Below, one piece after another: positions 1-64,000 of a stretch of 64,000 nt of DNA (the stretch's first letter is position 1; every line of letters starts with the position of its first letter). The notes under the pieces are model-generated. The model was not told the origin of the DNA and made no database searches. It saw nothing but the letters and a program-made list of their open reading frames with translations. The stretch is from Actinomycetota bacterium (GTDB lineage Bacteria > Actinomycetota > Actinomycetes > Propionibacteriales > Propionibacteriaceae), in assembly GCA_020161795.1 (NCBI GenBank), contig JAIUOR010000033.1, positions 1 through 64,000 on the forward strand. Direction: 5' to 3'. The position numbers were made by a program, and so were the translations under genes.

Positions 1-142
1 CCCTGTCCCTATCAGCGGTCAGCCGACGCCACCAGGCCCAGCGACAACACCCCCCGGATCATGACCTCGACAGGGGCAGTAAGTCATACCGAGCCCGGTG
101 ACCGTAGCCCCCGCCATGAGGGCCACCAGCAAGGTAACGGGG

Positions 143-1162
143 TCAGGCGGGAGCGCCCCCGGTCCGGGGAACGGTGATCGACTTGCGGTGGCACGGCTCG
201 GGCGGCAGCCGGAGGGTGCGGTACTCGGCGTTCGGATCCGCCAGCCGGCGCAACAGCAGGGCGACCGCGGATTGGCCCAGCTCGAATGTCGGTTGGGCCA
301 GGCAGGTGATGGGAGTGCCGAGCAGGTCGGCCCACTCCAGATCGTCGAAGGCTGCGAAGGAGATCTGGTCCGGCACCGACAGGCCGGCCTCCATCAGACC
401 GCGCAGCACGCCGAGGCTGATCACGTTCGAGGCGGAGAAGAAGGCCGTCGGCGGATCGGCCAGCCCGAGCAGCCGGGCGGTGGCGAGCCTGGCGTCGTCG
501 GCGTCGACCGCCCCGGACGAGATCAGCGCCTCGTCGGGTGTCAGGCCGCGTTGCCGGTGCGCGAGCCGCCAGCCCTCGACCCGTTCCATCGTCGTGCTGT
601 GGTGCTCCTTGCCGGCCACGATCGCGATCCGGCGATGGCCGAGGTCGAGCATCTCGCCGACCAGCACCGCGACCGATTCCGTGTTCTCCACGAGCACCTG
701 ATCCACCGCCAGCGGTACCGCCCGGTCGATCAGCACCACCGGCAGGCCCCGGCTGGCGATGTGCGCGATGTCGGAGTCGCTGGATTCCGCGGTGAGCGCG
801 ACGATGAGCCCGTCCACTCGCTGCCGGGTGAGGGTGTCGACGATCTCGCGCTCCAGTGCCGGGCTCTCGTCCGCGTTCGCGACGAGCATGGTGTAGCGGG
901 CCTGCCGCAGGGCGGCCGCGATGCCGCGCATCACGGCCGTGGAGAACGGGTTCGCGATGTCGGACGCCACGAAGCCCACCGACTCGGTGGTCGCGGTCCG
1001 GAGCGCGCGAGCATGGGGATTGCGGTGGTAGCCGGTGTCCCGGATCGCCCGGCGCACCCGCTCCACGGTGCTGGGAGCGACATGCCGGGTCTGGTTGATG
1101 ACATGCGAGACGGTCGCCGTCGAGACGCCGGCGGCAGCCGCGACGTCGGTGAGCGTGACCAT
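143..1162 (-). CDS. LacI family transcriptional regulator
   Basis: A 339-residue DNA-binding repressor of the LacI/GalR family. Residues 1-56 form the helix-turn-helix and hinge (VAAAAGVSTATVSHVIN, then NPHARALR). The rest is a periplasmic-binding-protein-like effector domain that in this family binds a sugar. The start has a strong ribosome site (GAGGAGGT) seven bases upstream. It is the last gene of a minus-strand operon that begins with a sugar-binding lipoprotein, so it most likely controls that operon through the palindrome at 5833-5848. The inducer cannot be read from sequence; a sucrose- or fructan-type sugar is inferred only from the adjacent glycosidase. Confidence 0.93.
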   Translation of the reverse strand: MVTLTDVAAAAGVSTATVSHVINQTRHVAPSTVERVRRAIRDTGYHRNPHARALRTATTESVGFVASDIANPFSTAVMRGIAAALRQARYTMLVANADESPALEREIVDTLTRQRVDGLIVALTAESSDSDIAHIASRGLPVVLIDRAVPLAVDQVLVENTESVAVLVGEMLDLGHRRIAIVAGKEHHSTTMERVEGWRLAHRQRGLTPDEALISSGAVDADDARLATARLLGLADPPTAFFSASNVISLGVLRGLMEAGLSVPDQISFAAFDDLEWADLLGTPITCLAQPTFELGQSAVALLLRRLADPNAEYRTLRLPPEPCHRKSITVPRTGGAPA

Positions 1163-1276
1163 CAGTACCTCCTCAGAAGCTAAAGCATGGCGCGTCGAAG
1201 CCGCTGAGGACAGCGCGCCACCCCGATGCCCGATCCAGCGGATGCCGGTCGGGCACCGGCGTGGCGCTGCTCGGCC

Positions 1277-2743
1277 TTACAGGGTCATCTCCCATACCCG
1301 GAGGTCGGAGACGCTCACCTGCGCCGATTCGGCCACGAACAGCAGCCGCCCGGTGGGAGGTTCGGGCAGGGTGAACGCCTGGACGAAGGCGTCGTCGATG
1401 TAGTACTCGACGAGCGACTGGCGGACGAGGACGCGCCACCGCTGCGCTTCCCCGGCGGCCGCGACCCGCTTGGAGTCGGCCGCGCGGAAGGCATAGCCGT
1501 TGTAGGAGCCGATCGAGAAGACGCCGTCGGTGTCGGCCAGCGCCAGGCTGCCCGACCACCGGCCTCCGGTCTCGATCAGCACCCCGGCGCCGGCGAGCTC
1601 GGCGTGGGCGGCGCAGGAGAGTGTGGCCTCCAGGACGATGCCCTTGTCGAGGTCGTGGCCGACCGGGATCTCCAGCAGCCCCCCGGCGGGGGCGTCGAAG
1701 ACCACCGTGTCCCCGCCGAGTTGTGGGGCGGTGCTCAGCCCACGGCCGCGGGCGTGCTCCAGACCGGTGGGAAGCAGCCGGCCCTTCAGGGCCTCGTTGC
1801 CCGGCCACCACGCGTAGGACAGGATGCCGTCGATAGCCACCACCTTCTTCAGCGGCGCCAGGTAGCTGCCGGGCTTGGGGTAGACGTTCACGATGTCCCG
1901 CACGGGCGTGATCGCGTGGTGGCAGGAGAGCATCTCGTCCCCGCATGGGTAGAAGCGCGAGAAGTAGGTGTAGTGCTGGGGCGCGCTCACCAGCAGGGGC
2001 TGCTGGCGGGGATCGAGGACGAACGGGCCCTCCTTGCGGTCCGCCCGCAGCACGTACATCCCGCCGGCGGCCTGGGCATGGTGGGCCGTCCGGCGCAGTC
2101 CGAGCGGGATCTCCGCCTGGGCGGCCAGCATGTAGTAGTGGTCGCCGATCCTCTCCACGCCGCCGATCTCCAGCTTGTCGCCCCAGATCCCGCTCTCGAT
2201 TACCGGAGCGCCGGTCGTGAAGACCCTTCCGTCCGGGGACGACACGGAGGCACAGGTTCCGCGCAATCCGATCGGCCCGTCCTGGGCGACGGCCGTGACG
2301 TAGCCGAAGTAGCCGCCCTCCTCGTCCTCGATCACCCAGATGTTGTCCCAGCGCTGGGCGGAGAACTCGGTTCCCTCGGCGTACCACCGGGGGTCGAGCC
2401 GGGAGATGCTCTCCTCCGCCGGGATGCGCCGCCAGGTCCGCAGGTCGTCCGACTCGGCGAAGAAGATCTCCAGGGTGCCGTTGCGATCCTCGGAGAAGTT
2501 GAAGTAGTAGGTGTCGCCCGCCTTCCAGGTGTGGCCGGCGCCGAGGTAGGTCGCATCATCGGCTTTGAAGATGATCTTGCCCTGATCCTCGAAGTGGACG
2601 CCGTCGGTCGAGGTGGCCAGCCCGATGGAGTCCCACGGCCGGTCGAGCCGGGTGCTGGCCAGGTAGAACAGGTGATGCACCCCGTCCTCGTAGAAGAGCC
2701 AGGTGTCCCACAGGGACGAGGCGGTGGGTGGATTGAGGAGCAC
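1277..2743 (-). CDS. GH32-like five-bladed propeller glycoside hydrolase, cytoplasmic
   Basis: A 488-residue protein without a signal peptide, so it should act in the cytoplasm on imported sugar. The N-terminal two thirds read as a five-bladed beta-propeller of the GH32/GH43/GH68 type (WDTWLFYEDGVHHLFY near residue 12, then GLATSTDGVHFEDQG). The last ~130 residues resemble the GH32 C-terminal beta-sandwich (YYIDDAFVQAF). The classical GH32 WMNDPNG motif is not present; WDTW occupies the place of the nucleophile motif, as in more divergent members. I chose the GTG at 2743 because AGGAA precedes it at good spacing; a start at 2791 would run 29 bases into the permease gene. Substrate is unknown: beta-fructoside is a family-level guess. 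Confidence 0.7.
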   Translation of the reverse strand: MLLNPPTASSLWDTWLFYEDGVHHLFYLASTRLDRPWDSIGLATSTDGVHFEDQGKIIFKADDATYLGAGHTWKAGDTYYFNFSEDRNGTLEIFFAESDDLRTWRRIPAEESISRLDPRWYAEGTEFSAQRWDNIWVIEDEEGGYFGYVTAVAQDGPIGLRGTCASVSSPDGRVFTTGAPVIESGIWGDKLEIGGVERIGDHYYMLAAQAEIPLGLRRTAHHAQAAGGMYVLRADRKEGPFVLDPRQQPLLVSAPQHYTYFSRFYPCGDEMLSCHHAITPVRDIVNVYPKPGSYLAPLKKVVAIDGILSYAWWPGNEALKGRLLPTGLEHARGRGLSTAPQLGGDTVVFDAPAGGLLEIPVGHDLDKGIVLEATLSCAAHAELAGAGVLIETGGRWSGSLALADTDGVFSIGSYNGYAFRAADSKRVAAAGEAQRWRVLVRQSLVEYYIDDAFVQAFTLPEPPTGRLLFVAESAQVSVSDLRVWEMTL

Positions 2744-2762
2744 GGCGTTCCTTTCGAGGTTG

Positions 2763-3593
2763 TTATTTGATCGAACCCTGCGTGATGCCACTGATGAACT
2801 GGCGTTGCAGGAGGGCGTAGATCACGATGCTGGGGATTGCGGCCAGCGTCGTGGAGGCGGCGATCAGCACCACGTCAGCGGTGAACGCCGTCTTGAGGAA
2901 GGCCAGGCCCAGCGGGATGGTGCGCAGGCTTTCGGTGTTGATCAGCACCAGCGGGAGCAGGTAGTCGTTCCACACCGTCAGGAAGGTGAGCACGGTGACC
3001 GCGGAGACCGCCGGCCGAGCCAGGGGGAACATCACCCGCACCAACGAGGTGACCTCGGTGCCGCCGTCGACCAGCACGGCCTCGCGCAGCTCGCCCGGCA
3101 GATCCCGGAAGGCCGCCCGCATCAGGAAGACGGCCAGCGGTATGCACAGGGCCGCCTCGGCCAGGATCAGGCCGGGCAGGGTGTTGAACAGGCCCATGCT
3201 CTGCTGGATGAAGGAGAGGGCGATCACGATGCTGACCGCCGGCAGGGTGAGGCCGATCAGGAAGACCGCGAAGAGGATGTCCCGCCCGGGGAACCTCAGC
3301 AGCGCGAACGCATAGCCGGCGAGGCTAGCGACGACGACGACGATGACCAGGGTCGGTAGGACCACGATGATGCTGTTGAGGATGTACCGGCCGATGCCGG
3401 CCTCGACCCAGGCCTCGGCGAAGTTCGAGAACAGCCAGCGCTGGGGGAGCCCCAGGGGATTGGTGGCCAGCTCGGTGTTGGTCTTCAACGCGATCGAGAC
3501 GATCACCGCGACGGGCGCGATCGACACGAAGGCGACGACGATCAGCACCACGTGGATCATCGTCCGTCCGGCAGCGTGCGTCGCGCGGTTCAT
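2763..3593 (-). CDS. Carbohydrate ABC transporter permease (MalG type)
   Basis: A 276-residue inner-membrane permease with six predicted transmembrane segments. The EAA loop that contacts the ATPase is visible as ELREAVLVDGGTEVTSLVRVMFPLARP near residues 167-192. It pairs with the MalF-type permease immediately upstream, whose stop overlaps this start (ATGA), and takes sugar from the binding lipoprotein at 4467-5804. No ATP-binding subunit lies in the operon, which is usual in actinobacteria where one MsiK-like ATPase serves many importers. Confidence 0.93.
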   Translation of the reverse strand: MNRATHAAGRTMIHVVLIVVAFVSIAPVAVIVSIALKTNTELATNPLGLPQRWLFSNFAEAWVEAGIGRYILNSIIVVLPTLVIVVVVASLAGYAFALLRFPGRDILFAVFLIGLTLPAVSIVIALSFIQQSMGLFNTLPGLILAEAALCIPLAVFLMRAAFRDLPGELREAVLVDGGTEVTSLVRVMFPLARPAVSAVTVLTFLTVWNDYLLPLVLINTESLRTIPLGLAFLKTAFTADVVLIAASTTLAAIPSIVIYALLQRQFISGITQGSIK

Positions 3594-4462
3594 GCGTCAC
3601 GCTCCCGCAGTCGCAGATAGACCACCGAGGTCAGCAGGATGATGAGCGCCATGAGCATGGCGATCGCCGAGCCGTAGCCGATGTCGAGGTTCTGGAAGGT
3701 CTCGCGGTAGATCTTGGTGCCCAGCACCTCGGTGGCACCCGCCGGACCGCCGGCGGTGAGGACGAACACGATGTCGAACACCCGCACGGTGTTGATGAAG
3801 ACGATCAGGACCACCGCGTTCATCGTGTTGGCCAGGGCAGGCAGGGTGATGTGGCGGAATCGCTGCCAGGTGGACGCGCCGTCGACCTTCGCCGCGTCGT
3901 ACAGGGACGGGTCGATGGTGTTCAGTCCGGAGAGGAAGAGCGTCATGCAGAAGCCGAAGCCCGTCCAGTTGGCCGCGGTCGCCAGCGCGGTCAGCGCCAG
4001 CTGCGGGTCACCCAGCCAGTTCTGGGTGAGTTGGTCGAGGCCGAGTGCCCGCAGCGCGGAATTGAGGGTCCCGAAGGTCGGGTGGTAGATCCAGCCCCAT
4101 GCCAGCGCCACCACGACGGTGGCCAGCACGTACGGCAGGAAGAACAGGGCCCGGTAGACCCCGCGTCCGGCCGGCCTGGCCTGGTGGAGCAGGACGGCCA
4201 GCCCGAGCCCGATCAGAATGGGGAACACGGCGAGGACGACCCACCGCAGGTTGTTCAGCGCAGCCGACCACACCGCCGAGTCGGTGAGGAGCCGGACGTA
4301 GTTGTCCAGCCCCACCCAGGAGTAGTCCGGCGTCAGGCCGTTCCAGCTCCACAGACTCATGACGGCCGTCTGCGCCAGCGGCGCCACCAGGAAGATCCCA
4401 TAGATGGCGGCCGCCGGCAGGATGAACAGGTACGGGGTGAGTCGTCCCCATCCGCGTGTCAT
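3590..4462 (-). CDS. Carbohydrate ABC transporter permease (MalF/UgpA type)
   Basis: A 290-residue membrane permease of the MalF family with six or seven transmembrane segments beginning at residues 9-28. The coupling loop reads SLYDAAKVDGASTWQRFRHITLPAL in the second half, with the conserved EAA-loop glycine. It starts four bases after the stop of the binding-protein gene and overlaps the next permease by four bases, so the operon is translationally coupled. It forms the channel heterodimer with the MalG-type partner. Confidence 0.93.
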   Translation of the reverse strand: MTRGWGRLTPYLFILPAAAIYGIFLVAPLAQTAVMSLWSWNGLTPDYSWVGLDNYVRLLTDSAVWSAALNNLRWVVLAVFPILIGLGLAVLLHQARPAGRGVYRALFFLPYVLATVVVALAWGWIYHPTFGTLNSALRALGLDQLTQNWLGDPQLALTALATAANWTGFGFCMTLFLSGLNTIDPSLYDAAKVDGASTWQRFRHITLPALANTMNAVVLIVFINTVRVFDIVFVLTAGGPAGATEVLGTKIYRETFQNLDIGYGSAIAMLMALIILLTSVVYLRLRERDA

Positions 4463-4466
4463 GGGG

Positions 4467-5804
4467 CTACTTCTTCTGCGCGTCCCAGGCTGCCCGGTCC
4501 TTCTCCAGTTGGGCCTGGAGGTTGCCGACCAGATCCTGCGGGGTGGACGTGCCGGCCAGGATGCCCTGCAAGCCGGCCACCCAGGTCTGGGTCTCCTCGG
4601 CGCTGTTGTTGAAGCCGATGTCCACGGCGCCCCCGTTCGCGCCGGCGTCGTTCATGATCGTCAGGGCGGCCTTCTGCGGATCGCTCAGCTTGTAGGCGGA
4701 CGGATCGAACTCGATGGCGGGGAACAGTCCGTCGGTCTCGATCCACGAGGTGAACGTGGCGGCGTCGGTGAAGGCCGACACCAGATCGAGGACGGCGGCG
4801 CGCTTCTCCGGGTCGGAATCCAGCCCCGACGACAGGAACCAGGCCTTGCCGGTGCCCACATAGGCCTGGAAGGGCATGCCGTCGTTCACCGGGAATCCGA
4901 CGAAGCCGAACTGGAACTTGTCCGGGTTCTCCTTCTCGCACTCGGCCATCGCGGCGAACATCCACGGGCCCTTGACCATGAAGGCGGTGGTGCCGGTGCA
5001 GAAGCTGGCGGTGTGGTTCTCGTCCGGGATGCCGCTGGCATCCGGGGTGAAGTAGCCGGTGTCGTTCCACGCCTTGAACTTCTCCAGCATCTGCAGCCAG
5101 CCCGGGTCGGTGTAGTTGCCGGTGCCGACCGGGGTGGTCGCCAGGATCGTCGCGGTGGGGATCGTCGCGTAGCCCAGGGCGTGCATCATGTGCAGCCCGG
5201 CGTAGCAGGGGCCGCCGCAGGCGAGCACCATCGGGATGGTCCCGTCACCGGCGGCCTTGACCTTGTCCATGGCCTGCTCGAGCTCGGCCAGCGAGGTCGG
5301 GACCGCGATCCCGAGCCGGTCCAGGATGACCTTGTTGTACATCAGGCCGACGGTCTCCAACTCGTTGCCGACCGCGTAGGGAGTGTCGTCGTAGGTCAGC
5401 CGCTCCTGCGAGGAGGGAACCAGCTTGTCCCAGCCACGGTCGCCCCACACATCCGCCAATGATGAGACCTGGCCCACCTTCACGTAGCGGCCGAGGTGGT
5501 TCGGCTCGGTGCCGGTGTAGACCAGATCGGGGCCGGAATCCTGGCCGAGGGTGCTCGGGAGCTTGACGTCGAAATCGGCGGTGTCCATGGTCACGGCGTT
5601 CACGGTGTAGCCGGGATGGCTCTCCTCGAACGCGGCGATCACTGACTTGGCGGTCGTGGAGGCCACGCCTCCCGAGAAGCCCCAGTAGTCGATGGTCTTG
5701 TCCGTGCCGGGCGCCGCGGTCTGTCCGGCGGAACCGGTGCAGCCACTCAATGTCAACCCGATCACAACGGCCGCCGTCGAGACGGCGGCGAAGCTGCGGT
5801 TCAT
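4467..5804 (-). CDS. ABC transporter sugar-binding lipoprotein
   Basis: A 445-residue extracellular solute-binding protein of the family-1 (MalE-like) group. The lipobox LSGC places the lipidated cysteine at residue 22 after a hydrophobic leader, so the protein is tethered to the outer face of the membrane. Downstream motifs such as YWGFSGG and FCTGTTAFMVKGPWMF are typical of the family. It is the first gene of the LacI-controlled operon, with ribosome site GAGAGGAT and a promoter/operator just upstream. The sugar it binds is not predictable, but the operon carries a GH32-like glycosidase, so an oligosaccharide is likely. Confidence 0.93.
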   Translation of the reverse strand: MNRSFAAVSTAAVVIGLTLSGCTGSAGQTAAPGTDKTIDYWGFSGGVASTTAKSVIAAFEESHPGYTVNAVTMDTADFDVKLPSTLGQDSGPDLVYTGTEPNHLGRYVKVGQVSSLADVWGDRGWDKLVPSSQERLTYDDTPYAVGNELETVGLMYNKVILDRLGIAVPTSLAELEQAMDKVKAAGDGTIPMVLACGGPCYAGLHMMHALGYATIPTATILATTPVGTGNYTDPGWLQMLEKFKAWNDTGYFTPDASGIPDENHTASFCTGTTAFMVKGPWMFAAMAECEKENPDKFQFGFVGFPVNDGMPFQAYVGTGKAWFLSSGLDSDPEKRAAVLDLVSAFTDAATFTSWIETDGLFPAIEFDPSAYKLSDPQKAALTIMNDAGANGGAVDIGFNNSAEETQTWVAGLQGILAGTSTPQDLVGNLQAQLEKDRAAWDAQKK

Positions 5805-5832
5805 GGTGATCCTCTCTGATCGCAGACGTAAA

Positions 5833-5848
5833 CGATTACGCGTAATCG
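5833..5848. promoter_or_regulatory. LacI-type operator (perfect 16-bp palindrome)
   Basis: CGATTACGCGTAATCG is a perfect palindrome with a central CG, the usual form of LacI/GalR operators. It lies just downstream of the predicted -10 of the sugar-uptake operon, where a bound repressor would block initiation. The LacI gene at the end of the same operon is the obvious partner. Confidence 0.75.
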
Positions 5849-5857
5849 ATTGCGTCG

Positions 5858-5887
5858 ATCATAGGGAGGGCTCCGAACGCCCGTCAA
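5858..5887 (-). promoter_or_regulatory. Sigma-70-type promoter of the sugar-uptake operon
   Basis: On the minus strand TTGACG (5882-5887) and TATGAT (5858-5863) are separated by 18 bases. Each matches the sigma-70 consensus at five of six positions, unusually good for this GC-rich window. Transcription would start near 5851, immediately before the LacI operator. Confidence 0.65.
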
Positions 5888-6137
5888 GGGTTGAGTGCGA
5901 TTCCGCGCGGGCATATCGGACGCCGCCTGGACGCTTGTCGGCCGACCTGGGCGTGGCGGGAGGGTCGCCGACACGACGGCGGTGGGCCGCGAAGAGTCGC
6001 CTACGAGGAGGCTCGGGCTGTGGAGTCGCCGAATCGTCCGAGCCGGCCTGGTTCAGGGCTGGCGAGCGTCAGTGACCACCCGCGGCGTCCAGCCTTACGG
6101 CGCACCGCGAGGATCGGCGCACTGGGTGGGGAGCGGC
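5888..6137. other. Non-coding stretch between the sugar operon and pfk
   Basis: About 250 bases of GC-rich sequence upstream of the sugar-operon promoter and downstream of the phosphofructokinase stop. I see no gene, RNA or clear terminator here; open frames crossing it have no recognisable similarity. Confidence 0.4.
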
Positions 6138-7271
6138 TCAGCTCTCGCCGAGGCCGGTTCCCAGCTTGCGGGCGGTCTGGATCCACTCGTGCTCCGGGGG
6201 GACCAGCTTCAGGTTGCCGGCCACCTCCGAGAGCGGGATCGGAGCGGTCTCCTCGCCGCGCGCGGCGACCATGATGCTGAACTCGCCCTTGGCGACGTGG
6301 TGGGCGGCGGCCGTCCCGATCCGGGAGCCGAGCAGGCGGTCGGCGGCGACCGGGGTTCCGCCGCGCTGCACGTAGCCCAGGATGGTGACCCGCGTCTCCA
6401 GCCCGGTGCGGGCCTCCAGCTCGCGGGCCAGCTTGAAGGTGTGCTCGCGCTGGGAGTCGACGACGTTGGCCAGGTGCTTCTTCGCCGCGCCGATGGCCTC
6501 GGGGGTCTTGGCGGCCTTCACGAGAGCCTCGGCCGCCTCGATGTCGGCGGCATCGCCCAGGTCGCGGGCGCCCTCGGCGACCGCCACCACGGAGAAGTTG
6601 CTGCCGCCGGCCACCCGCGCGTTGATCGTCTCGGCGACGGAATCCACCGAGTAGGGGATCTCCGGCAGCAGGATGATGTCTGCCCCGCCGGCGATGCCGG
6701 CTCCCAGGGTCAGCCAGCCGGCACGGTGGCCCATGATCTCGGTGAGGATGATCCGGTGGTGGCTGTGGGCGGTGGAGTGCAGCCGGTCGATGGCGTCGGT
6801 GGCGATCTCCATCGCGGTGGCGAAGCCGAAGCTGGTGTCGGTGTGGGCGATGTCGTTGTCGATCGTCTTAGGCAGGTGGATCACGTTCAGCCCGGCCTCG
6901 GCCAGCCGCATCGCGTTCTTGGCGGTGCCGCCGCCGCCGAGCAGGACGAGCCCGTCCAGCCGTTCCTTCTCGTAGTTCTCGATCACCTGTGGACGCATGT
7001 CGCGGACCTCGCCGTCCACGCTCATCCGGTGCACCTTGTCGCGGCTGGTGCCGAGGATCGTTCCGCCGATCGTCAGGATTCCGGAGAGGGCCTTCCCGTC
7101 GAGCGGGACGTGCCGATTCTCGACCAGGCCGCGAATGCCGTCGCGGTAGCCGATCAGTTCCATGCCGTAGTGCAGGGCCGCCTTGCCGAAACCCCGGATG
7201 GCCGCGTTGAGACCGGGGCTGTCTCCGCCGGCGGTGAGGATTCCGATTCGCTTGGTGCTGCCAGTTGTCAT
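6138..7271 (-). CDS. pfk: 6-phosphofructokinase
   Basis: A 377-residue phosphofructokinase that phosphorylates fructose 6-phosphate in glycolysis. Visible motifs are [15 protein letters not shown] at residues 12-26, GGGGT at 112-116 and PKTIDND at 134-140, with catalytic base Asp138. A GAAGGG ribosome site precedes the ATG. In the family, glycine at the fourth position of GGDG favours ATP and aspartate favours pyrophosphate, whereas lysine in PKTIDND is common in pyrophosphate enzymes. This protein has the ATP-type glycine plus the lysine, and the metal-binding aspartate of GGD is glycine. Donor specificity is therefore uncertain, although it resembles ATP-type group members rather than the Propionibacterium pyrophosphate enzyme. 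Confidence 0.93.
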
Positions 7272-7423
7272 CGCTTGCGCCCTTCCTCGGTCTGGACGTC
7301 AGGGTATCGGCTCGGTGCACGCCGGTACCACGCGATGGTGATGATCGGTTGCTGCGCACGGGGGGGTTGGCGTACCGGGCATAATCGAGGCACGACGGCG
7401 GCCACCGGTGGAAGGAACCGATC

Positions 7424-8161
7424 ATGCGAGGCGTCAGTTCGATCGCAGCGGTAGCCGTTGCACTGCTGCTCAGTTCGTGCGCGACGCAGGCACCCACGCT
7501 CGCGCCACTGGAGCCGCCGAACGCCCCGACCACGACCCCGGTGGCGACGCCGACGCCCTCCAGCACGCCCACTGTCGTGGAGCCGCCGGTGTCGTCGCCC
7601 CCGGTGTCACCGACCGCCTCGGCGTCACCCACCCCGTCCGCATCTCCCACGCCCTCGCCCACGCGCTCCTCCGCACCACCGACGTCCGCGCCACCGAAGG
7701 CCAGCGGCCTGGTGCTGTCGGGCAAGGGGCTTGGCGGGCACAAGTTCGGCACGTCCGAGGCGAAGGTGGAGAAGACCCTGGATTCGAAGCTCGGGGAGCC
7801 GGACGAGTCGATCCAGGGCGTGATGTGCGAGTTCGACTCCGCCAGCCCCTGGCAGCGGAGCCTGATCTATGACGGGCTCTCCGTGCTCTTCACCGCCAAG
7901 TCGACGAAGAAGTCGGCGCCGCGCACCCTCAATGGCTGGTCGCTGGCGCTGGACGGGAGCAAGCCGAAGTTCCAGCTTGAGGACGACGTGCCGCTGAACC
8001 TGAGTTTCAAGCAGCTGAAGAAGAAGTACCCCAAGGGCAAGCTCGCCGACACCGGCCTCGGCGACGGCAGTGAGATGTTCACCCTGCCCAACGGCATCCG
8101 CTTCATCGGGGTGGAAGTGCCCGACATGGTCTCGGCGGGCGAACTGCACTTCTGCGAGTGA
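7424..8161 (+). CDS. Proline/threonine/serine-linker lipoprotein, unknown function
   Basis: A 245-residue predicted lipoprotein: hydrophobic leader with lipobox LSSC (Cys19), then a low-complexity linker rich in Pro, Thr and Ser (about residues 24-92), then a compact C-terminal domain of about 150 residues. The linker would span the cell wall and present the domain outside. I do not recognise the domain. The start has GGAAGGAA upstream. It is divergent from pfk, and its stop lies three bases from that of the convergent DUF2231 gene. Confidence 0.75.
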   Translation: MRGVSSIAAVAVALLLSSCATQAPTLAPLEPPNAPTTTPVATPTPSSTPTVVEPPVSSPPVSPTASASPTPSASPTPSPTRSSAPPTSAPPKASGLVLSGKGLGGHKFGTSEAKVEKTLDSKLGEPDESIQGVMCEFDSASPWQRSLIYDGLSVLFTAKSTKKSAPRTLNGWSLALDGSKPKFQLEDDVPLNLSFKQLKKKYPKGKLADTGLGDGSEMFTLPNGIRFIGVEVPDMVSAGELHFCE

Positions 8162-8164
8162 GGT

Positions 8165-8596
8165 TCAGCCGACCCACACCGCGGTCGCGCCGAGGTGGCC
8201 GGTGATCACGACCACCACGAGGGATGCCGCCGCGGCGATGACGGTCACGATGCGCGTGATCAGCAGGAACGGCCCGCCCTCGCGCCGGCTCGCGAGCATC
8301 AGCCCGATCACGGCGATCGCCAGGATGGCCGCCGGCCAGGGTGCGATCAATCCCCAGAACATGTGGGCACCGAGCGTTCCGGTGCCGGTGGTGGTGCCCG
8401 CGAGCACCTCACCGCTGAGCCGGGCACCGATCGTGGCGCCGGCCGCCACCACCGCGCCGATGGCCAGCAGCGAGCCGTAGCGCCGGCGGGCCCGGGACGA
8501 CAGCGCAATCACGATCGCGCCGAGCGCAACCAGGGGCAGCAGCACGACGGCGGCGTGCACCACGAGGGGATGAGCGGGCGGCAACGCGATATCCAT
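8165..8596 (-). CDS. DUF2231-like membrane protein
   Basis: A 143-residue protein with four predicted transmembrane helices and the short N-terminal HPLVVHAAVVLLPL motif typical of DUF2231 membrane proteins, whose function is not established. I start at the ATG at 8596 because the sequence upstream of it in frame (to 8650) looks unlike a membrane-protein N-terminus. No ribosome site is evident. An inverted repeat GGTTGA-TTGT-TCAACC (8597-8612) abuts the start codon and could be an operator or a leader hairpin. Confidence 0.75.
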   Translation of the reverse strand: MDIALPPAHPLVVHAAVVLLPLVALGAIVIALSSRARRRYGSLLAIGAVVAAGATIGARLSGEVLAGTTTGTGTLGAHMFWGLIAPWPAAILAIAVIGLMLASRREGGPFLLITRIVTVIAAAASLVVVVITGHLGATAVWVG

Positions 8597-8795
8597 GGTT
8601 GATTGTTCAACCACGCCGGGGGTCGGGGCAAGGCATGGCCGGCAACTCACAGCCGACTCATAGCCGGCCGGTGCCTCGGCCGCCGCCCGTCCGGGCGGCG
8701 CCCATGCCAGAGGCTGGGACTCGGTTCCCAGTGGGGCCTGCGCCGGCGGTGGGTCGGAGTGGACCCGGGGCTGCGAACCGGGTCAGGATGGGCGC

Positions 8796-10853
8796 ATGAC
8801 TCCGGCCAACCCGCTCGCCACCCGCTCGGCGCTGCCCTTCGAGCTGCCCGACTTCGCCGCCCTGACTCCTGAGCACTACCGCTCGGCATTCGCCCAGGGC
8901 ATGGTGGAGCACTTGACCGAGCTGGCCGTGATCGCCGCCGACCCCGAGCCGCCCACCCAGGTGAACCTGGTCGACGCCTGGGAGGCGACCGGGCAGCTGC
9001 TGGGAAGGGCGGCACTGGCCTTCTTCACCGTGAAGTGGGCCGACACCACCGAGGAGTTGAGCGCGATCGAGGAGGAGATGGCTCCGCTGCTGGCCGCTCA
9101 TTCCGACGCCATCTACCTCGATCCCGCGCTCTACCGCCGAGTGGCAGCCCTGGCGGATCGGGTGGCCGCCGGCGAGACGGACGTGGACGACCAGGCCGGC
9201 TACTGGCTGGAGCGGACCCGGCGGCGGTTCGAGCGGGCCGGCATCGCGTTGCCCGAGGCCGAGCAGGGCCGGCTGCGGGAACTGAACGGCCGGATCGCCG
9301 AACTGCAGTCGAAGTTCGGCCGGCTCGCCCTGGCCGGGATGAACGCGGCCGCGGTGTGGGTGAGCGATGTCGCCGAACTGGACGGCCTCTCCGCCTCCGA
9401 GATCCAGGCCGCCGGCGAGCTGGCCGCCGAACGCGGCCGTCCGGATGCCTGGCTGATCGAGATCGCCAACACCACCGGCCAGCGTCCGCTCGACGTCCTG
9501 ACCAACCGTGCCCTGCGCGAGCGGATTCACCGTGCCGCGATCGGGAAGGGCTTCGGCGGTGAGCACGACACCCGGGCCGTGCTGCTGGAACTCGCCCGGC
9601 TCCGGGCCGAGCGGGCCGGGCTGCTCGGCTTCGCCAACCACGCCGACTACGTGGCCGCCGACGCGTGTGCCAAGACCGCGGACGCGGTATGGGAACGGCT
9701 GACCGGAATGGTGCCCGCGGTGGTCGAGAACGTCGCTGCCGAAGCCGCCGAGCTGGAGGCCGTCCTGCAGCGGCTGGAACCCGGGGCCACCCTGACCCCG
9801 TGGGATTGGCAGTACCTCAGTGAGATCGTCCGGGCCGAGCGGTACGCGCTGGATGCCGGTCTGCTGCGTCCCTACCTGGAGGTTGAGCACGTTCTGCGCG
9901 ACGGCGTGTTCGCCGCTGCCACCGCGCTGTACGGCATCACCTTCGTCGAGCGGACCGATCTGGTGCCCTATCACCCCGACGTGCGAGTGTTCGAGGTGCG
10001 GGAGGCGGACGGAACTCCGCTCGGGCTGTTCCTGGCCGACTTCTTCACCCGCGCCTCCAAGCAGGGCGGGGCCTGGATGAACAACATCGTCGACCAGAAC
10101 CACCTGCTCAGCCAGCTGCCGGTGGTGGTCAACAACTCCAACCTGGTCAAGCCGCCGGCTGGGGAGCCGGCCCTGATGACCTGGGACGACGTGATCACCC
10201 TCTTCCACGAGTTCGGGCATTCCCTGCACGGGCTGCTCTCCGATACCCGCTACCGTTCGCAGTCAGGCACCGAAACCCCGCGTGACTTCGTGGAATACCC
10301 CTCTCAGGTGAACGAGATGTGGGCGCTGGAGCCCTCCCTGCTGGCCAACTACGCGGTTCACGTCGAGACCGGCGAACCGATCCCGGCGCTGTGGATCGAG
10401 ACGCTGCTGGGTTCGACGCTCTTCCAGCAGGGCTTCCAGACCGCGGAGTACCTGGCCGCGGCGCTGCTCGACCAGGTGTGGCACACCACGCCGCTGGACG
10501 AGCTGCCGACCGACCCCGAGCAGGTGGAGGCCTTCGAGAAGGCGGCCCTGGCCAAGGTGGGGCTGGAGTTGCCGCTGGTGCCGCCGCGGTACCGCTCGGC
10601 CTACTTCCGCCACACCTTCGAGGGCGGCTACGACGCCGGCTACTACTCCTACATCTGGTCTGAGGTGCTGGATGCCGACACCGCGGCGTGGATCCGGGCG
10701 ACCGGCGGCCTGACCCGCGAGAACGGCGAGCGGTTCCGCCGCCGGCTGCTCGCGCGGGGTGGCTCGATCGACGCCATGGACGCCTATCGCGACTACCGCG
10801 GTCAGGAGCCCGACCTCACCCATCTGCTGGAGCGGAGGGGACTGCTGCGTTAG
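8796..10853 (+). CDS. M3 family oligopeptidase (Dcp/OpdA type)
   Basis: A 685-residue zinc metallopeptidase, the usual length for bacterial peptidyl-dipeptidase Dcp or oligopeptidase A. The HEXXH site is HEFGH at residues 471-475 (zinc ligands His471 and His475, catalytic Glu472), with the third ligand expected in the following QVNEMWALEPSLL segment. No signal peptide is present, so it should degrade short peptides in the cytoplasm. It stands alone between the DUF2231 gene and the acyl-CoA ligase gene. Distinguishing Dcp from OpdA needs a phylogeny. Confidence 0.93.
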   Translation: MTPANPLATRSALPFELPDFAALTPEHYRSAFAQGMVEHLTELAVIAADPEPPTQVNLVDAWEATGQLLGRAALAFFTVKWADTTEELSAIEEEMAPLLAAHSDAIYLDPALYRRVAALADRVAAGETDVDDQAGYWLERTRRRFERAGIALPEAEQGRLRELNGRIAELQSKFGRLALAGMNAAAVWVSDVAELDGLSASEIQAAGELAAERGRPDAWLIEIANTTGQRPLDVLTNRALRERIHRAAIGKGFGGEHDTRAVLLELARLRAERAGLLGFANHADYVAADACAKTADAVWERLTGMVPAVVENVAAEAAELEAVLQRLEPGATLTPWDWQYLSEIVRAERYALDAGLLRPYLEVEHVLRDGVFAAATALYGITFVERTDLVPYHPDVRVFEVREADGTPLGLFLADFFTRASKQGGAWMNNIVDQNHLLSQLPVVVNNSNLVKPPAGEPALMTWDDVITLFHEFGHSLHGLLSDTRYRSQSGTETPRDFVEYPSQVNEMWALEPSLLANYAVHVETGEPIPALWIETLLGSTLFQQGFQTAEYLAAALLDQVWHTTPLDELPTDPEQVEAFEKAALAKVGLELPLVPPRYRSAYFRHTFEGGYDAGYYSYIWSEVLDADTAAWIRATGGLTRENGERFRRRLLARGGSIDAMDAYRDYRGQEPDLTHLLERRGLLR

Positions 10854-10964
10854 GCAGCATGCTCGCGGGCGCCCGTCGGCTACCGCACTCCACAGTCAGC
10901 TGACGGGAATCGGAGCGGAACCTACGGTAGGGTAACTTAGCGTCGGAGCCGACAGGAGCAGTGG

Positions 10965-12734
10965 ATGGATCCCAACAACATCGCGGTGCGATTCGCCGCG
11001 GCGGCGCTCACCCACGGTCAGCGCCCAGCCACCCGGATCCGGGTGGGCGAGGGGTGGTCCGTCCAGACCTACGAGGAGCTCGGCGCGCGGGCGCGCCGGC
11101 TCGCGGCGCGGTTGATCGACCTCGGCCTGCAGCCGGGCGACCGGGTCGGGCTGTTCGCTCCCAACCTGCCGGAATGGACGCTGGTCGACCTGGCCTGCCT
11201 CACCGCCGGGCTGGTGGTCGTCCCGCTCTACCCGACCAGCACGACCGATCAGGCCGTGCACATCCTGGCCGATGCGGGGTGCCGGCTGCTCTTCGTGGAT
11301 GGCGCCGAGCGCTGGCAGCGGATCGCCGCGGCTGAGCTGCCCACCCTGGAACGGGTGGTGAGCTTCACCGTCGCGGGGGACCTGCCCGTCCTGGCCGACG
11401 AGCTGGACGCCGCTCCCGTCCCCGACCTGGTGGACGAGCGTCTGGCGGCCGTCACCGGTGACGATCTGGCGACCATCGTCTACACCTCCGGCACCACCGG
11501 CCTACCGAAGGGCGTGATGCTCAGCCACCGCGGCTTCGTCCATCAACTCGAGGTGCTCACCCGCTCGCTGAAGATCAATCCCGACGACTCCTCGCTCTGC
11601 TTCCTGCCGCTCAGCCATGCCCTGGAGCGCGCGTGGACCTTCGTTGTGCTCTGCTGCGGCGCGCAGAACACCTACGTCCCCGATCCCCGGACGGTGGCCG
11701 AGCAACTCGTGCTGGCCGAACCGACCCTGCTGGTCAGCGTTCCGCGACTGTACGAGAAGGTCTTCGCCACGGCCCATGACAAGGTGGCCGACTCGGGCGC
11801 GAAGCGGCGGATCATGGCCTGGTCGCTGCGAGTGGGCAGCGAATACCACCGGGCGAGGATCGCCGGCCGCCGGCCATCGGTGATGGCCCGCGCGAAGTAC
11901 CGCCTGGCCGACCGGCTGGTGTTGGGCACCATCCGGTCGGCGCTGGGCGGTCCGAAGTCGGTGCTGGCCTGCGGCGGCGCCCCGCTGCGCCAGGAGATCG
12001 AGGAGTTCTTCCTCGCCTGCGGCCTGCTGGTGCTGCAGGGCTACGGGCTGACCGAGGCATCGCCCCTGGTCAGCTTCCCCTCCCCGCAGGCCTATCGGTT
12101 CGGCACCGTCGGCCAGGTGATCGAGGGCGCTCAGGTGCGGCTCACCGACGAGGGCGAGATCTGTTACCAGGGCCCGAACCTGATGCTGGGCTACTGGGGA
12201 CAGCCCGAGGCCACAGCCGAGGTGCTCCGCGACGGCTGGCTGCATACCGGCGATGTCGGCGAGGTGGACGCCGACGGCTACCTGAAGATCACCGACCGGA
12301 TCAAGGACCTGATCGTCACCAGCAACGGCAAGAACATCGCGCCCGCCCCGATCGAGGGCATGCTGGCCGCCGACCCGCTGCTGGAGTACACAGCGCTGCT
12401 GGGGGACAACCGTCCCTACCTGACCTTGCTGGTCTCGCCTTCACTGCCCCACCTGGAGGACATCGGACGCCAGTTGCAGCTCACCTGGGAGCACCGCGAC
12501 GAACTGCTCGGTCACCCGGCGATCCTGGACGAGATCAAGCGCCGGGTGGGCGCCATGACCGAGCGGCTGGCAGCGCACGAGCAGATCCGCGACCTACGGG
12601 TGCTGATCGAGGAGTTCACCCAGGAGAACGGCCTGCTCACCCCCACCCTGAAGGTCAAGCGGCGCGAGGTGGAGAAGCGCTTCGCCGCCCTGGTCGACGA
12701 GATGTACGCCAAGGCCGGCCGGCCCCGCTCCTAG
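10965..12734 (+). CDS. Long-chain fatty acid-CoA ligase (AMP-forming, FadD15-like)
   Basis: A 589-residue adenylate-forming enzyme. The phosphate-binding loop YTSGTTGLPKG starts at residue 173. The A5 region GYGLTEASP and the hinge ITDRIKDLIVTSNGKNIAP near residue 445 follow in the usual order. It activates a carboxylic acid, probably a long-chain fatty acid, to the acyl-CoA. The length and ITDRIKDLIVTSNGK signature match the FadD15 group more than the shorter FadD at 32706-34409. The start is supported by AGGAG 7 bases upstream. Upstream, 10895-10904 holds a 10-bp palindrome (GTCAGCTGAC) that may be regulatory. Confidence 0.9.
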   Translation: MDPNNIAVRFAAAALTHGQRPATRIRVGEGWSVQTYEELGARARRLAARLIDLGLQPGDRVGLFAPNLPEWTLVDLACLTAGLVVVPLYPTSTTDQAVHILADAGCRLLFVDGAERWQRIAAAELPTLERVVSFTVAGDLPVLADELDAAPVPDLVDERLAAVTGDDLATIVYTSGTTGLPKGVMLSHRGFVHQLEVLTRSLKINPDDSSLCFLPLSHALERAWTFVVLCCGAQNTYVPDPRTVAEQLVLAEPTLLVSVPRLYEKVFATAHDKVADSGAKRRIMAWSLRVGSEYHRARIAGRRPSVMARAKYRLADRLVLGTIRSALGGPKSVLACGGAPLRQEIEEFFLACGLLVLQGYGLTEASPLVSFPSPQAYRFGTVGQVIEGAQVRLTDEGEICYQGPNLMLGYWGQPEATAEVLRDGWLHTGDVGEVDADGYLKITDRIKDLIVTSNGKNIAPAPIEGMLAADPLLEYTALLGDNRPYLTLLVSPSLPHLEDIGRQLQLTWEHRDELLGHPAILDEIKRRVGAMTERLAAHEQIRDLRVLIEEFTQENGLLTPTLKVKRREVEKRFAALVDEMYAKAGRPRS

Positions 12735-12738
12735 GCAG

Positions 12739-12813
12739 GTGCACTAATTGCCACATAGTGGCTCTGCGCGACGTATTTTGCGGGCCGGAGCGTCTATGTG
12801 GCAGAAAGTGCAC
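12739..12813. repeat. Long inverted repeat between convergent genes
   Basis: Two 19-base arms, 12739-12757 and 12795-12813, are inverted copies matching at 16 of 19 positions (outer GTGCACT and inner TGCCACATA identical), separated by 37 bases. The element fills most of the gap between the convergent acyl-CoA ligase and threonine synthase genes. Transcribed either way it gives a long stem, so it may act as a bidirectional terminator. Its shape also fits a dispersed palindromic repeat. Confidence 0.8.
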
Positions 12814-12857
12814 GCCCCGGAGGGGCAAGCGGGTCAGCGGAGGGTGGCGTGCCGGGC

Positions 12858-14294
12858 TCAGCCGTCCACGACGGAGGCGATCAGGGCCTTCAGCGCCCCG
12901 GCGTCCCGGGGCAGGTCGACGACGTGACGGGGTAGATCCTCCAGGCCGTCGAAGGCGGCGGGACGGTCGGGCTCCCGGCCGATCGCCTCCACGATCGTGG
13001 CGGCGAACTTCACCGGTAGTGCGGTCTCCAGCACGACCATCGGCACGCCGGGTTCGGTGAACCGGACGGCGACGCCGACTCCGTCGGCGGTGTGCGGGTC
13101 GATGAGCACACCGCTACGCCGCCAGGTGGCGGCGATGGTGGCCACCCGGTTGGCATGGCTGGACGAGGCCGAGACGAACCCGTAGTGCTCCCGGAGGGTC
13201 GCGAACTCCGGGGTCTCCGAGAGGTCGAAGGAACCGTGGCGGGCCAGCTCGTCGCCGAACAGCGCGCGCACCCGGACGCCGTCGCGTCCCAGCAGGTCGA
13301 AGACGAAGCGCTCGAAGTTGCTCGCCTTGGAGATGTCCATCGACGGGCTGGAGGTCGCCTGGGTCTCGGCGGAGGAGCGCACCCGGTAGACCCCGGTGCG
13401 GAAGAACTCGTCCAGCACGTTGTTCTCGTTGGTCGCCAGCACCAGGTCCCTGATCGGCAGCCCCATCATCCGCGCGACGTGACCGGCGCAGATGTTGCCG
13501 AAGTTGCCGCTGGGGACGCAGAACGACACCACCTGGTCGTCGGAGGTCGTCACGCGCAGCCAGGCGGCGACGTAGTAGACCACCTGGGCGACCAGCCGGG
13601 CCCAGTTGATCGAGTTCACCGCGCCGAGCGAGTAGCGCTCCTTGAACGCCAGATCGCCGGCGACCTCCTTGACCAGATCCTGGCAGTCGTCGAAGACCCC
13701 GTCGACGGCGATGTTCACGATCGCCGGATCGTCGATGGAGAACATCTGGGCCTGCTGGAAGGGGGTCATCCGGCCGGCCGGGGTGAGCATGAAGACCCGG
13801 ACCCCGTGCCGTCCGCGCATCGCGTACTCGGCGGCCGAGCCGGTGTCGCCCGACGTGGCGCCCAGGATGTTCAGCTCGGCTCCGCGCCGGGTCAGTTCGT
13901 ACTCGAACAGCTGGCCGAGCAGCTGCATCGCCATGTCCTTGAAGGCGGCGGTCGGTCCGTTCGAGAGGTGCGCCAGCTTCATCCCGTCGCCGAGGTCGGT
14001 GACCGGGACGATCGCCGGATCGGAGAAGACCTCGCCGTTGTAGGCCCGCTCGCAGATGCCGCGCAGGTCCTCGTCCGGAATGCCGTCGATGAACAGCGAC
14101 AGGACGGAGTGCGCCAGCGCGGCGTAGCCCTGCTCGTCCAGCAGCGAGCGCCATTCGGCCAGCCGAGCGGGCCCGACGCGCGGATACTCGCTCGGCAGGT
14201 AGAGCCCGCCGTCGGGCGCCAGGCCTTCCAGCAGGATGTCCCAGAAGCCCAGTTCCGGGTCGCCGGGCAGGCCGCGGGTCGAGAGATAGCGCAC
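12858..14294 (-). CDS. thrC: Threonine synthase
   Basis: A 478-residue PLP enzyme converting O-phosphohomoserine to threonine. The N-terminus MRYLSTRG and the PLP-lysine region GPTAAFKDMAMQLLGQ (Lys119) are characteristic, followed by GATSGDTGSAAEYAMRG, which binds the cofactor phosphate. The length fits the long (E. coli/yeast-type) threonine synthases. It is not beside hom or thrB, so it is transcribed on its own, divergent from the coiled-coil genes. Confidence 0.95.
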   Translation of the reverse strand: MRYLSTRGLPGDPELGFWDILLEGLAPDGGLYLPSEYPRVGPARLAEWRSLLDEQGYAALAHSVLSLFIDGIPDEDLRGICERAYNGEVFSDPAIVPVTDLGDGMKLAHLSNGPTAAFKDMAMQLLGQLFEYELTRRGAELNILGATSGDTGSAAEYAMRGRHGVRVFMLTPAGRMTPFQQAQMFSIDDPAIVNIAVDGVFDDCQDLVKEVAGDLAFKERYSLGAVNSINWARLVAQVVYYVAAWLRVTTSDDQVVSFCVPSGNFGNICAGHVARMMGLPIRDLVLATNENNVLDEFFRTGVYRVRSSAETQATSSPSMDISKASNFERFVFDLLGRDGVRVRALFGDELARHGSFDLSETPEFATLREHYGFVSASSSHANRVATIAATWRRSGVLIDPHTADGVGVAVRFTEPGVPMVVLETALPVKFAATIVEAIGREPDRPAAFDGLEDLPRHVVDLPRDAGALKALIASVVDG

Positions 14295-14492
14295 GGCCGA
14301 ACTCTACCGAACGACCGCTGCCCGCCCGCTCTGGGGCACCCGGCGCACAGGTTGGGGCGAGTGGGGTTGGTGGGGACGAGTGGGACGCCCCCGCGACATC
14401 GGCGCCGGGATTCCTGGAGGGTTGGTTCATGGATTCCCCAGAAACCGGCTTCCGAGTTGCACCGGCCATAGCAGGCGGGGAGGATGGCAGGC

Positions 14493-15923
14493 ATGTTGGA
14501 TCAGCACTCGTCGGCCATGGGGCCGACCGCCGGCGAGTCGACCCAGCATGCTTCAGCGGTGATCGCTCAGGCGCAGATCCTCGCCGACCGCCTGCTGGCC
14601 GAGGCCAATGCGGAGGTCGAGCAGTTGCGCGGCGAGATCGAGCAGTTGCGCGCCGAGCGCGATGGACTGGAACGCGATCTGGTCGACCGTCGGCGGGAGA
14701 TCGAACTCTCGCTCGCCGAGGCGACGCACCGGTTGGACGAGGCCCGCCAGGATGCCGTGGCGCTGGTGAACGATGCCAGCGAGCAGGCCGCCCTGCTGAC
14801 CTCCACCGCGCAGCGCAACTCCGATCAGCTGCTCGACCAGACCCAGGCGGAGGCGGCACGCCTCGCCGAGGAGGCAGAGCAGCGTGCGCAACAGGTGCGC
14901 GCGGAGGCCGAGGAGTTCGAGGCCGCGGCGCACGAGCGCGCCGAGGCTCGCTTGGCCGAGGTCGAGGCCATCGTCACCGACCGTTACCAGCGGCTGGATT
15001 CCGAGCAGGCCTCCCGCCAGGTGACGGTCGATCGCGAGATCGGACGACTGCGCACCGAGTTCGAGCGTGAAATCGGCGCGCAGCGGGATGCCGCCGCCGA
15101 GGAGCTGGAGGCGGTGCGGGCGCAGATCGCCGCCGAGCGGCAGGCCTGGGACGACGAACTGGCCCAGGCGACGGCGCAGGCGCAGGCCGAACGCGAGCAG
15201 CTGGCGGCCGAGGCCCAGGCGAGCGCCGAGGAGCAGTTGGCCGCCGCGGCCGCGCATACCGCCTGGACCGAGCAGGCCATGGCCGAACTCCGCGCCGGCG
15301 CCGAGGACGATGCCGCTCAGACCCTCAAGCAGGCTCATCAGCAGGCCGAACAGCATCTGGCCGCGATTCGTGCCCAGTCCGCCGAACTGCTGGAGACGAC
15401 CACCGCCAAGGTGGAATCGCGCAGCGCCCAGGCCGAGGCGCTCGCCGCCGACCGGGAGGCCCGGGCCGCGGCCCTGCTGGAAGCCGCCGAGCGAGACGCC
15501 GTACGCACCCGGCAGACCGCGTCCGACGAGGCCGCGCGACTGCTCGCGCACGCCGAATCCGAGGCGCGGGCCCAGGTCGAGCGGGCCGAGCGCCGGCTGG
15601 CCGAAGCCGAGGGGATGGCCAGGGTCGTCCGGGAACGTACGGCCGCGGAGCTGGAACAGCTGCAGCGCGAGACCTGGGACAAGGCGCGTGCCACGCGCGA
15701 GGAGGCGATCGCCCTGCTCGCGCAGGCAAGGACCGACGCGGATGCCGTCCGCGGCGAGGCGCGTGGGATGATGGAGCGCGCCCGTAGCGAGGTGGCGGTG
15801 CTGGCCAGGCGGCGTGACGACATCAGCGCTCAGCTCGGCCACCTTTCCGGAGTGATCGAGGCTTTGGCGGTACCGGAGCGCCCGGCGGAGACGGGCGAGA
15901 CTAAGGATGATCGAGATGAGTGA
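14493..15923 (+). CDS. Large alanine/glutamate-rich coiled-coil protein
   Basis: A 476-residue protein that is almost entirely predicted coiled coil (about residues 15-450), rich in Ala, Glu, Gln and Arg, with no membrane segment or signal peptide. I chose the ATG at 14493 because GGAGG lies nine bases before it; the ATG at 14484 directly abuts that site. The gene overlaps the next, which carries a DivIVA-type N-terminus. Such pairs recall the actinobacterial polar-growth cytoskeletal proteins (Scy/FilP/DivIVA group), but I see no diagnostic motif in this member, so the link is inferred from context and composition. Confidence 0.75.
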   Translation: MLDQHSSAMGPTAGESTQHASAVIAQAQILADRLLAEANAEVEQLRGEIEQLRAERDGLERDLVDRRREIELSLAEATHRLDEARQDAVALVNDASEQAALLTSTAQRNSDQLLDQTQAEAARLAEEAEQRAQQVRAEAEEFEAAAHERAEARLAEVEAIVTDRYQRLDSEQASRQVTVDREIGRLRTEFEREIGAQRDAAAEELEAVRAQIAAERQAWDDELAQATAQAQAEREQLAAEAQASAEEQLAAAAAHTAWTEQAMAELRAGAEDDAAQTLKQAHQQAEQHLAAIRAQSAELLETTTAKVESRSAQAEALAADREARAAALLEAAERDAVRTRQTASDEAARLLAHAESEARAQVERAERRLAEAEGMARVVRERTAAELEQLQRETWDKARATREEAIALLAQARTDADAVRGEARGMMERARSEVAVLARRRDDISAQLGHLSGVIEALAVPERPAETGETKDDRDE

Positions 15924-16959
15924 TGTGACGTTCCGCACGGTGATGCGCGGCTACGACCCCAGCGAGGTGGAGCGGACGGTCGGCCAGCTGCGCCAGGCCG
16001 CCGATCAGGCCCGCGCCGAGGCTGCCGATCGGACGGTCGAGGTGACCAAGCTGCGCGGACAGCTCGCCGACAGCGAGACCCGTCTCGCCGCCCAGGCGGC
16101 CGCGCAGGACGAGCAGGCGCAGGCCGCGCCGCCCAGCTTCAAGGATCTCGGTGCGCGGGTGGGGAAGATCCTCTCGCTGGCCGATGCCGAGGCCAAGGAG
16201 TTGGTGGCCAAGGCGACCGCCGAGGCCGGCGCGCTGACCGAGCAGACCCGCGCCGAGGCCGAGCAGGTACGTGGCTCCGCCGAGAGCTATGCCACCGAGG
16301 TGCGTTCGAAGGCGGAGGCCGACGCCGCGCGCCTGGTCGAGTCCGCCAAGCGTGAATCGGACGACATCCTCGACCACGCCGACCGCGAGGCGACCGCCCG
16401 CCGCGAGGAGGCCGAAGCCGTCTACGAGCACCAGCGGGCCCGCGCCGCGGCCGCGGCGGCCGACTTCGAGCGGACCCTCGCCGAGCGGCGCGACAAGGCA
16501 GCCGTGGAGTTCGCCGAGCAGATGGCAGCCAACGAGGCCGCGATCGCTCGTGCCGAAGAGCGGCAGGCAGCGGTCGAGGCCGAGTCCGAGCGGCTCCGGG
16601 CCGAGGCCTCAGCCCAGGCCGAGTCGATCGTCAGGTCCGCCCAGGACGAGGCCGCCGGCACGGTCTCCGCCGCCCGCGCCCAGGCCGAGAAGGTGCGCCG
16701 CGAGTCGGATCGGGAACTGCAGGCCGCCATCGCCCGCCGCGACGCGATCACCGCCCAGCTGTCCAACGTCCGTCAGATGCTGGCGACCCTCAGCGGCACC
16801 AGCATCGTCGATCCGCTGGAGGCCTTCACGGTTCCCGCCGAAGAGGTTCCCGTCGATCCCGAGCCGGTCGCCGAGGCCGACCAGGAGGTCGAGGAGGCCG
16901 CAGAGGACGTAGCAGAAGCCGCGGAAGAGGCTTCGGAGGAGTCGCAGCACGCCGGCTGA
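15916..16959 (+). CDS. DivIVA-domain coiled-coil protein
   Basis: A 347-residue protein beginning with a short DivIVA-like segment (VTFRTVMRGYDPSEVERTV, residues 4-22), which in DivIVA proteins mediates membrane-curvature sensing and dimerisation. A long Ala/Glu-rich coiled coil follows to about residue 295, then an acidic tail. The ATG at 15916 is preferred over 15907 since AAGGA sits eight bases before it. It overlaps the stop of the upstream coiled-coil gene, so the two are probably co-translated and may co-assemble. A role in polar growth, septum placement or a cytoplasmic scaffold is likely; the exact one is unknown. Confidence 0.8.
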   Translation: MSDVTFRTVMRGYDPSEVERTVGQLRQAADQARAEAADRTVEVTKLRGQLADSETRLAAQAAAQDEQAQAAPPSFKDLGARVGKILSLADAEAKELVAKATAEAGALTEQTRAEAEQVRGSAESYATEVRSKAEADAARLVESAKRESDDILDHADREATARREEAEAVYEHQRARAAAAAADFERTLAERRDKAAVEFAEQMAANEAAIARAEERQAAVEAESERLRAEASAQAESIVRSAQDEAAGTVSAARAQAEKVRRESDRELQAAIARRDAITAQLSNVRQMLATLSGTSIVDPLEAFTVPAEEVPVDPEPVAEADQEVEEAAEDVAEAAEEASEESQHAG

Positions 16960-17005
16960 GCCCGGTCGCCGGCCGATGGCCGCTGGTGAGCGGAGCGAGG
17001 TCCTG

Positions 17006-17173
17006 TTACGAAAGTCGTTCGAACCAGCCGTTGAGAACGGTGGCCTGAACGGTGACGGTGTAGCGGACGGCGAGTTCGTCGTAGCGGGTGGCGAAGGCTT
17101 GTTGGTGTTGGAGCTTGTCGATACCGCATTCGACCGCGTGACAGTCGTCGTGGGCGGCCGGGCTGAACGCTGA
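17006..17173 (-). pseudogene. Remnant of an IS5-family transposase C-terminus
   Basis: The minus-strand frame ends with about 55 residues (HAVECGIDKL, then FATRYDELAVRY, then a C-terminal NGWFERL) that match the usual C-terminus of IS5-family transposases, where ECGIN..L and ATRYDKLAVRYEATV are conserved. The catalytic DDE core and the N-terminus are missing. Upstream in-frame sequence to 17248 does not resemble a transposase. This is decayed mobile-element debris in a 597-base non-coding stretch. I found no terminal inverted repeats. Confidence 0.6.
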
Positions 17174-17280
17174 GGGCCGCTCCCGGCGTCGACCACGGCT
17201 TTCCCAGGCGATCACCCTCCATCCGTGGTTCAGGTGTTCACCTTTCACCGTCGCAAGTGTTCAGTTTTCGAACATCTCCG

Positions 17281-17388
17281 ACGCCCTGGAAGGCGACGTC
17301 CGATCTGCTGGACGACGTCAACGACTTCGATCGGGCGGCCGTGGAGACCCACGCCAAGGCGTGGACTCCGGATCAGATGAAACCCTGA
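17281..17388 (+). pseudogene. Possible C-terminal gene fragment
   Basis: A short plus-strand frame (reading WKATSDLLDDVNDFD, then ETHAKAWTPDQMKP and a stop at 17386-17388) has protein-like composition but no start codon or upstream continuation. It lies beside the transposase remnant and may be the tail of a gene cut by the element. I do not recognise the family. From 17389 to the aldo/keto reductase start at 17557 I see nothing else. Confidence 0.25.
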
Positions 17389-17556
17389 CCCCCTGGTCGG
17401 GGCACGGGGATAGGTGGCGGCCCGTCGTGCCCCGATGAGCGGGCGCCACACCCCGTCGGGTCCGGTAGCTGAGGCCAGTTGCCGGGCCCGACATCCTCGT
17501 TGGCGGCGGCCCTCAGAGCGGGAGTAGGGTCGTGGCCCATCGCGAGGAGGCAATCA

Positions 17557-18570
17557 ATGAAGTTCCGCTACCTGGGCAACTCCGGGCTGAAAGTGTCGGA
17601 GATCACCTACGGCAACTGGCTCACCCACGGCTCGCAGGTCGAGAACGAGGTGGCGACCCGATGCGTCCATGCGGCGTTGGATGCCGGGATCACCAGTTTC
17701 GATACCGCGGACGTCTACGCGAACACCGCCGCCGAATCGGTGCTCGGCGAAGCGCTGAAGGGGCAGCGTCGCGAATCGCTGGAGATCTTCACCAAGGTCT
17801 ACTGGCCGACCGGGCCGAAGGGTCCCAACGACGTCGGTCTCTCCCGCAAGCACATCATGGAGTCGATCAATGGCTCGCTGCGCCGGCTGCAGACCGACTA
17901 CGTCGATCTCTACCAGGCCCACCGCTACGACCACGAGACGCCGCTGGAAGAGACGATGCAGGCCTTCGCCGACCTCGTCCGCCAGGGCAAGGTGCTCTAC
18001 ATCGGCGTCAGCGAATGGACGGCCGAGCAGATCAGCCGCGGCCACGCGCTGGCCCGGCAGCTGGGCATCCAGCTGATCTCCAGCCAGCCGCAGTACTCGA
18101 TGCTGTGGCGGGTGATCGAGGCCGAGGTGGTGCCGACCTGCCGTGAGCTGGGGATCTCCCAGATCGTCTGGTCGCCGGTCGCCCAGGGTGTGCTGACCGG
18201 CAAGTACCTGCCCGGCCAGCCCGCGCCGGCCGGCTCCCGCGCCACCGACGACAAGGGCGGCGCGACCATGATCCAGCGCTTCATGAAGCAGGACGAGGTG
18301 CTGCGCCGGGTGCAGGGCCTGCGCCCGGTCGCCGACGAACTGGGCCTGACCATGGCCCAACTGGCCGTCGCCTGGGTGCTGCAGAACGACAACCTGGCGG
18401 CCGCCCTGATCGGCGCCTCGCGTCCGGAGCAGATCGCCGAGAACGTGAAGGCCTCCGGAGTCGAGATCCCGGCCGAACTCATGACCCGCATCGATGACCT
18501 GCTCGGTGACGTCGTCGAGCGCGACCCGGCCCTGACCCTGGAAGGCCAGCCGAAGGTCCGCCCGGTCTGA
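17557..18570 (+). CDS. Aldo/keto reductase (Kv-beta/YghZ-like)
   Basis: A 337-residue NADPH-dependent oxidoreductase with a TIM-barrel fold. The catalytic tetrad can be placed at Asp49 and Tyr54 (FDTADVY), Lys80 (FTKVYW) and His122 (YQAHRYD). The sequence resembles the group containing voltage-gated-channel beta subunits and E. coli YghZ, which reduces small aldehydes. GAGGAGG precedes the ATG at 17557, making the longer frame from 17479 unlikely. The last eight codons, stop included, lie in a tandem 25-bp duplication (18547-18597). Confidence 0.9.
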   Translation: MKFRYLGNSGLKVSEITYGNWLTHGSQVENEVATRCVHAALDAGITSFDTADVYANTAAESVLGEALKGQRRESLEIFTKVYWPTGPKGPNDVGLSRKHIMESINGSLRRLQTDYVDLYQAHRYDHETPLEETMQAFADLVRQGKVLYIGVSEWTAEQISRGHALARQLGIQLISSQPQYSMLWRVIEAEVVPTCRELGISQIVWSPVAQGVLTGKYLPGQPAPAGSRATDDKGGATMIQRFMKQDEVLRRVQGLRPVADELGLTMAQLAVAWVLQNDNLAAALIGASRPEQIAENVKASGVEIPAELMTRIDDLLGDVVERDPALTLEGQPKVRPV

Positions 18571-18597
18571 GTCAGCCGAAGGTCCGCCCGGTCTGAG
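18547..18597. repeat. Tandem 25-bp duplication at the end of the aldo/keto reductase gene
   Basis: The 25 bases at 18547-18571, which include the stop codon, are repeated exactly at 18573-18597 with one base between. The second copy lies just outside the gene. This looks like a recent replication-slippage duplication that left the protein unchanged. Confidence 0.95.
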
Positions 18598-18606
18598 CCG
18601 GCCGGG

Positions 18607-19206
18607 TCAGACCCTGGGCCGCCAGAGCCAACTGGCGACCAGGGCCGTCCAGGCCATCGCGCTGATCAGGTAGATCCGCTGGGCGAGACCGAAGAAGCCC
18701 AGGCCGTCGCCGGCCAGCACCAGCGCGGTCGTGGCCACCAGCAGCCAGGCCGCGGTGGCCGGCCACCACGCCGGGTGGTCCCTGCCGGTGGCGCGGGCGA
18801 CCGTCCGGGTGACCAGCACGGCCGCAACCGGCAGCAGGAAGAAGGCGATGTTGCCCAGCAGGTTGTGCGTCGCCCCGGTCGGGGTCGACTCGCCGGCGGC
18901 GTCGATCGGGAAGAAGGCCTGGGCGAGCTTGGCCAGGCCGAAGACGGCCAGGAGGCCGGCACCGATCCGGCCCGGCATCGCGGTGGCGGCGCGGCTCGCT
19001 GCCACTGCCAGCGCCAGGCCGCCGATCCCGACCGCGGCTGCCGCCAGTGGGGAGAGGAGTCCGAACTCGCCGTGGACGTAGGCGCTGGTCGGCTCCCGTA
19101 GGAGGTCCACCTCGGGTTGCATCAGGTGAAGCAGGACGAAGACGACCAGGTCGAACCCCGCTGTGACCAGCGCCACCAGTGCGAGCCATCGGTTGGCGCC
19201 GGGCAT
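18607..19206 (-). CDS. DUF998 family membrane protein
   Basis: A 199-residue protein with six predicted transmembrane helices. The early segment REPTSAYVHGEFGLLS and the later FFPID...THNLLGNIAFFLLP match the DUF998 family, whose function is not known. CAGGAG precedes the start. It is convergent with the aldo/keto reductase and shows no operon partner. Confidence 0.8.
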   Translation of the reverse strand: MPGANRWLALVALVTAGFDLVVFVLLHLMQPEVDLLREPTSAYVHGEFGLLSPLAAAAVGIGGLALAVAASRAATAMPGRIGAGLLAVFGLAKLAQAFFPIDAAGESTPTGATHNLLGNIAFFLLPVAAVLVTRTVARATGRDHPAWWPATAAWLLVATTALVLAGDGLGFFGLAQRIYLISAMAWTALVASWLWRPRV

Positions 19207-19278
19207 CGAAGACTCCTGTCGTCGGTGAGGAGAGCGCTCCTCGCGCGGTGTGCGGAGCCTACGGTGTGCGGGGAGCGA

Positions 19279-19740
19279 TCACCAGAGGCGGGTTTGCGCA
19301 GCCGCCACGTTGGTGCGGAGCCGGTGCAGTAGGGAGCGGAGTTGCGTGAACTCCTCCTGGCTGAGGCAGGTGGCGGCCTCGACCCGGGCCCGGGCGGCGG
19401 CAGCCGGCGATTCCAGCGCCCGTCCCTGGGCGGTGAGCAACACCCGCACCACCCGCTCGTCGAGCACGCTTCGCTCCCGCCGGATCAGGCCGGACGTCTC
19501 CAGCCGGCGCAACAGCGGTGACAGGGTGCCCGAATCGAGGTCGATGGCGCGACCGAGTTCGGCCACGGTCCGGCCGTCCGTTTCCCACAGGGCCAGCATC
19601 GTGAGGTACTGCGGATAGGTGAGCCCCAGCTCACCCAGCGCCTGGCGGTAGGCGGCGGTCAGCGTCTTGGACGCGGAGTAGAGCGCGAAACAGAGCTGCT
19701 CATCGACTCTGGCCGGCTGTTCCAGTGCGGTTGTCGGCAT
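19279..19740 (-). CDS. MarR/OhrR-type peroxide-sensing repressor
   Basis: A 153-residue MarR-family winged-helix repressor. The N-terminal EQLCFALYSASK segment places a cysteine at residue 17, where OhrR proteins carry the peroxide-reactive cysteine, and the wing helix reads DLDSGTLSPLLRRLE. The start at 19740 is chosen because the protein then begins like other OhrR proteins; the longer frame runs through the operator and into osmC. It is divergent from an OsmC peroxidase gene, the classic OhrR arrangement. Hydroperoxide oxidation of Cys17 would release it from the operator at 19776-19804. Confidence 0.88.
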   Translation of the reverse strand: MPTTALEQPARVDEQLCFALYSASKTLTAAYRQALGELGLTYPQYLTMLALWETDGRTVAELGRAIDLDSGTLSPLLRRLETSGLIRRERSVLDERVVRVLLTAQGRALESPAAAARARVEAATCLSQEEFTQLRSLLHRLRTNVAAAQTRLW

Positions 19741-19775
19741 GGGCACCCCCTCGTAGGCCTTCAGCGTAGCGTATG

Positions 19776-19804
19776 GATTGTGTACTATTAGATTGCACAC
19801 AATC
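19776..19804. promoter_or_regulatory. Operator in the divergent marR/osmC promoter region
   Basis: GATTGTGT (19776-19783) and ACACAATC (19797-19804) are perfect 8-bp inverted arms separated by 13 AT-rich bases. A second, nested palindrome, GATTG-CACA-CAATC, occupies 19791-19804. The element lies between the divergent starts and covers a possible -10 (TACTAT, 19783-19788) for osmC, so the OhrR-like repressor could shut both promoters. Confidence 0.65.
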
Positions 19805-19833
19805 AAATGGATCGCAATCGAAGGAGTCGGATC

Positions 19834-20280
19834 ATGACCATTGCCGAACGGACCGCCACCACCACCTGGACCGGTTCCCTGCCCGGCGGCGCCGGCACGA
19901 TCGGGGCAACCAGCAGCGGTGCCCTGGACGGCCAGGCGGTGACCTGGGCCTCCCGCACCGAGCGTCCGGACGGGAAGACCAGCCCGGAGGAACTGCTGGC
20001 CGCGGCCCACTCGTCCTGCTTCTCGATGGCGCTCACCCTGAAGCTCGGCGAGCGCGGCGTCGAACCCACCGAACTCAGGGTGTCGGCTGCCGTCGCGCTG
20101 GAGGACGTCGGTGGCGTGCCCACCATCACCACCTCGAAGCTGACCGTCACCGCGCGGATCGACGGGCTGGAGGTCGCCGGCTTCCGGGCAGCGGTGGACG
20201 AGGCCGCGAAGCTGTGCCCGGTCTCCCGCCTGTTCGCCGGGGCGAAGGTGACCGTTGAGGCGGAGGAGCTGCTCTCGTGA
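19834..20280 (+). CDS. osmC: OsmC family peroxidase
   Basis: A 148-residue thiol peroxidase of the Ohr/OsmC family that reduces organic hydroperoxides. The two redox cysteines are Cys62 (AAAHSSCFSMAL) and Cys128 (KLCPVSRLF). The TSPEELLAAAHSSCFSMAL segment is closer to OsmC than to Ohr. AAGGAG before the ATG at 19834 fixes the start. It is divergent from the MarR-type regulator and overlaps the hemerythrin gene by GTGA, suggesting one stress operon. Confidence 0.92.
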   Translation: MTIAERTATTTWTGSLPGGAGTIGATSSGALDGQAVTWASRTERPDGKTSPEELLAAAHSSCFSMALTLKLGERGVEPTELRVSAAVALEDVGGVPTITTSKLTVTARIDGLEVAGFRAAVDEAAKLCPVSRLFAGAKVTVEAEELLS

Positions 20281-20723
20281 CCATCGCGGCCGCGCTGGAA
20301 CGCGAGCACCGCGACATCGACAACTGCCTGGAGGCGTTTCGCGGCGATCCCGGTACTGCTGCCGACGTGCTCCGGACCGGTGTGGCGGCGCTGCGGCGTC
20401 ACATCTACCTGGAGGAGGCCTTCCTCTTCCCGCCGCTGCGCACAGCCGGGCTGGAGATGCCGGTGCAGGTGATGCTCCGCGAGCACGGTCAGATCTGGCA
20501 GCTGATGGATCGGGCGCTGGCGGCGCTGGATGCCGGGCAGGTGGATCCCGCGGTCGCGGCCGTCGACGAGCTGATGGCGCTGCTCGAGCGGCACAACACC
20601 AAGGAGGAGCCGGTGATCTACCCCCACGCCGACACCGACCTGCTGCCCGAACAGGCCGACCAGCTGGATCTCTTCATCGGCATGGGCGGTATGCCCGAAG
20701 GGTGGGTCTGCGAGTACGCGTAG
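20277..20723 (+). CDS. Hemerythrin HHE domain protein
   Basis: A 148-residue four-helix-bundle protein. Putative diiron ligands are the histidines and glutamates of EREHRDID, LRRHIYLEEAFLFPPL, LREHGQI and LERHNTKEEPVIYPHAD, in the order expected for the HHE family. It may bind oxygen, sense oxygen or nitric oxide, or store iron. It starts with GTG overlapping the osmC stop (GTGA), so it is probably translated together with the peroxidase and belongs to the oxidative-stress unit. Confidence 0.9.
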   Translation: MTIAAALEREHRDIDNCLEAFRGDPGTAADVLRTGVAALRRHIYLEEAFLFPPLRTAGLEMPVQVMLREHGQIWQLMDRALAALDAGQVDPAVAAVDELMALLERHNTKEEPVIYPHADTDLLPEQADQLDLFIGMGGMPEGWVCEYA

Positions 20724-20732
20724 GCTTCCGGC

Positions 20733-21470
20733 ATGGAGACAGCGGAACCTGCCATCGAAGTCCTGCCGGACAAGGAGTTCCGGCGCGTGCTGTGCGTGGT
20801 GGCGCACCCCGACGATGCCGAGTACGGCACCTCGGCAGCGGTCGCCGAATGGACCTCTCGCGGGGTCGAGGTGGGCTATCTGCTGCTGACCTCCGGCGAG
20901 GCGGGCATGCAGCGGCCACCGGCCGAGACCGGGCCGCTGCGGGCCGCCGAGCAGCAGGCGGCCTGCGCTGCGGTGGGGGTGCGGCACCTGCAGATCCTGA
21001 ACCATCCCGACGGGGTGCTGGTCTACTCCCTCGACCTGCGGCGCGACATCGCCCGCGCGATCCGGGAGTTCCGCCCCGATGTGGTGGTCACCGGCTCCTG
21101 GGAGATCGAGCCGGGCTACGGGCTCAACCAGGCCGACCATCGCGCGGCCGGGCTGGCCACCCTCGACGCCGTCCGCGACGCCGACAACACCTGGGTGTTC
21201 CCCGAACTGGCTCAGGACGAGGGCCTCGCGAAATGGGGAGCCACCTGGCTGCTGGTCTCGGGCGACAGCCGGCCCACCCATGGGGTCGCGGTCTCCGGGG
21301 AATCCGTCGCCAGGGCCGTGACCTCGCTGGAGGCCCATGTCGCCTACCTCGCCGAGCTGCCCTGGCATCCGGCCCCGAGTGAGTTCATTCCCGGCATGCT
21401 GGCAGCGCAGGGCCAGCCGCTGGGTGCCGAGGCGGGCGTCCTGTTCCGCGGGTACCGCCTGCGGGAGTGA
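20733..21470 (+). CDS. PIG-L family deacetylase
   Basis: A 245-residue zinc hydrolase of the PIG-L/LmbE family, which includes MshB (mycothiol synthesis) and N-acetylglucosaminyl-PI deacetylase. The metal and catalytic motif AHPDDAE is at residues 24-30, and HRAAG near residue 135 supplies the next ligand. The substrate is an N-acetyl sugar of unknown identity. It begins nine bases after the hemerythrin gene and is probably co-transcribed. A link to thiol metabolism is tempting given the peroxidase nearby, but this protein is not clearly MshB. Confidence 0.85.
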   Translation: METAEPAIEVLPDKEFRRVLCVVAHPDDAEYGTSAAVAEWTSRGVEVGYLLLTSGEAGMQRPPAETGPLRAAEQQAACAAVGVRHLQILNHPDGVLVYSLDLRRDIARAIREFRPDVVVTGSWEIEPGYGLNQADHRAAGLATLDAVRDADNTWVFPELAQDEGLAKWGATWLLVSGDSRPTHGVAVSGESVARAVTSLEAHVAYLAELPWHPAPSEFIPGMLAAQGQPLGAEAGVLFRGYRLRE

Positions 21471-21497
21471 ACCAGCCGGCCAGGTAGCCTTCGCAGC

Positions 21498-22631
21498 GTG
21501 ATCACTGGCAGACCGGGAACCGACGACCTGCTCGGGCTTACCCAGGGCGGCCGTGACAGCGTCACGATCTATCTGCCGATCCCGCCGCCGGAGCCGTTCT
21601 GGCGGCCGGACCCGGTCAAGGCGGCATTGCAGGATGCGATGACCGTCGCGGTGAACAGGCTGGTCGGCCGCGGGCGCGGGCATGACATCCACACCGCCAT
21701 TCGCCGCCAGTTCGATGAAATCGTGGGTCCCGCGCGCTTCGAGGGCCAGTCGGTCGCGCTCTTCCTCACCACCGAATCGGCCACCGGCTTCGTGCTGCCG
21801 GATCGGATCGAGTTCGCCGTCCGCGTGGGCGACCACTTCGACCTCGGCCCGCTGCTGCGCGCGGTCACGATGGCCCGCCACGTCTACGGGCTGACGATCA
21901 CCGAGCACGACTGGGGCCTGTGGGAGGCGCCCGGCGCCGAGCCCGCGCAGTTGCTGGCCGGCAGCACCCGTGAGGCCGCGGCGTCGGCATCCGGGCTGCG
22001 CGCCGCGGCTTTCGAGGTCTACCGGTGGATCATGTCCAGCCCGGCCTACTTCCTTCGTCGCGGGCTCTTCGTCTCCCGCGCGCTGACCCAGGCGCAGCAT
22101 CGGCTGGCCGGCCTCGATCCGGATGGCACCAGCCTGCTGGTGCTCTTCCCCGACGACGCCGTCGCCGACCGGGGATCGTTCGGCGGCGTGGTCGAGAACG
22201 CCCGGCTCGGCCGCCCGGTCGAGGTGGTCTATGGAGACGCCGACACGCTCACGCCCGGACGGATCGGCCGCGAACTGCGCCGGCACCGGGGCCGGCTGGT
22301 CCAGCAGGAACTGAGCGACCGGATCACGCGGTTACGCGCCGAGAACGCGGCCGGCCATCCCAGCACCAGCCTGCCCGAGATAGCGATGGCCGCCGCGGCC
22401 GGCCGGGTCCGCACCTTCGTCTACGACACTGACGCCGACCACTACGGGGCCATCGACTCCGACGGGCGCTTCGTCCCGGACCAATGGGGATACGACGCGC
22501 TGGCGCGCATCGCGATCGACGTGCTGGCTGCCGGTGGCGAGGCCCACGCCGTCACCGCGGAGGAACTGCGGGCCGGAACGATGACCGGGCCGGTGCTGGC
22601 GGAGATCGCCTATCCGGCGAGCCTGCGCTGA
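21498..22631 (+). CDS. baeRF-like (bacterial archaeo-eukaryotic release-factor domain) protein
   Basis: A 377-residue protein. The N-terminal DSVTIYLPIP, central QSVALFLTTES, and C-terminal RVRTFVYDTDADHYGAID blocks are arranged as in the bacterial proteins related to archaeo-eukaryotic release factor 1 (baeRF, group 3 like). Those are proposed to act on the ribosome or in stress defence, without firm evidence. No GGQ loop is visible. It starts with GTG and follows the deacetylase by 27 bases. Confidence 0.6.
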   Translation: MITGRPGTDDLLGLTQGGRDSVTIYLPIPPPEPFWRPDPVKAALQDAMTVAVNRLVGRGRGHDIHTAIRRQFDEIVGPARFEGQSVALFLTTESATGFVLPDRIEFAVRVGDHFDLGPLLRAVTMARHVYGLTITEHDWGLWEAPGAEPAQLLAGSTREAAASASGLRAAAFEVYRWIMSSPAYFLRRGLFVSRALTQAQHRLAGLDPDGTSLLVLFPDDAVADRGSFGGVVENARLGRPVEVVYGDADTLTPGRIGRELRRHRGRLVQQELSDRITRLRAENAAGHPSTSLPEIAMAAAAGRVRTFVYDTDADHYGAIDSDGRFVPDQWGYDALARIAIDVLAAGGEAHAVTAEELRAGTMTGPVLAEIAYPASLR

Positions 22632-22675
22632 GGCACGACCTTGGCGGAGCGCCCGGGGTCGCCCATACTCGTGGC

Positions 22676-23284
22676 ATGGACGCGAAGGAGGACATGCTGC
22701 GCCGGCTGCGGGCGTTGCGCCGCGATCTGCTCAGCAAGCTCGACGGGCTGGACGAGTACCAGGTGCGCCGGCCGATGACCCCCACCGGAACCAACCTGCT
22801 GGGTCTGGTGAAGCACGTCGCCAGCGTGGAGCTGGGCTACTTCACCGAGGTGTTCGGACGGGATCCGGGCCGGGAGCTGCCATGGTTCAGCGAGGCCGCC
22901 GAACCCGATGCCGACCTCTGGGCGACGGCCGCGGAGACCCGGGGCGAGATCCTGGATCTCCACCACCATTCGGCCCAGGTCAGCGACGCGACCATCGCCG
23001 AGCTCGATCTGGATGCTCCCGGGGCGGTGCCCTGGTGGGCGCCTGAGCGCCGGCAGGTGACCCTCCGGCAGATACTCGTCCACATGCTCGTCGAAACCGC
23101 CCGGCACACCGGCCAGGCCGACATCATCCGCGAATCCATCGACGGCCGCGCCGGCATGGGCCCTGACGACCAGAACCTCACGCCCCGCCCGGCCGAGGGA
23201 TGGGCGGCGCACGTCGCCCGCATCGAGGAGGCCGCCCGTCAGGCGGCGGCAGCTCAGCCCAGGAGTTCGACCTCGGCCACCTGA
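22676..23284 (+). CDS. DinB/DUF664 family protein
   Basis: A 202-residue four-helix protein of the DinB superfamily (DUF664-like). The metal-binding histidines are likely those of LLGLVKHVASVELGYF and the later LVHMLVETARHTGQADIIRE. Actinobacterial members include mycothiol-dependent transferases, so a thiol-transfer role is possible but not shown. The start at 22676 follows the conserved KEDMLRRLRALRRDLL helix. Its 3' end overlaps the convergent murJ gene by 31 bases. Confidence 0.85.
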   Translation: MDAKEDMLRRLRALRRDLLSKLDGLDEYQVRRPMTPTGTNLLGLVKHVASVELGYFTEVFGRDPGRELPWFSEAAEPDADLWATAAETRGEILDLHHHSAQVSDATIAELDLDAPGAVPWWAPERRQVTLRQILVHMLVETARHTGQADIIRESIDGRAGMGPDDQNLTPRPAEGWAAHVARIEEAARQAAAAQPRSSTSAT

Positions 23285-26200
23285 CCGCGGAAGTAGCCCT
23301 CTTCGACCGGCGGCAGCTCGGTGAGGTAGACCAGCACGAACCGGGTCTTCTCGGCGGGGAAGTCCAGGACGGTCGTCCCGGCACCGGACGCCGTCCGCGC
23401 CACGACGCGCCACTCGGCCTCGGATTCCATCGGAGCCTCGGTGACGGCGGCCTCGGCCGGCAGCCGTGCCTCGAGGGTCGTGCGGCCGCCCTGCAGTCTC
23501 ACCCGCACCTGCCGGACCTCGGCCGTCTCGCCCAGGTCGAGCACCAGGCCCACCCCCGGCTTCAGCCCACCGAAGGTCGGCAGCTTCCGATAGCGCTCGG
23601 TGCGCCAGGCCGTGGCGGGGTCGCCGTCGATCGCCAGGGAAACCTCCTTGGGGTTCTCCTGGCCGCTGCCGCCGTCGGCGCGAGGGTCGAAATCCGCGGC
23701 CTGGAGGATCGCCACCGGCGAGGCGGCCGCCTCGGTGGGCTCGGCCGGAGCCGGCTCGCTGCCGGAGCGAAGGACGGCCCACCCGATCAGCACCGCGGCC
23801 AGCACCGCCAGCAGCGCCCACCAGCCGATGCGCCGTGGACGGGGCGGTGGCGGTGGGACCGGGGTGAAGGGAGCCGGGGTCTCCTCGTCGGCCGGCGCCG
23901 ACCAGCCGGACTCGGCCGGCAGGGATTCGCTGACCTCCACGCGGGGTCGTGCCGGGGTCGGCACGGGCGGCGCGACCGCCGAGACGAGCGGGGCGTCGGC
24001 GTCCGCCCGATCCAGCCGCAGCCGCAGATCGCCGGCCGAGCTGATCGGACCCAGCACCAATGACAGCTCGGTGGTCACCTCCGCAGCGGTGCGCAGCCGT
24101 GAGGCGTGCTGGCGGGGCAGCGGCGACAGGATCCGGTCCACCACCACGTCCACCGGGTGGGCGACGCCGCTGCGTACCTCGCTCGGCAACAGCAGCCGGC
24201 CGTCCTGCGCCGGCGCGGCGGGCAGCCCGTGGGCGTCGTCGCCGGGCCAGCGGGCAACCAGGGCGGCGTACAGCAGCCTGCCCAGCGAGAGGACGTCCGC
24301 CGTCTCGCCGTCGGTGTCGGGTGCCGGAGCGTCCGACAGCACGTCGTCGACCAGCAGGCCGATGATCTTGACGTTCCCGCTGGCGGTGATCAGGACGGTG
24401 GCAGGGCTCAGGTGCCGGTGGTAGAGGCCGTTGCCGTGAAGAGCCACCAGGGCGTCGGAGACCTCCCGCACCACCCAGGCGGTCTCGGCTCCGGTCAGCG
24501 GGCCGCCGGCCAGCAGCCGTTGCAGGGTCTGCCCGGTGGCGTACTCGTAGACGATGTAGGCGCCGTGCTCCCCGGACGAGGGCGGAACCACGTCCAGGAC
24601 CCGCAGGAACCGGGAGTCGGTGGCCAGCGCCGCGCGCCGGGCCAGCTCCAGCAACTCCCCGGCCCGCGGGTCGTCCGGCCGCAGCAGGTGGATCAGCACC
24701 GGGCGGGTGAGCACGGTGTCCTCGGCCCGCCAGGTCTGATGCCCGCCCCGCTCGGCGAGCAGTTCGGCCAGCCGGTAGCGGCCGGCCAGCCGGCGGCCGA
24801 TGTCGATGAGATTGGTGGGCTCGTCGGCCGGATCGATCGGGTCGTCGGCCGGCAGGGGATAGTCGAGGACGGCGGTCGGCGGACCTTGCTCAGGCTCCGG
24901 CTCCGGTGCCGGTGCCGGCTCGGCGGTGTCGGCCTCGACGTCCGGGGATTCGGCGTCCAGCAGTTCCTCCGGTGGCGCCCACGGCTCGTCGACGGGTTCC
25001 GGTTCCGGCTCCGCTTCCACCGGGAGCACCAACTCGGTCTCGGCCGTCGCCGGGCGCCGGCGCAGCACCGAGATCAGCTCACTGGCCTCGGGAATGTCCA
25101 GTCGCTTGGCGGTGAAGAAGAAGGCGATCACCGCCGCACCACCTGCCGCCACGAGCCCGACCAGCTGCCACAGCAGGCCGCCGATCGACCAGATCGCATA
25201 GTTGATCCCGTAGGCGAGGGCGGCGGCGGGCAGGGTCGCCAGCAGCAGGCGCGCCAGGTGGCGGAGCGTCTCGCTCCCGGGCAGGTCCGGGATGCGCGCG
25301 GACAGGGCCCGGTGGGTGATCCACCAGCCGAGGAAGTAGGCCACCGAATACGACAGCGCCAGCCGGGCGGCGACCGTGCCCGGCGAATCCAGGGCCAGGA
25401 CGAAGGCGACCGCCAGCAGCGCGTTCGCGCCCGAGATCACGATCTGGAGCAGGAACGGGGTTCGGGTGTTGTCGAGGGCGTAGAAGGCGCGCAGGTAGAG
25501 GTACTGGATCGTGTACGGCACCAGGCCGATCCCGAACGCCATCAGCGCCCAGCCGACGAAATGGAAGTCCGAGGCGCCGGTGCCGTGCCCGAAGATCAGC
25601 TGGGCGATCGGGTCGGCCAGCACGACCAGGCCCAGGCTGGCCGGTACCAGGAAGGTGGTGGCCAGCCGGATGGCGCGGCTGGCCTCCGTGGTGACCCCGG
25701 CGAGGTTCCCCGCGACCGCCGCCCGGGAGGCGGCCGGGAGCATGGCTGTGGCCAGGGAGATGGTCAGCAACGAGTGCGGCAGAATCCAGATCAGGTACGC
25801 GTTCTGGTAGGCGGCCAGGCCGGCACCCGGGATCGCTTCCCCGGTCACCGGGTCGATGCCCGCGGTGGCGGTCGAAGCCAGGTTGGTCACCACCACCTGG
25901 GCCAGCGAGGTCAGGGCCACGTAGCCGACCATCCACTTGGCGACGTGGAAGGTGCGCCCCAGGCCCGTCCCCTTCAGGTCGAACCGGGGGCGGTAGGAGA
26001 AGCCCGCCTTCTTCAGATAGGGCAGCAGTACCAGGGTCTGGGCGGCGATGCCGAGGGTCGAGCCGCCGCCGAGCAGCCAGATCTGGGCGGTGGTGAATGT
26101 GCTGCCGGCAGCGGCCGTGGTGCCCCAGGTGGCGATGTAGATGCCCAGCACCCCGATCGACACCAGGTTGTTCAGGATCGGCGCCCACATCATCGGCCCG

Positions 26201-26694
26201 AAGATGTCGCGCGCGTTGAGCACCTGCCCGATCAGGAAGAAGACCCCGTAGAAGAAGAGCTGCGGCATGGTGATGTAGCTCATCAGCAGCAGGTTCTGCC
26301 AGGCGTCCGCCATCTCCGGGGCGCGCCAGCTACTGGCGTAGAGGCTCATCACCCAGGGGACGGCCACCGTCAGCACCGCGGCGAGCACCGCCAGCGCGCA
26401 GAGGAAGGCCGTCATGATCCGGTCGACGAAGGCCTTCCCCTCGTCCTTGTCGTGCAGGACGGCGCGCACGATCTGCGGCACCAGGACGTTGTTCAGGGTG
26501 CCGCCGGCCAGCAGCATGTAGAGCGAGTTCGGCACCAGCATGGCGATCGCGAAGACGTCGGCCCGCAGCCCGATATTGCCCAGGGTGAAGGCGAGGAGCA
26601 TATTGCGCACCAGGCCCAGCACGCGCGAGACCATCGTCCCCGATGCCATCACCGCGGTGGCGTTGAGCAGGCGCCGCCCGCCGGTCTCAGTCAT
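23254..26694 (-). CDS. murJ: MurJ/MviN lipid II flippase fused to a pseudokinase and an extracellular domain
   Basis: A 1146-residue protein. Residues 1 to about 540 are a MurJ (MOP-type) flippase with about 14 transmembrane helices (VSRVLGLVRNML, NNVLVPQIVRA), which moves lipid II across the membrane. An acidic, proline-rich linker follows (about 545-625), then a cytoplasmic kinase-like domain (about 630-900). A single helix (about 955-975) and an exterior beta-sandwich-like domain (about 1000-1146) complete it. The kinase catalytic motif HRDLKP reads HRHLSP near residue 760 and DFG is absent, so it is a pseudokinase, as in M. tuberculosis MviN, where its phosphorylated form recruits FhaA. 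It overlaps the DUF6049 gene by eight bases. Confidence 0.92.
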   Translation of the reverse strand: MTETGGRRLLNATAVMASGTMVSRVLGLVRNMLLAFTLGNIGLRADVFAIAMLVPNSLYMLLAGGTLNNVLVPQIVRAVLHDKDEGKAFVDRIMTAFLCALAVLAAVLTVAVPWVMSLYASSWRAPEMADAWQNLLLMSYITMPQLFFYGVFFLIGQVLNARDIFGPMMWAPILNNLVSIGVLGIYIATWGTTAAAGSTFTTAQIWLLGGGSTLGIAAQTLVLLPYLKKAGFSYRPRFDLKGTGLGRTFHVAKWMVGYVALTSLAQVVVTNLASTATAGIDPVTGEAIPGAGLAAYQNAYLIWILPHSLLTISLATAMLPAASRAAVAGNLAGVTTEASRAIRLATTFLVPASLGLVVLADPIAQLIFGHGTGASDFHFVGWALMAFGIGLVPYTIQYLYLRAFYALDNTRTPFLLQIVISGANALLAVAFVLALDSPGTVAARLALSYSVAYFLGWWITHRALSARIPDLPGSETLRHLARLLLATLPAAALAYGINYAIWSIGGLLWQLVGLVAAGGAAVIAFFFTAKRLDIPEASELISVLRRRPATAETELVLPVEAEPEPEPVDEPWAPPEELLDAESPDVEADTAEPAPAPEPEPEQGPPTAVLDYPLPADDPIDPADEPTNLIDIGRRLAGRYRLAELLAERGGHQTWRAEDTVLTRPVLIHLLRPDDPRAGELLELARRAALATDSRFLRVLDVVPPSSGEHGAYIVYEYATGQTLQRLLAGGPLTGAETAWVVREVSDALVALHGNGLYHRHLSPATVLITASGNVKIIGLLVDDVLSDAPAPDTDGETADVLSLGRLLYAALVARWPGDDAHGLPAAPAQDGRLLLPSEVRSGVAHPVDVVVDRILSPLPRQHASRLRTAAEVTTELSLVLGPISSAGDLRLRLDRADADAPLVSAVAPPVPTPARPRVEVSESLPAESGWSAPADEETPAPFTPVPPPPPRPRRIGWWALLAVLAAVLIGWAVLRSGSEPAPAEPTEAAASPVAILQAADFDPRADGGSGQENPKEVSLAIDGDPATAWRTERYRKLPTFGGLKPGVGLVLDLGETAEVRQVRVRLQGGRTTLEARLPAEAAVTEAPMESEAEWRVVARTASGAGTTVLDFPAEKTRFVLVYLTELPPVEEGYFRGQVAEVELLG

Positions 26695-28669
26695 CGCCGG
26701 CTCCGGGGATGACGACGGTGGGCTCGTCCGCGGACTCCGCCGGCTGGTCGCTCCGCTTCGACTTGCGTCGGACCTGCCAGATCCGCAGTGCGGTGGCGCC
26801 CAGCACCACTGCCCCGGAGGCGATCACGATCACCCAGCCCACGAAGCCCAGCTCGGTCATCTCGATGGTGATCTGGGCGTTGGGCTCAACCTGCAGGCGG
26901 CGTCCGCTCTCGGTCGCCACCCAGGCCTGCGCGATGGCCACGCCGTTGGCGGTGGCCTCGGGCCGGATGGTGATGGTCTGGCTCTGCCCTGCGGGGACGG
27001 TGGTCACGTCGCTGTCGGGGATCCGGAGCCGCTGGGGGTTGTCGGTCTCCACCAGCACCTTCACCCGGATCGGCTCGCTGAGGTTGTTGGTGACGGTCAC
27101 CGGGAACTGGCTGGTGCGCGCCGACATCACGAAGCGCGGGCTGGCGTCGAGGTGGACGGCCTGCTCCAGCGCCTGCGGGCCGATCAGATCGTCGATCGCC
27201 TCGATCAGCGCGGCGTGAGCCTTGCCCTGTCCGATCCATGCCTGGGACACCGCCCGAGTGAGCAGGCCCGCGGCTTCGTCGGGAATGGTGGAGTCGGGGG
27301 AGAGCTGACGGTACGAGGCCACTGCCTGCTCCAGGTCTGCCACTGCCTCGAACTGCCATCGGCTGAACGTCTCGGGCGTGATCTCGGTGTCGAGCTCCGC
27401 GATGCCGCTGGTGGGCGCGGCGAGCAGGGCGTCCAGCCGCAGCGGCCGCTGCCAGGGGGCGGTGGCGGCGTGATCGGCGGCGACGTCCGCGGGCTCGCGG
27501 AGCAGGCGGAGCTCTCCCGCCGGGCCGGCCAGCACGGATTCGGCCAGGGCCAGTTGGCGACCGGCGAAGTCCTGCGCGGCGTGTGGCTGGCTCGCGGCCA
27601 GGATCACCTGTCCGCTCGCGGCGGATTGATGCGCGCCGGGGGTGACGACATTGGTCGCCAGCAGCGGCGTCTGCGGGCCTAGGTAGGACCCGACGGCCTG
27701 GGTGCTGACGCCGGCGGTGGGGATCGCGATCAGCGGCAGCCCGGCCAGGGCCGTCACCTGCTCGGTGGCGGTACGGGCGCGAGCCAGCACCTCCTCGTCC
27801 CCGGCCGCGGCCGCGCCGTTGAGATCGGGGTTGCCGAACAGGGTGCGCGCTCCGGCCGCCTGGTCGAGGGCCCGGAACCGCTGCAGCCAGGCGGTTGCGA
27901 TCGCCTGGCCGGTGCCGGCGTGCAGAGTGTCCCCGTCCTGCACCTGGTACCCGTTGGCCAGATCGCTGACCTCGTCGTACAGGGCCGGGTCGATCAGCCA
28001 GGATGCACCGGGCTCGGCCGCCGCGGTGAGCAGGGCGTCCAGCCGTCCGGTCAGCTCAGCTCGGAGATCCTCGTTGCGGAACAGCCCGGTGGCGAGCTTG
28101 GTGGGAGTGGCGGTGAGGACGACCAGGCGGGTGACCGGTATCGGGTCGCCCGGGAGGGTCAGGACGGTGCGGGCCTCGCCGACGCTGTCGAAGGCGGTGC
28201 TGCCGTCGGAGGTGCCCAGCGCCCAGGCCCCGATCGGGTACGCCTTCCCGGTCTGGTCGAAGCCGAGGTCGGCGAGGCTGGCGCGCAGGGTGAAGTCGGC
28301 GCTGGCTCCCGGGGCGAAGGCTTCGTCCTGCTCGGTGATCTTGACGTAGCCGCGCGGGAGGATCAGCCCTCGCGGAGCGGTGATGGCCGTCTGGTCGCGG
28401 AGGCCGGCGAGACTCTCCACCGGGTAGCGGGAGCGCCACATCGCCATCCGGATGCCGTAGACCACCGAGCCGGTCGGGTTGCTGACCCGTCCGGTGAGCG
28501 CGACCTCGGCCTCGGGGCCCTCCCCGGTGATCGTGATCGCGGTGAGCTCGACGCTGACCTGCGGCGCTGCCGTCGCCGGGGGGGCGGAGGCGATCAGCGT
28601 GGTGCCGGCGACCACGACGCCCGCGAGCCACGCAACTGCGCGCCGCAGCGTTCCCGGCCTCCGATTCAC
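26687..28669 (-). CDS. DUF6049 family secreted/membrane-anchored protein
   Basis: A 660-residue protein with a signal peptide (residues 1-34, ending SAPPATAAP), a large exterior part, and one C-terminal transmembrane helix (about 615-637) followed by a basic cytoplasmic tail. Length, topology and position directly before murJ match the actinobacterial DUF6049 family (Rv3909 in M. tuberculosis), whose function is unknown. An envelope role with MurJ is inferred from conserved neighbourhood. It is divergent from pcnA. Confidence 0.85.
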   Translation of the reverse strand: MNRRPGTLRRAVAWLAGVVVAGTTLIASAPPATAAPQVSVELTAITITGEGPEAEVALTGRVSNPTGSVVYGIRMAMWRSRYPVESLAGLRDQTAITAPRGLILPRGYVKITEQDEAFAPGASADFTLRASLADLGFDQTGKAYPIGAWALGTSDGSTAFDSVGEARTVLTLPGDPIPVTRLVVLTATPTKLATGLFRNEDLRAELTGRLDALLTAAAEPGASWLIDPALYDEVSDLANGYQVQDGDTLHAGTGQAIATAWLQRFRALDQAAGARTLFGNPDLNGAAAAGDEEVLARARTATEQVTALAGLPLIAIPTAGVSTQAVGSYLGPQTPLLATNVVTPGAHQSAASGQVILAASQPHAAQDFAGRQLALAESVLAGPAGELRLLREPADVAADHAATAPWQRPLRLDALLAAPTSGIAELDTEITPETFSRWQFEAVADLEQAVASYRQLSPDSTIPDEAAGLLTRAVSQAWIGQGKAHAALIEAIDDLIGPQALEQAVHLDASPRFVMSARTSQFPVTVTNNLSEPIRVKVLVETDNPQRLRIPDSDVTTVPAGQSQTITIRPEATANGVAIAQAWVATESGRRLQVEPNAQITIEMTELGFVGWVIVIASGAVVLGATALRIWQVRRKSKRSDQPAESADEPTVVIPGAGDD

Positions 28670-28755
28670 CGTTCCATCGTAGGGGGCGCGAGCCGGGCCT
28701 ACCGGCCAGGCTGGCCCGACCGGGCCGGTCGGGTTCGCCGGTAGACTGCGCTGTC

Positions 28756-30207
28756 GTGCCTGACCTGACTCCCGTCCAACGCGCTTCGCTCGATGCCGTG
28801 CGCGCGTCGAGCGTGTCGATGGACCGGTTGGCAGACGCCTTCGCCGCGGCCGGCTACGAGTTCTACCTGGTGGGCGGCTCGGTGCGCGACGCGCTGCGCG
28901 CCGAGATCGGCCAGGATCTGGACTTCACCACCTCCGCCCGTCCGGACGAGATCGAGGCCCTGGTGCGCACCCTCACCCGGACGGTGTGGGATGTCGGACG
29001 GGATTTCGGGACGATCGCCTGCCAGCTGACCGAACCGGACGGCTCCCGCCGGCTGGTGGAGATCACCACCTTCCGCGCCGACACCTACTCGGAGGATTCG
29101 CGCAAGCCCGAGGTCGTCTTCGGCGATCACCTGGGCGGCGATCTGATCCGGCGGGACTTCACCGTCAACGCGATGGCCCTCGACATGGCCACCGGCGGAC
29201 TGCTCGACCCGTTCGGCGGGCTGTCCGACCTGGGCGATCAGCTGATCCGGACGCCGGCCGCGCCCGAACTCTCCTTCTCCGACGATCCGCTGCGGATGAT
29301 GCGCGCGGCCCGGTTCACCTCGCAGTTGGGCTTCGTCTGCGTCCCCGAGGTGGTGGACGCGATGACGTCCATGGCGTCGCGGCTGGCGATCGTCTCGGCC
29401 GAGCGGATCCGCGACGAGCTGGTGAAGCTGTTGCTCACCGACGACCCGCGCCCCGGCCTGGATCTGCTGGTGCAGACCGGGATCGCCGAGATCGTGCTCC
29501 CGGAGCTGCCCGCTCTACAGATGGAGAGGGACGAGCACAATCGCCACAAGGACGTCTACCAGCATTCGCTGATCGTGCTCGCCCAGGCGATCGAGCTGGA
29601 GAAGCAGCGCGGCCACGAGCCGGACATCGTCAACCGGCTGGCCGCCCTGCTGCACGACATCGGCAAGCCCGCCACCCGGCGCTTCGAGCCCGGCGGCAAG
29701 GTCAGCTTCCACCACCACGACGTGGTGGGCGCCAAGCTGGCCCGCAAGAGGATGCAGACGCTGCACTTCTCCAACGAGCAGATCAAGGCGGTCGCCAAGC
29801 TGATCGAGCTGCACCTGCGGTTCCACGGCTACGGCGAGGGCAACTGGACGGATTCGGCTGTCCGCCGCTACGTCCGCGATGCCGGCGAGCAGTTGGAGCG
29901 ACTGCACATCCTCACCCGCTCGGACTGCACCACGCGCAACGTCCGCAAGGCGCAGCGGCTGCAGCGCGCCTACGAGGAGCTGGAGTGGCGCATCGAGGCG
30001 CTGGCCGAGCAGGAGGAGCTGGACGCCCTGCGTCCCGACCTGGACGGCCAGCAGATCATGGAGCTGCTCGGCATCGATCCCAGCCCGGTGGTCGGCGAGG
30101 CCTACCGGTTCCTGCTGGAGAAGCGCATCGAGGATGGCCCGCTGGGGGACGAAGGTGCCCGGGCGGCGCTGCTGGAGTGGTGGAAGCAACGGGAGGACAT
30201 TCAGTGA
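28756..30207 (+). CDS. pcnA: CCA tRNA nucleotidyltransferase / poly(A) polymerase family
   Basis: A 483-residue class II nucleotidyltransferase. GGSVRD is at residues 40-45 and the metal-binding pair Asp54/Asp56 in DLDFTTS. An HD phosphohydrolase domain follows, with LLHDIGKPATRR near residue 298 and the VVGAKLARKRM segment. It adds or repairs the 3' CCA of tRNA. The GTG start and divergent orientation to the DUF6049-murJ pair match the M. tuberculosis Rv3907c neighbourhood. Its stop overlaps the start of the following HAD gene. Confidence 0.94.
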   Translation: MPDLTPVQRASLDAVRASSVSMDRLADAFAAAGYEFYLVGGSVRDALRAEIGQDLDFTTSARPDEIEALVRTLTRTVWDVGRDFGTIACQLTEPDGSRRLVEITTFRADTYSEDSRKPEVVFGDHLGGDLIRRDFTVNAMALDMATGGLLDPFGGLSDLGDQLIRTPAAPELSFSDDPLRMMRAARFTSQLGFVCVPEVVDAMTSMASRLAIVSAERIRDELVKLLLTDDPRPGLDLLVQTGIAEIVLPELPALQMERDEHNRHKDVYQHSLIVLAQAIELEKQRGHEPDIVNRLAALLHDIGKPATRRFEPGGKVSFHHHDVVGAKLARKRMQTLHFSNEQIKAVAKLIELHLRFHGYGEGNWTDSAVRRYVRDAGEQLERLHILTRSDCTTRNVRKAQRLQRAYEELEWRIEALAEQEELDALRPDLDGQQIMELLGIDPSPVVGEAYRFLLEKRIEDGPLGDEGARAALLEWWKQREDIQ

Positions 30208-30875
30208 ACGCGTGGCCAGCGACCCTGGGAGGCCGGCCGTCGGCTGCGGTATTCGACTGCGACGGCCTGCTCGTCGACACCGAGACCAGTTGGGGCCGAG
30301 CCGAGGAGCGGCTCTTCGGCCGCCGTGGCGTGCCGTACGGCCCCGACGAGCGGGAGGCGTTGCTGGGCACCAGCGTGCCGAGCTCGGTGGTGTGGATGGC
30401 CGGCCGGTTCGATGAGGCCGGGAACGAGGCCGGGCTGCTCGCCGAGCTGCTGGAGGCCGCTCACGACCTCATCGGCAGGGAATCGGTCGCCCTGCCGGGC
30501 GCGGCCGAGTTGGTGGCGCGCCTGCGGGAGTACGGCGTCCCGATCGCAGTGGCGAGCAACTCGCCACGGCCTCTGGTCGATCTCGCGCTGGGCGTGGGCG
30601 GGCTCGGCGGCGCCTTCGATCTGATCGTGAGCGCCGACGACGTGTCGCATCCGAAGCCGGCACCCGATCCCTACCTGACAGCGTGCTCCGGGCTCGGCAT
30701 CGACCCGTCGGCGGCCGTCGCCTTCGAGGATTCCCCACCCGGCCTGGCCTCCGCCCGGGCCGCGGGCATGGCCACCGTCTGCGTCCCGAGCCGTCCGGGC
30801 GACTACAAGGCGGATTGGGTACTGCCCAGCCTGGCCGATCCGGCCCTGGGAGCCTGGGTGGCGTCCTGGGCCTGA
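30204..30875 (+). CDS. HAD superfamily phosphatase (beta-phosphoglucomutase-like)
   Basis: A 223-residue HAD hydrolase. The nucleophile motif FDCDGLLVDTE holds Asp18 and Asp20, the second motif is VASNSPR, and the metal-binding loop is FEDSPPGLASARAAGM. The cap domain type is that of the beta-phosphoglucomutase/phosphatase subgroup. It probably removes phosphate from a small sugar phosphate. A GTG start overlapping the pcnA stop, with GGGAGGA upstream, shows translational coupling. Confidence 0.88.
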   Translation: MNAWPATLGGRPSAAVFDCDGLLVDTETSWGRAEERLFGRRGVPYGPDEREALLGTSVPSSVVWMAGRFDEAGNEAGLLAELLEAAHDLIGRESVALPGAAELVARLREYGVPIAVASNSPRPLVDLALGVGGLGGAFDLIVSADDVSHPKPAPDPYLTACSGLGIDPSAAVAFEDSPPGLASARAAGMATVCVPSRPGDYKADWVLPSLADPALGAWVASWA

Positions 30876-30892
30876 TCCGGCCACGCCCACTT

Positions 30893-30924
30893 TAGTTAGC
30901 GAAGCTAATGAGCTAAGCTAACTA
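30893..30924. promoter_or_regulatory. MarR-type operator before the marR/MFS operon
   Basis: TAGTTAGC (30893-30900) and GCTAACTA (30917-30924) are perfect 8-bp inverted arms. A tighter palindrome TTAGC-GAA-GCTAA (30896-30908) is nested on the left side. The element ends three bases before the GTG start of the MarR gene, so the promoter must lie inside it and the mRNA is probably leaderless or nearly so. Autoregulation by the MarR protein is the natural reading. Confidence 0.7.
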
Positions 30925-30927
30925 TCC

Positions 30928-31347
30928 GTGACCATCGCTCTCGCCAAACTAGCCTCTGAACTGCGGATCGCCTGTCAGCAGGTGAGCCGCCGGGTCCGGT
31001 TCGAGCCCAGCGCGGAGGTACCCCCGCACCACGTCAGCGTGCTGTACAAGCTGCTGGACGGCCCGCTGACGCCGGGCGAGCTCGCCGAATTGGAGAAGGT
31101 GAGCGCCCCGAGCATGACTCGCACCGCCAACTGCCTGGTCGAGAGCGGCCTGATCGAGCGCACCGACCACCCGACCGACGGCCGGAGCAAGATGCTCAGC
31201 ATCACCGGCGAGGGACGCGCGGTGGTGAAGCGGGTCTCCCGCGCCCGGGACACCTGGATGTACGACAAGCTCAAGGGTCTGTCCGCAGACGAACTGGACG
31301 TGCTGCAGCAGGCGTCCGCGCTGCTGCGGGAGAAGGTGCTGGCGTGA
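30928..31347 (+). CDS. MarR family transcriptional regulator
   Basis: A 139-residue winged-helix repressor. The recognition region reads LAELEKVSAPSMTRTANCLVESGLIER, followed by the DPTDGRSKML-type wing (here DHPTDGRSKM). It starts with GTG right after a strong palindrome and is followed by an MFS exporter gene, the usual layout for a drug- or metabolite-responsive repressor that controls its own efflux pump. It has no OhrR-like N-terminal cysteine; the inducer is unknown. Confidence 0.9.
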   Translation: MTIALAKLASELRIACQQVSRRVRFEPSAEVPPHHVSVLYKLLDGPLTPGELAELEKVSAPSMTRTANCLVESGLIERTDHPTDGRSKMLSITGEGRAVVKRVSRARDTWMYDKLKGLSADELDVLQQASALLREKVLA

Positions 31348-31350
31348 GCG

Positions 31351-31401
31351 CCCCACGGAGTTCTTCTCCTCCGCTGCGCTCCCCCGAACAACTCCGCGGG
31401 G
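31351..31401. repeat. Intercistronic inverted repeat between marR and the MFS gene
   Basis: CCCCACGGAGTT (31351-31362) and AACTCCGCGGGG (31390-31401) are inverted copies matching at 11 of 12 positions with a 27-base loop. The hairpin would form in the mRNA just before the exporter start at 31409 and could tune termination or translation of the second gene. Confidence 0.6.
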
Positions 31402-31408
31402 ACCCCGC

Positions 31409-32692
31409 ATGACCGTCGCGACGGCCCAGCGGGTGCCGATGTTCGCCTCCTTCGGCGTCTACAACTACCGGCTGTTCTGGAGCGGCGGTTTCGTCTCCAA
31501 CGTCGGCACGTGGATGGCCCGGGTGGCGCAGGACTGGCTGGTGCTGACCATCCTGACCGACAACTCCTCGCTGGCCCTGGGCATCGTCACCGGCCTGCAG
31601 TTCCTGCCGACCGCCGTGCTGGCGCCGTGGGCCGGTTCGGTGGCCGACCGGTTCGACAAGCGGCGGGTCCTGCTCTTCACCCAGGCGGCCATGACACTGA
31701 CCGGTCTGGTGCTCGCGGGGCTGGTCTTCACCGGTCACGTCACCCTGTGGCAGGTGTATCTGCTGGCGACCCTGCAGGGCGTTGCCGCCGCCTTCGACGG
31801 CCCGGCCCGCCAGGCCTTCGCTCCCGAGATGGTGCCGCGGCAGCTGATCGCGAACTCGGTCGGGCTGAACACCACCTCCTTCCACGCCGCCCGGTTGATC
31901 GGCCCGGCGGTCGCCGGCCTGACGATCGCCTGGTGGGGCGTGTCGCTGGCGCTGCTGCTGAACGCGCTCAGTTTCGTGGCGGTGATCGTCGCGCTGCTGC
32001 TGATGCGTCCGGCCGAGCTGACGCCGGCTCCGCTGGCGCGCGCCAGAGGCGCGGTGCGCGAGGGGATCAGCTACATCCGGCAGCGCCCGGAGATCATGGT
32101 GGTGCTCTTCGTGGTGTTCATGCTGGGCACCTTCGGGCTGAACTTCCAGCTCACCAACTCGCTGATGGCGACCGCCGTGTTCAAGGTCGGGCCGGAGGAG
32201 TTCGGTCTGATGGGCTCGATCATGGCGATCGGGTCGCTGGCGGCGGGGCTGGTTGCCGCCCGGCGCACCAGCCTGCGACTGCGCCTGATACTGGGGGCGC
32301 TGGCGGGCTTCACGGTGGCGATCGGGTTGCTCGCCCTGGCTCCCGGCTACCTGAGCTACGTGGTGCTGCTCATGCCCACCGGTTTCCTGGCCCTGACCGT
32401 GATGACCGCGTCGAACGCGTCGGTTCAGCTGGCCGTCGAGCCGGAGATGCGCGGCCGGGTGATGGCGATCTATTCGGCGGTGTTCCTGGGCGGCACGCCG
32501 CTTGGCTCGCCGCTGCTGGGCTGGGCCGGCGAGGCCTGGGGGCCGCGCTGGACCCTTCTGATCGGTTCCGTCGCCTGTGGCCTGGCGGTGGTCGTGGCCG
32601 GTCTCTACCTGCTGCGCCGCAACAACTGGGAATGGCCGCGGCTGCGCACCCCAGACGACCCCGAACTGGAACTGGTCGAAGAACCCCGCTGA
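31409..32692 (+). CDS. MFS efflux transporter (EntS/MFS_3 type)
   Basis: A 427-residue major-facilitator transporter with 12 predicted helices. The N-terminal FASFGVYNYRLFWSGGFVSNVGTWM and the loop motif GSVADRFDKRRVLL are typical of the proton-driven exporter group related to EntS. It lies 61 bases after the MarR gene and is presumably repressed by it. The substrate is unknown; drugs or siderophore-like compounds are common in the group. Confidence 0.9.
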   Translation: MTVATAQRVPMFASFGVYNYRLFWSGGFVSNVGTWMARVAQDWLVLTILTDNSSLALGIVTGLQFLPTAVLAPWAGSVADRFDKRRVLLFTQAAMTLTGLVLAGLVFTGHVTLWQVYLLATLQGVAAAFDGPARQAFAPEMVPRQLIANSVGLNTTSFHAARLIGPAVAGLTIAWWGVSLALLLNALSFVAVIVALLLMRPAELTPAPLARARGAVREGISYIRQRPEIMVVLFVVFMLGTFGLNFQLTNSLMATAVFKVGPEEFGLMGSIMAIGSLAAGLVAARRTSLRLRLILGALAGFTVAIGLLALAPGYLSYVVLLMPTGFLALTVMTASNASVQLAVEPEMRGRVMAIYSAVFLGGTPLGSPLLGWAGEAWGPRWTLLIGSVACGLAVVVAGLYLLRRNNWEWPRLRTPDDPELELVEEPR

Positions 32693-32705
32693 CGCCGGCC
32701 CCGCT

Positions 32706-34409
32706 TCAGCTGAGCGGCGTCAGCGCCTCCAGCGACTCCCTGACCTGCTTGCGCAGCACCTTGCCGAGCATCGACTTCGGCAGCTCCGGCAACAGGTAGA
32801 ACTCGCGCGGCACCTTGTAGCCGGAGAGGCGCTCCTTGCAGAAGGCGCGTAGCTCGGCGGCGTCCAGGGATGCTCCGTCGTTGGGCAGGACGGCGGCCAC
32901 CACGCGCTCGCCGCCGCCGGCGGCGGGCAATCCGACCACGGCGACGTCCGCGATCCCCGGGTGCGCCTTCAGCGTCACCTCCACCTCCGACGGCGACACG
33001 TTGAAGCCACCGGTGATGATCAGCTCCTTGACCCGGTCGACGATCGTGGTGAAGCCGTCGGCATCCACCGTCACCACGTCGCCGGTGCGTAGCCAGCCGC
33101 CGGGCAGCAGGGTCTTCTCGGTCTCTGCCTCGTTGTTCCAGTAGCCGCCGAAGACCTGCGGGCCCTTGATCAGCAGTTCGCCGCGTTCGCCCTGGGCGAC
33201 CTCCCGGGTGGGGTCGTCCGGATCGACGACCCGCATCCAGGTGGACGGGAACGGGATCCCGATCGTCCCGGTGCGGCGGCTGGGGTGGAACGGGTTGCCC
33301 AGGCAGACCGGGGAGGCCTCGGTCATGCCGTAGCCCTCGACCAGCAGGCCACCGGAGACGCTCTCCCACAGCGCGACCGTGGCGTCCGGCAGGTTCATCG
33401 CGCCCGAGATGCAGTACTTGGCGGTGCTGAGGTCGACGCCCTTCTCGATCGCCTTCTTGGCGGTGGCCTCGTAGATCGGCGGCACCGCGCAGTAGACGGT
33501 CGGCGGGTTCTTGCGGGCGGCGTCGATCACCAGGTCGGCGTCGAAGGAGGGGAACAGCACCAGCCGGGCCTGCTTGAGGATGCCGTAGGTGAGGAACAGG
33601 GTCATGCCGAAGGCGTGGAACATCGGCAGGATCGCGTAGAACACTTCCTTGCGGTACTGCGCGCCGTACATCCAGGCCTCGCCCTGGAGGGCGTTGGAGT
33701 AGAGGTTGAAGTGGCTCAGCATCGCGCCCTTGGGCTGCCCGGTGGTTCCCGAGGTGTACTGGATCACCGCCAGGTCGTTCACTGAGGGACGCGGGTGGGC
33801 CGGATCGATCGCCGGCTCGGTCAGCAGTTCCTCCCAGCTCGTGGTACCCGGCGCGGGCTGGGTGAGTCGGTTCCGGGTCGCGCGCAGCGACGGGACGGGG
33901 AGCCTCAGCGCCAGCTGCTTCACCAGCGGGAACGCCTTCAGCAGGTTCACGGCGATGATGTGCTCGGGGGCGACGTCGGCCGGCAGGTCGCGCAGCCTCG
34001 CCACCGCGGCGTCCCAGGAGATGACCACCCGCGCCGCATGATCCTCGAACAGGCGGCGCAGCTCGCGGGCGGTGTAGAGCGGATTGTGCTCGACCACGAT
34101 CGCGCCCAGCCGGAGCACCGCGTAGAAGGCCACCACGTGCTGGGGGCAGTTGGGCAGGATCAGGGCCACCCGGTCTCCGGCCTTCACGCCGAGCCGGCGC
34201 AGCCCCTCGGCCGCGCGGGCGATCTGGTCGCCCAGCTCGGCGTAGCTGGTCGTCCGTCCGAAGAACTCGGTGGCGATGGCCTGGCCGCCCTCGGCGACCG
34301 ACCTCTCGCACAGCGCGACCAGCGACTCCGTGGGCAGCTGGATCTCGGCTGGGACTCCCGGCTGGTAGTGCCTGATCCAGGGAGCCTCGGGCTTGGCGTC
34401 ATTGCTCAT
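32706..34409 (-). CDS. fadD: Long-chain fatty acid-CoA ligase (FadD)
   Basis: A 567-residue AMP-forming acyl-CoA synthetase. The ATP-binding loop reads YTSGTTGQPKGAML, followed by GYGMTEASPVCLGNP and the C-terminal VDRVKELIITGGFNVSPSEVE hinge, all in normal order. Length and the IRHYQPGVPAEI-like N-terminus match classical FadD for fatty acid activation. It is convergent with the MFS gene (13-base gap) and divergent from tag. Confidence 0.92.
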   Translation of the reverse strand: MSNDAKPEAPWIRHYQPGVPAEIQLPTESLVALCERSVAEGGQAIATEFFGRTTSYAELGDQIARAAEGLRRLGVKAGDRVALILPNCPQHVVAFYAVLRLGAIVVEHNPLYTARELRRLFEDHAARVVISWDAAVARLRDLPADVAPEHIIAVNLLKAFPLVKQLALRLPVPSLRATRNRLTQPAPGTTSWEELLTEPAIDPAHPRPSVNDLAVIQYTSGTTGQPKGAMLSHFNLYSNALQGEAWMYGAQYRKEVFYAILPMFHAFGMTLFLTYGILKQARLVLFPSFDADLVIDAARKNPPTVYCAVPPIYEATAKKAIEKGVDLSTAKYCISGAMNLPDATVALWESVSGGLLVEGYGMTEASPVCLGNPFHPSRRTGTIGIPFPSTWMRVVDPDDPTREVAQGERGELLIKGPQVFGGYWNNEAETEKTLLPGGWLRTGDVVTVDADGFTTIVDRVKELIITGGFNVSPSEVEVTLKAHPGIADVAVVGLPAAGGGERVVAAVLPNDGASLDAAELRAFCKERLSGYKVPREFYLLPELPKSMLGKVLRKQVRESLEALTPLS

Positions 34410-34506
34410 GGCTCCATCCTGCCCATCGGAGGCGTGGCGCGCTGCCGAAACCTACGATTCCGTAGCCGTTCTCCGGGGATAGCATGATCGGCGAGAGGAG
34501 TGGGCG

Positions 34507-35100
34507 ATGGGCGAGCGCTGCGGTTGGGTCGGGAGCGATCCGCTCTACATCGCCTACCACGACACCGAGTGGGGTGTGCCCGAGTACGGCTCCAAGGCGC
34601 TGTACGCCAAGCTCGTGCTGGACGGCTTCCAGGCCGGGCTCGCCTGGATCACCATCCTGCGCAAGCGGGAGGGCTTCTACCGGGCCTTCGACGGGCTCGA
34701 TCCGGATCGCATCGCCGAATGGGGCGAGGACGAGGTGCTGCGCTGCCTCGCCGATCCCGGGATCGTCCGTCACCGCGGCAAGATCGAGGCGGCGATCGGC
34801 AACGCGCAGGCCTGGCAGCGGATCGAGGCCGCGGACGGGTTCTCGCCCTTCCTCTGGGATTTCGTGGACGGACGCCCGCAGCAACCCGCCTTCCGCAGCC
34901 TCGCCGAGATCCCGGCTGCGACAGAAGTCTCGACGGCGATGTCGAAGGCGCTGAAGCGGGCCGGCTTCCGGTTCTGCGGGCCTACCATCGTCTACGCCTT
35001 CATGCAGGCGGTCGGCATGGTGAACGACCATGTCGTCGACTGCCCGCGGTACCTGCCGCTCGCCGGGGGACGGCAGGAGCCGTCCCCGATGCCCCGGTGA
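34507..35100 (+). CDS. tag: DNA-3-methyladenine glycosylase I
   Basis: A 197-residue base-excision repair glycosylase that removes 3-methyladenine from DNA. CGWVGSDPLYIAYHDTEWG at residues 5-23 supplies zinc ligands Cys5 and His18, and the C-terminal NDHVVDC supplies the other two. The segment LDGFQAGLAWITILRKRE is the adenine-pocket helix; the E. coli Glu38 position is Asp here. The gene overlaps the downstream exporter by GTGA. Confidence 0.95.
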   Translation: MGERCGWVGSDPLYIAYHDTEWGVPEYGSKALYAKLVLDGFQAGLAWITILRKREGFYRAFDGLDPDRIAEWGEDEVLRCLADPGIVRHRGKIEAAIGNAQAWQRIEAADGFSPFLWDFVDGRPQQPAFRSLAEIPAATEVSTAMSKALKRAGFRFCGPTIVYAFMQAVGMVNDHVVDCPRYLPLAGGRQEPSPMPR

Positions 35101-35954
35101 AGGCGGGGTTGCCGGCCTGGCTCTCTCCGGTCTGGCTGGTGCTGGGCGCGATCGTCTCGGTGCAGTTCGGGGCGGCGATCGCCAAGTCGGTGTTCGGGGT
35201 GGTGGATCCGACGGCTTTCGCATGGCTGCGGATGGTCGTCTCAGCGCTGTTGTTCTACGCCATCGCCCGGCCCCGCTTCCGCGGCCGGACCTGGGCCGAC
35301 TGGCGGGTGGCGCTGGGCTACGGCCTCTGCCTGGCCACCATGAACTGGTCGATCTACCAGAGCTTCGCCCGGATCCCGCTCGGGCTGGCGGTGACGATCG
35401 AATTCCTCGGCCCACTGGCGGTGGCGATCGCCACCTCTCGCCGGCTGCGCGACTTCCTGTGGGCCGGTCTGGCCGCGCTGGGCGTGGTGTTACTTGGCTG
35501 GTCGCCGGCGCCGCTGGATCCGGTCGGTGTCGCCTTCGCCCTGCTGGCCGGCGCGGCCTGGGCCGGCTACATCGTGCTGGCCGGTCCGACGGCGCGGGCA
35601 TGGTCGGGCCTGACCGGGGCCACTGTGGGCAGCCTGGTCGGCGCGATCGGCTTCGCGATTCCGGGCCTGATGGTCGGCGGGGCGGCGCTGTGGCAGCCGT
35701 GGGTGCTGGCGGTCGGCCTGGGCGTCGGCATCCTGTCGTCCACCATCCCCTACGGCCTGGAACTCGTCGCGCGTCGGCACATCCCCTCCGGCACCTTCAG
35801 CATCCTGTTGAGCCTGGAGCCCGCGGTGGCGGCGCTGGCGGCGCTGATGCTGCTGGGTGAGCGGCTCGCCCCGATCGAGTTGGTGGCGATGGCCTGCGTG
35901 ATCGTCGCCAGCGTGGGCGCCACCCGGGCGATGACCCGGCGCGGAGGCGACTGA
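35097..35954 (+). CDS. EamA/RhtA-like exporter
   Basis: A 285-residue membrane protein with ten predicted helices in two EamA repeats. It starts at the GTG that overlaps the tag stop. The later segment IPYGLELVARRHIPSGTFSILLSLEPAVAALAALMLLGE resembles RhtA, the E. coli threonine/homoserine exporter. Amino-acid or related metabolite export is therefore likely, but the substrate is not provable from sequence. Confidence 0.88.
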   Translation: MKAGLPAWLSPVWLVLGAIVSVQFGAAIAKSVFGVVDPTAFAWLRMVVSALLFYAIARPRFRGRTWADWRVALGYGLCLATMNWSIYQSFARIPLGLAVTIEFLGPLAVAIATSRRLRDFLWAGLAALGVVLLGWSPAPLDPVGVAFALLAGAAWAGYIVLAGPTARAWSGLTGATVGSLVGAIGFAIPGLMVGGAALWQPWVLAVGLGVGILSSTIPYGLELVARRHIPSGTFSILLSLEPAVAALAALMLLGERLAPIELVAMACVIVASVGATRAMTRRGGD

Positions 35955-36054
35955 GCCGGTCGTCGGAGTGGGTGCCACACCGTCCGCCTGGCTGGTTTGA
36001 CCGGTTTGTGTGGTGGCTGGTGGACTGCGGGTATGGCATCTTTCCTGACCATTG

Positions 36055-36930
36055 ATGGCTCCGATGGTGCAGTTTGCCAATGGTGGTGTGACTGAGCAGC
36101 AGAATCAGATTCAGGCGATGATTGAGAAGGGTGCCAAGGTTCTGGTTGTGGGTTCGATCGACGGTTCGCAGCTGGGCACCCAGCTGGCCACCGCGAGAGA
36201 GAACGGCGCCTTCGTCATCGCCTACGAGCGTCTGATCACGAATACACCCGATGTCGACTTCAAGGTCGGCTTCGACGCCTATCAGGTCGGCGCCCTCCAG
36301 GGCGAGTCGCTTCTTGCCGGCCTGGCGGCGCGCAAGGGGGATGGGCCGTACAACATCGAGCTGATCGCCGGTTCGCCTGACGACGCCAGTTCGAAGGACT
36401 TCTTCGACGGCGCGATGAGCATTCTGCAGCCGAAGCTGGACGACGGTTCGCTGACCGTTCCTTCCGGCCAGATCACCTTCGAGCAGGTCGGAACGCAGGG
36501 CTGGAAGGCCGAGAACGTGCAGAAGCGCTTCGACTCCCTCATGTCGGGCTTCTACCAGGAGATCGATCTGCACGGAGTCCTGTCGCCGAACGACACCTTG
36601 GCCCGGGCCGCGATGGCCTCGGTCCGTGCCGCCGGCAAGGACGTTCCGGTGCTCACCGGTCAGGATTCCGAGGTCGAGTCGGTCAAGTCGATCATGGCCG
36701 GAGAACAATGGTCGACCATCTACAAGGACACCCGCACCCTGGTCGCGCAGACGGTCGATTTCGTCAAGCAACTGCAACAGGGCCAGACGCTTCCGACCAA
36801 CGCCGACCCGGTCAACAACGGAACGATCGACGTCCCGGTCTACCTGATTCCACCGGTGATCGTGACCAAGGAGAACGCCGCCGAGGCCTACGCCAATGAT
36901 CCGAACCTGGGGCCGTTGACCAAGGGCTGA
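36055..36930 (+). pseudogene. 5'-truncated periplasmic sugar-binding protein (ChvE/XylF-like)
   Basis: The 291-residue frame matches the ChvE/xylose-type sugar-binding family from its second helix onward (VTEQQNQIQAMIEKGAKVLV, then IAYERLI, then LSPNDTLARAAMAS). It has no signal peptide or lipobox and lacks about the first 60-70 residues of the mature domain, and I find no matching sequence in other frames just upstream. No ABC permease or ATPase gene is adjacent. The first ~130 bases are less GC-rich than the neighbourhood. It is most likely a relic of a transporter operon, though an intact but mis-starting gene cannot be excluded. Confidence 0.7.
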
Positions 36931-36935
36931 CCAGT

Positions 36936-36974
36936 CGCGGGTGGGGTGGCGAGCTGATCGGCGCCCCACCCGCG
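36936..36974. terminator. Bidirectional hairpin terminator
   Basis: CGCGGGTGGGG (36936-36946) and CCCCACCCGCG (36964-36974) are perfect 11-bp inverted arms with a 17-base loop, six bases after the stop of the sugar-binding fragment and before the convergent MscS stop. No U-tract follows, which is common for actinobacterial terminators. Confidence 0.65.
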
Positions 36975-37009
36975 CTGTGCGTCCGGTGAACGATCCGCGA
37001 ACCCTCGGG

Positions 37010-37891
37010 TCAGGCTGGCGGTGCCGGAATCCCGGGGATCACCGGCCCGTGATAGCCGGCCTCGCCGAGTGCTTCCAGGCTGCGTTGCAGTAGTGCCCGT
37101 TTGACTCCCCACTGCTGGTTGGGGGCAGTCTTGGCGGTGATCCGCAGGGTGGTGCCGGCACTGGTCACCGCGTCCACCCCGACCACGGTCGGGCTCTCGA
37201 TCAGCACGTCGGCGAACTCCTCGTCGGCCCCGATGGAGTCGGCGACGGATTGCAGGATGGCAAGCGCCTTCGCCGCGTCCTCGTCGTTGCCGATCGGGAC
37301 GTCGGCGATCGCGGTCGACCAGCCCTGGGTCTGGTTGCCGACCCGTAGGATCTCGCCGTTGCGGACGTACCACACCTGGCCGCTGGAATCCCGTAGCCGG
37401 GTGACGCGCAGGCTGACCTCCTCCACGGTGCCGATCACCTGGCCGGTGTCGATGGTGTCGCCCACCCCGTACTGGTCCTCCATGATCATGAACATCCCCG
37501 ACAGGAAGTCACGCACCAGCGACTGGGCGCCGAAGCCGAGCGCGACCCCGCCGACGCCGGCGGTGGCCAGCAGCGGGCCGAGCGGCACCTCGAAGATCGC
37601 CAGGATCGTGAGGACGGTGATGGTGAACACTCCCACCGCCACCACGCTGCGCAGGAGCGAGCCCATGGTGGCGGCGCGCTGCTGATAGCGCTCGTCGTCC
37701 GCGCCGGTCACCGCGGCGATGATGCGTCCGGCTGCCTTGGGAGCCTTGCGACGACGGGCGCGTTCCACCATGCCGTGGGTCGCCAGGCCGATGGCCCGTA
37801 CCAGCAGCCAGCGCGCCACCAGCGCCACCACGATCACGAGCAGGATCAGCAGCGCCTTGTCGAGCCAGGGGATCTCGTAGCCGAAGAGCAT
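37010..37891 (-). CDS. Small-conductance mechanosensitive channel (MscS family)
   Basis: A 293-residue membrane protein with an N-terminal helix, a second and a pore helix (LLATAGVGGVALGFGAQSLVRDFLSGMFMI, about residues 108-137), then the soluble beta domain (GDTIDTGQVIGTVEEVSLRVTRLRD). The pore sequence with alternating Ala/Gly is typical of MscS. It releases solutes on hypo-osmotic shock. It is convergent with the sugar-binding relic. Confidence 0.93.
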   Translation of the reverse strand: MLFGYEIPWLDKALLILLVIVVALVARWLLVRAIGLATHGMVERARRRKAPKAAGRIIAAVTGADDERYQQRAATMGSLLRSVVAVGVFTITVLTILAIFEVPLGPLLATAGVGGVALGFGAQSLVRDFLSGMFMIMEDQYGVGDTIDTGQVIGTVEEVSLRVTRLRDSSGQVWYVRNGEILRVGNQTQGWSTAIADVPIGNDEDAAKALAILQSVADSIGADEEFADVLIESPTVVGVDAVTSAGTTLRITAKTAPNQQWGVKRALLQRSLEALGEAGYHGPVIPGIPAPPA

Positions 37892-37957
37892 GACCCTATT
37901 GTCGCCTCAGCCCTCCCGATCCGCCTGCGAGGACACGAACCGGGTGCGGACGAGACA

Positions 37958-38782
37958 TTACTTCTTGGCGTCCTTGAGGGTTCCCTCGATGCCGCCCTCG
38001 GGGGAGCCGACGCTGCACACCAGGCGGCGATCCTTGACGTTGGCCCAGAGCTCGGCGTCGGCGAGGAAGTAGGTGTACTCGTAGCGGGACTCGGCCGCCT
38101 TCTTGCCGACGAACTTGGCGAACTCGGCCACGCAGACGCTGTTGAGCAGCTTGGTCAGCGCCTTGGCGTCCGGGGCCTCGTCGGAGTCGATCTCCTTCTC
38201 GGCGTAGACCTCGTAGTAGTGCTTCTGGTCACAGTCGATGAGGTCGAGTTCGAGCACGGGCACGTCCTGCGGCCCGGTGCACTCGCCGATCTCGGGAAAG
38301 AGCCGGGTGTCGTTGCGCGCGCTGGCGTTCAGGGTTCCGTCCGATGATCCGAGCAGGCAGGTGATCCGGCGCAGCTCGGGCGATTCCCAGGCCTTCTCGT
38401 CCGGCACCAGGAAGACCGAGGTGTAGTGGCTGTACTCCGGTGCGACGCCGACATAGTCGGCGAAGGCCGGCAGGCAGCGGTTGTTGGCGATGGCCTGGAG
38501 CGCGTCGGTGCTGGGCAGGAGGTCGCCGGTGAGCGGCACCACCTGGAACACCTCGTAGGCATGCTCCTGGTCGCAGGAGACGGCTTCGATCGGGGTGCTG
38601 CTGGTGACGCTGGACGCCAGCGGGCCCGTGCAATCGCCGACGGCCAACTGCGGGGCCGGCGGGACGGCGGGAGTCGACGGGGACAGGCTCGGCTCCGGCG
38701 TGGTGATCGACGGCGCGCCGGCAGGGGTGCACCCGGCGAGGGTGACCAACGCGGCAGCGGCGAGCAGCAGACGCTTGAGCAT
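37958..38782 (-). CDS. Septum-formation-family lipoprotein with two repeats
   Basis: A 274-residue lipoprotein: the lipobox LAGC places Cys18, then a short Pro/Ser/Thr linker, then two tandem domains of about 110 residues. Each domain starts with a GDCTGP or GECTGP motif, has a HAYEVF or HYYEVY box and a conserved cysteine pair, and ends near a GSSDGTL or GSPEGGIEGTL box. This pattern fits the actinobacterial septum-formation family, whose function is inferred only from naming. GAAGGGA before the ATG at 38782 fixes the start. Confidence 0.8.
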   Translation of the reverse strand: MLKRLLLAAAALVTLAGCTPAGAPSITTPEPSLSPSTPAVPPAPQLAVGDCTGPLASSVTSSTPIEAVSCDQEHAYEVFQVVPLTGDLLPSTDALQAIANNRCLPAFADYVGVAPEYSHYTSVFLVPDEKAWESPELRRITCLLGSSDGTLNASARNDTRLFPEIGECTGPQDVPVLELDLIDCDQKHYYEVYAEKEIDSDEAPDAKALTKLLNSVCVAEFAKFVGKKAAESRYEYTYFLADAELWANVKDRRLVCSVGSPEGGIEGTLKDAKK

Positions 38783-38846
38783 GGATTCCCTTCGACGACC
38801 TGCCCATCGTAACCGGACGGCCAATCCCGGGGAGTACCCTCACCCC

Positions 38847-39257
38847 ATGGCCGAACCCAGTCAGCGCCACGCCGACGCGCAACGGCGGCTGGAGTTGGCC
38901 GCTGCCGCGGCGAACGCCGAGGCCGCTGCCGCGCAGCCGCAGCTGGATGCGTTCGTGGCACAGGCGCGGGCGCGTGGCCTTGCGCCGGAGCCCCTGCAGG
39001 CGACCCTGCTGAGCGGTCGGCGGGTGAAGACACCGCTGAGCGGGTGGTACCTCAATGCCGCCCGGACGATCGCCGTCGGTACCGGCGCCGAGTTCTACAA
39101 CCTGGTCACCTCCGGCTCCGCGCTGGCCCGGTTCACCGGCGTCACTCCGCAGCCCGCGCGGCCAGTACTGGAGATCGGGCGCGGCGGGCGGGACGGCGAG
39201 ACCGGCCCGTTGGCCGACTTCCTGGCCCGGGCGCTGGAGAACTACGCCGCACGCTGA
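38847..39257 (+). CDS. Conserved hypothetical protein
   Basis: A 136-residue soluble protein with an Ala/Glu/Arg-rich helical N-terminus (residues 1-40) and a compact second half (VKTPLSGWYLNAARTIAVGTG, residues 60-80). I do not recognise a family with confidence. The start at 38847 is chosen since sequence upstream reads as the promoter region shared with the divergent lipoprotein gene, 64 bases apart. It stands alone. Confidence 0.65.
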   Translation: MAEPSQRHADAQRRLELAAAAANAEAAAAQPQLDAFVAQARARGLAPEPLQATLLSGRRVKTPLSGWYLNAARTIAVGTGAEFYNLVTSGSALARFTGVTPQPARPVLEIGRGGRDGETGPLADFLARALENYAAR

Positions 39258-39318
39258 GGGTGGCTGCGGAGGTGGCCGGTGGCCGCCGGGGAGCCGTCGT
39301 CCGGGGCCGAACATGGCA

Positions 39319-39354
39319 CCAGGGGGTTGCTGGATATCCGGAGCAACCCCCTGG
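39319..39354. terminator. Strong hairpin after the hypothetical gene
   Basis: CCAGGGGGTTGCT (39319-39331) and AGCAACCCCCTGG (39342-39354) form a perfect 13-bp stem with a 10-base loop that begins GGATATCC. It lies about 60 bases after the hypothetical gene and is followed by a plain sequence without a U-tract. A rho-independent-like terminator is the simplest reading; a small-RNA end is possible. Confidence 0.6.
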
Positions 39355-39492
39355 GCGATCAGGGATCGGCGACGTTGAATCGTCAAAACCGATAGTCAAA
39401 GTGTGGGGCAGCAGGTCTGGCCACGGCCACTTGAAACGTCATTTGTGACCAGATCGTTAGCAAACCTACACAATCGTTCGTAGTTCAGCCGG

Positions 39493-39555
39493 ACAACACC
39501 TGGCCCGGAGCCGACAACACCGCGTCGGGGTGCTGACAACACCCGCGGCAACACC
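39493..39555. repeat. Direct ACAACACC repeats upstream of the sigma-like gene
   Basis: ACAACACC occurs at 39493-39500, 39514-39521 and 39536-39543, spaced 21 and 22 bases, about two helical turns. A fourth, shorter copy CAACACC is at 39549-39555. They sit 20-80 bases before the start of the sigma-like gene, so they would all be on one face of the DNA and could bind a regulator cooperatively. The rest of the 39258-39574 non-coding stretch holds only the hairpin at 39319-39354. Confidence 0.7.
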
Positions 39556-39574
39556 CGGCCGCCAAGGTGGCGTC

Positions 39575-40237
39575 ATGAGGAATCCTCACCCCAGCCTGAC
39601 CCGGCTGAACCGGGAATGGAGCGACCTGGCCGAGGAAACGGTGCCGCGCTCCTGGCGAGTTGAGCCCGCGCTGTCCGACCTGCCCGATCTGGGTGCCGTG
39701 CTGGCGGCCGTCCGCCCGGCGCCGGACGAGGTGCTGGCCGCGCTGCTGCGGATCGGCGAACCCGCTGCCCACCGGGTGGTGCTGCAGGCCCTGCTCGGCC
39801 GGCTCGTGCTGGACGCCGCGCGCGATCCGCATCATGACTTCGACGACTACCTGGCGGAACTCTGGTTGCTGATCGCCGAGTACCCGCTGGCCCGCCGGCC
39901 GAGCCGGATCGCTGCCAACCTCGTTCTGGATGCCCGCAAGCGGGTGCGTGCCCAGCGACGGGAGCGGCCGACCGATCCCGTCCGGCTGGGCGAACTGGCG
40001 CGCGCCGCGCCCATCCCCGCTCCGAACCCCGCTCTGCTGTTCGCGCGGGCTCGCCGGGTCGCCCTGATCAATCCCGGAGCCGAGCGCGCGTTGCGGCTGG
40101 TCTACTCCGAGGGCTACGCCAGCCAGGAGGCGGCCGCCCTGCTGGGCGTGACGCCCGCCGCCCTGCGCCAGCGCTGCCACCGCGCGCTCCGCCGGCTCGC
40201 GGCGCGCCTGGCCGATTTCGAGGAGTTGGTCGCCTGA
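39575..40237 (+). CDS. Sigma-70-like protein (region 4 HTH)
   Basis: A 220-residue protein ending with a sigma region-4-type helix-turn-helix (YSEGYASQEAAALLGVTPAALRQRCHRALRRL, about residues 172-203). The middle (LLGRLVLDAARDPHHDFDDYLAELWLLI) resembles the region-2 helix of sigma factors but is weakly conserved. It may be an atypical sigma factor or a DNA-binding relative. The start at 39575 leaves the direct repeats and the promoter region upstream. Function unknown. Confidence 0.7.
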   Translation: MRNPHPSLTRLNREWSDLAEETVPRSWRVEPALSDLPDLGAVLAAVRPAPDEVLAALLRIGEPAAHRVVLQALLGRLVLDAARDPHHDFDDYLAELWLLIAEYPLARRPSRIAANLVLDARKRVRAQRRERPTDPVRLGELARAAPIPAPNPALLFARARRVALINPGAERALRLVYSEGYASQEAAALLGVTPAALRQRCHRALRRLAARLADFEELVA

Positions 40238-40238
40238 G

Positions 40239-40270
40239 TTGTCCACAACCGCTGTCCACAGTGGGGATAA
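40239..40270. promoter_or_regulatory. Cluster of DnaA-box-like sites
   Basis: TTGTCCACA (40239-40247) is the actinobacterial DnaA-box form. CTGTCCACA (40252-40260) and, on the other strand, TTATCCCCA (40262-40270) each differ by one base from the TTGTCCACA or TTATCCACA forms. Three near-consensus boxes in 32 bases suggest DnaA binding, possibly to regulate the VOC gene or the sigma-like gene end. It is too small to call an origin. Confidence 0.5.
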
Positions 40271-40394
40271 CTACATCGGTGTTATTCCCGGACGATGGCG
40301 CTCGCGACGCGCGGCTGACGGGCGCCGGAGGGCTTGGGGAATGCCGCCTCGTCACCTACCCTGTACCACTCGCTCCCACTGACCTGGAGGTCTC

Positions 40395-40775
40395 GTGATC
40401 ATCGAATCGACCGCGCTCTCGCTCAACGTCCCGCGTCCCCGGGAGTCGGCGGACTTCCTCCAGCGGCACCTCGGCTTCACGATCGCGATGGAGCAGGACG
40501 ATTCGTTCATCTCGCTGGAGCACCCCTCCGGTGGCCCGAATGTGATCTTCCTGCAGACCGGGCTGGCCACCTTCAAGCCAGCGCACCGGGCAGGGACGGC
40601 CGGCGAGGGGCTCCTGCTGGTGTTCGTGGTGGACGACATCGACGCCGCCCACCAGCGGTTCGCCGACGCCGGTGCCACCGTCGTGACCCGGCCCGAAACC
40701 GAGCCCTGGGGTGAGCGGTTCAGTCAGTACGAGGATCCCAACGGGATCATCGTGCAGCTGGTGCAGTGGGTCTGA
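40395..40775 (+). CDS. VOC family (glyoxalase/bleomycin-resistance fold) protein
   Basis: A 126-residue single-domain VOC protein: paired beta-alpha-beta-beta-beta modules with LSLNVPRPRESADFLQRHLGF near the N-terminus and a C-terminal EDPNGIIVQLVQW, the usual metal-ligand region. Substrate unknown. It begins with GTG and is convergent with the HAD gene, with seven bases between. Confidence 0.88.
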   Translation: MIIESTALSLNVPRPRESADFLQRHLGFTIAMEQDDSFISLEHPSGGPNVIFLQTGLATFKPAHRAGTAGEGLLLVFVVDDIDAAHQRFADAGATVVTRPETEPWGERFSQYEDPNGIIVQLVQWV

Positions 40776-40782
40776 TCGGGCC

Positions 40783-41604
40783 TCAGCGGGTGAGGCCCAG
40801 CTCGGCGAAGGCCTGGGCGACGCCTTCCACGGCGGGGCCGGGGATGGTGCGCTGGGCGACGGCCAGCACCTCGGGCGGGGAACCTTCGACAGCGATGCCA
40901 AGGCCCGCGTAGGCGAGCATCTCGATGTCGTTGGTGCCGTCGCCGATGGCGATGATGTCGCGGCGACGCAGTCCCAGGTGGGCCTCGACGACGGCGATCC
41001 CGGCCGACTTGTCGACGCCGAGCTGGTACAGCTCGCCGCCGCTCCCGCTTCGTCCGGTGACCGAATCGGGCAGGGCGCCGACCTCGGGCCCGATCGCCTC
41101 CGCGAGCTCCGTGACCGGCACCGGCGAATCGACCACGACAACCTTGGAGAACGAGCAGGTGCTCAGGTCGTCGGGCGTGTGGATGTTGGCCAGGAATCCC
41201 TCGAGCCCCATTTCCGGATCGGCCGCCCACAGCGCGCGTCCGTAGAGCTTGCGGATCCGCTCGAGGCCGGAGTCCGTGCTGAACAGGGCCTGCGGTGCTT
41301 CCAGGAGGAAGGCGGCATCGTGGGCGAGGAGTTCGGCGAGGGTGCGGGCAGCCAGCTCGGGTGGGAACCTGACATCCGAGAGCACGCGCTCCTTGATCTC
41401 GACGTACCCGCCGGCGGTGCAGACCACGCCGTCGAAGAGCGAGCCCAGGGCTTCGGCCGGCACGGAGATCTTGGGCCGGCCGGTGCACAGGAACACCCGG
41501 TGCCCGTTCTCCCGCGCGCGGTGCACGGCTTCGAAGTGGCCTGGTGGGACGAGTCCGCGATCGGCGAAGGTGCCGTCGAAATCAATGAAAACAGTCTTTG
41601 TCAT
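40783..41604 (-). CDS. Cof-type HAD hydrolase
   Basis: A 273-residue HAD phosphatase of the Cof/type IIB group. Nucleophile motif VFIDFDGT holds Asp8 and Asp10, motif II is LCTGRPK, and the C-terminal motif is AIGDGTNDIEMLAYAGLGIAV. The cap lies between motifs II and III (about residues 80-190). Such enzymes dephosphorylate sugar phosphates or cofactors such as FMN. It is divergent from the winged-helix glycosylase-like gene. Confidence 0.92.
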   Translation of the reverse strand: MTKTVFIDFDGTFADRGLVPPGHFEAVHRARENGHRVFLCTGRPKISVPAEALGSLFDGVVCTAGGYVEIKERVLSDVRFPPELAARTLAELLAHDAAFLLEAPQALFSTDSGLERIRKLYGRALWAADPEMGLEGFLANIHTPDDLSTCSFSKVVVVDSPVPVTELAEAIGPEVGALPDSVTGRSGSGGELYQLGVDKSAGIAVVEAHLGLRRRDIIAIGDGTNDIEMLAYAGLGIAVEGSPPEVLAVAQRTIPGPAVEGVAQAFAELGLTR

Positions 41605-41776
41605 AGGTGGCTGTGACGCTATCAGACCGCATCTGCGGGGCTTCGCCAGGCCCAGCCAACGTCCGCCGCCGCGATGACTCCCGGATTCCCGATGGGAGAG
41701 TGGCTGGACGGGGCCTGGGGGTGAGGCAGTCGGACAGGAGTGGATTCGACCACCGTCGACCCAGCATCATGGCCGG

Positions 41777-42958
41777 ATGCGGCATTTCTCGGACGAGCAA
41801 CGGCGGGCCAGGCTGGCGCGCAGGCACGGCATCCACCCCGGGCACCGTCATCCCGACCCGCTCGCCGCGACCACGGCCATGACCGTGCTGCACGCCACCG
41901 AGCCGCCGACCGTCCACCTCGCGCTGGCTGCCCGGGTGGATGGGATCTCGATCGCCGACGTCGAGGCGGCGCTCTACGACGACCGAGTGCTGGTCAAGCA
42001 GTTGGCGATGCGGCGAACCCTGTTTGCCTTTCCGCGCGACCTTCTTCCGGCGGCCTGGGCGAGCGCCTCAGCCCGGGTTGCCGGGACCGAGTTCAGACGC
42101 CTCGTCGCCAGCGCGGACAAGGCCGGGGTCGATCCCGATCCTGCCGCCTGGGTAGAGGCTGCCACCCAGGCCGTGCTGCAGCAGTTCGCCGCAGGAGCCG
42201 AGTTCGACGCCGTGACGATCCGGAAGCGGGTGCCGATCGCGGAGACCCGCCTGACCTGGGGCTCGGGCAAGTGGACGCAGGAACTGCCGTTGGGCCCTCA
42301 CCTGCTCACCCTGCTGGGCGCGCGCGGGGAGATCGTCCGGGGACGCAACGGTGGTCACTGGCGGATCTCCAAGCCGCGCTGGACGGCGATGACCAGCTGG
42401 CTCGGTGAGCTCCCGTCGCCGGTCGACGGGGCCGCCGGCTACGCCGAACTCGTCCGCCGCTGGCTGTGGACCTTCGGGCCCGGCACCGAGGCCGACCTGG
42501 TCTGGTGGCTGGGATCGACCAAGAGCGCCGCGCGGCGTGCGCTGGTCGAGGTCGGCGCGGAGCAGGTCTCGCTCGACTCCGGTGAGATCGGCTGGGTGCT
42601 TCCCGGCGACATCGAGCCGGAACCGGATGTGGGTCCGTGGGCGGCGCTGCTACCCACGCTCGACCCGACCACCATGGGCTGGAAGCAGCGCGACTTCTAC
42701 CTCGACCCGGCCGACGTGCCCTATCTCTTCGACAGCGTCGGCAACGCCGGCCCCACCGCCTGGTGGAACGGCCGGATCGTCGGCTGCTGGGTGCAGGAGC
42801 CGGATGGCCGGGTGCAGGTGGTGCCGCGTGGTGACCTCGGACGGCGGGCTCGGGCCGCGCTCGACCGGGAAGCCGCCCGGCTCACCGACTGGTTCGGCGG
42901 CGAGGTGGTCTCCTCCGTGTTCGGCCCGCGCCAGGCCCGCGGCGAGCGCCTGGGGTAG
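41777..42958 (+). CDS. Winged-helix protein of the HTH_42/AlkZ family
   Basis: A 393-residue protein made of repeated winged-helix domains, as in the HTH_42 family that contains the AlkZ/YcaQ DNA glycosylases. Supporting segments are EAALYDDRVLVKQLAMRRTLF, GWVLPGD, and DPTTMGWKQRDFYL near the C-terminal third, the place of the family DPTVMGWKDR motif. AlkZ members excise bulky or crosslinked bases from DNA. I could not place the catalytic QxQ/QxD motif, so repair activity is inferred only. Confidence 0.75.
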   Translation: MRHFSDEQRRARLARRHGIHPGHRHPDPLAATTAMTVLHATEPPTVHLALAARVDGISIADVEAALYDDRVLVKQLAMRRTLFAFPRDLLPAAWASASARVAGTEFRRLVASADKAGVDPDPAAWVEAATQAVLQQFAAGAEFDAVTIRKRVPIAETRLTWGSGKWTQELPLGPHLLTLLGARGEIVRGRNGGHWRISKPRWTAMTSWLGELPSPVDGAAGYAELVRRWLWTFGPGTEADLVWWLGSTKSAARRALVEVGAEQVSLDSGEIGWVLPGDIEPEPDVGPWAALLPTLDPTTMGWKQRDFYLDPADVPYLFDSVGNAGPTAWWNGRIVGCWVQEPDGRVQVVPRGDLGRRARAALDREAARLTDWFGGEVVSSVFGPRQARGERLG

Positions 42959-43088
42959 CGGACCGGTTCCCGCGCCGCGGGACCCCAGACGTGGTCGACC
43001 CCGCGCCGAGCCCCGCTATCCCCCGGATGAGGATGTTCCGGCCGCGGCCCTCCGCCGCCGTGGACGCCGGGGTGCTGCGAGCAGGTGC

Positions 43089-43649
43089 TCAGCGCAGCGG
43101 GGCGAGCGCCTCGCTCAGCTTCACGATCTCGTTCAGCTGCGCCGTCAGCACCAGTCGCTGCTGCTCGTTCGGCTCGAACTCACCGCCGTCGTTCAACTGG
43201 CGCTGGGGGAAGTTGATCTCGACGTTGCCCTTGGTGAGCACCAGGCCGAGCGCGGTGACGACCACCCGGAACGCGACCTGGGCGCGGGTGCCGCCGGAGT
43301 TGCCGCCCCAGTTCACGAAGCCGACCGGCTTGCGGTTCCACTCGTTGTGCAGGTAGTCGACAGCGTTCTTGATCGGAGCCGCGTAGCTGTAGTTGTACTC
43401 CGGGAACAGGAAGATGAAGCCGTCGGCGGCCGCGACCCGCTCGCTCCAGGCGATGGTGTGCTCGTGGGTGTACTTCTTCAGTCGCGGATGGTTCGGCTCG
43501 TCCATCAGCGGCAGCTTCAATTCGGCGAGATCGGCGTAGTCGACGGTGAAGCGGCCGTCGGCCTCGGCCGTCTGCTTCACCCACTCGCCGATCGGGGCAC
43601 CGATGCGCCCCTCGCGAATGCTGCCATTGACGATGAGAAGGTTGGTCAC
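43089..43649 (-). CDS. NAD(P)H-dependent FMN reductase
   Basis: A 186-residue flavodoxin-like reductase. GSIREGRIGAPIGEWV at residues 9-24 binds the FMN phosphate, and FLFPEYNYSYAAPIKNAVDYL (about 79-99) is the conserved flavin-contact helix. It reduces FMN, quinones or azo dyes with NAD(P)H. A perfect 7-bp inverted repeat directly before the start (43668-43687) suggests redox- or ligand-responsive control by an HxlR- or MarR-type regulator encoded elsewhere. Confidence 0.92.
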   Translation of the reverse strand: MTNLLIVNGSIREGRIGAPIGEWVKQTAEADGRFTVDYADLAELKLPLMDEPNHPRLKKYTHEHTIAWSERVAAADGFIFLFPEYNYSYAAPIKNAVDYLHNEWNRKPVGFVNWGGNSGGTRAQVAFRVVVTALGLVLTKGNVEINFPQRQLNDGGEFEPNEQQRLVLTAQLNEIVKLSEALAPLR

Positions 43650-43667
43650 GAAGAACTCCCGGACAAA

Positions 43668-43687
43668 GTAGTTGAGTATGCAACTAC
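43668..43687. promoter_or_regulatory. Palindromic operator before the FMN reductase
   Basis: GTAGTTG-AGTATG-CAACTAC is a perfect inverted repeat (7-bp arms, 6-base spacer) about 20 bases upstream of the reductase start, in an AT-richer patch. HxlR- and MarR-type regulators of quinone/azo reductases bind sites of this form, so it is a likely repressor site. Confidence 0.6.
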
Positions 43688-43807
43688 CTTACTCGTCCGG
43701 TCGAACGGTGACGACCACGTCCGCCGCGCGTGCGGACCTGAGTCCGCGCGCCACTCCGAGGCCCCGCGAGCAGCATCCGCTGAACGCGGCGGACCTCGGG
43801 GTCCGGT

Positions 43808-44089
43808 TCAGCTGGCGGTGGCGTAACGGCCGGAGCGGACGGCCCGCTCCCGGGCCTTGGCCGCCTCGGCTTCGCGGTTCTTCGGTGGCGCCGTGGTCAC
43901 CAGATCCTCGAGCAGGTGCTGGGTGGCGTGGGCGATCGCTGCCACCGCGCGGTCGAAGGCCTCCTGGTTGGCCTTGGAGGGCTTGGTGGTCCCGGCGATC
44001 TTGCGGACGTACTGCAGCGCCGCGGCATGCACCTCGTCCGAGGTGGCCGCCGGCTCGAAGTTGTGCAGGGTGTGGATGTTGCGACACAT
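43808..44089 (-). CDS. DUF2277 family protein
   Basis: A 93-residue protein with the conserved N-terminus MCRNIHTLHNFEPAAT and a helical body (HAAALQYVRKIAGTTKPSKAN), the pattern of DUF2277, whose function is unknown. I start at the ATG of MCRNI (44089); the longer in-frame extension does not match the family. A long inverted repeat lies just upstream (44156-44237). Confidence 0.8.
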   Translation of the reverse strand: MCRNIHTLHNFEPAATSDEVHAAALQYVRKIAGTTKPSKANQEAFDRAVAAIAHATQHLLEDLVTTAPPKNREAEAAKARERAVRSGRYATAS

Positions 44090-44155
44090 GCTCCCGACCT
44101 TACGTCCGGGCGTTCCGGAGCTGAAGGCCCCGCCTCGGGACGGCCTGCCGTCAGA

Positions 44156-44237
44156 GGTGGGAGGTTTTGCACTCTCGACGTGGTGATCCCGCTGCGGCGG
44201 GCGGTTCTGGCGCCTGTTCAGTGCAAATCCTCCCACC
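44156..44237. repeat. Long inverted repeat overlapping the end of the acetyltransferase gene
   Basis: The 18 bases at 44156-44173 and 44220-44237 are inverted copies matching at 17 of 18 positions, with a 46-base spacer. The right arm is the 3' end of the acetyltransferase coding region, including part of its stop, so the mRNA would fold back into an 18-bp stem after its stop codon. This could be a terminator or a dispersed palindrome. The overall form resembles the element at 12739-12813. Confidence 0.75.
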
Positions 44238-44868
44238 CGCTCTCCAGGCGGGCGAGCAGACCGTCGCGGACGCGGGGCCAGTCGGCGTCGATCACGCTGA
44301 ACACCACGGTGTCGCGGAAGCTGCCGTCCTCGCGGCGGCTGTGGCGGCGCAGCACGCCTTCGCGGGTGGCGCCGAGGCGTCCGATCGCGGCGGCCGAGCG
44401 GGTGTTGATGGCGTCGGTCTGGATCTTCACCCGGCCGAGGCCGAGATCCTCGAAGCAGTGCCGCAGCAGCAGGTACTTGGTCTCCGGGTTCACCACCGAA
44501 CCCCAGACGCGCGGGTGGTAGAGCGTCCAGCCCAGGTGCACCCGTTCCTGGGCGAGCACCGCCTCGCCCAGGCTGGTGGTGCCCACCACCTCGCCGGCCG
44601 AGCCGAGCGATGAGTCGGTGAGCAGCCGGACGACGAAGACCACCCGACCCTGGCCCCTGCCGTCACAGGCCGGGGCGTCCAGGTACTGCTCGCGGGCGGC
44701 GACCAGCGCCTCCGCCACGGTCTCGGGACGCAGCCGCATCGCATAGCCGGACTCGTACACCGCCGGCTCGAGGAGGATCTCCGCCAGCGCGGGGATGTCC
44801 TCGGCTACGACCGGATCGAGCCGGAGGTGGCGTCCGATCAGGGTCACGGGAACGGGCACTCTCACCAT
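44218..44868 (-). CDS. GNAT family N-acetyltransferase (RimJ/RimL type)
   Basis: A 216-residue GNAT acetyltransferase. The acetyl-CoA-binding region is the LGWTLYHPRVWGSVVNPETKYLLLRHCFEDLG block, followed by RVKIQTDAINTRSAAAIGRLGATREGVLRRH, as in the RimJ/RimL group that modifies ribosomal proteins or small amines. Target unknown. Its 3' end is part of a long inverted repeat. Confidence 0.88.
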   Translation of the reverse strand: MVRVPVPVTLIGRHLRLDPVVAEDIPALAEILLEPAVYESGYAMRLRPETVAEALVAAREQYLDAPACDGRGQGRVVFVVRLLTDSSLGSAGEVVGTTSLGEAVLAQERVHLGWTLYHPRVWGSVVNPETKYLLLRHCFEDLGLGRVKIQTDAINTRSAAAIGRLGATREGVLRRHSRREDGSFRDTVVFSVIDADWPRVRDGLLARLESGWEDLH

Positions 44869-44947
44869 GCCCGGGAGTCTAGGAGACGAAATCCCATCCC
44901 CGGGATCGCCTGCCCTCCGGCCATCGGGACCGCGCTAGAGTGGCGGC

Positions 44948-45003
44948 AGGCGGTGGGGCTCGCCTCGTCAGAAACCGTCGCTTCGGCGACCAACGGTCCC
45001 TAC
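44948..45003 (+). promoter_or_regulatory. Leader resembling the fluoride (crcB) riboswitch, upstream of enolase
   Basis: A stem AGGCG (44948-44952)/CGCCT (44961-44965) closes an 8-base loop whose GGGGCT (44955-44960) can pair with GGTCCC (44995-45000), followed by TAC. A UUCG-capped stem GTCGC/GCGAC (44977-44990) lies between, preceded by AAACC. Loop size, the long-range pairing, the AAACC and CCTAC positions match the fluoride riboswitch. The normally conserved GATG of the loop start reads GGTG, and the conserved TGATG reads CAACG. Enolase is a known fluoride target and a known fluoride-riboswitch gene. A second hairpin (45018-45061) may be the expression platform. Family assignment is tentative. 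Confidence 0.45.
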
Positions 45004-45134
45004 CTCGTGCACAGCTCGGCTGGACACGGAGGTGGGGCTTTCGCTCACTTTCCGCCCAGCCTTCGCGTCCGGCCGGGCTGTTGCCGTTACCGGGTTCCAG
45101 AGCGGAACCCGAGGTGACCGGAAAGGTGACGGCG

Positions 45135-46400
45135 ATGGCTTTCGAGATCGAGCGAGTGCAGGCCCTCGAGGTGCTGGATTCCCGCGGACGTCCCACGCTG
45201 AGCGTGACGATCGAGTTGGCGGACGGAACCCACGCCGAGGCGGGCGTCCCCTCCGGGGCATCCACCGGGACGCGGGAGGCGGTCGAACTCCGCGACGGCG
45301 ACCCCGCCCGGTTCGGCGGGGCCGGGGTGCTCACCGCGGTCGGCAATGTGAACGGCGAGCTCAACGCGACCTTGTCCGGTCGCCCCTGGGACGATCTGGC
45401 CGAGGTCGACCAGGCGATGCGCGACCTGGACGGAACCCCGAACAAGGCCCGGCTGGGCGCCAACGCGATCATCGGAACGTCGATGGCGCTGGCCCGGGCG
45501 CTGGCGACGTCCGCGGGCAGGCCGTTGTACGAATGGCTGCCCGGCTTCGGCCAGCCGGCCCGGCTGCCGGTGCCCTGCTTCAATGTGCTGAACGGCGGCG
45601 CGCACGCCCCCAATCCGCTCGACTTCCAGGAGTTCATGGTCTGCCCGCTGGGCGCGCCGTCCATGGCCGAGGCGGTGCGAGCTGGCGCCGAGGTCTACCA
45701 GGCGCTGCGCAGGCGGCTGGTCGCCGGCGGGCACGCGACCGGGCTGGGGGACGAGGGCGGCTTCGCCCCCGACCTTGCCGAACCCGAGGAGGTGCTGGAG
45801 CTGATCGTGGCATCCATCCAGGACGCCGGCTACCCGCTGGGCACGACCGGTGTGGGCATCGCGCTCGACCCGGCGGCCTCCGAGTTCTACGCCGACGGCG
45901 GGTACACGGTGAGCGGCTCCCGGCTCTCCAGCGCGGACCTGATCGCCCGCTACGCCGCGATGCTCGAACGGTTCCCGATCTGGAGCATCGAGGACGGCCT
46001 GGGCGAGCAGGACGCCGGCGGCTGGCAGCAGCTCACCGCCGCGCTCGGAGAGCGGGTGCAACTGGTCGGCGACGACAACTTCTGCACCAACCCGGCCATC
46101 ATCGCCGCGGCGATCGAGGACGGCATCGCCAACGCCGCGCTGATCAAGGTGAACCAGATCGGGACGGTCACCGAGACCCTGGAGGCGATGCGGATCTGCC
46201 ACGAGGCGAGCTACGGCCAGATGGTCTCCCACCGCTCCGGCGAGACCCCGGACACCTTCATCGCCGACCTCGCGGTGGCCACCGGCTGCGGCCAGCTGAA
46301 GACCGGCGCCCCCGCCCGCGGCGAGCGCGTGGCCAAGTACAACCGCCTCATCCAGATCGCCGCCGAGCGGCCCGACCTCCCCTACGGGCTCGGGCGCTAG
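45135..46400 (+). CDS. eno: Enolase (phosphopyruvate hydratase)
   Basis: A 421-residue enolase interconverting 2-phosphoglycerate and phosphoenolpyruvate. The order of active-site motifs is complete: His157 in NGGAHA, Glu166 in FQEF, then GLGDEGGFAP, ALDPAASEF (metal Asp), IEDGLGEQD (metal Glu), GDDNF (metal Asp), ALIKVNQIGT (catalytic Lys), SHRSGET (His) and LKTGAPARGER (Lys). It starts at ATG 45135. It lies behind a fluoride-riboswitch-like leader and not beside ftsB and its usual neighbours, so it may be a second enolase. Key residues look intact. Confidence 0.93.
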   Translation: MAFEIERVQALEVLDSRGRPTLSVTIELADGTHAEAGVPSGASTGTREAVELRDGDPARFGGAGVLTAVGNVNGELNATLSGRPWDDLAEVDQAMRDLDGTPNKARLGANAIIGTSMALARALATSAGRPLYEWLPGFGQPARLPVPCFNVLNGGAHAPNPLDFQEFMVCPLGAPSMAEAVRAGAEVYQALRRRLVAGGHATGLGDEGGFAPDLAEPEEVLELIVASIQDAGYPLGTTGVGIALDPAASEFYADGGYTVSGSRLSSADLIARYAAMLERFPIWSIEDGLGEQDAGGWQQLTAALGERVQLVGDDNFCTNPAIIAAAIEDGIANAALIKVNQIGTVTETLEAMRICHEASYGQMVSHRSGETPDTFIADLAVATGCGQLKTGAPARGERVAKYNRLIQIAAERPDLPYGLGR

Positions 46401-46414
46401 GGGGCCACCGGCGA

Positions 46415-46442
46415 CGGGCAGGCTCAGCACCACTCCTGCCCG
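46415..46442. terminator. Hairpin terminator between eno and the dynamin-like gene
   Basis: CGGGCAGG (46415-46422) and CCTGCCCG (46435-46442) form a perfect 8-bp stem with a 12-base loop, 14 bases past the enolase stop and before the convergent gene end. Confidence 0.55.
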
Positions 46443-46471
46443 CCGCCCGGGTCGGAGGACCCGCGGACCGT

Positions 46472-48142
46472 TCAGAGCGACGGCGACGCTGCCACAGCCT
46501 GCAGGGTGCCCGCGCTGAGCTGCCGGACCGTGGCCAGCTCGCGCTCCAGACCGGGCAGGTCACTTGGTTCGCCGGCCAGCCGCTGGTAGGTGTCGACCTG
46601 TTCGGCCAGGAGTTCCAGGTAGGCGTCCAGGCTTCGCGCCAGAGCGGCGGACGCTTGTCCGGCGGTGACGTACCCGGCGCGGTAGAGGTTCTTCTCCACC
46701 TGCCAGCCGACCGTCCTGCGGAAGTGGCGATGGACCAGCGGACGGAACAGGATCATCGGCACCGCCCAGGACAGCAGCTCCAGGTGGCTGTCGAAGACCG
46801 TGTTGAGGTGGATCTCCGGAGCGGTGAAGCCGACCGCGGACGGGGTGGGAACCGGGAGCCTCAGCTCGACGCCGAGCGCCGTCTCGATCCGCGCCCGGAG
46901 GCGCTGGACGAAGGCCTCACCGGTCTGCCGGATCGACTCCAGACCCTCCTCCAGCAAGGGAGCCAGCGCGGCGGCCGTGGCCTCGACCAGCGGTGCCAGG
47001 GACGTGGTGAGCTCGAGCTCCAGCCAGCTCCGGAAGGCGCGGGTCTCGCCCGCCAGGGTGCCGTGCCAGGCCGGCATCGCGGTTTCGAGCCGGCTCCCGA
47101 CGTGCCGGACGAGGCCGGTGAGTTGGCGTCCCAGCAGCTTGTCGGCCTGGGCACCGATCCGCTGGATCGTCGGCCGCAGCTGCGCCTGGGCCCGGACGCG
47201 AACGCCGGTCAGCCGCGTCCGCTCGTCGGCCAGCACCCCGCGGAGGTCGGCGACCGCCCGGTCGTGACCGGAGGCGGCGGCCTGCGCAAGTTCGAGACAG
47301 CCCAGCACCTCGCCCGCGATCCGTCCGATCCGGTGCCGGGCCAGCGCGTCCCTGGCCTCGGCGCGATGCCGGTCCAGTTCCCGCAGGTGCTCGCGGAGCC
47401 GCTCCCGCGATTCCGCGTGACCGGGCCGAGTGGAGAACGGCAGCACCGGCGGTGGGTTCGGCAGCCGCGCGGCGAGCTGCTGACGGACATGCGCGGCCAC
47501 CTCCCGTGCGTCCGGTGGGGTGAGCAGGTCGATCTTGGTGAGCACGATCGTCAGGCTGGGCGTATGCGGGCGCAGCAGGTCGAGCAGCCGTAGGTCGGCC
47601 TCGGCCAGCGGCTGGGTGGCGCTGACCGCGACCAGCGCGGCCCCCGCGTTCGGGAGCCAGCCCAGGCTGGTGGCTGTGTTCGCCTCCCAGCTGCTCTGGG
47701 TGCCCGGGGTGTCCACCAGGGTGAGACCGGGCAGATCGGCCAGCGCGGGAGATCGGACCTCGACCCATTCCACATCGCGGCGGTTGTCCGGATTGCCGGC
47801 CTGGGTGATCCACTCGCCGAGTTCTCCGAGCGGCGCGGCAGCGGGCTCGTGGCCCCGTCGCTTCACTCGCGCCGTCAGCCGGTCGTCGTAGCGGACGCGG
47901 GTCACTACCGCGGTCGTGGGAATCGCCTGGACCGGCAGCACGTCCTCGCCCAGCAGCCAGTTGAGCAGGGACGACTTACCGGCCTTGAACTGACCGAGCA
48001 CCGCCACCACGTGGTCGCCGTCGCGCGCCTGCCGCACCGCCGTCAGGCAGCGCTCCTCCAGGCCGGCGAGGCGATGACGCCGGGCGATCCCGGCCAACTC
48101 GGCCAGCGTCGCGTCGACGAACTCGGCCGGAGGGACGGACAC
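46472..48142 (-). CDS. Dynamin-family GTPase
   Basis: A 556-residue large GTPase. The P-loop GQFKAGKSS is at residues 50-58, the switch threonine in IPTTAVVT (75-77), DTPG at 144-147 and TKID at 202-205. The following helical region (about 260-480) and a hydrophobic segment near residues 478-498 (LELLSWAVPMILFRPLV) resemble bacterial dynamin-like proteins that bind and remodel membranes. I start at the GTG at 48142, with GAGGG upstream, eleven bases after the phosphatase gene, so the two are likely co-transcribed. Membrane fusion, fission or phage defence are possible roles. Confidence 0.85.
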   Translation of the reverse strand: MSVPPAEFVDATLAELAGIARRHRLAGLEERCLTAVRQARDGDHVVAVLGQFKAGKSSLLNWLLGEDVLPVQAIPTTAVVTRVRYDDRLTARVKRRGHEPAAAPLGELGEWITQAGNPDNRRDVEWVEVRSPALADLPGLTLVDTPGTQSSWEANTATSLGWLPNAGAALVAVSATQPLAEADLRLLDLLRPHTPSLTIVLTKIDLLTPPDAREVAAHVRQQLAARLPNPPPVLPFSTRPGHAESRERLREHLRELDRHRAEARDALARHRIGRIAGEVLGCLELAQAAASGHDRAVADLRGVLADERTRLTGVRVRAQAQLRPTIQRIGAQADKLLGRQLTGLVRHVGSRLETAMPAWHGTLAGETRAFRSWLELELTTSLAPLVEATAAALAPLLEEGLESIRQTGEAFVQRLRARIETALGVELRLPVPTPSAVGFTAPEIHLNTVFDSHLELLSWAVPMILFRPLVHRHFRRTVGWQVEKNLYRAGYVTAGQASAALARSLDAYLELLAEQVDTYQRLAGEPSDLPGLERELATVRQLSAGTLQAVAASPSL

Positions 48143-48152
48143 GGCAGCGCCC

Positions 48153-48737
48153 TCAGCGCGCCAGCGCGGTCTCGAAGGGATCGTCCTTGCGGTTGACGAC
48201 CACCAGTTGCCAGCCCACCGCATCGTTCCGCAACAGGCTCCACGATCCGGTGCGCGGGGGCAGGTGCCCGCCGTCGATCGGGATGGGCGCGAGGGCGTCG
48301 AGCACCAGCCGGAGCACCGCGTCGTGGCTGACCACCACGATCGGGCCAGGCTCCGACACCAGGGCCTCCAACGCGGACCGAGCCCGCTCGATCACGGCCT
48401 CCGCCGGCTCGACCCCTGGCGCGGCCTCGAGCGAGCCGTACCGGGCGATCACCTCCTCCTGCGAGGTTCCGTCGAACTCGCCGTAGTCGCGGTCGAGCAG
48501 CCGGGCGTCGGTCTCCAGCCGCACCCCGGCGGACTCCGCGATCGGCGTGGCGGTCTGGACGGCCCGCTTCAGTGGACTCGCGATCACTCGCGTGATGCCC
48601 AGCCCGCCGAGGTGGCGGGCAAGGTCACGGGCCTCGGCGACGCCGACCAGATCCAGTTCCGGATCGAGTCGGCCACGTAATCGTCCCGCCACATTGAGCG
48701 GTGTGCGGCCGTGGCGGCATAGATAGATATCAACCAT
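48153..48737 (-). CDS. Histidine phosphatase family protein
   Basis: A 194-residue phosphoglycerate-mutase-like phosphatase. CRHGRTPLN (residues 6-14) contains the phosphorylated histidine, ASPLKRAVQTA the usual Arg contact, and VVSHDAVLRL the second catalytic histidine. The ATG at 48737 follows AGGAG at good spacing. It removes phosphate from a small molecule or protein; the substrate is unknown. The downstream dynamin gene is 10 bases away. Confidence 0.9.
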   Translation of the reverse strand: MVDIYLCRHGRTPLNVAGRLRGRLDPELDLVGVAEARDLARHLGGLGITRVIASPLKRAVQTATPIAESAGVRLETDARLLDRDYGEFDGTSQEEVIARYGSLEAAPGVEPAEAVIERARSALEALVSEPGPIVVVSHDAVLRLVLDALAPIPIDGGHLPPRTGSWSLLRNDAVGWQLVVVNRKDDPFETALAR

Positions 48738-48880
48738 CACTTTCTCCTTCTGATTCCGGAAGAAAATAGCGAGTTCGCCGATTCGCCCGCGATTTCGGAA
48801 ACCCGAATCGCAGATTCACCTCGGCACCCGATTTCGGGAATAAGTAGGCAGGGCCGGCGGTCCGGCCCCGCCTACGTACC

Positions 48881-49129
48881 TCAGACCGCTGCGGAGATCC
48901 GGCCCCGCTGGGCCGTCGCGACATCCCCCAGGTAGGAGGGCACGCACTCCCGGCAGTACATCCGTCGCCCGGGCAGCCGCCGGGTCGCCGGGCTACCCAG
49001 CGAGTGGACTTCCTCTTGAGCGTAGGCCGGGTAGGCGTGGTCCAGGCAGAGCCCGGCTCCACACACCCGGCACATGGCGTTCGCCGCGGTCTCGCGGTTC
49101 AACTGAACCGCACAATCGAAGCACTGCAT
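48881..49129 (-). CDS. DUF2180 small zinc-ribbon-like protein
   Basis: An 82-residue protein rich in paired cysteines: MQCFDCAVQLNRE, CRVCGAGLCLDHAY and a later YCRECVPSY. This matches the DUF2180 family of small actinobacterial proteins, which probably bind zinc; the role is unknown. An excellent GGAGG site lies five bases before the ATG. Confidence 0.85.
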   Translation of the reverse strand: MQCFDCAVQLNRETAANAMCRVCGAGLCLDHAYPAYAQEEVHSLGSPATRRLPGRRMYCRECVPSYLGDVATAQRGRISAAV

Positions 49130-49526
49130 TGCTCCTCCTCGGTCAACCCTCGCCCCGCCCGCCTTGGGAGGGGCGGCCATCCGGCCGACCGAGGGGCCTG
49201 TCCCCGATCGGGGCAGCCACCGCACAACAAACACGGCGGTTGCCAACCAGATGGTTGCCAGGGACCGTTGGCGATATTCATCGCGCTTGTGGCGAGCCCC
49301 TCCGCCGTGTTGAAACCCATCATGCCACGCTCTGCGCATGACACAAGTGGGTCGCGCCGCTATTTGGATGCCTCCGCAGCAAATGCCCAGGTATGGCTAA
49401 TCCGGGAAATGGCGGAGGGCTCGCCCTAAACAGCGCAGCGATGCCTACGCCACCTGCGCGATGACCGTCACCCGACCGGACGGGCGCCGACCCGACCGGG
49501 AAGGATGGGCAGCGGGCCGGTGAGGC
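49130..49526. other. Non-coding stretch with a spaced inverted repeat
   Basis: About 400 bases upstream of the DUF2180 gene and downstream of the membrane-protein gene. The only structure seen is an inverted pair, 49291-49306 (GGCGAGCCCCTCCGCC) and 49411-49425 (GGCGGAGGGCTCGCC), identical apart from one extra base and 104 bases apart. The enclosed sequence is AT-richer than its surroundings and could be a small RNA or a mobile-element scar. No gene recognised. Confidence 0.5.
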
Positions 49527-50324
49527 TCAGGCGACGCCGCGGGCCTGGCGCACCCAGGTCACGATGTCGTCGAGGTTCTCCGGGGTGGGCAGGCCGCACT
49601 GCTTGAGCTCCTGCTGGATCTCCAGCGTGATGCCGGTCTTGCCCGCCGCGAAAGCCTCGGCCGTGGTGCCGCTGCTGATCTGCGTGGTCACGTTCTTCAG
49701 GTCGGAGACGCCCTCGCACAGGTGCATGACGCCACCGCCGGCGCTCCACCAGACCAGATCCTGGCCGACCAGCTGCGTGACCACCTGCGATTCGACCGCG
49801 GCCTGCTCCTGGGAGAGCGGCTTGAAGTCGACCCCCAGCAGGACGGCGGCCAGCGCCACCGCGATGCCGACGCCGCCGGCGATGCCCTTCTGCTTGGAAT
49901 CCATGTCCTTGTTGAGGAAGATCAGGATGATCAGCGGCAGGAAGGCGACCAGCGCGATGATCGCGCCCAGCTGGTTCTGCACGAAGAACCGGAACGGCTC
50001 CTTGCTGGAGGCCGGGTCGAGCCGGTTGGCCTGCTTCCAGAGCTGGGAGCCGATCACCGACAGCACGCCGATGACCGCGATGAAGCCCAGCAGCGTCCAC
50101 CAGCGCCATTGCGGGAAGCCGTGGTTCGCGGCCAGTTCGTCGAAGGGGGGACGCAGCAGCCAGAAGATGGCGACGGCCTCCAGCGCGATGGCCACTCCCC
50201 ACAGCACCAGCGCGATGATCCGCTTCTGGGTCGACTGGGCCTTCGCCTCCGGCGTCGGAGTGAAGACCGGCGCTGCCTTGGCGGCCTTGGTCGACTTCTT
50301 GGGCTTGGGCGTCTCTTCGGACAC
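49527..50324 (-). CDS. Hypothetical membrane protein with four helices
   Basis: A 265-residue protein: a short Lys-rich N-terminus (SEETPKPKKSTKAAKAAP), four transmembrane helices (about residues 37-150) and a C-terminal soluble domain with a Cys pair (HLCEGVSDL and KQCGLPTPE). The GTG at 50324 has GAGGAGG upstream. No family recognised. It lies downstream of the MutS-like pair, separated by 108 bases, and is probably a separate unit. Confidence 0.7.
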   Translation of the reverse strand: MSEETPKPKKSTKAAKAAPVFTPTPEAKAQSTQKRIIALVLWGVAIALEAVAIFWLLRPPFDELAANHGFPQWRWWTLLGFIAVIGVLSVIGSQLWKQANRLDPASSKEPFRFFVQNQLGAIIALVAFLPLIILIFLNKDMDSKQKGIAGGVGIAVALAAVLLGVDFKPLSQEQAAVESQVVTQLVGQDLVWWSAGGGVMHLCEGVSDLKNVTTQISSGTTAEAFAAGKTGITLEIQQELKQCGLPTPENLDDIVTWVRQARGVA

Positions 50325-50432
50325 GGATCCTCCTCGATTGTGCTGACGGGAGGATAGCGCCACCGCGGCGGCGGAACGCAGTCGGGCTGGTCGAATCATC
50401 GGTCATCGGCCCGATGGGTTGCAGGGCGGGGG

Positions 50433-51932
50433 TCAGCTCCGGACGAAGAGCCGGTCGAACAGGTCCATGCCATGGCTGGTGGGTTGCGGCACGCCGGGCA
50501 CCAGCCGGTGGCTGCGAGAGCCGTCCGGGAGCCTTTCGGCACGCAGGAAGCAGGTGCCTGGACGGCCCTCGTAGTGCCGGGCGAGGGCGTGGAAGTGGGT
50601 CACCAGCAGCACCCGGACACCGTGGGCGAGCAGGGCGTCGATGATGTCGGCGGCGATCCAGGAGCCCTCGACCTCGTCGGTGGCGGCGAACGACTCGTTC
50701 ATCAGCACCAGGTCGCCGGGCCGGACGCGATCGACGATCGCGCTCATCCGGGTCAGCTCCTCGTCCAGCTTGCCGCTGCGCAGGTCGTCGTCCTCGCCCC
50801 GCCGGAAGTGGGTGTGGACGGCGCCGGCCAGGCTCGCCCGGAAGTGCGCGGCGGGCACGAACATGCCGGCCTGCAGCAGCAGCTGCGCGAGACCCAGGCT
50901 GCGCAGGAAGGTGGTCTTGCCGCCCTGGTTGGCGCCGGTGATCACCAGCAACGGGATCGTTCCGGCCAGGTCGTTGCCGACCGGCACCCGCCCGGAGCGA
51001 ACCGCCAGGTTCAGCGGCACCAGCCCATCCGTCTCCACCTCCGCGCCCAGCCGTTCCGCCCCGGTGCGCGGGACGAGGGCGCCGGGCCAGCAGACCCCCA
51101 CTCCGGCGGACCGCAGCCGGTCGTGGAGCTGACGGCAGCCGACGTAGAAGCCGGTCTCCCAGCGCAGTTGCCGGAAGAAGCCCAGCACGTGCTCGTTGGC
51201 CTGCGCCGCCACGGCGGCGATCTCGTGCAGCACGTCGGCGTGCAATGCGCCGAGCGCGCGGGCTCCGGATTCGTCTCGTTCGCCCAGGGTGAACTGCAGC
51301 CGGCCGCGCGGGTTGAACCCCAGTAGCGCCCACCACGGTCGCCGGCCGGCGGGTGGCGGCAGCACCTCGAAGTCGCCGAGCAGGCCGTTCGTCCCGATCG
51401 TGGCTCGGGTGGTCAGCCCGGCAGGGAAGGCGAGCTGACCCAGCAGGCTTCGGATCCGGTGCAGATAGTCGGGATCGAGATCGTCGACCAACCGCCGGTG
51501 GAGCTGCCGCAGCCCGGGAGCGTGGACGACCGCCAGCTGCTCGCCGGCCAGGGCCGCCAATTCGGTCAGGAACGGCAGGAGCGCGCCCAGCCCGTGGACG
51601 GCCCGGGCCAGCGCCGAGTCGGCGGTGCGCCCCGACCACAGCCAGGCGCCGCGCTGGCTTTCCAGCGCCCGCCCGGCCAGCTCGAACAGCCGCTGCATTC
51701 CGGAAGGATCGGCCAGCACATCGGCCAGGATCTGCTGCCGCCACCGGATCTGGCCGGGATCGGTCAGCGGGTTCAGCAGCACGGACGGACACAGCTGCTC
51801 GAGATGCCGGTCGGGCAACATGACCGTCAGCACCGGCTCCAGGTCGAGGTCGGCGACCAGATCATCGGCGCCCGGCGCCGGCGGCTGGTCGCGCACGGCG
51901 TCGCGGTCGGGGAAGAGCAGGTGGACTCTCAT
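50433..51932 (-). CDS. MutS-like ATPase, second member of a tandem pair
   Basis: A 499-residue protein with only the core/lever and C-terminal ATPase regions of MutS; no mismatch-recognition domain. The Walker A motif is GANQGGKTT at residues 333-341. Walker B is LVLMNES, with Asn412 where MutS has Asp, then Glu413. The switch TH is present (LLVTHFHAL, His446). The start overlaps the stop of the partner gene by four bases (ATGA), so the two are made together and probably form a heterodimer. Function unknown; DNA-structure binding is the family expectation. Confidence 0.85.
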   Translation of the reverse strand: MRVHLLFPDRDAVRDQPPAPGADDLVADLDLEPVLTVMLPDRHLEQLCPSVLLNPLTDPGQIRWRQQILADVLADPSGMQRLFELAGRALESQRGAWLWSGRTADSALARAVHGLGALLPFLTELAALAGEQLAVVHAPGLRQLHRRLVDDLDPDYLHRIRSLLGQLAFPAGLTTRATIGTNGLLGDFEVLPPPAGRRPWWALLGFNPRGRLQFTLGERDESGARALGALHADVLHEIAAVAAQANEHVLGFFRQLRWETGFYVGCRQLHDRLRSAGVGVCWPGALVPRTGAERLGAEVETDGLVPLNLAVRSGRVPVGNDLAGTIPLLVITGANQGGKTTFLRSLGLAQLLLQAGMFVPAAHFRASLAGAVHTHFRRGEDDDLRSGKLDEELTRMSAIVDRVRPGDLVLMNESFAATDEVEGSWIAADIIDALLAHGVRVLLVTHFHALARHYEGRPGTCFLRAERLPDGSRSHRLVPGVPQPTSHGMDLFDRLFVRS

Positions 51933-53464
51933 CGCAGTCGCTCCGCGAGATCGGCACCGGAGAGCCCGTGCCGGGCGGCGAGCGCCACCGCGTGGGAGCG
52001 TCCCCCGGGCGGCTGGGGACGGAACCGGAAGGTGGGGCGGGTGGGATCCTCCGGCTCGACCTGGCCCACCAGGCTCACCGACGGTTCGGTGCCGAGCACC
52101 AGTTCCTCCAGGAAGGTCACCCAGATCACCCGGCAACCCAGCATCCGGAGCTGCTCCACCACCTTGGCGGAGAGCAGGAGGGCATCGGCGGCCGAGGTGG
52201 CGGAGAACAGCTCGTTGAAGATCAGCAGCGCGTGGGGGCCGGCCGCGGTGAGCGCCTCGTGCAGCCGAGCGAGCTCGTCGGCCAACCCGCCGCGGTCGGG
52301 GGCATCGGGTGCCGGGAAGTGGGTGAGCACCGGCATCGTCCAGGGCAGGGAGGCCGACTGCGCGGGGACGGGAAGCCCCAGCCCGGCCAGGTAGCACAAC
52401 TGTCCGAACCCGCGGGCGAAGGTGGTCTTGCCGCCCTGGTTCGGCCCGGTGACGAAGACCACCCGCTCGTCCGCGGTCAGCAGCAGGTCGTTGGCAATCG
52501 GCGGCGAGTCGGATCGGACGGCCAGCGCGAGATCGACCATCCCGCGCACGCGCACCGCCCCGTCCGGCGTGCTGCGCGGCAGGCACCATGCCACCCCGCG
52601 GGCGCTCAGCTCGTCCATCAGGTGCAGGAAGTCGAGGTAGAACCGCAACTCCTGGGCGAGCCGCTGCAGGGCTGCCGGCAGGAAGTTCCTCCGGCTGCCG
52701 ACGAATCGATGCAGCTCGGCGAACAGCTCCGGGAAGCTCGTCGCGACCAGCTCGACGGCCTGCGCCTCCACGTGATTGAGCGAACGCTCGGGCCGGACCC
52801 AGGTGGCCTCCGGCTGCTCGCCCGGCTCGTAGAACCGGGCGAAGGTCGCCGTGATCTGCTCGCCCCAGCCGGGCCGGCCGGTGTCGGGTGCGACCCACAC
52901 GGTGCCGTTGTGGATGCCCAGCTCCATCGAACAGCCACGGATCCGATCCAGGACGGTGTTCCGGGCCAGCTCCTGGAAGCCCGCGCTCGCAACCTGTTCG
53001 GACAGGTAGCCGGCCAGCCCGCGCAACCCCGCCGAGGCCGGGCGCAGCTCGTCCAGCCCTCGGGCAGCCTCGGCGATCGCGCCGGTGAACCGGGCGATGG
53101 CGTCCGCCAGCTGGATCTCGGCGGGCCACTGATAGTGCGCCTTGCGGTAGTTCTCGATCGATCGACGGGCTCCGGCGACGGCCGTCGTCAGCCTCCGGGC
53201 GAGGCCGCGGAACTCGGGGCGGCGCAACTCGGCCACCACTGCCTGCCGGTAGGCCACCGTTCCGGGTTCGGACGGCGGTGCGTACCAGACCGCGCGCTGG
53301 AACTCGCCGGCGCCGGACAGTGCGCAGGCCAGCTGGAGATCGTCGAAGCCAGGCGGTGGACCGGACGTGCGATAGGCCAGTTGACCCGCCGGGTCGAGCA
53401 GGCTCGGCGATGCGACGGACTCATCGGGACGACGGACCTGTGGTCCGGTGATGACAGCGAACAT
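51929..53464 (-). CDS. MutS-like ATPase, first member of a tandem pair
   Basis: A 511-residue MutS-core protein without mismatch or connector domains. Walker A is GPNQGGKTT at residues 340-348 and Walker B is LLIFNELFSATS, with Asn417 then Glu418. Where its partner has the conserved TH switch, this protein reads VTFLEEL, with Phe451 in place of His. AGGTGGGG before the ATG at 53464 supports the start. It overlaps its partner by ATGA. The two differ in one catalytic residue, which suggests a division of labour within a heterodimer. Confidence 0.85.
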   Translation of the reverse strand: MFAVITGPQVRRPDESVASPSLLDPAGQLAYRTSGPPPGFDDLQLACALSGAGEFQRAVWYAPPSEPGTVAYRQAVVAELRRPEFRGLARRLTTAVAGARRSIENYRKAHYQWPAEIQLADAIARFTGAIAEAARGLDELRPASAGLRGLAGYLSEQVASAGFQELARNTVLDRIRGCSMELGIHNGTVWVAPDTGRPGWGEQITATFARFYEPGEQPEATWVRPERSLNHVEAQAVELVATSFPELFAELHRFVGSRRNFLPAALQRLAQELRFYLDFLHLMDELSARGVAWCLPRSTPDGAVRVRGMVDLALAVRSDSPPIANDLLLTADERVVFVTGPNQGGKTTFARGFGQLCYLAGLGLPVPAQSASLPWTMPVLTHFPAPDAPDRGGLADELARLHEALTAAGPHALLIFNELFSATSAADALLLSAKVVEQLRMLGCRVIWVTFLEELVLGTEPSVSLVGQVEPEDPTRPTFRFRPQPPGGRSHAVALAARHGLSGADLAERLR

Positions 53465-53563
53465 ATCCCCACCTCTCATTTTGGTAGGGACCGTCAGCTG
53501 GCGCGGTTGGCGGCGAGCCCCATCGCCGTGGCATCCACTTTACTCCGCGCCGGCCGAGCGCGG

Positions 53564-55273
53564 TCAGCTGCGGAACACCCGCAGCTCCCAGGGGGCGAGC
53601 GTGTCCGTGAGCAGGCCGGTCACGTTCCGCAGCAGCAGCGAGCCCTGCGGGATGTCCGTCCCGGGCCGGCACGGCGAGTCGGAGAGGTTGGCGATCACGG
53701 TGAGCTGCTGGTCGCCGAGCACCCTGCGATAGGCGAGGACGCCGGGCGCGGTGCCGGGAAGGCGCTCGAAGTCACCATCCACGATCACCGGATCGCTGTG
53801 CCGCAGGGCGATCAGCTGCCGGTAGAACTCGAAGACCGAGCCGCCGACCCCGACCTGGGCGGCGGCGTTCAGCCAGCCGTGGTTCGGGTTGACGTCGATC
53901 CAGGGGCGCCCGGTGGAGAACCCGGCCCGGGGGCCGGCGTCCCACTGGAACGGGGTCCGGGCGTTGTCCCGTCCGGCCCATCGCACCTGTTCGAAGGCCG
54001 TCGCTTCGTCGACGCCCGCCGCCAGCGCGGTCGCGTAGTGGTTGACGCTCTCGATGTCCCGCAGTTGCCCGACCTCGCGGAAGGGCAGGTTCGTCATGCC
54101 GAGCTCCTCCCCCTGATAGATGAAGGGGGTGCCCTGTTGCAGGTGCAGGACGGCCGCCAGCGCGGTCGCCGATTCCCGCCAGTACTGCCCGTCGTTGCCG
54201 AACCGGCTCACCACCCGGGGCTGGTCGTGGTTGTTCCAGTAGAGGCTGTTCCACCCCCGGCCGGCCAGGCCGTGCTGCCAGCGCTCGAAGGTGGCGGCGA
54301 GATCGTCGGGTTCCAGGCGGCGGCGCTGCCACTTGCCACCGGTGCCGTGGTCGAGACTGACGTGCTCGAACTGGAAGACCATGTCCAGCTCCCGACGGGC
54401 GGGATCGGTGGCCAGCAGGGCGTTGGCCAGGTCGACGCCGGGCATCTCGCCGATGGTCAGGACGTGCTCGGGGCGGTCCGCGAACACCTCGCGGTGCATC
54501 TCCTGCAGGTACTCGTGGAGCCGGGGGCCGCAGTTGTAGAACGCCTGGCCGTCGGCGAGCATCTCCCCCGGCCGGGACGGGGCATCGGGCAGTTCGGGAA
54601 CCTTGGAGATGTAGTTGATCACGTCCATCCGGAAGCCGTCGACCCCCCGGTCCAGCCACCAGCGCATGATGTCGTGGATAGCGTGCCGGACGGCGGGGTT
54701 CTCCCAGTTGAGGTCCGGCTGCTTGCCCGCGAACAGGTGCAGGTAGTACTCCCCGGAGGCCGGGTCGAAGGTCCAGGCCGGGCCGGAGAAGACAGCGCCC
54801 CAGTTGTTGGGTTCGGCACCCGGGCTGCCGGGTTGCGTCCCCGGACGGGCCGGACGCCACCAGTACCAGTCCCGCTTGGCGCTGTCGGGCCCGGACGCCG
54901 ACTCGACGAACCACGGGTGTTCGTCGGAGGTGTGGTTGACGACCAGGTCCATCACCAGCCGGAGCCCGCGCGCGTGCATCGCCTCGACGAGTTCGTCGAA
55001 GTCGTCCAGGCTGCCGAACACCGGGTCGATCGCGCGGTAGTCGCTGATGTCGTAGCCGTTGTCGGCCTGCGGGGAGGCATAGATCGGCGAGAGCCACACC
55101 ACGTCGACGCCGAGGGTCACCAGGTGGTCGAGGTGCGCGATGATGCCCTGCAGATCGCCGATGCCGTCCCCGTCGGAGTCGGCGAAGCTGCGGGGATAGA
55201 TCTGGTACACCACGGCATCGCGCCACCAGGCGGGCGCCTGGAGTGCGCGGCCGGCCGCAACCGTCCGGGTCAT
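53564..55273 (-). CDS. GH13 alpha-glucosidase (oligo-1,6-glucosidase-like)
   Basis: A 569-residue intracellular GH13 enzyme. The four family regions are clear: DLVVNHTS, GFRMDVINY with nucleophile Asp217, LTIGEM with acid/base Glu276, and NNHDQPR. WWRDAVVYQIYPRSFADSDGDGIGDLQGI at the N-terminus and length match the oligo-1,6-glucosidase and alpha-glucosidase group, which release glucose from the ends of isomalto-oligosaccharides. It overlaps the GH66 gene by ATGA, so both enzymes are made from one transcript. Confidence 0.92.
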   Translation of the reverse strand: MTRTVAAGRALQAPAWWRDAVVYQIYPRSFADSDGDGIGDLQGIIAHLDHLVTLGVDVVWLSPIYASPQADNGYDISDYRAIDPVFGSLDDFDELVEAMHARGLRLVMDLVVNHTSDEHPWFVESASGPDSAKRDWYWWRPARPGTQPGSPGAEPNNWGAVFSGPAWTFDPASGEYYLHLFAGKQPDLNWENPAVRHAIHDIMRWWLDRGVDGFRMDVINYISKVPELPDAPSRPGEMLADGQAFYNCGPRLHEYLQEMHREVFADRPEHVLTIGEMPGVDLANALLATDPARRELDMVFQFEHVSLDHGTGGKWQRRRLEPDDLAATFERWQHGLAGRGWNSLYWNNHDQPRVVSRFGNDGQYWRESATALAAVLHLQQGTPFIYQGEELGMTNLPFREVGQLRDIESVNHYATALAAGVDEATAFEQVRWAGRDNARTPFQWDAGPRAGFSTGRPWIDVNPNHGWLNAAAQVGVGGSVFEFYRQLIALRHSDPVIVDGDFERLPGTAPGVLAYRRVLGDQQLTVIANLSDSPCRPGTDIPQGSLLLRNVTGLLTDTLAPWELRVFRS

Positions 55274-56871
55274 CTGGGGGTGTCCTCTCGGAGTTCGACG
55301 GAGACGATCTGCCAGGTGTGCAGCGGCGGCAGCGCCGCCAGGGCGTGGTTGCCCGCCGCCGTCACCGGTACCGGCCGCAGGTAGCCGGCGCCGTCGGGAT
55401 CGGCCACCGCGATCCGGGGCAGGAGGCCGCCGACCCGGCGCACCCGCAGCTGGCCGCCCACCACGTCCGCGAACGGTTCCCGCGGCGCGTCCCAGCTTGT
55501 GTCGGGCTGACCGGTCAGGTTGATGAGATGGACGACCAGCCGGTCCGGCAACTCGACGATCCGCCGCCAGACGCCGCCTGCGATCGCCTCGCCGGTGACC
55601 GGCGCCGTCGGGTAGGCGACCTCGCAGTCGTCGTTGTAGCCGCCGGCGAACGCGGCGGTCACGTCGGTGACTGCGGAGGGCATGAGCAGCTCGTCGTGCT
55701 CGACCAGGAAGTCGTACCAGCGCTTCAGCAGGGCGAGCGTCGAGGGCCCGGCCGGGTGATTGCGGACGTAGTACGGGTCGACGAGGATCCGGCCGGCCTC
55801 GCCCGCCAGCAGCTGGGTGGCGCCGTGGGAGAACAGGGTCGCCATGGTGAGGGCGGCCGAGCGGTCGCCGACCTCGTCCGGGACGCTGTCGTAGACGTGC
55901 TGGTAGGCCGCCATCACCACCGGACGCCCGGACGCGACAGTCCGTGCCCGGGTCGCGGTGGCGGCCAGCGCGCCGAGGGTGGTCTGGGGTTCCCACGGCT
56001 CGATGTACACCGCGTCCTGGGGTGCGTCCGCGAGCCGGACGGTGGGGAAGTCGTTGACCTGGTTGAACACCAGCCGGGCCTGCGGGAGCCGCTCCCGGGT
56101 CGCCCGGATCAGGGTGTCGAAGGAGGTCGCGACGTCCACCACCTGCCCGTCGGGACGGGTCGCCCACTTCGGGTAGCCGTACTGGTCGAGGTGGAAGCCG
56201 TCGAAGCCGACCTGCTCGGTGGCCGCCGCGAGTTCCGCGGTGAAGTGGTCGAGCCAGTCCGGTGCCGCCGGATCCACCAACTGAAGGAAGTCGGCCAGGC
56301 TGTAGGGAGTGCCGTCCGGCTGCACCAGGGCGGCATGGGCCCACCGCGGCCACTCCTCGTTGCCCACCGCGTAGACCGCGGCATAGCCCAGCGCGCTCGA
56401 ACCGGCCCGCTGCACCGCTCGCGCCAGGCCGGCGACCGTCGCCAGCGAGATGGGCTGGCCGAGCGGATCGGAGTACTGCTCGCCGCCGCCGAGCAGCGCG
56501 GCGTGGCGGTAGGCCCAGTCGTAGAACTGGACTCCGGTGAGGTGGAGCCGCCGGACCTGCTCGGCGACCGGAGCCGGATCGCGATCGGGCGGGTAGCTCG
56601 CGACGAAGCCGTAGCGCAGCCGATCCCACGGCGAATGCTGGACATCCACGGCGGTGCGCCAGCGCCGCTCGCCCTGGACGAGTTCGACGCCGTAGCCGCC
56701 GGGCGGCAGCACGCCGAGCGACACCAGGCCGGGCCCCGAGAGCTCGTGGGTGGCGACCGGGTGCCCCAGGTGGCGCACCGTGAGCGTCCCCGCGTCCAGC
56801 CCGCGCAGCTCGATCCGCACCGGGCTGCCCGACGGAACCACCGCCAGTTCGGGAAGTATCTCGGCCGTCAT
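55270..56871 (-). CDS. GH66 dextranase-family enzyme, cytoplasmic
   Basis: A 533-residue protein with the GH66 layout: an N-terminal beta-sandwich (about 1-90), a catalytic barrel and a C-terminal beta-domain (about 440-533). The predicted nucleophile is Asp229 in GFDGFHLDQYG, with acid/base Glu291 in VYIEPWE. These match Asp385 and Glu453 of Streptococcus mutans dextranase in spacing. GH66 members are secreted dextranases or cycloisomalto-oligosaccharide transferases, but this one has no signal peptide. It should act on imported alpha-1,6-glucans inside the cell. Start at 56871; the upstream permease stop overlaps it. Confidence 0.85.
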   Translation of the reverse strand: MTAEILPELAVVPSGSPVRIELRGLDAGTLTVRHLGHPVATHELSGPGLVSLGVLPPGGYGVELVQGERRWRTAVDVQHSPWDRLRYGFVASYPPDRDPAPVAEQVRRLHLTGVQFYDWAYRHAALLGGGEQYSDPLGQPISLATVAGLARAVQRAGSSALGYAAVYAVGNEEWPRWAHAALVQPDGTPYSLADFLQLVDPAAPDWLDHFTAELAAATEQVGFDGFHLDQYGYPKWATRPDGQVVDVATSFDTLIRATRERLPQARLVFNQVNDFPTVRLADAPQDAVYIEPWEPQTTLGALAATATRARTVASGRPVVMAAYQHVYDSVPDEVGDRSAALTMATLFSHGATQLLAGEAGRILVDPYYVRNHPAGPSTLALLKRWYDFLVEHDELLMPSAVTDVTAAFAGGYNDDCEVAYPTAPVTGEAIAGGVWRRIVELPDRLVVHLINLTGQPDTSWDAPREPFADVVGGQLRVRRVGGLLPRIAVADPDGAGYLRPVPVTAAGNHALAALPPLHTWQIVSVELREDTPR

Positions 56872-57710
56872 CCCTTCACCGCCCCTGCTGTCAGACCCTG
56901 TACGAAGTGTCGCTGGAAGACCAGGAAGACGATGATCACCGGCACCACGGCGATCGCGGAGGCGGCGAACACCAGCCCCCACTGGACGGCGTTGTTGCCC
57001 GAGCCGGCGAACAGCCGGATCGCGATCGGCAGCGTCCGCAGCTCGGGGCTGTTCAGGATGGTCAGCGCCCAGGCGAACTCGTCCCAGGCCGAGAAGAAGG
57101 TGAAGATCGTCGCGGTGGCCAGCCCGGGCCGGGCCAGCGGGATCGCGAGCCGCCAGTACCGCGTCCAGGCGTTGCCGCCGTCCATCTGCATGGCCTCGTC
57201 GAGTTCGGCGGGAATGGATTCGAAGAAGCCGCGCAGCAGGAAGGTGTTGATGGCCAGCGAGCCGGCGACGTAGAAGACGATCAGACCCAGGTGGCTGTCC
57301 AGCAGCCCGAGGTACTTGGTGAGGATGAACTGGGGAATGAGCAGCATGACCGCCGGGATCATCAGACCGACCAGCAGTACCCGGAAGAGCAGCTCCCGGC
57401 CGGGGAACCGGAAGCGGGCGAAGGCGTAGGCCATCATCGAGCTCAGCACCAGTGCCAGCAGGGTCGAGACACAGGCCACGTAGAGGGAGTTGGCGAAGTA
57501 GCGCGGTACATCCTGAACGGTGAGCGCCTTGGTGTAGTTGGCCAGGGTGGGTGGATCCGGAATGAGCTGCGGCGGCATCGTCAGCACGTAGCTCTGCTCG
57601 GTGAACGAGATCGAGAGCAGGTAGAGGAAGGGCGTCACCATGACGAGCGCGCCCGCCACCAGCACCAGCAGCCGCAGGCTGGTCAGTGGCCAGGGAGCCG
57701 GACGGTTCAC
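56868..57710 (-). CDS. Carbohydrate ABC transporter permease (MalG type)
   Basis: A 280-residue permease with six helices. The EAA loop reads IPAELDEAMQMDGGNAWTRYWRLAIPLARP in the second half. It starts with a GTG overlapping the stop of the upstream permease (GTGA) and ends overlapping the GH66 start. Together with the MalF-type partner it forms the channel of the isomalto-oligosaccharide importer inferred from the cluster. Confidence 0.93.
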   Translation of the reverse strand: MNRPAPWPLTSLRLLVLVAGALVMVTPFLYLLSISFTEQSYVLTMPPQLIPDPPTLANYTKALTVQDVPRYFANSLYVACVSTLLALVLSSMMAYAFARFRFPGRELLFRVLLVGLMIPAVMLLIPQFILTKYLGLLDSHLGLIVFYVAGSLAINTFLLRGFFESIPAELDEAMQMDGGNAWTRYWRLAIPLARPGLATATIFTFFSAWDEFAWALTILNSPELRTLPIAIRLFAGSGNNAVQWGLVFAASAIAVVPVIIVFLVFQRHFVQGLTAGAVKG

Positions 57711-58669
57711 TCGACGTACCCCCCGTCGGGATTGCGGAACATGCGGAGCTGGATCAGCGACAGGGCGAGCACGATCAGCGTGACGATCACCGCGATCGCC
57801 GAGCCGTACCCGAAGTCGAGGTTCCCGAATGCCTGGTTGTACATGTAGGTCAGCAGCACCTCGGTGCGGCCGGCCGGGCCGCCCGCGGTCATCAGGTAGA
57901 CCGAGATGAAGACGTTGAACCCGCCGATCACCAGCATGATCGTCACGAACCCCAGGGCCGCCCGGATCGCCGGCAGGGTGACGGCCCGGAAGCGCTGCCA
58001 CGGGCCTGCTCCGTCGATCATCGCGGCCTCCATCAGGGCTGCCGGAACTCCCTGCAGGGCGGCGAGGAAGATCATCATCGACCAGCCGACGCCCTTCCAG
58101 ATCCCGAGCGCGCTGATCGCGATCATGCCCGTCCAGCGGTCGGCGAGCCAGGAGGTCTGGCCGTCGGTGACGTGCGCGACCTCGCCGAGCAGGTAGTTGA
58201 TCAGCCCCTGGTCGGCGAACAGGAACCGGAAGACGAGGGAGACGACAACCCAGCTGGTCACGACCGGCAGGTAGTAGAGCACCCGGAACAGCGGACGGGC
58301 CGGCGCCCGGCCGTGCAGCAGCAGGGCCACGGCCAGGCCGAGCACGATCTGCGGGACGATCGTCGCCACCGCGTAGAAGGCGGTGTTGCCGAAGGCGACC
58401 CAGAACTTGTCGTCGCCCAGCGCGCGGAGGTAGTTCTCCAGCCCCAGGAACTCGCTGGTGGCCGAGCCGACGATCTTCCAGTCGTAGAAGCTCATCCGGA
58501 AGGCCTGCGCGATGGGGTAGAGGATGGCCAGGGCGAAGAGCGCGAACCCGGGAAGCAGGAAGAGATGGGGGGTCGCGCTCCCGCGACGGATCCAGGCTCG
58601 GCCGGAGGCCCGGGAGGCGACCGCGGGGGCCGGCTCCCGGAACTCCGGACTCGGTGGATGGTTGCGCAT
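57707..58669 (-). CDS. Carbohydrate ABC transporter permease (MalF type)
   Basis: A 320-residue permease with a Pro/Arg-rich cytoplasmic N-terminus and six helices from about residue 34. The coupling loop is LMEAAMIDGAGPWQRFRAVTLPAIR. Its start shares one base with the stop of the binding-protein gene (TGATG), so translation is coupled. No ATPase gene is present in the cluster. Confidence 0.93.
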   Translation of the reverse strand: MRNHPPSPEFREPAPAVASRASGRAWIRRGSATPHLFLLPGFALFALAILYPIAQAFRMSFYDWKIVGSATSEFLGLENYLRALGDDKFWVAFGNTAFYAVATIVPQIVLGLAVALLLHGRAPARPLFRVLYYLPVVTSWVVVSLVFRFLFADQGLINYLLGEVAHVTDGQTSWLADRWTGMIAISALGIWKGVGWSMMIFLAALQGVPAALMEAAMIDGAGPWQRFRAVTLPAIRAALGFVTIMLVIGGFNVFISVYLMTAGGPAGRTEVLLTYMYNQAFGNLDFGYGSAIAVIVTLIVLALSLIQLRMFRNPDGGYVE

Positions 58670-59967
58670 CAGCCCACGAGCAACTCGTCGATGCGCGCCG
58701 CCGCCTTGGTGAGCGCCTCGCGGACGCCGATCGTGCCCTCGAAGGCGGGGGTGAGCTCCTCGTTGAGGATGCCGTCGACCTCAGAGCCCTGGGTGATGGC
58801 GAGCCGGTTCTTGGCGGTGCCCAGCTGCTCGGTGAACACCTTCAGGCCGGGCACGAGCTCGACCTGCTTGTCGCCGAGCGCCTGGATGACGGTGAGCTGA
58901 CCGGTGGGCACCAGCGCCAGCTGGAACTCCTCCGACTGAGTGAACCGGATGAACTCCAGCGCCGCCTCCTGATGCTTCGACGACGCGGTCAGCACGATGT
59001 CCTCACCGCCCACGACGCTCACCGAGCCGCCGGGCCCGGCCGGGACGGGGGAGTACACCGGCTCGAAGTCGGGGAACTGGTCACCCCAGATGCCGCTCAT
59101 CCAGGGGCCGTCGAGGATGGTCGCGTAGTTGCCGTTCGGCAGACCCTCGCTGGTGGAGACCGCGCCCTCGTTGCCGATGATGCCGGAGGAGATCTGGCCG
59201 GCGGTGTACAGGTCGACCAGCATCTGGAGGGTGGCCACATTGGCGTCGCTGTCGAGCACGCCCGAGGAGGTGGTCAGTTCTGCGTCGGTGATGTCGCCGC
59301 CGCCCGACCAGATCCACGGCATGAGGTTCCAGGCGCCCAGCCCGCCGTCGGCGAACAGGCTGACGTCGGAGCCCTTCAGCGCGTTGCCCAGGGCGACGAA
59401 CTCGTCGAAGGTGGCCGGCGGCGCATCCAGCCCGGCCTTCGCCAGCACGTCCGGGTTGGAGATCAGGACGCGGGTGTTGGTGTCGAGCGGAAGGCCGTAG
59501 TACTTGCCCTCGAAGTAGTTGGTGGCGAGCACGCCGGGGAAGGTCGCGTCGGCGAGCTGTTGGAAGTCGGGCATGACGTCGGAGAGCGGCACCAGGACGC
59601 CCAGGTCGGCGAACCGGGGCACCCAGCCCAGATCGGCCCGCACCAGGTCGGGGAGCTCCTCGGCCGCTGCGCTGGTGGTCAGCTTCTGGAGCAGATCGTC
59701 GTAGGGAACGTCGACGTACTCCACCGTCACCCCCGCATGGCTTGCCTCGAAGGCGGGGATCAGGGTGTTGTCCAGGATCTCCTGCTGGGCGGAGTTGCCG
59801 CCGTTGCCGTAGGAGCCCCAGAAGGTGAGCGTGATCGGCTCGGCGGGAGCCATCGATCCCGGTCCGGCCGGGGAGCCCGTGGTCGGGGAACCCCCAGCGG
59901 AGCATCCGGTGACCGCCAGGGCAGCCGTGGCCAGCGCCGCGGCCGTCCCTCGGATATAGCGCTTCAT
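58669..59967 (-). CDS. ABC transporter sugar-binding lipoprotein (oligosaccharide)
   Basis: A 432-residue family-1 solute-binding lipoprotein with lipobox VTGC (Cys22). LTFWGSYGNGGNSAQQEILDN after the linker and VVGGEDIVL further on are typical of MalE-like oligosaccharide-binding proteins. It is first in the cluster and faces the divergent ROK regulator across a 170-base operator region. The neighbouring GH66 and GH13 enzymes suggest that the ligand is an isomalto-oligosaccharide or dextran fragment. Confidence 0.93.
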   Translation of the reverse strand: MKRYIRGTAAALATAALAVTGCSAGGSPTTGSPAGPGSMAPAEPITLTFWGSYGNGGNSAQQEILDNTLIPAFEASHAGVTVEYVDVPYDDLLQKLTTSAAAEELPDLVRADLGWVPRFADLGVLVPLSDVMPDFQQLADATFPGVLATNYFEGKYYGLPLDTNTRVLISNPDVLAKAGLDAPPATFDEFVALGNALKGSDVSLFADGGLGAWNLMPWIWSGGGDITDAELTTSSGVLDSDANVATLQMLVDLYTAGQISSGIIGNEGAVSTSEGLPNGNYATILDGPWMSGIWGDQFPDFEPVYSPVPAGPGGSVSVVGGEDIVLTASSKHQEAALEFIRFTQSEEFQLALVPTGQLTVIQALGDKQVELVPGLKVFTEQLGTAKNRLAITQGSEVDGILNEELTPAFEGTIGVREALTKAAARIDELLVG

Positions 59968-60020
59968 CGCGTGTCTCCAGTCCGTGATCGCAGAGTTCGC
60001 GAGTGAGCCCTGCTGAGGGA

Positions 60021-60113
60021 ATTAGTTCTACAACAAAAATAATCAAGGGGTCAATAGGTGATCTGGTCGAGTTGATTGCACTATGTTTGGTGTCGCCCGG
60101 AACTAATCGTTCC
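60021..60113. promoter_or_regulatory. Divergent operator/promoter region of the ROK cluster
   Basis: ATTAGTTC (60021-60028) and GAACTAAT (60100-60107) are inverted copies 71 bases apart. The right one is part of a palindrome GGAAC-TAATC-GTTCC (60099-60113) next to the ROK start. On the minus strand TTGACC (60049-60054) and TAGAAC (60025-60030) form a possible promoter for the transporter, overlapping the left operator half. Two operators far apart allow loop formation by a dimeric or tetrameric regulator. Confidence 0.6.
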
Positions 60114-60137
60114 GGTTGGCATGCCGAAGGAGTCAGT

Positions 60138-61280
60138 ATGCAGGCCGAGGGATCCGTGTGGGTTCCCGAGCGCGGCACCGCGCAGGCGGTCGCCCTCGAG
60201 GTGCTGCGCCACGGCCCGCTGGCCCGCAGTGACATCGCCCGGCGCCTCGGACTCTCCCCGGGCTCGCTGACCCGGCTGGCCGCTCCGCTCATCGAGAGCG
60301 GATTGCTGGTGGAGGTGGGGGAACGGGCGCAGCCCGGTGCCGGGCGGCCCTCCAGGCTGCTCGACGTCCGGGCGGATTCCCGGCACTTCATCGGGATGAA
60401 GCTGACCGCCACCGGCGTGGCCGGCGTGGTCACCGATCTGCGCGCGAGCGTGGTGGCGGAGGCCGGCATCGCGCTCGACTCCGCCCGTCCCGACCGGGTG
60501 GTCGACCGGATCGGGGAGCTCGTGCGGAGCTTCGTCGACCTGGGCTATGAGCCCACGATGCTCGGCATCGGCGTGGGCGGTCTCGTCGGATCGGGCGGGG
60601 TCGTGCTCAGCGCGCCCTTCCTGGGCTGGGAGCAGGTGCCGCTCGGGCCGCTGGTTCAGCAGGCGACCGGCGTTCGGACGATCGTGGACAACGACCTGGT
60701 TGCCGTCACCGAGTGCGAGAACTGGTTCGGGACGGCGAGCGGGGTCGACCGGTTCGCCGTGGTGACGCTGGGCGCGGGCGTCGGCTACGGGCTGGTGGTG
60801 CACGGACGGACCGTGGTCAACGAGGATTCCGGGATCGGCCTGGTCGGTCACTGGCCGCTGGATCCGCTGGGGCCGCTGTGCCCGGCCGGTCATCGCGGCT
60901 GCGCGCATGCCCTGCTCACCGACACCGGCATCGCCGGCGAGGTCTCCAGCGCCCTTGGACGGACGGTCACCTTCGACGAGGCGCTGGACGCGGCCCAGGC
61001 CGACGACCCCGCCGCCCGCCGGGTCGTGACCGACGCGGGGCGCGGCCTGGGGCGCCTGCTGGCGGCGGTGGCGAACCTGACGGTGCCGCAACTCATCGTG
61101 ATCGGCGGGGAGGGCTCCCGGTTGGCCGTGGTAGCCGAGGCGGCGGTCCAGGAGGGGTTCCACGCCGACCGGGACCCGCGTGCCCACGACGTTCCGCTGA
61201 CCATGATGTCCGGCGGCGGGCTGGACTGGTGCCGCGGCGCCGCGGTGCTGGCCATCCAGGAGTTCGCCCAGGGAGCCTGA
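60138..61280 (+). CDS. ROK family transcriptional regulator
   Basis: A 380-residue NagC/XylR-type regulator: an N-terminal winged helix (ARSDIARRLGLSPGSLTRLAAPLIESGLL, about residues 28-57) and a sugar-kinase-like ROK domain that binds the inducer. The zinc-binding CxCGxxGCxE motif is only partly present, reading CPAGHRGCAHA, so the second cysteine is missing. GAAGGAG before the ATG at 60138 sets the start. It is divergent from the isomalto-oligosaccharide importer operon and probably represses it. Confidence 0.9.
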   Translation: MQAEGSVWVPERGTAQAVALEVLRHGPLARSDIARRLGLSPGSLTRLAAPLIESGLLVEVGERAQPGAGRPSRLLDVRADSRHFIGMKLTATGVAGVVTDLRASVVAEAGIALDSARPDRVVDRIGELVRSFVDLGYEPTMLGIGVGGLVGSGGVVLSAPFLGWEQVPLGPLVQQATGVRTIVDNDLVAVTECENWFGTASGVDRFAVVTLGAGVGYGLVVHGRTVVNEDSGIGLVGHWPLDPLGPLCPAGHRGCAHALLTDTGIAGEVSSALGRTVTFDEALDAAQADDPAARRVVTDAGRGLGRLLAAVANLTVPQLIVIGGEGSRLAVVAEAAVQEGFHADRDPRAHDVPLTMMSGGGLDWCRGAAVLAIQEFAQGA

Positions 61281-61306
61281 CCGCAGCTTCCGGGCCCCGG
61301 TGGTCC

Positions 61307-62998
61307 TCAGTCGGGCTGCCGCAGCTGCAGGCCGAGTTGGTCGGCGTCCAGCTGGGTCAGCATGTCGTCCAGCAGCCCGGACGGGTAGCTGCCCAGATCG
61401 CGCAACTCCAGCAGGGCCGCGCGTTGTGCGTCCAGTACGGTGAGTCGCAGCGCGATCACGTCGGCGTGACGGGTGGCTGCCGCCGGATCCGGCGGACCAC
61501 CCGCCGCCAGCTTGGTGAGCAGTTGGCGAACCGCCGCCAGGGTCGCCTCCGAGTAGGACGAGCCGTCGGCGCGGGTCAGCTCGTCCAGCCGAGCCAGCGC
61601 GGCACGGTTGAGATCGGCCCGCAGCGCGGCCCGCTGCGCCGGATCGACGCCGGTCTGCCCGGTCAGGTCGAGCCGCGCGGCCAGCCGGGAGAGGGTGGCG
61701 CCCTGGATCACCAGGGTGCCTGCCGCCACCACGAAGGCGATCAGCACCAGCAGCGAACGGTGTTCGGTGCCCCGCGGCAGGGTCTGCGCGGCGGCCAGGG
61801 TGACCGCCCCGCGCATGCCGGCCCACACCAGCATCACGCCTTCGCGCTTGCCGAACCGCTCGGCGGCCAGGTAGTCGATGTCGGCCAGCCGGCGGTTCAG
61901 CATCGTCCGCATCCGGTTCACCCGCTGTGCCGGTGCCACGTCGCTGACCTGGTCCAGCCGCTCCTGCAGCTGTTCGAGGCGCTCCCGGCCGGCCGCCGCG
62001 CGGCGCTCGCGACGGGCCAGGAGCCACAGCGACCAGGCCACGAACCCGGCTCGCACCGCCAGCACGGCGGTCGCCGCCACGGCCCCCAGCCCGACCGCCA
62101 CCCACACGCTGTCGTGGGTGTGGCGGACGTCCTCGACCAGCGCGGCCAGTTCCAGCCCCATCAGGAGGAAGATCGCGCTCTCCAGAATCAGCTCGACGGT
62201 CTTCCATGCCGCCGTCCAGGCCAGCCGGCTCTCCGGTCCCAGGACGCGGGGCGAGCGGCCGCCGATCACCAGCCCCGCGGTCACCGCCGCGACCAGCCCG
62301 GAGCCGCCCAGATGCTCGGTGGGCAGGTGGGCGGCGAACGGGACGACCAGCGACAGCGCGACGATCGAACTCGTCTGGCGCAGCCGGGACATCACCGCGC
62401 TGGTCAGCCGTCCGACCAGCCAGCCGACGCCGAGCGCGACGGCGACCGCGTACAGGAAGTCGAGCCCGACCTGCCAGATCGAGACCGCCGCGCCGACCGC
62501 GGCGATCGCGGAGCGCAGCAGCACCAGCGCGGTGGCGTCGTTGAGCAGGCTCTCACCCTCGAGCACGGTGGTGAGCCGGGTGGAGACACCGGCCTTCTTC
62601 ACGATGGACGTGGCCACCGCGTCGGTGGGGCTGACGATGGCGCCCACCGCCACCCCGAGGGCCAGCGGCAGCCCCGGGATCAGCCAGGTGAGCAGCACCC
62701 CCACCACCAGCGCCGAGACGATCACCAGCACCACCGAGAAGGCGGAGATCAGCCGCAGATCGCGCCGGAATTCCATGGACGGGATGCTGACCGCCGCCGA
62801 GAACAGCAGCGGTGGCAGCAGCCCACCGAGGATCCATTCCGGCTCGATCTCGATCGGCGGCATGGCCGGGATGAAGCTGATCGCGATGCCCAGCAGCACC
62901 AGCAGCAGCGGTGCCGCGACGCCGACCCGTGGGGCGAGGGCGGTGATCGCCACGAGCAGCACGATGCCGGCGATGCTGATCAGCAGGGCGATCTCCAT
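61307..62998 (-). CDS. Na+/H+ antiporter (CPA1 family)
   Basis: A 563-residue membrane protein with about 12 helices. The ion-binding core is GAIVSPTDAVATSIVKKAGVSTRLTTVLEGESLLNDATALVLL, where SPTDA and ESLLNDA are the family signatures, followed by WAGMRGAVTLAAAQTLP near residue 415. It exchanges sodium for protons. A C-terminal cytoplasmic helical tail (about 450-563) may sense pH. TTAGGAG before the ATG fixes the start. Confidence 0.94.
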   Translation of the reverse strand: MEIALLISIAGIVLLVAITALAPRVGVAAPLLLVLLGIAISFIPAMPPIEIEPEWILGGLLPPLLFSAAVSIPSMEFRRDLRLISAFSVVLVIVSALVVGVLLTWLIPGLPLALGVAVGAIVSPTDAVATSIVKKAGVSTRLTTVLEGESLLNDATALVLLRSAIAAVGAAVSIWQVGLDFLYAVAVALGVGWLVGRLTSAVMSRLRQTSSIVALSLVVPFAAHLPTEHLGGSGLVAAVTAGLVIGGRSPRVLGPESRLAWTAAWKTVELILESAIFLLMGLELAALVEDVRHTHDSVWVAVGLGAVAATAVLAVRAGFVAWSLWLLARRERRAAAGRERLEQLQERLDQVSDVAPAQRVNRMRTMLNRRLADIDYLAAERFGKREGVMLVWAGMRGAVTLAAAQTLPRGTEHRSLLVLIAFVVAAGTLVIQGATLSRLAARLDLTGQTGVDPAQRAALRADLNRAALARLDELTRADGSSYSEATLAAVRQLLTKLAAGGPPDPAAATRHADVIALRLTVLDAQRAALLELRDLGSYPSGLLDDMLTQLDADQLGLQLRQPD

Positions 62999-63006
62999 GG
63001 TTGCTC

Positions 63007-63480
63007 CTAACGCAGCGGGCCCAGCCAGGTCGCGGGTTCCTCGCGGCAGGCCACCGCGATCGCGTCGGCGTATCGGGGCGCCAGCTCGGGCAGCGCGCCC
63101 AGGGGGAAGAAGGCGGCCTCGGTGGCCTCGTCGTCGCCCGGCGCGGGCTCGCCGGCGAGCCAGCGGCACCGGAAGACATGGTCGAGGTAGTGGGCCTGGT
63201 CGCCGTTGCCGTAAGTGATCAGCTCGGTGACCGTCAGCCAGGCGAGCCGTTCCACCTCGGCGGTCACGCCGGTCTCCTCGGCGACCTCCCGGACGGCGGT
63301 GACGTGGGCATCCTCGCCCGGGTCGACGATGCCGCTGACCGGCGTCCACTCGTCGGTGTCCGAACGCCGTACCAGCAGGACCTCGTCGCCGCGGAGCACC
63401 ACGGCCATTGCCCCAGACAGCCAGAGCGGCGCGACCCCCACCTTCTCGCGGAGCCGCAGGATGAACTCGGGTGTGGGCAC
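63007..63480 (-). CDS. Nudix hydrolase
   Basis: A 157-residue Nudix pyrophosphohydrolase. The Nudix box G-x5-E-x7-REV-x-EE-x-GV is complete (GIVDPGEDAHVTAVREVAEETGV, about residues 49-71). It cleaves a nucleoside diphosphate linked to another moiety; the substrate cannot be told. It precedes the antiporter by eight bases on the same strand, so they may be co-transcribed. Confidence 0.92.
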   Translation of the reverse strand: MPTPEFILRLREKVGVAPLWLSGAMAVVLRGDEVLLVRRSDTDEWTPVSGIVDPGEDAHVTAVREVAEETGVTAEVERLAWLTVTELITYGNGDQAHYLDHVFRCRWLAGEPAPGDDEATEAAFFPLGALPELAPRYADAIAVACREEPATWLGPLR

Positions 63481-63497
63481 CCGGTCACCTTACGCGC

Positions 63498-64000
63498 TCA
63501 GTGGGCGCCGTGGATCTCCTCGGCGTCGTCCGGTTTGGTGAGGAAGGCGGCCGCGGCGATCGCGGCCAGCCACAGCACCCCGACCACCAGGTAGGCACCG
63601 CGGGCGCCGGCGGCGAGGGCCTCCTCGGGTGTGCCACCGGCGGTGGCCGAGATGGTCGACATGATGGTGACGAACAGCGCGGTTCCCGCTGCGCCGGCCA
63701 CCTGTTGCGTGGTGCCGACCGTCGCCGAGCCGTAGCCGCGCAGGTGGTGGGGCAGTGAGCCCAGCGCGGTGGTGAACAGCGGGGTGAACATGAGCGCGAG
63801 CCCCAGGCTCATCAGCAGATGCGCGATCAGCAGGTGCCACCACGGCGTGGTGGGCGCGACGGTCGCGAAGATCGCGAAGGCGCCCACGACGACGAGGCCG
63901 CCGGGGATCACCAGCCAGCGCGGCCCCACCCGGTCGTAGAGCCGGCCGACCAACGGTGCCAGCGCGCCCATCAGGATCCCGCCGGGCAGCAGCATCAGCC
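63498..64000 (-). CDS. MFS transporter, C-terminal part (cut by the window end)
   Basis: At least 167 residues of the C-terminal half of a major-facilitator exporter, with five or six helices and the loop motif GRLYDRVGPRWLVIPG. PLFTTALGSLPHHLRGYGSATVGTTQQVAGA is typical of the 14-helix DHA2 drug:proton antiporters. The N-terminal half lies beyond position 64000. The stop is 17 bases from the start of the Nudix gene. Confidence 0.85.
   Translation of the reverse strand, partial: LMLLPGGILMGALAPLVGRLYDRVGPRWLVIPGGLVVVGAFAIFATVAPTTPWWHLLIAHLLMSLGLALMFTPLFTTALGSLPHHLRGYGSATVGTTQQVAGAAGTALFVTIMSTISATAGGTPEEALAAGARGAYLVVGVLWLAAIAAAAFLTKPDDAEEIHGAH

Follow-up and report, generated by a model that had tools for sequence, protein, structure and literature searches.

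The leader of a second enolase gene in a Propionibacteriaceae genome very probably contains a fluoride riboswitch, of a form that appears to be widespread in actinobacteria. It would carry matched base swaps around the fluoride pocket and control the gene through a hairpin switch, a reading based on comparison of sequences. The site lies on the plus strand at positions 44948 to 45003 of the window, i.e., the whole 64,000-nucleotide stretch of contig JAIUOR010000033.1 that was analyzed. All parts of the aptamer are present there, and 131 bases separate it from the gene. The initial annotation had seen in these letters a relative of the crcB aptamer with several conserved bases altered, and had left a variant ligand, a decayed switch, and a chance fold as possible meanings.

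The aptamer ahead of the second enolase

Position numbers follow the Thermotoga petrophila aptamer, in a register set from what we take to be its crystal sequence. Pairs A6-U38 and A40-U48, as named in the accessible passages of PMC11586693, fall into place in this register, A6-U38 being a long-range reversed Watson-Crick pair; the linchpin pair A40-U48 is also described in the available part of PMC8752731. P1, loop, second stem, pseudoknot, and UAC were read directly from the letters. The features are as follows.

44948-45003, plus strand: fluoride (crcB-type) aptamer, form G6/C38/A39/C41 (RF01734, 22.5 bits; model R2, see below, 55.0 bits)
44949-44952 with 44961-44964, plus strand: P1, GGCG/CGCC
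44953-44960, plus strand: 8-base loop, GUGGGGCU
44977-44981 with 44986-44990, plus strand: UUCG-capped second stem, GUCGC/GCGAC
44955-44960 with 44995-45000, plus strand: pseudoknot GGGGCU/GGUCCC, six pairs
45001-45003, plus strand: UAC after the pseudoknot
44953 and 44991, plus strand: G6 and C38, in the place of the reversed Watson-Crick pair A6-U38 (from joint counts)
44993 and 45001, plus strand: A40 and U48, in the place of the linchpin pair (from the letters)
44994, plus strand: C41 in place of the usual U41, going with G11-U44
45135-46400, plus strand: second enolase, 421 aa (NCBIfam TIGR01060, 535.9 bits)

The stems, 8-base loop, GGGGCT/GGTCCC pairing, and following TAC thus read as first described, and so do the two departures, GGTG for GATG in the loop and CAACG for TGATG before the pairing strand. 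P1 with its 8-base loop is followed by AAC and the second stem (AACCG stands between them), and loop positions 8-13 pair with 42-47 through six pairs, two of them wobbles, G11-U44 (44958/44997) and U13-G42. Pair 6-38 is present as G-C instead of A-U, judged from letters and joint changes and with a putative geometry, while A40-U48 is present in its letters, its pairing being putative. Position 41 is C and not U. The gene downstream is a fluoride-resistance gene; enolase had been taken for a recognized gene of the class and is indeed named, next to exporters, Na+/H+ antiporters, and formate hydrogen lyase, among the usual fluoride-riboswitch genes in the accessible text of PMC11139923. The site shares with RF01734 P1 and the 8-base loop, AAC, the second stem, the six-pair pseudoknot, A40/U48, and the following AC, as well as fluoride-type downstream genes and a competing downstream strand. 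It differs in having G6-C38 rather than A6-U38 and C41 with G11-U44 rather than U41.

Covariance models

RF01734 scored the window leader (301 bases) at 22.5 bits (E of 3.4e-4), with a gathering cut-off of 34, and in the 3.47-Mb genome the window site ranked third, the next match reaching 14.5 bits. As the score is below the cut-off, we regard the site as a variant within the class and do not place it in RF01734 as it stands. A match to PhotoRC-I (RF01716) at the same leader was also sub-threshold (20.8 bits against a cut-off of 45) and was rejected.

Two further models were built. R1 derives from ten variant leaders (alignment A2, with that of genome G016 left out). R2 comes from 16 hand-picked leaders, taken from R1 and from the pattern loci described below, each with one or more FluC-like ORFs after it. 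No enolase leader is among its rows, and 15 of the 16 were placed outside the family of the window (the family of L211 was not given). R2 depends partly on the window: R1 includes the window leader, and 9 of the 16 R2 rows came from matches of R1. With R2, the window site was the top match in the window, at 55.0 bits (E of roughly 1.9e-13); the rest of the window held two further aptamers, after which the next match fell to 21.4 bits. The model also recovered all 11 enolase leaders offered to it (47.7 to 61.4 bits). Together with the leaders of the orthologues, these scores bear out the proposal of a related aptamer.

At an E value of ≤0.001 (rough), R1 matched 18 of 117 genomes of the family and 63 of 394 of the class, the weakest of which may be due to chance (e.g., L113, outside the descriptor used below). 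R2 at the same threshold matched 53 of 226 class genomes. RF01734 exceeded its cut-off in only 12 of the 394, and 18 matched at E ≤1e-4. Given 63 genomes by R1 against 12 by RF01734, fluoride control in the class seems to be largely unannotated.

Expression platform

Two features of the leader bear on the way in which the gene would be controlled.

44936-44941, plus strand: TAGAGT, a −10-like hexamer, 7 bases before P1
44998-45009 with 45025-45037, plus strand: competing hairpin, in the minimum-energy fold (duplex P of 0.060)

By inspection, a TAnnnT hexamer lies 7 to 11 bases ahead of P1 in 15 of 16 enolase leaders (L106 is without it), and transcription probably starts just ahead of the aptamer. 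A consensus promoter scan of the leader found none, and a terminator scan found no U-run terminator. Pairing of positions 42-57 with downstream sequence was compared with dinucleotide shuffles in 15 enolase leaders, leaving out L166 (its site is ahead of another gene) and L106 (outside the pattern). The duplex had a P of ≤0.05 in 10 of the 15; the window (0.060), L048 (0.087), and L042 (0.13) were above this value, and L044 and L054 had no competing downstream duplex by this test. The L041 hairpin shows a paired change, CUAUCUCG with CGAGAUAG.

At low fluoride, CCCUACCUCGUG would pair with CACGGAGGUGGGG, and the resulting hairpin would stop expression, most likely by ending transcription, a step to which we give moderate confidence. 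With fluoride and Mg2+ bound, the pseudoknot, the 6-38 pair, and the A40-U48 linchpin would hold the strand that otherwise enters the hairpin, and the second enolase would be made, offsetting the fluoride-inhibited enzyme. Sequence, conservation, joint base changes, neighboring genes, and the alternative pairing are observed; that fluoride is the ligand, that it turns the gene on, and at which step it acts are our inference. It is quite possible, if not what we expect, that a fluoride riboswitch acts here at a step other than termination (e.g., translation or Rho) in which the hairpin takes part. The missing U-run would fit such a step, as would the FluC leaders of the same form (105 distinct ones among the matches listed), in which the complementary strand carries the likely ribosome site. 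Among these listed leaders, 90 of the 105 contain GYAGG, compared with 23% of base shuffles, and 72% have complementary runs of ≥8, compared with 12%; the duplex energy of 42-52 is weak (P ≤0.05 in 34 of 105). However, the window hairpin ends ca. 97 bases before the enolase start, which is too far for direct masking.

Spread, downstream genes, and the ligand

The other enolase of the genome (G000:C1:53444-54670) is 55% identical to the second one. A protein search over the 117 genomes of the family defined the second-enolase group, of which the 18 best matches were examined. Eleven of the 18 have the GGTG..CAAC form: G000, G090, G064, G116, G008, G061, G080, G110, G097, and G024 at 76 to 100% protein identity, and G016 at 66%. 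At this place, six others carry A6 (G025, G003, G067, G063, G027 with U38, and G047 with A38; 63 to 71% identity), and in G073 the leader is cut by the contig end. As had been anticipated for a real element, the leader is thus conserved upstream of related enolases. In a tree of 47 enolases, seven A6 leaders (six A-U and one A-A) form one clade (100/99) that adjoins 13 G-C leaders, all inside one paralogue clade (100/97), which also includes two rows in which no aptamer was found (one is a cut contig). Outside this clade there are the G-C leaders L166, L208, L110, and L277 and the A-U leader L307 (L166, L277, and L307 are long branches). That one enolase gene is served by either A6-U38 or G6-C38 leaders argues for a single ligand.

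A pattern scan of genome contigs with G6 and C38 fixed gave at least 120 loci. The pattern loci listed, together with the R1 loci and with redundancy kept, provided 146 sites with downstream ORFs. Among these listed matches, a FluC-like ORF lies within 1.6 kb downstream at 109 of the 146 sites, and two or more do so at 98 (overlapping ORFs may count twice); the other 37 sites are without one, some being followed by unrelated or no Pfam families. Pfam CRCB was matched by all 10 actinobacterial proteins tested and by all four candidates from other phyla, and two tested downstream proteins had no Pfam match. Other downstream genes code for enolase, a CLC channel, Na+/H+ exchanger, Usp, MFS, NADH-dehydrogenase-like, dynamin-like, and PP2C proteins. 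The altered bases recur in many actinobacterial families and are found ahead of FluC across the class.

G6-C38 aptamers also occur in Myxococcota, Pseudomonadota, Bacillota, Acidobacteriota, Planctomycetota, and Eremiobacteria, with the same 6-38 state as the window and with FluC, CLC, Na+/H+ exchanger, or other genes downstream. Unlike the window, these keep U41, and their pseudoknot is mostly GGAGUY/GACUCC. Among the matches listed, 17 of 18 chosen loci from other phyla reached the Rfam cut-off (all but L141), in contrast to none of 18 actinobacterial ones, so the C41 form lies mostly outside present annotation.

The idea that the G6/C38/C41 form binds a different ligand seems improbable to us. 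Bases near the pocket do differ, and variant riboswitch classes with changed ligands exist (PMC7266159, in the part available), but the genes downstream are the fluoride set (FluC above all, CLC, enolase, Na+/H+ exchanger, and Usp), so a changed ligand is not supported. Both forms also serve one gene within a single enolase paralogue clade, the G6/C38 aptamers of other phyla mostly score above the Rfam cut-off as just given, and the changes would preserve pairs rather than open the pocket.

Altered bases as probable coupled swaps

As far as alignments can tell, the unusual bases resemble matched swaps at the fluoride pocket and not decay. Two couplings would be involved: A6-U38 becomes G6-C38, and U41 becomes C41 with the G11-U44 wobble. 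Joint states were counted with a descriptor blind to positions 38, 39, and 41 and free at 6, run on loci from searches that do not fix them; it is a relaxed version, as a stricter one missed many canonical aptamers. Chance or misread hits were kept as “other”; by eye, these were two of the 116 actinobacterial hits, seven of the 45 from Bacillota, and one of the 20 in another locus set. In the 116 unique actinobacterial hits, positions 6/38 were A/U in 49, G/C in 62, and other in 5, i.e., the two chance matches and three real mixed pairs (A/A, G/U, and A/C). The six resolved Myxococcota aptamers (11 loci) were divided equally (A/U in three and G/C in three). Bacillota (45 hits from 90 loci) had A/U in 38, the remaining 7 being chance or misread by inspection. 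Bias of RF01734 or R1 is an unlikely cause of the rarity of mixed pairs, since a mixed pair should be closer to either model than the opposite state is.

In a 45-row alignment, in which all four mixed aptamers then known were deliberately included, 6-38 was A-U in 23, G-C in 18, G-U in 1, and other in 3, and its covariation score was reached by none of 500 shuffles. It should be noted that sliding the partner by +3 (position 41) still gave 0.765, against 0.878 for 6-38, so lineage contributes much and alone makes 6 and 41 vary together. Among the matches listed (274 unique aptamers, of which 113 are pattern loci with G6, C38, and G11 fixed and C or U at 41 and 44), 149 of the 151 aptamers with C41 have G11-U44, and one of the 123 with U41 has G-U at this place. 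All four coupling states occur in this listed set: A-U with U41, A-U/C41/G-U (5), G-C/U41 (26), and G-C/C41/G-U (143). Position 39 appears to be free, with 21 A and 17 G in the Bacillota A/U aptamers.

According to the accessible text of PMC8004769, base 41 of the Bacillus cereus aptamer is in contact with the positions equivalent to 43 and 44 (after shifting its numbering by an offset of three inferred from passages of PMC8752731 and PMC8004769), which fits the coupling of C41 with G11-U44. The available part of PMC11077080 describes U41 as highly conserved, reports that U41A left the B. cereus switch unresponsive, and states that a pseudoknot wobble matters for switching; from the effect of U41A, C41 could weaken the window switch.

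A decaying fluoride riboswitch that has lost its pocket would account for an RF01734 score under the cut-off and for several altered bases, but we find it very improbable. The altered bases are common to all 10 readable enolase leaders of at least 76% protein identity (window included), i.e., they are invariant in the 10 leaders of A2, where the stems vary by paired changes. Two-sided changes occur in two of the five pairs of the second stem, and all six pseudoknot pairs are standard or G-U in every leader. Many actinobacterial families retain the altered bases, which recur upstream of FluC throughout the class, and G6/C38 also occurs in other phyla. Conservation and coupled swaps together make decay and chance unlikely; the minimum-energy fold does not single out the site (z of −0.25 for the aptamer and −1.13 with the hairpin), but a chance fold of GC-rich DNA has a negligible probability in view of the R2 E value, conservation, and gene context.

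Further aptamers and relation to known systems

Two more aptamers lie ca. 4 and ca. 8.5 kb from the enolase leader, both on the minus strand. Neither they nor the apparent coupling of the altered bases had been noticed in the initial annotation.

53478-53536, minus strand: fluoride aptamer A6/U38/G39/C41 (RF01734, 39.7 bits, over the cut-off)
51929-53479, minus strand: MutS domain V protein, after this aptamer (Pfam PF00488, 49.2 bits)
50433-51932, minus strand: second MutS domain V protein (Pfam PF00488, 66.9 bits)
49258-49307, minus strand: aptamer of the enolase-leader form with A7 for U7 (R2, 45.5 bits)
48881-49129, minus strand: DUF2180 protein, first gene after the 49258 aptamer (Pfam PF09947, 31.4 bits)
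48153-48740, minus strand: histidine phosphatase family protein (Pfam PF00300)
46472-48223, minus strand: dynamin-like GTPase (Pfam PF00350)

R2 placed the A6/U38/C41 aptamer at 53484-53528 on the minus strand (45.1 bits); aptamers of this kind have GGGGCU/GGUCCC and C41 as in the enolase leader, whereas A6-U38 is kept. No Rfam match over its cut-off was found at 49258-49307. The A7 form is also present in L106, L116, L233, and L284, and in L116 it lies 2.6 kb from an enolase leader, also ahead of a MutS domain V gene. On contig C17 of the same genome, a canonical A6-U38/U41 aptamer stands ahead of a 204-aa ORF, Usp-like by eye, and two CRCB genes, all on one strand. The genome thus has four aptamer settings (A6-U38/U41, A6-U38/C41, G6-C38/C41, and G6-C38/C41 with A7). 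Rather speculatively, the coupled swaps might retune the pocket and give one genome a graded fluoride response, although we consider this unlikely. Judging from the aptamers, a fluoride regulon would probably include the MutS-like, DUF2180, histidine phosphatase, and dynamin-like genes.

We found no earlier G6-C38 or actinobacterial fluoride aptamer in literature listings and accessible passages, and an earlier description may exist. Covariation studies of RF01734 name P1, P3, and the pseudoknot in their accessible text (PMC13273304 and PMC7657543; figures beyond reach), and the 6-38 covariation may already be known. The available part of a 2024 review (PMC11139923) puts only ca. 15% of Flucs under riboswitches, a figure that may be too low. 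The coupled swaps amount to a natural mutagenesis of an anion-holding RNA pocket, and the 6-38 and 41-44 contacts are directly testable.

Some minor observations were made at other loci. A dynamin-family GTPase follows a G6-C38 aptamer (minus strand, 6956) in a Pseudomonadota genome (L231), like in the window, and a thiolase gene, unexpected for the class, follows a variant aptamer in G061 (L115:345-1343, minus strand). One genome of the family (G114; L306 and L307, contig C14) has ten RF01734 matches at E ≤0.05, nine of which lie within ca. 25 kb of one contig. An nhaA-I riboswitch (L216:1048-1096, plus strand) lies ca. 320 bases from an opposite-strand fluoride aptamer. Both aptamer forms stand back-to-back in L184 (4632-4690, minus strand, and 4744, plus strand), with ca. 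50 bases between them, and similar divergent pairs are present in L118, L158, and L234.
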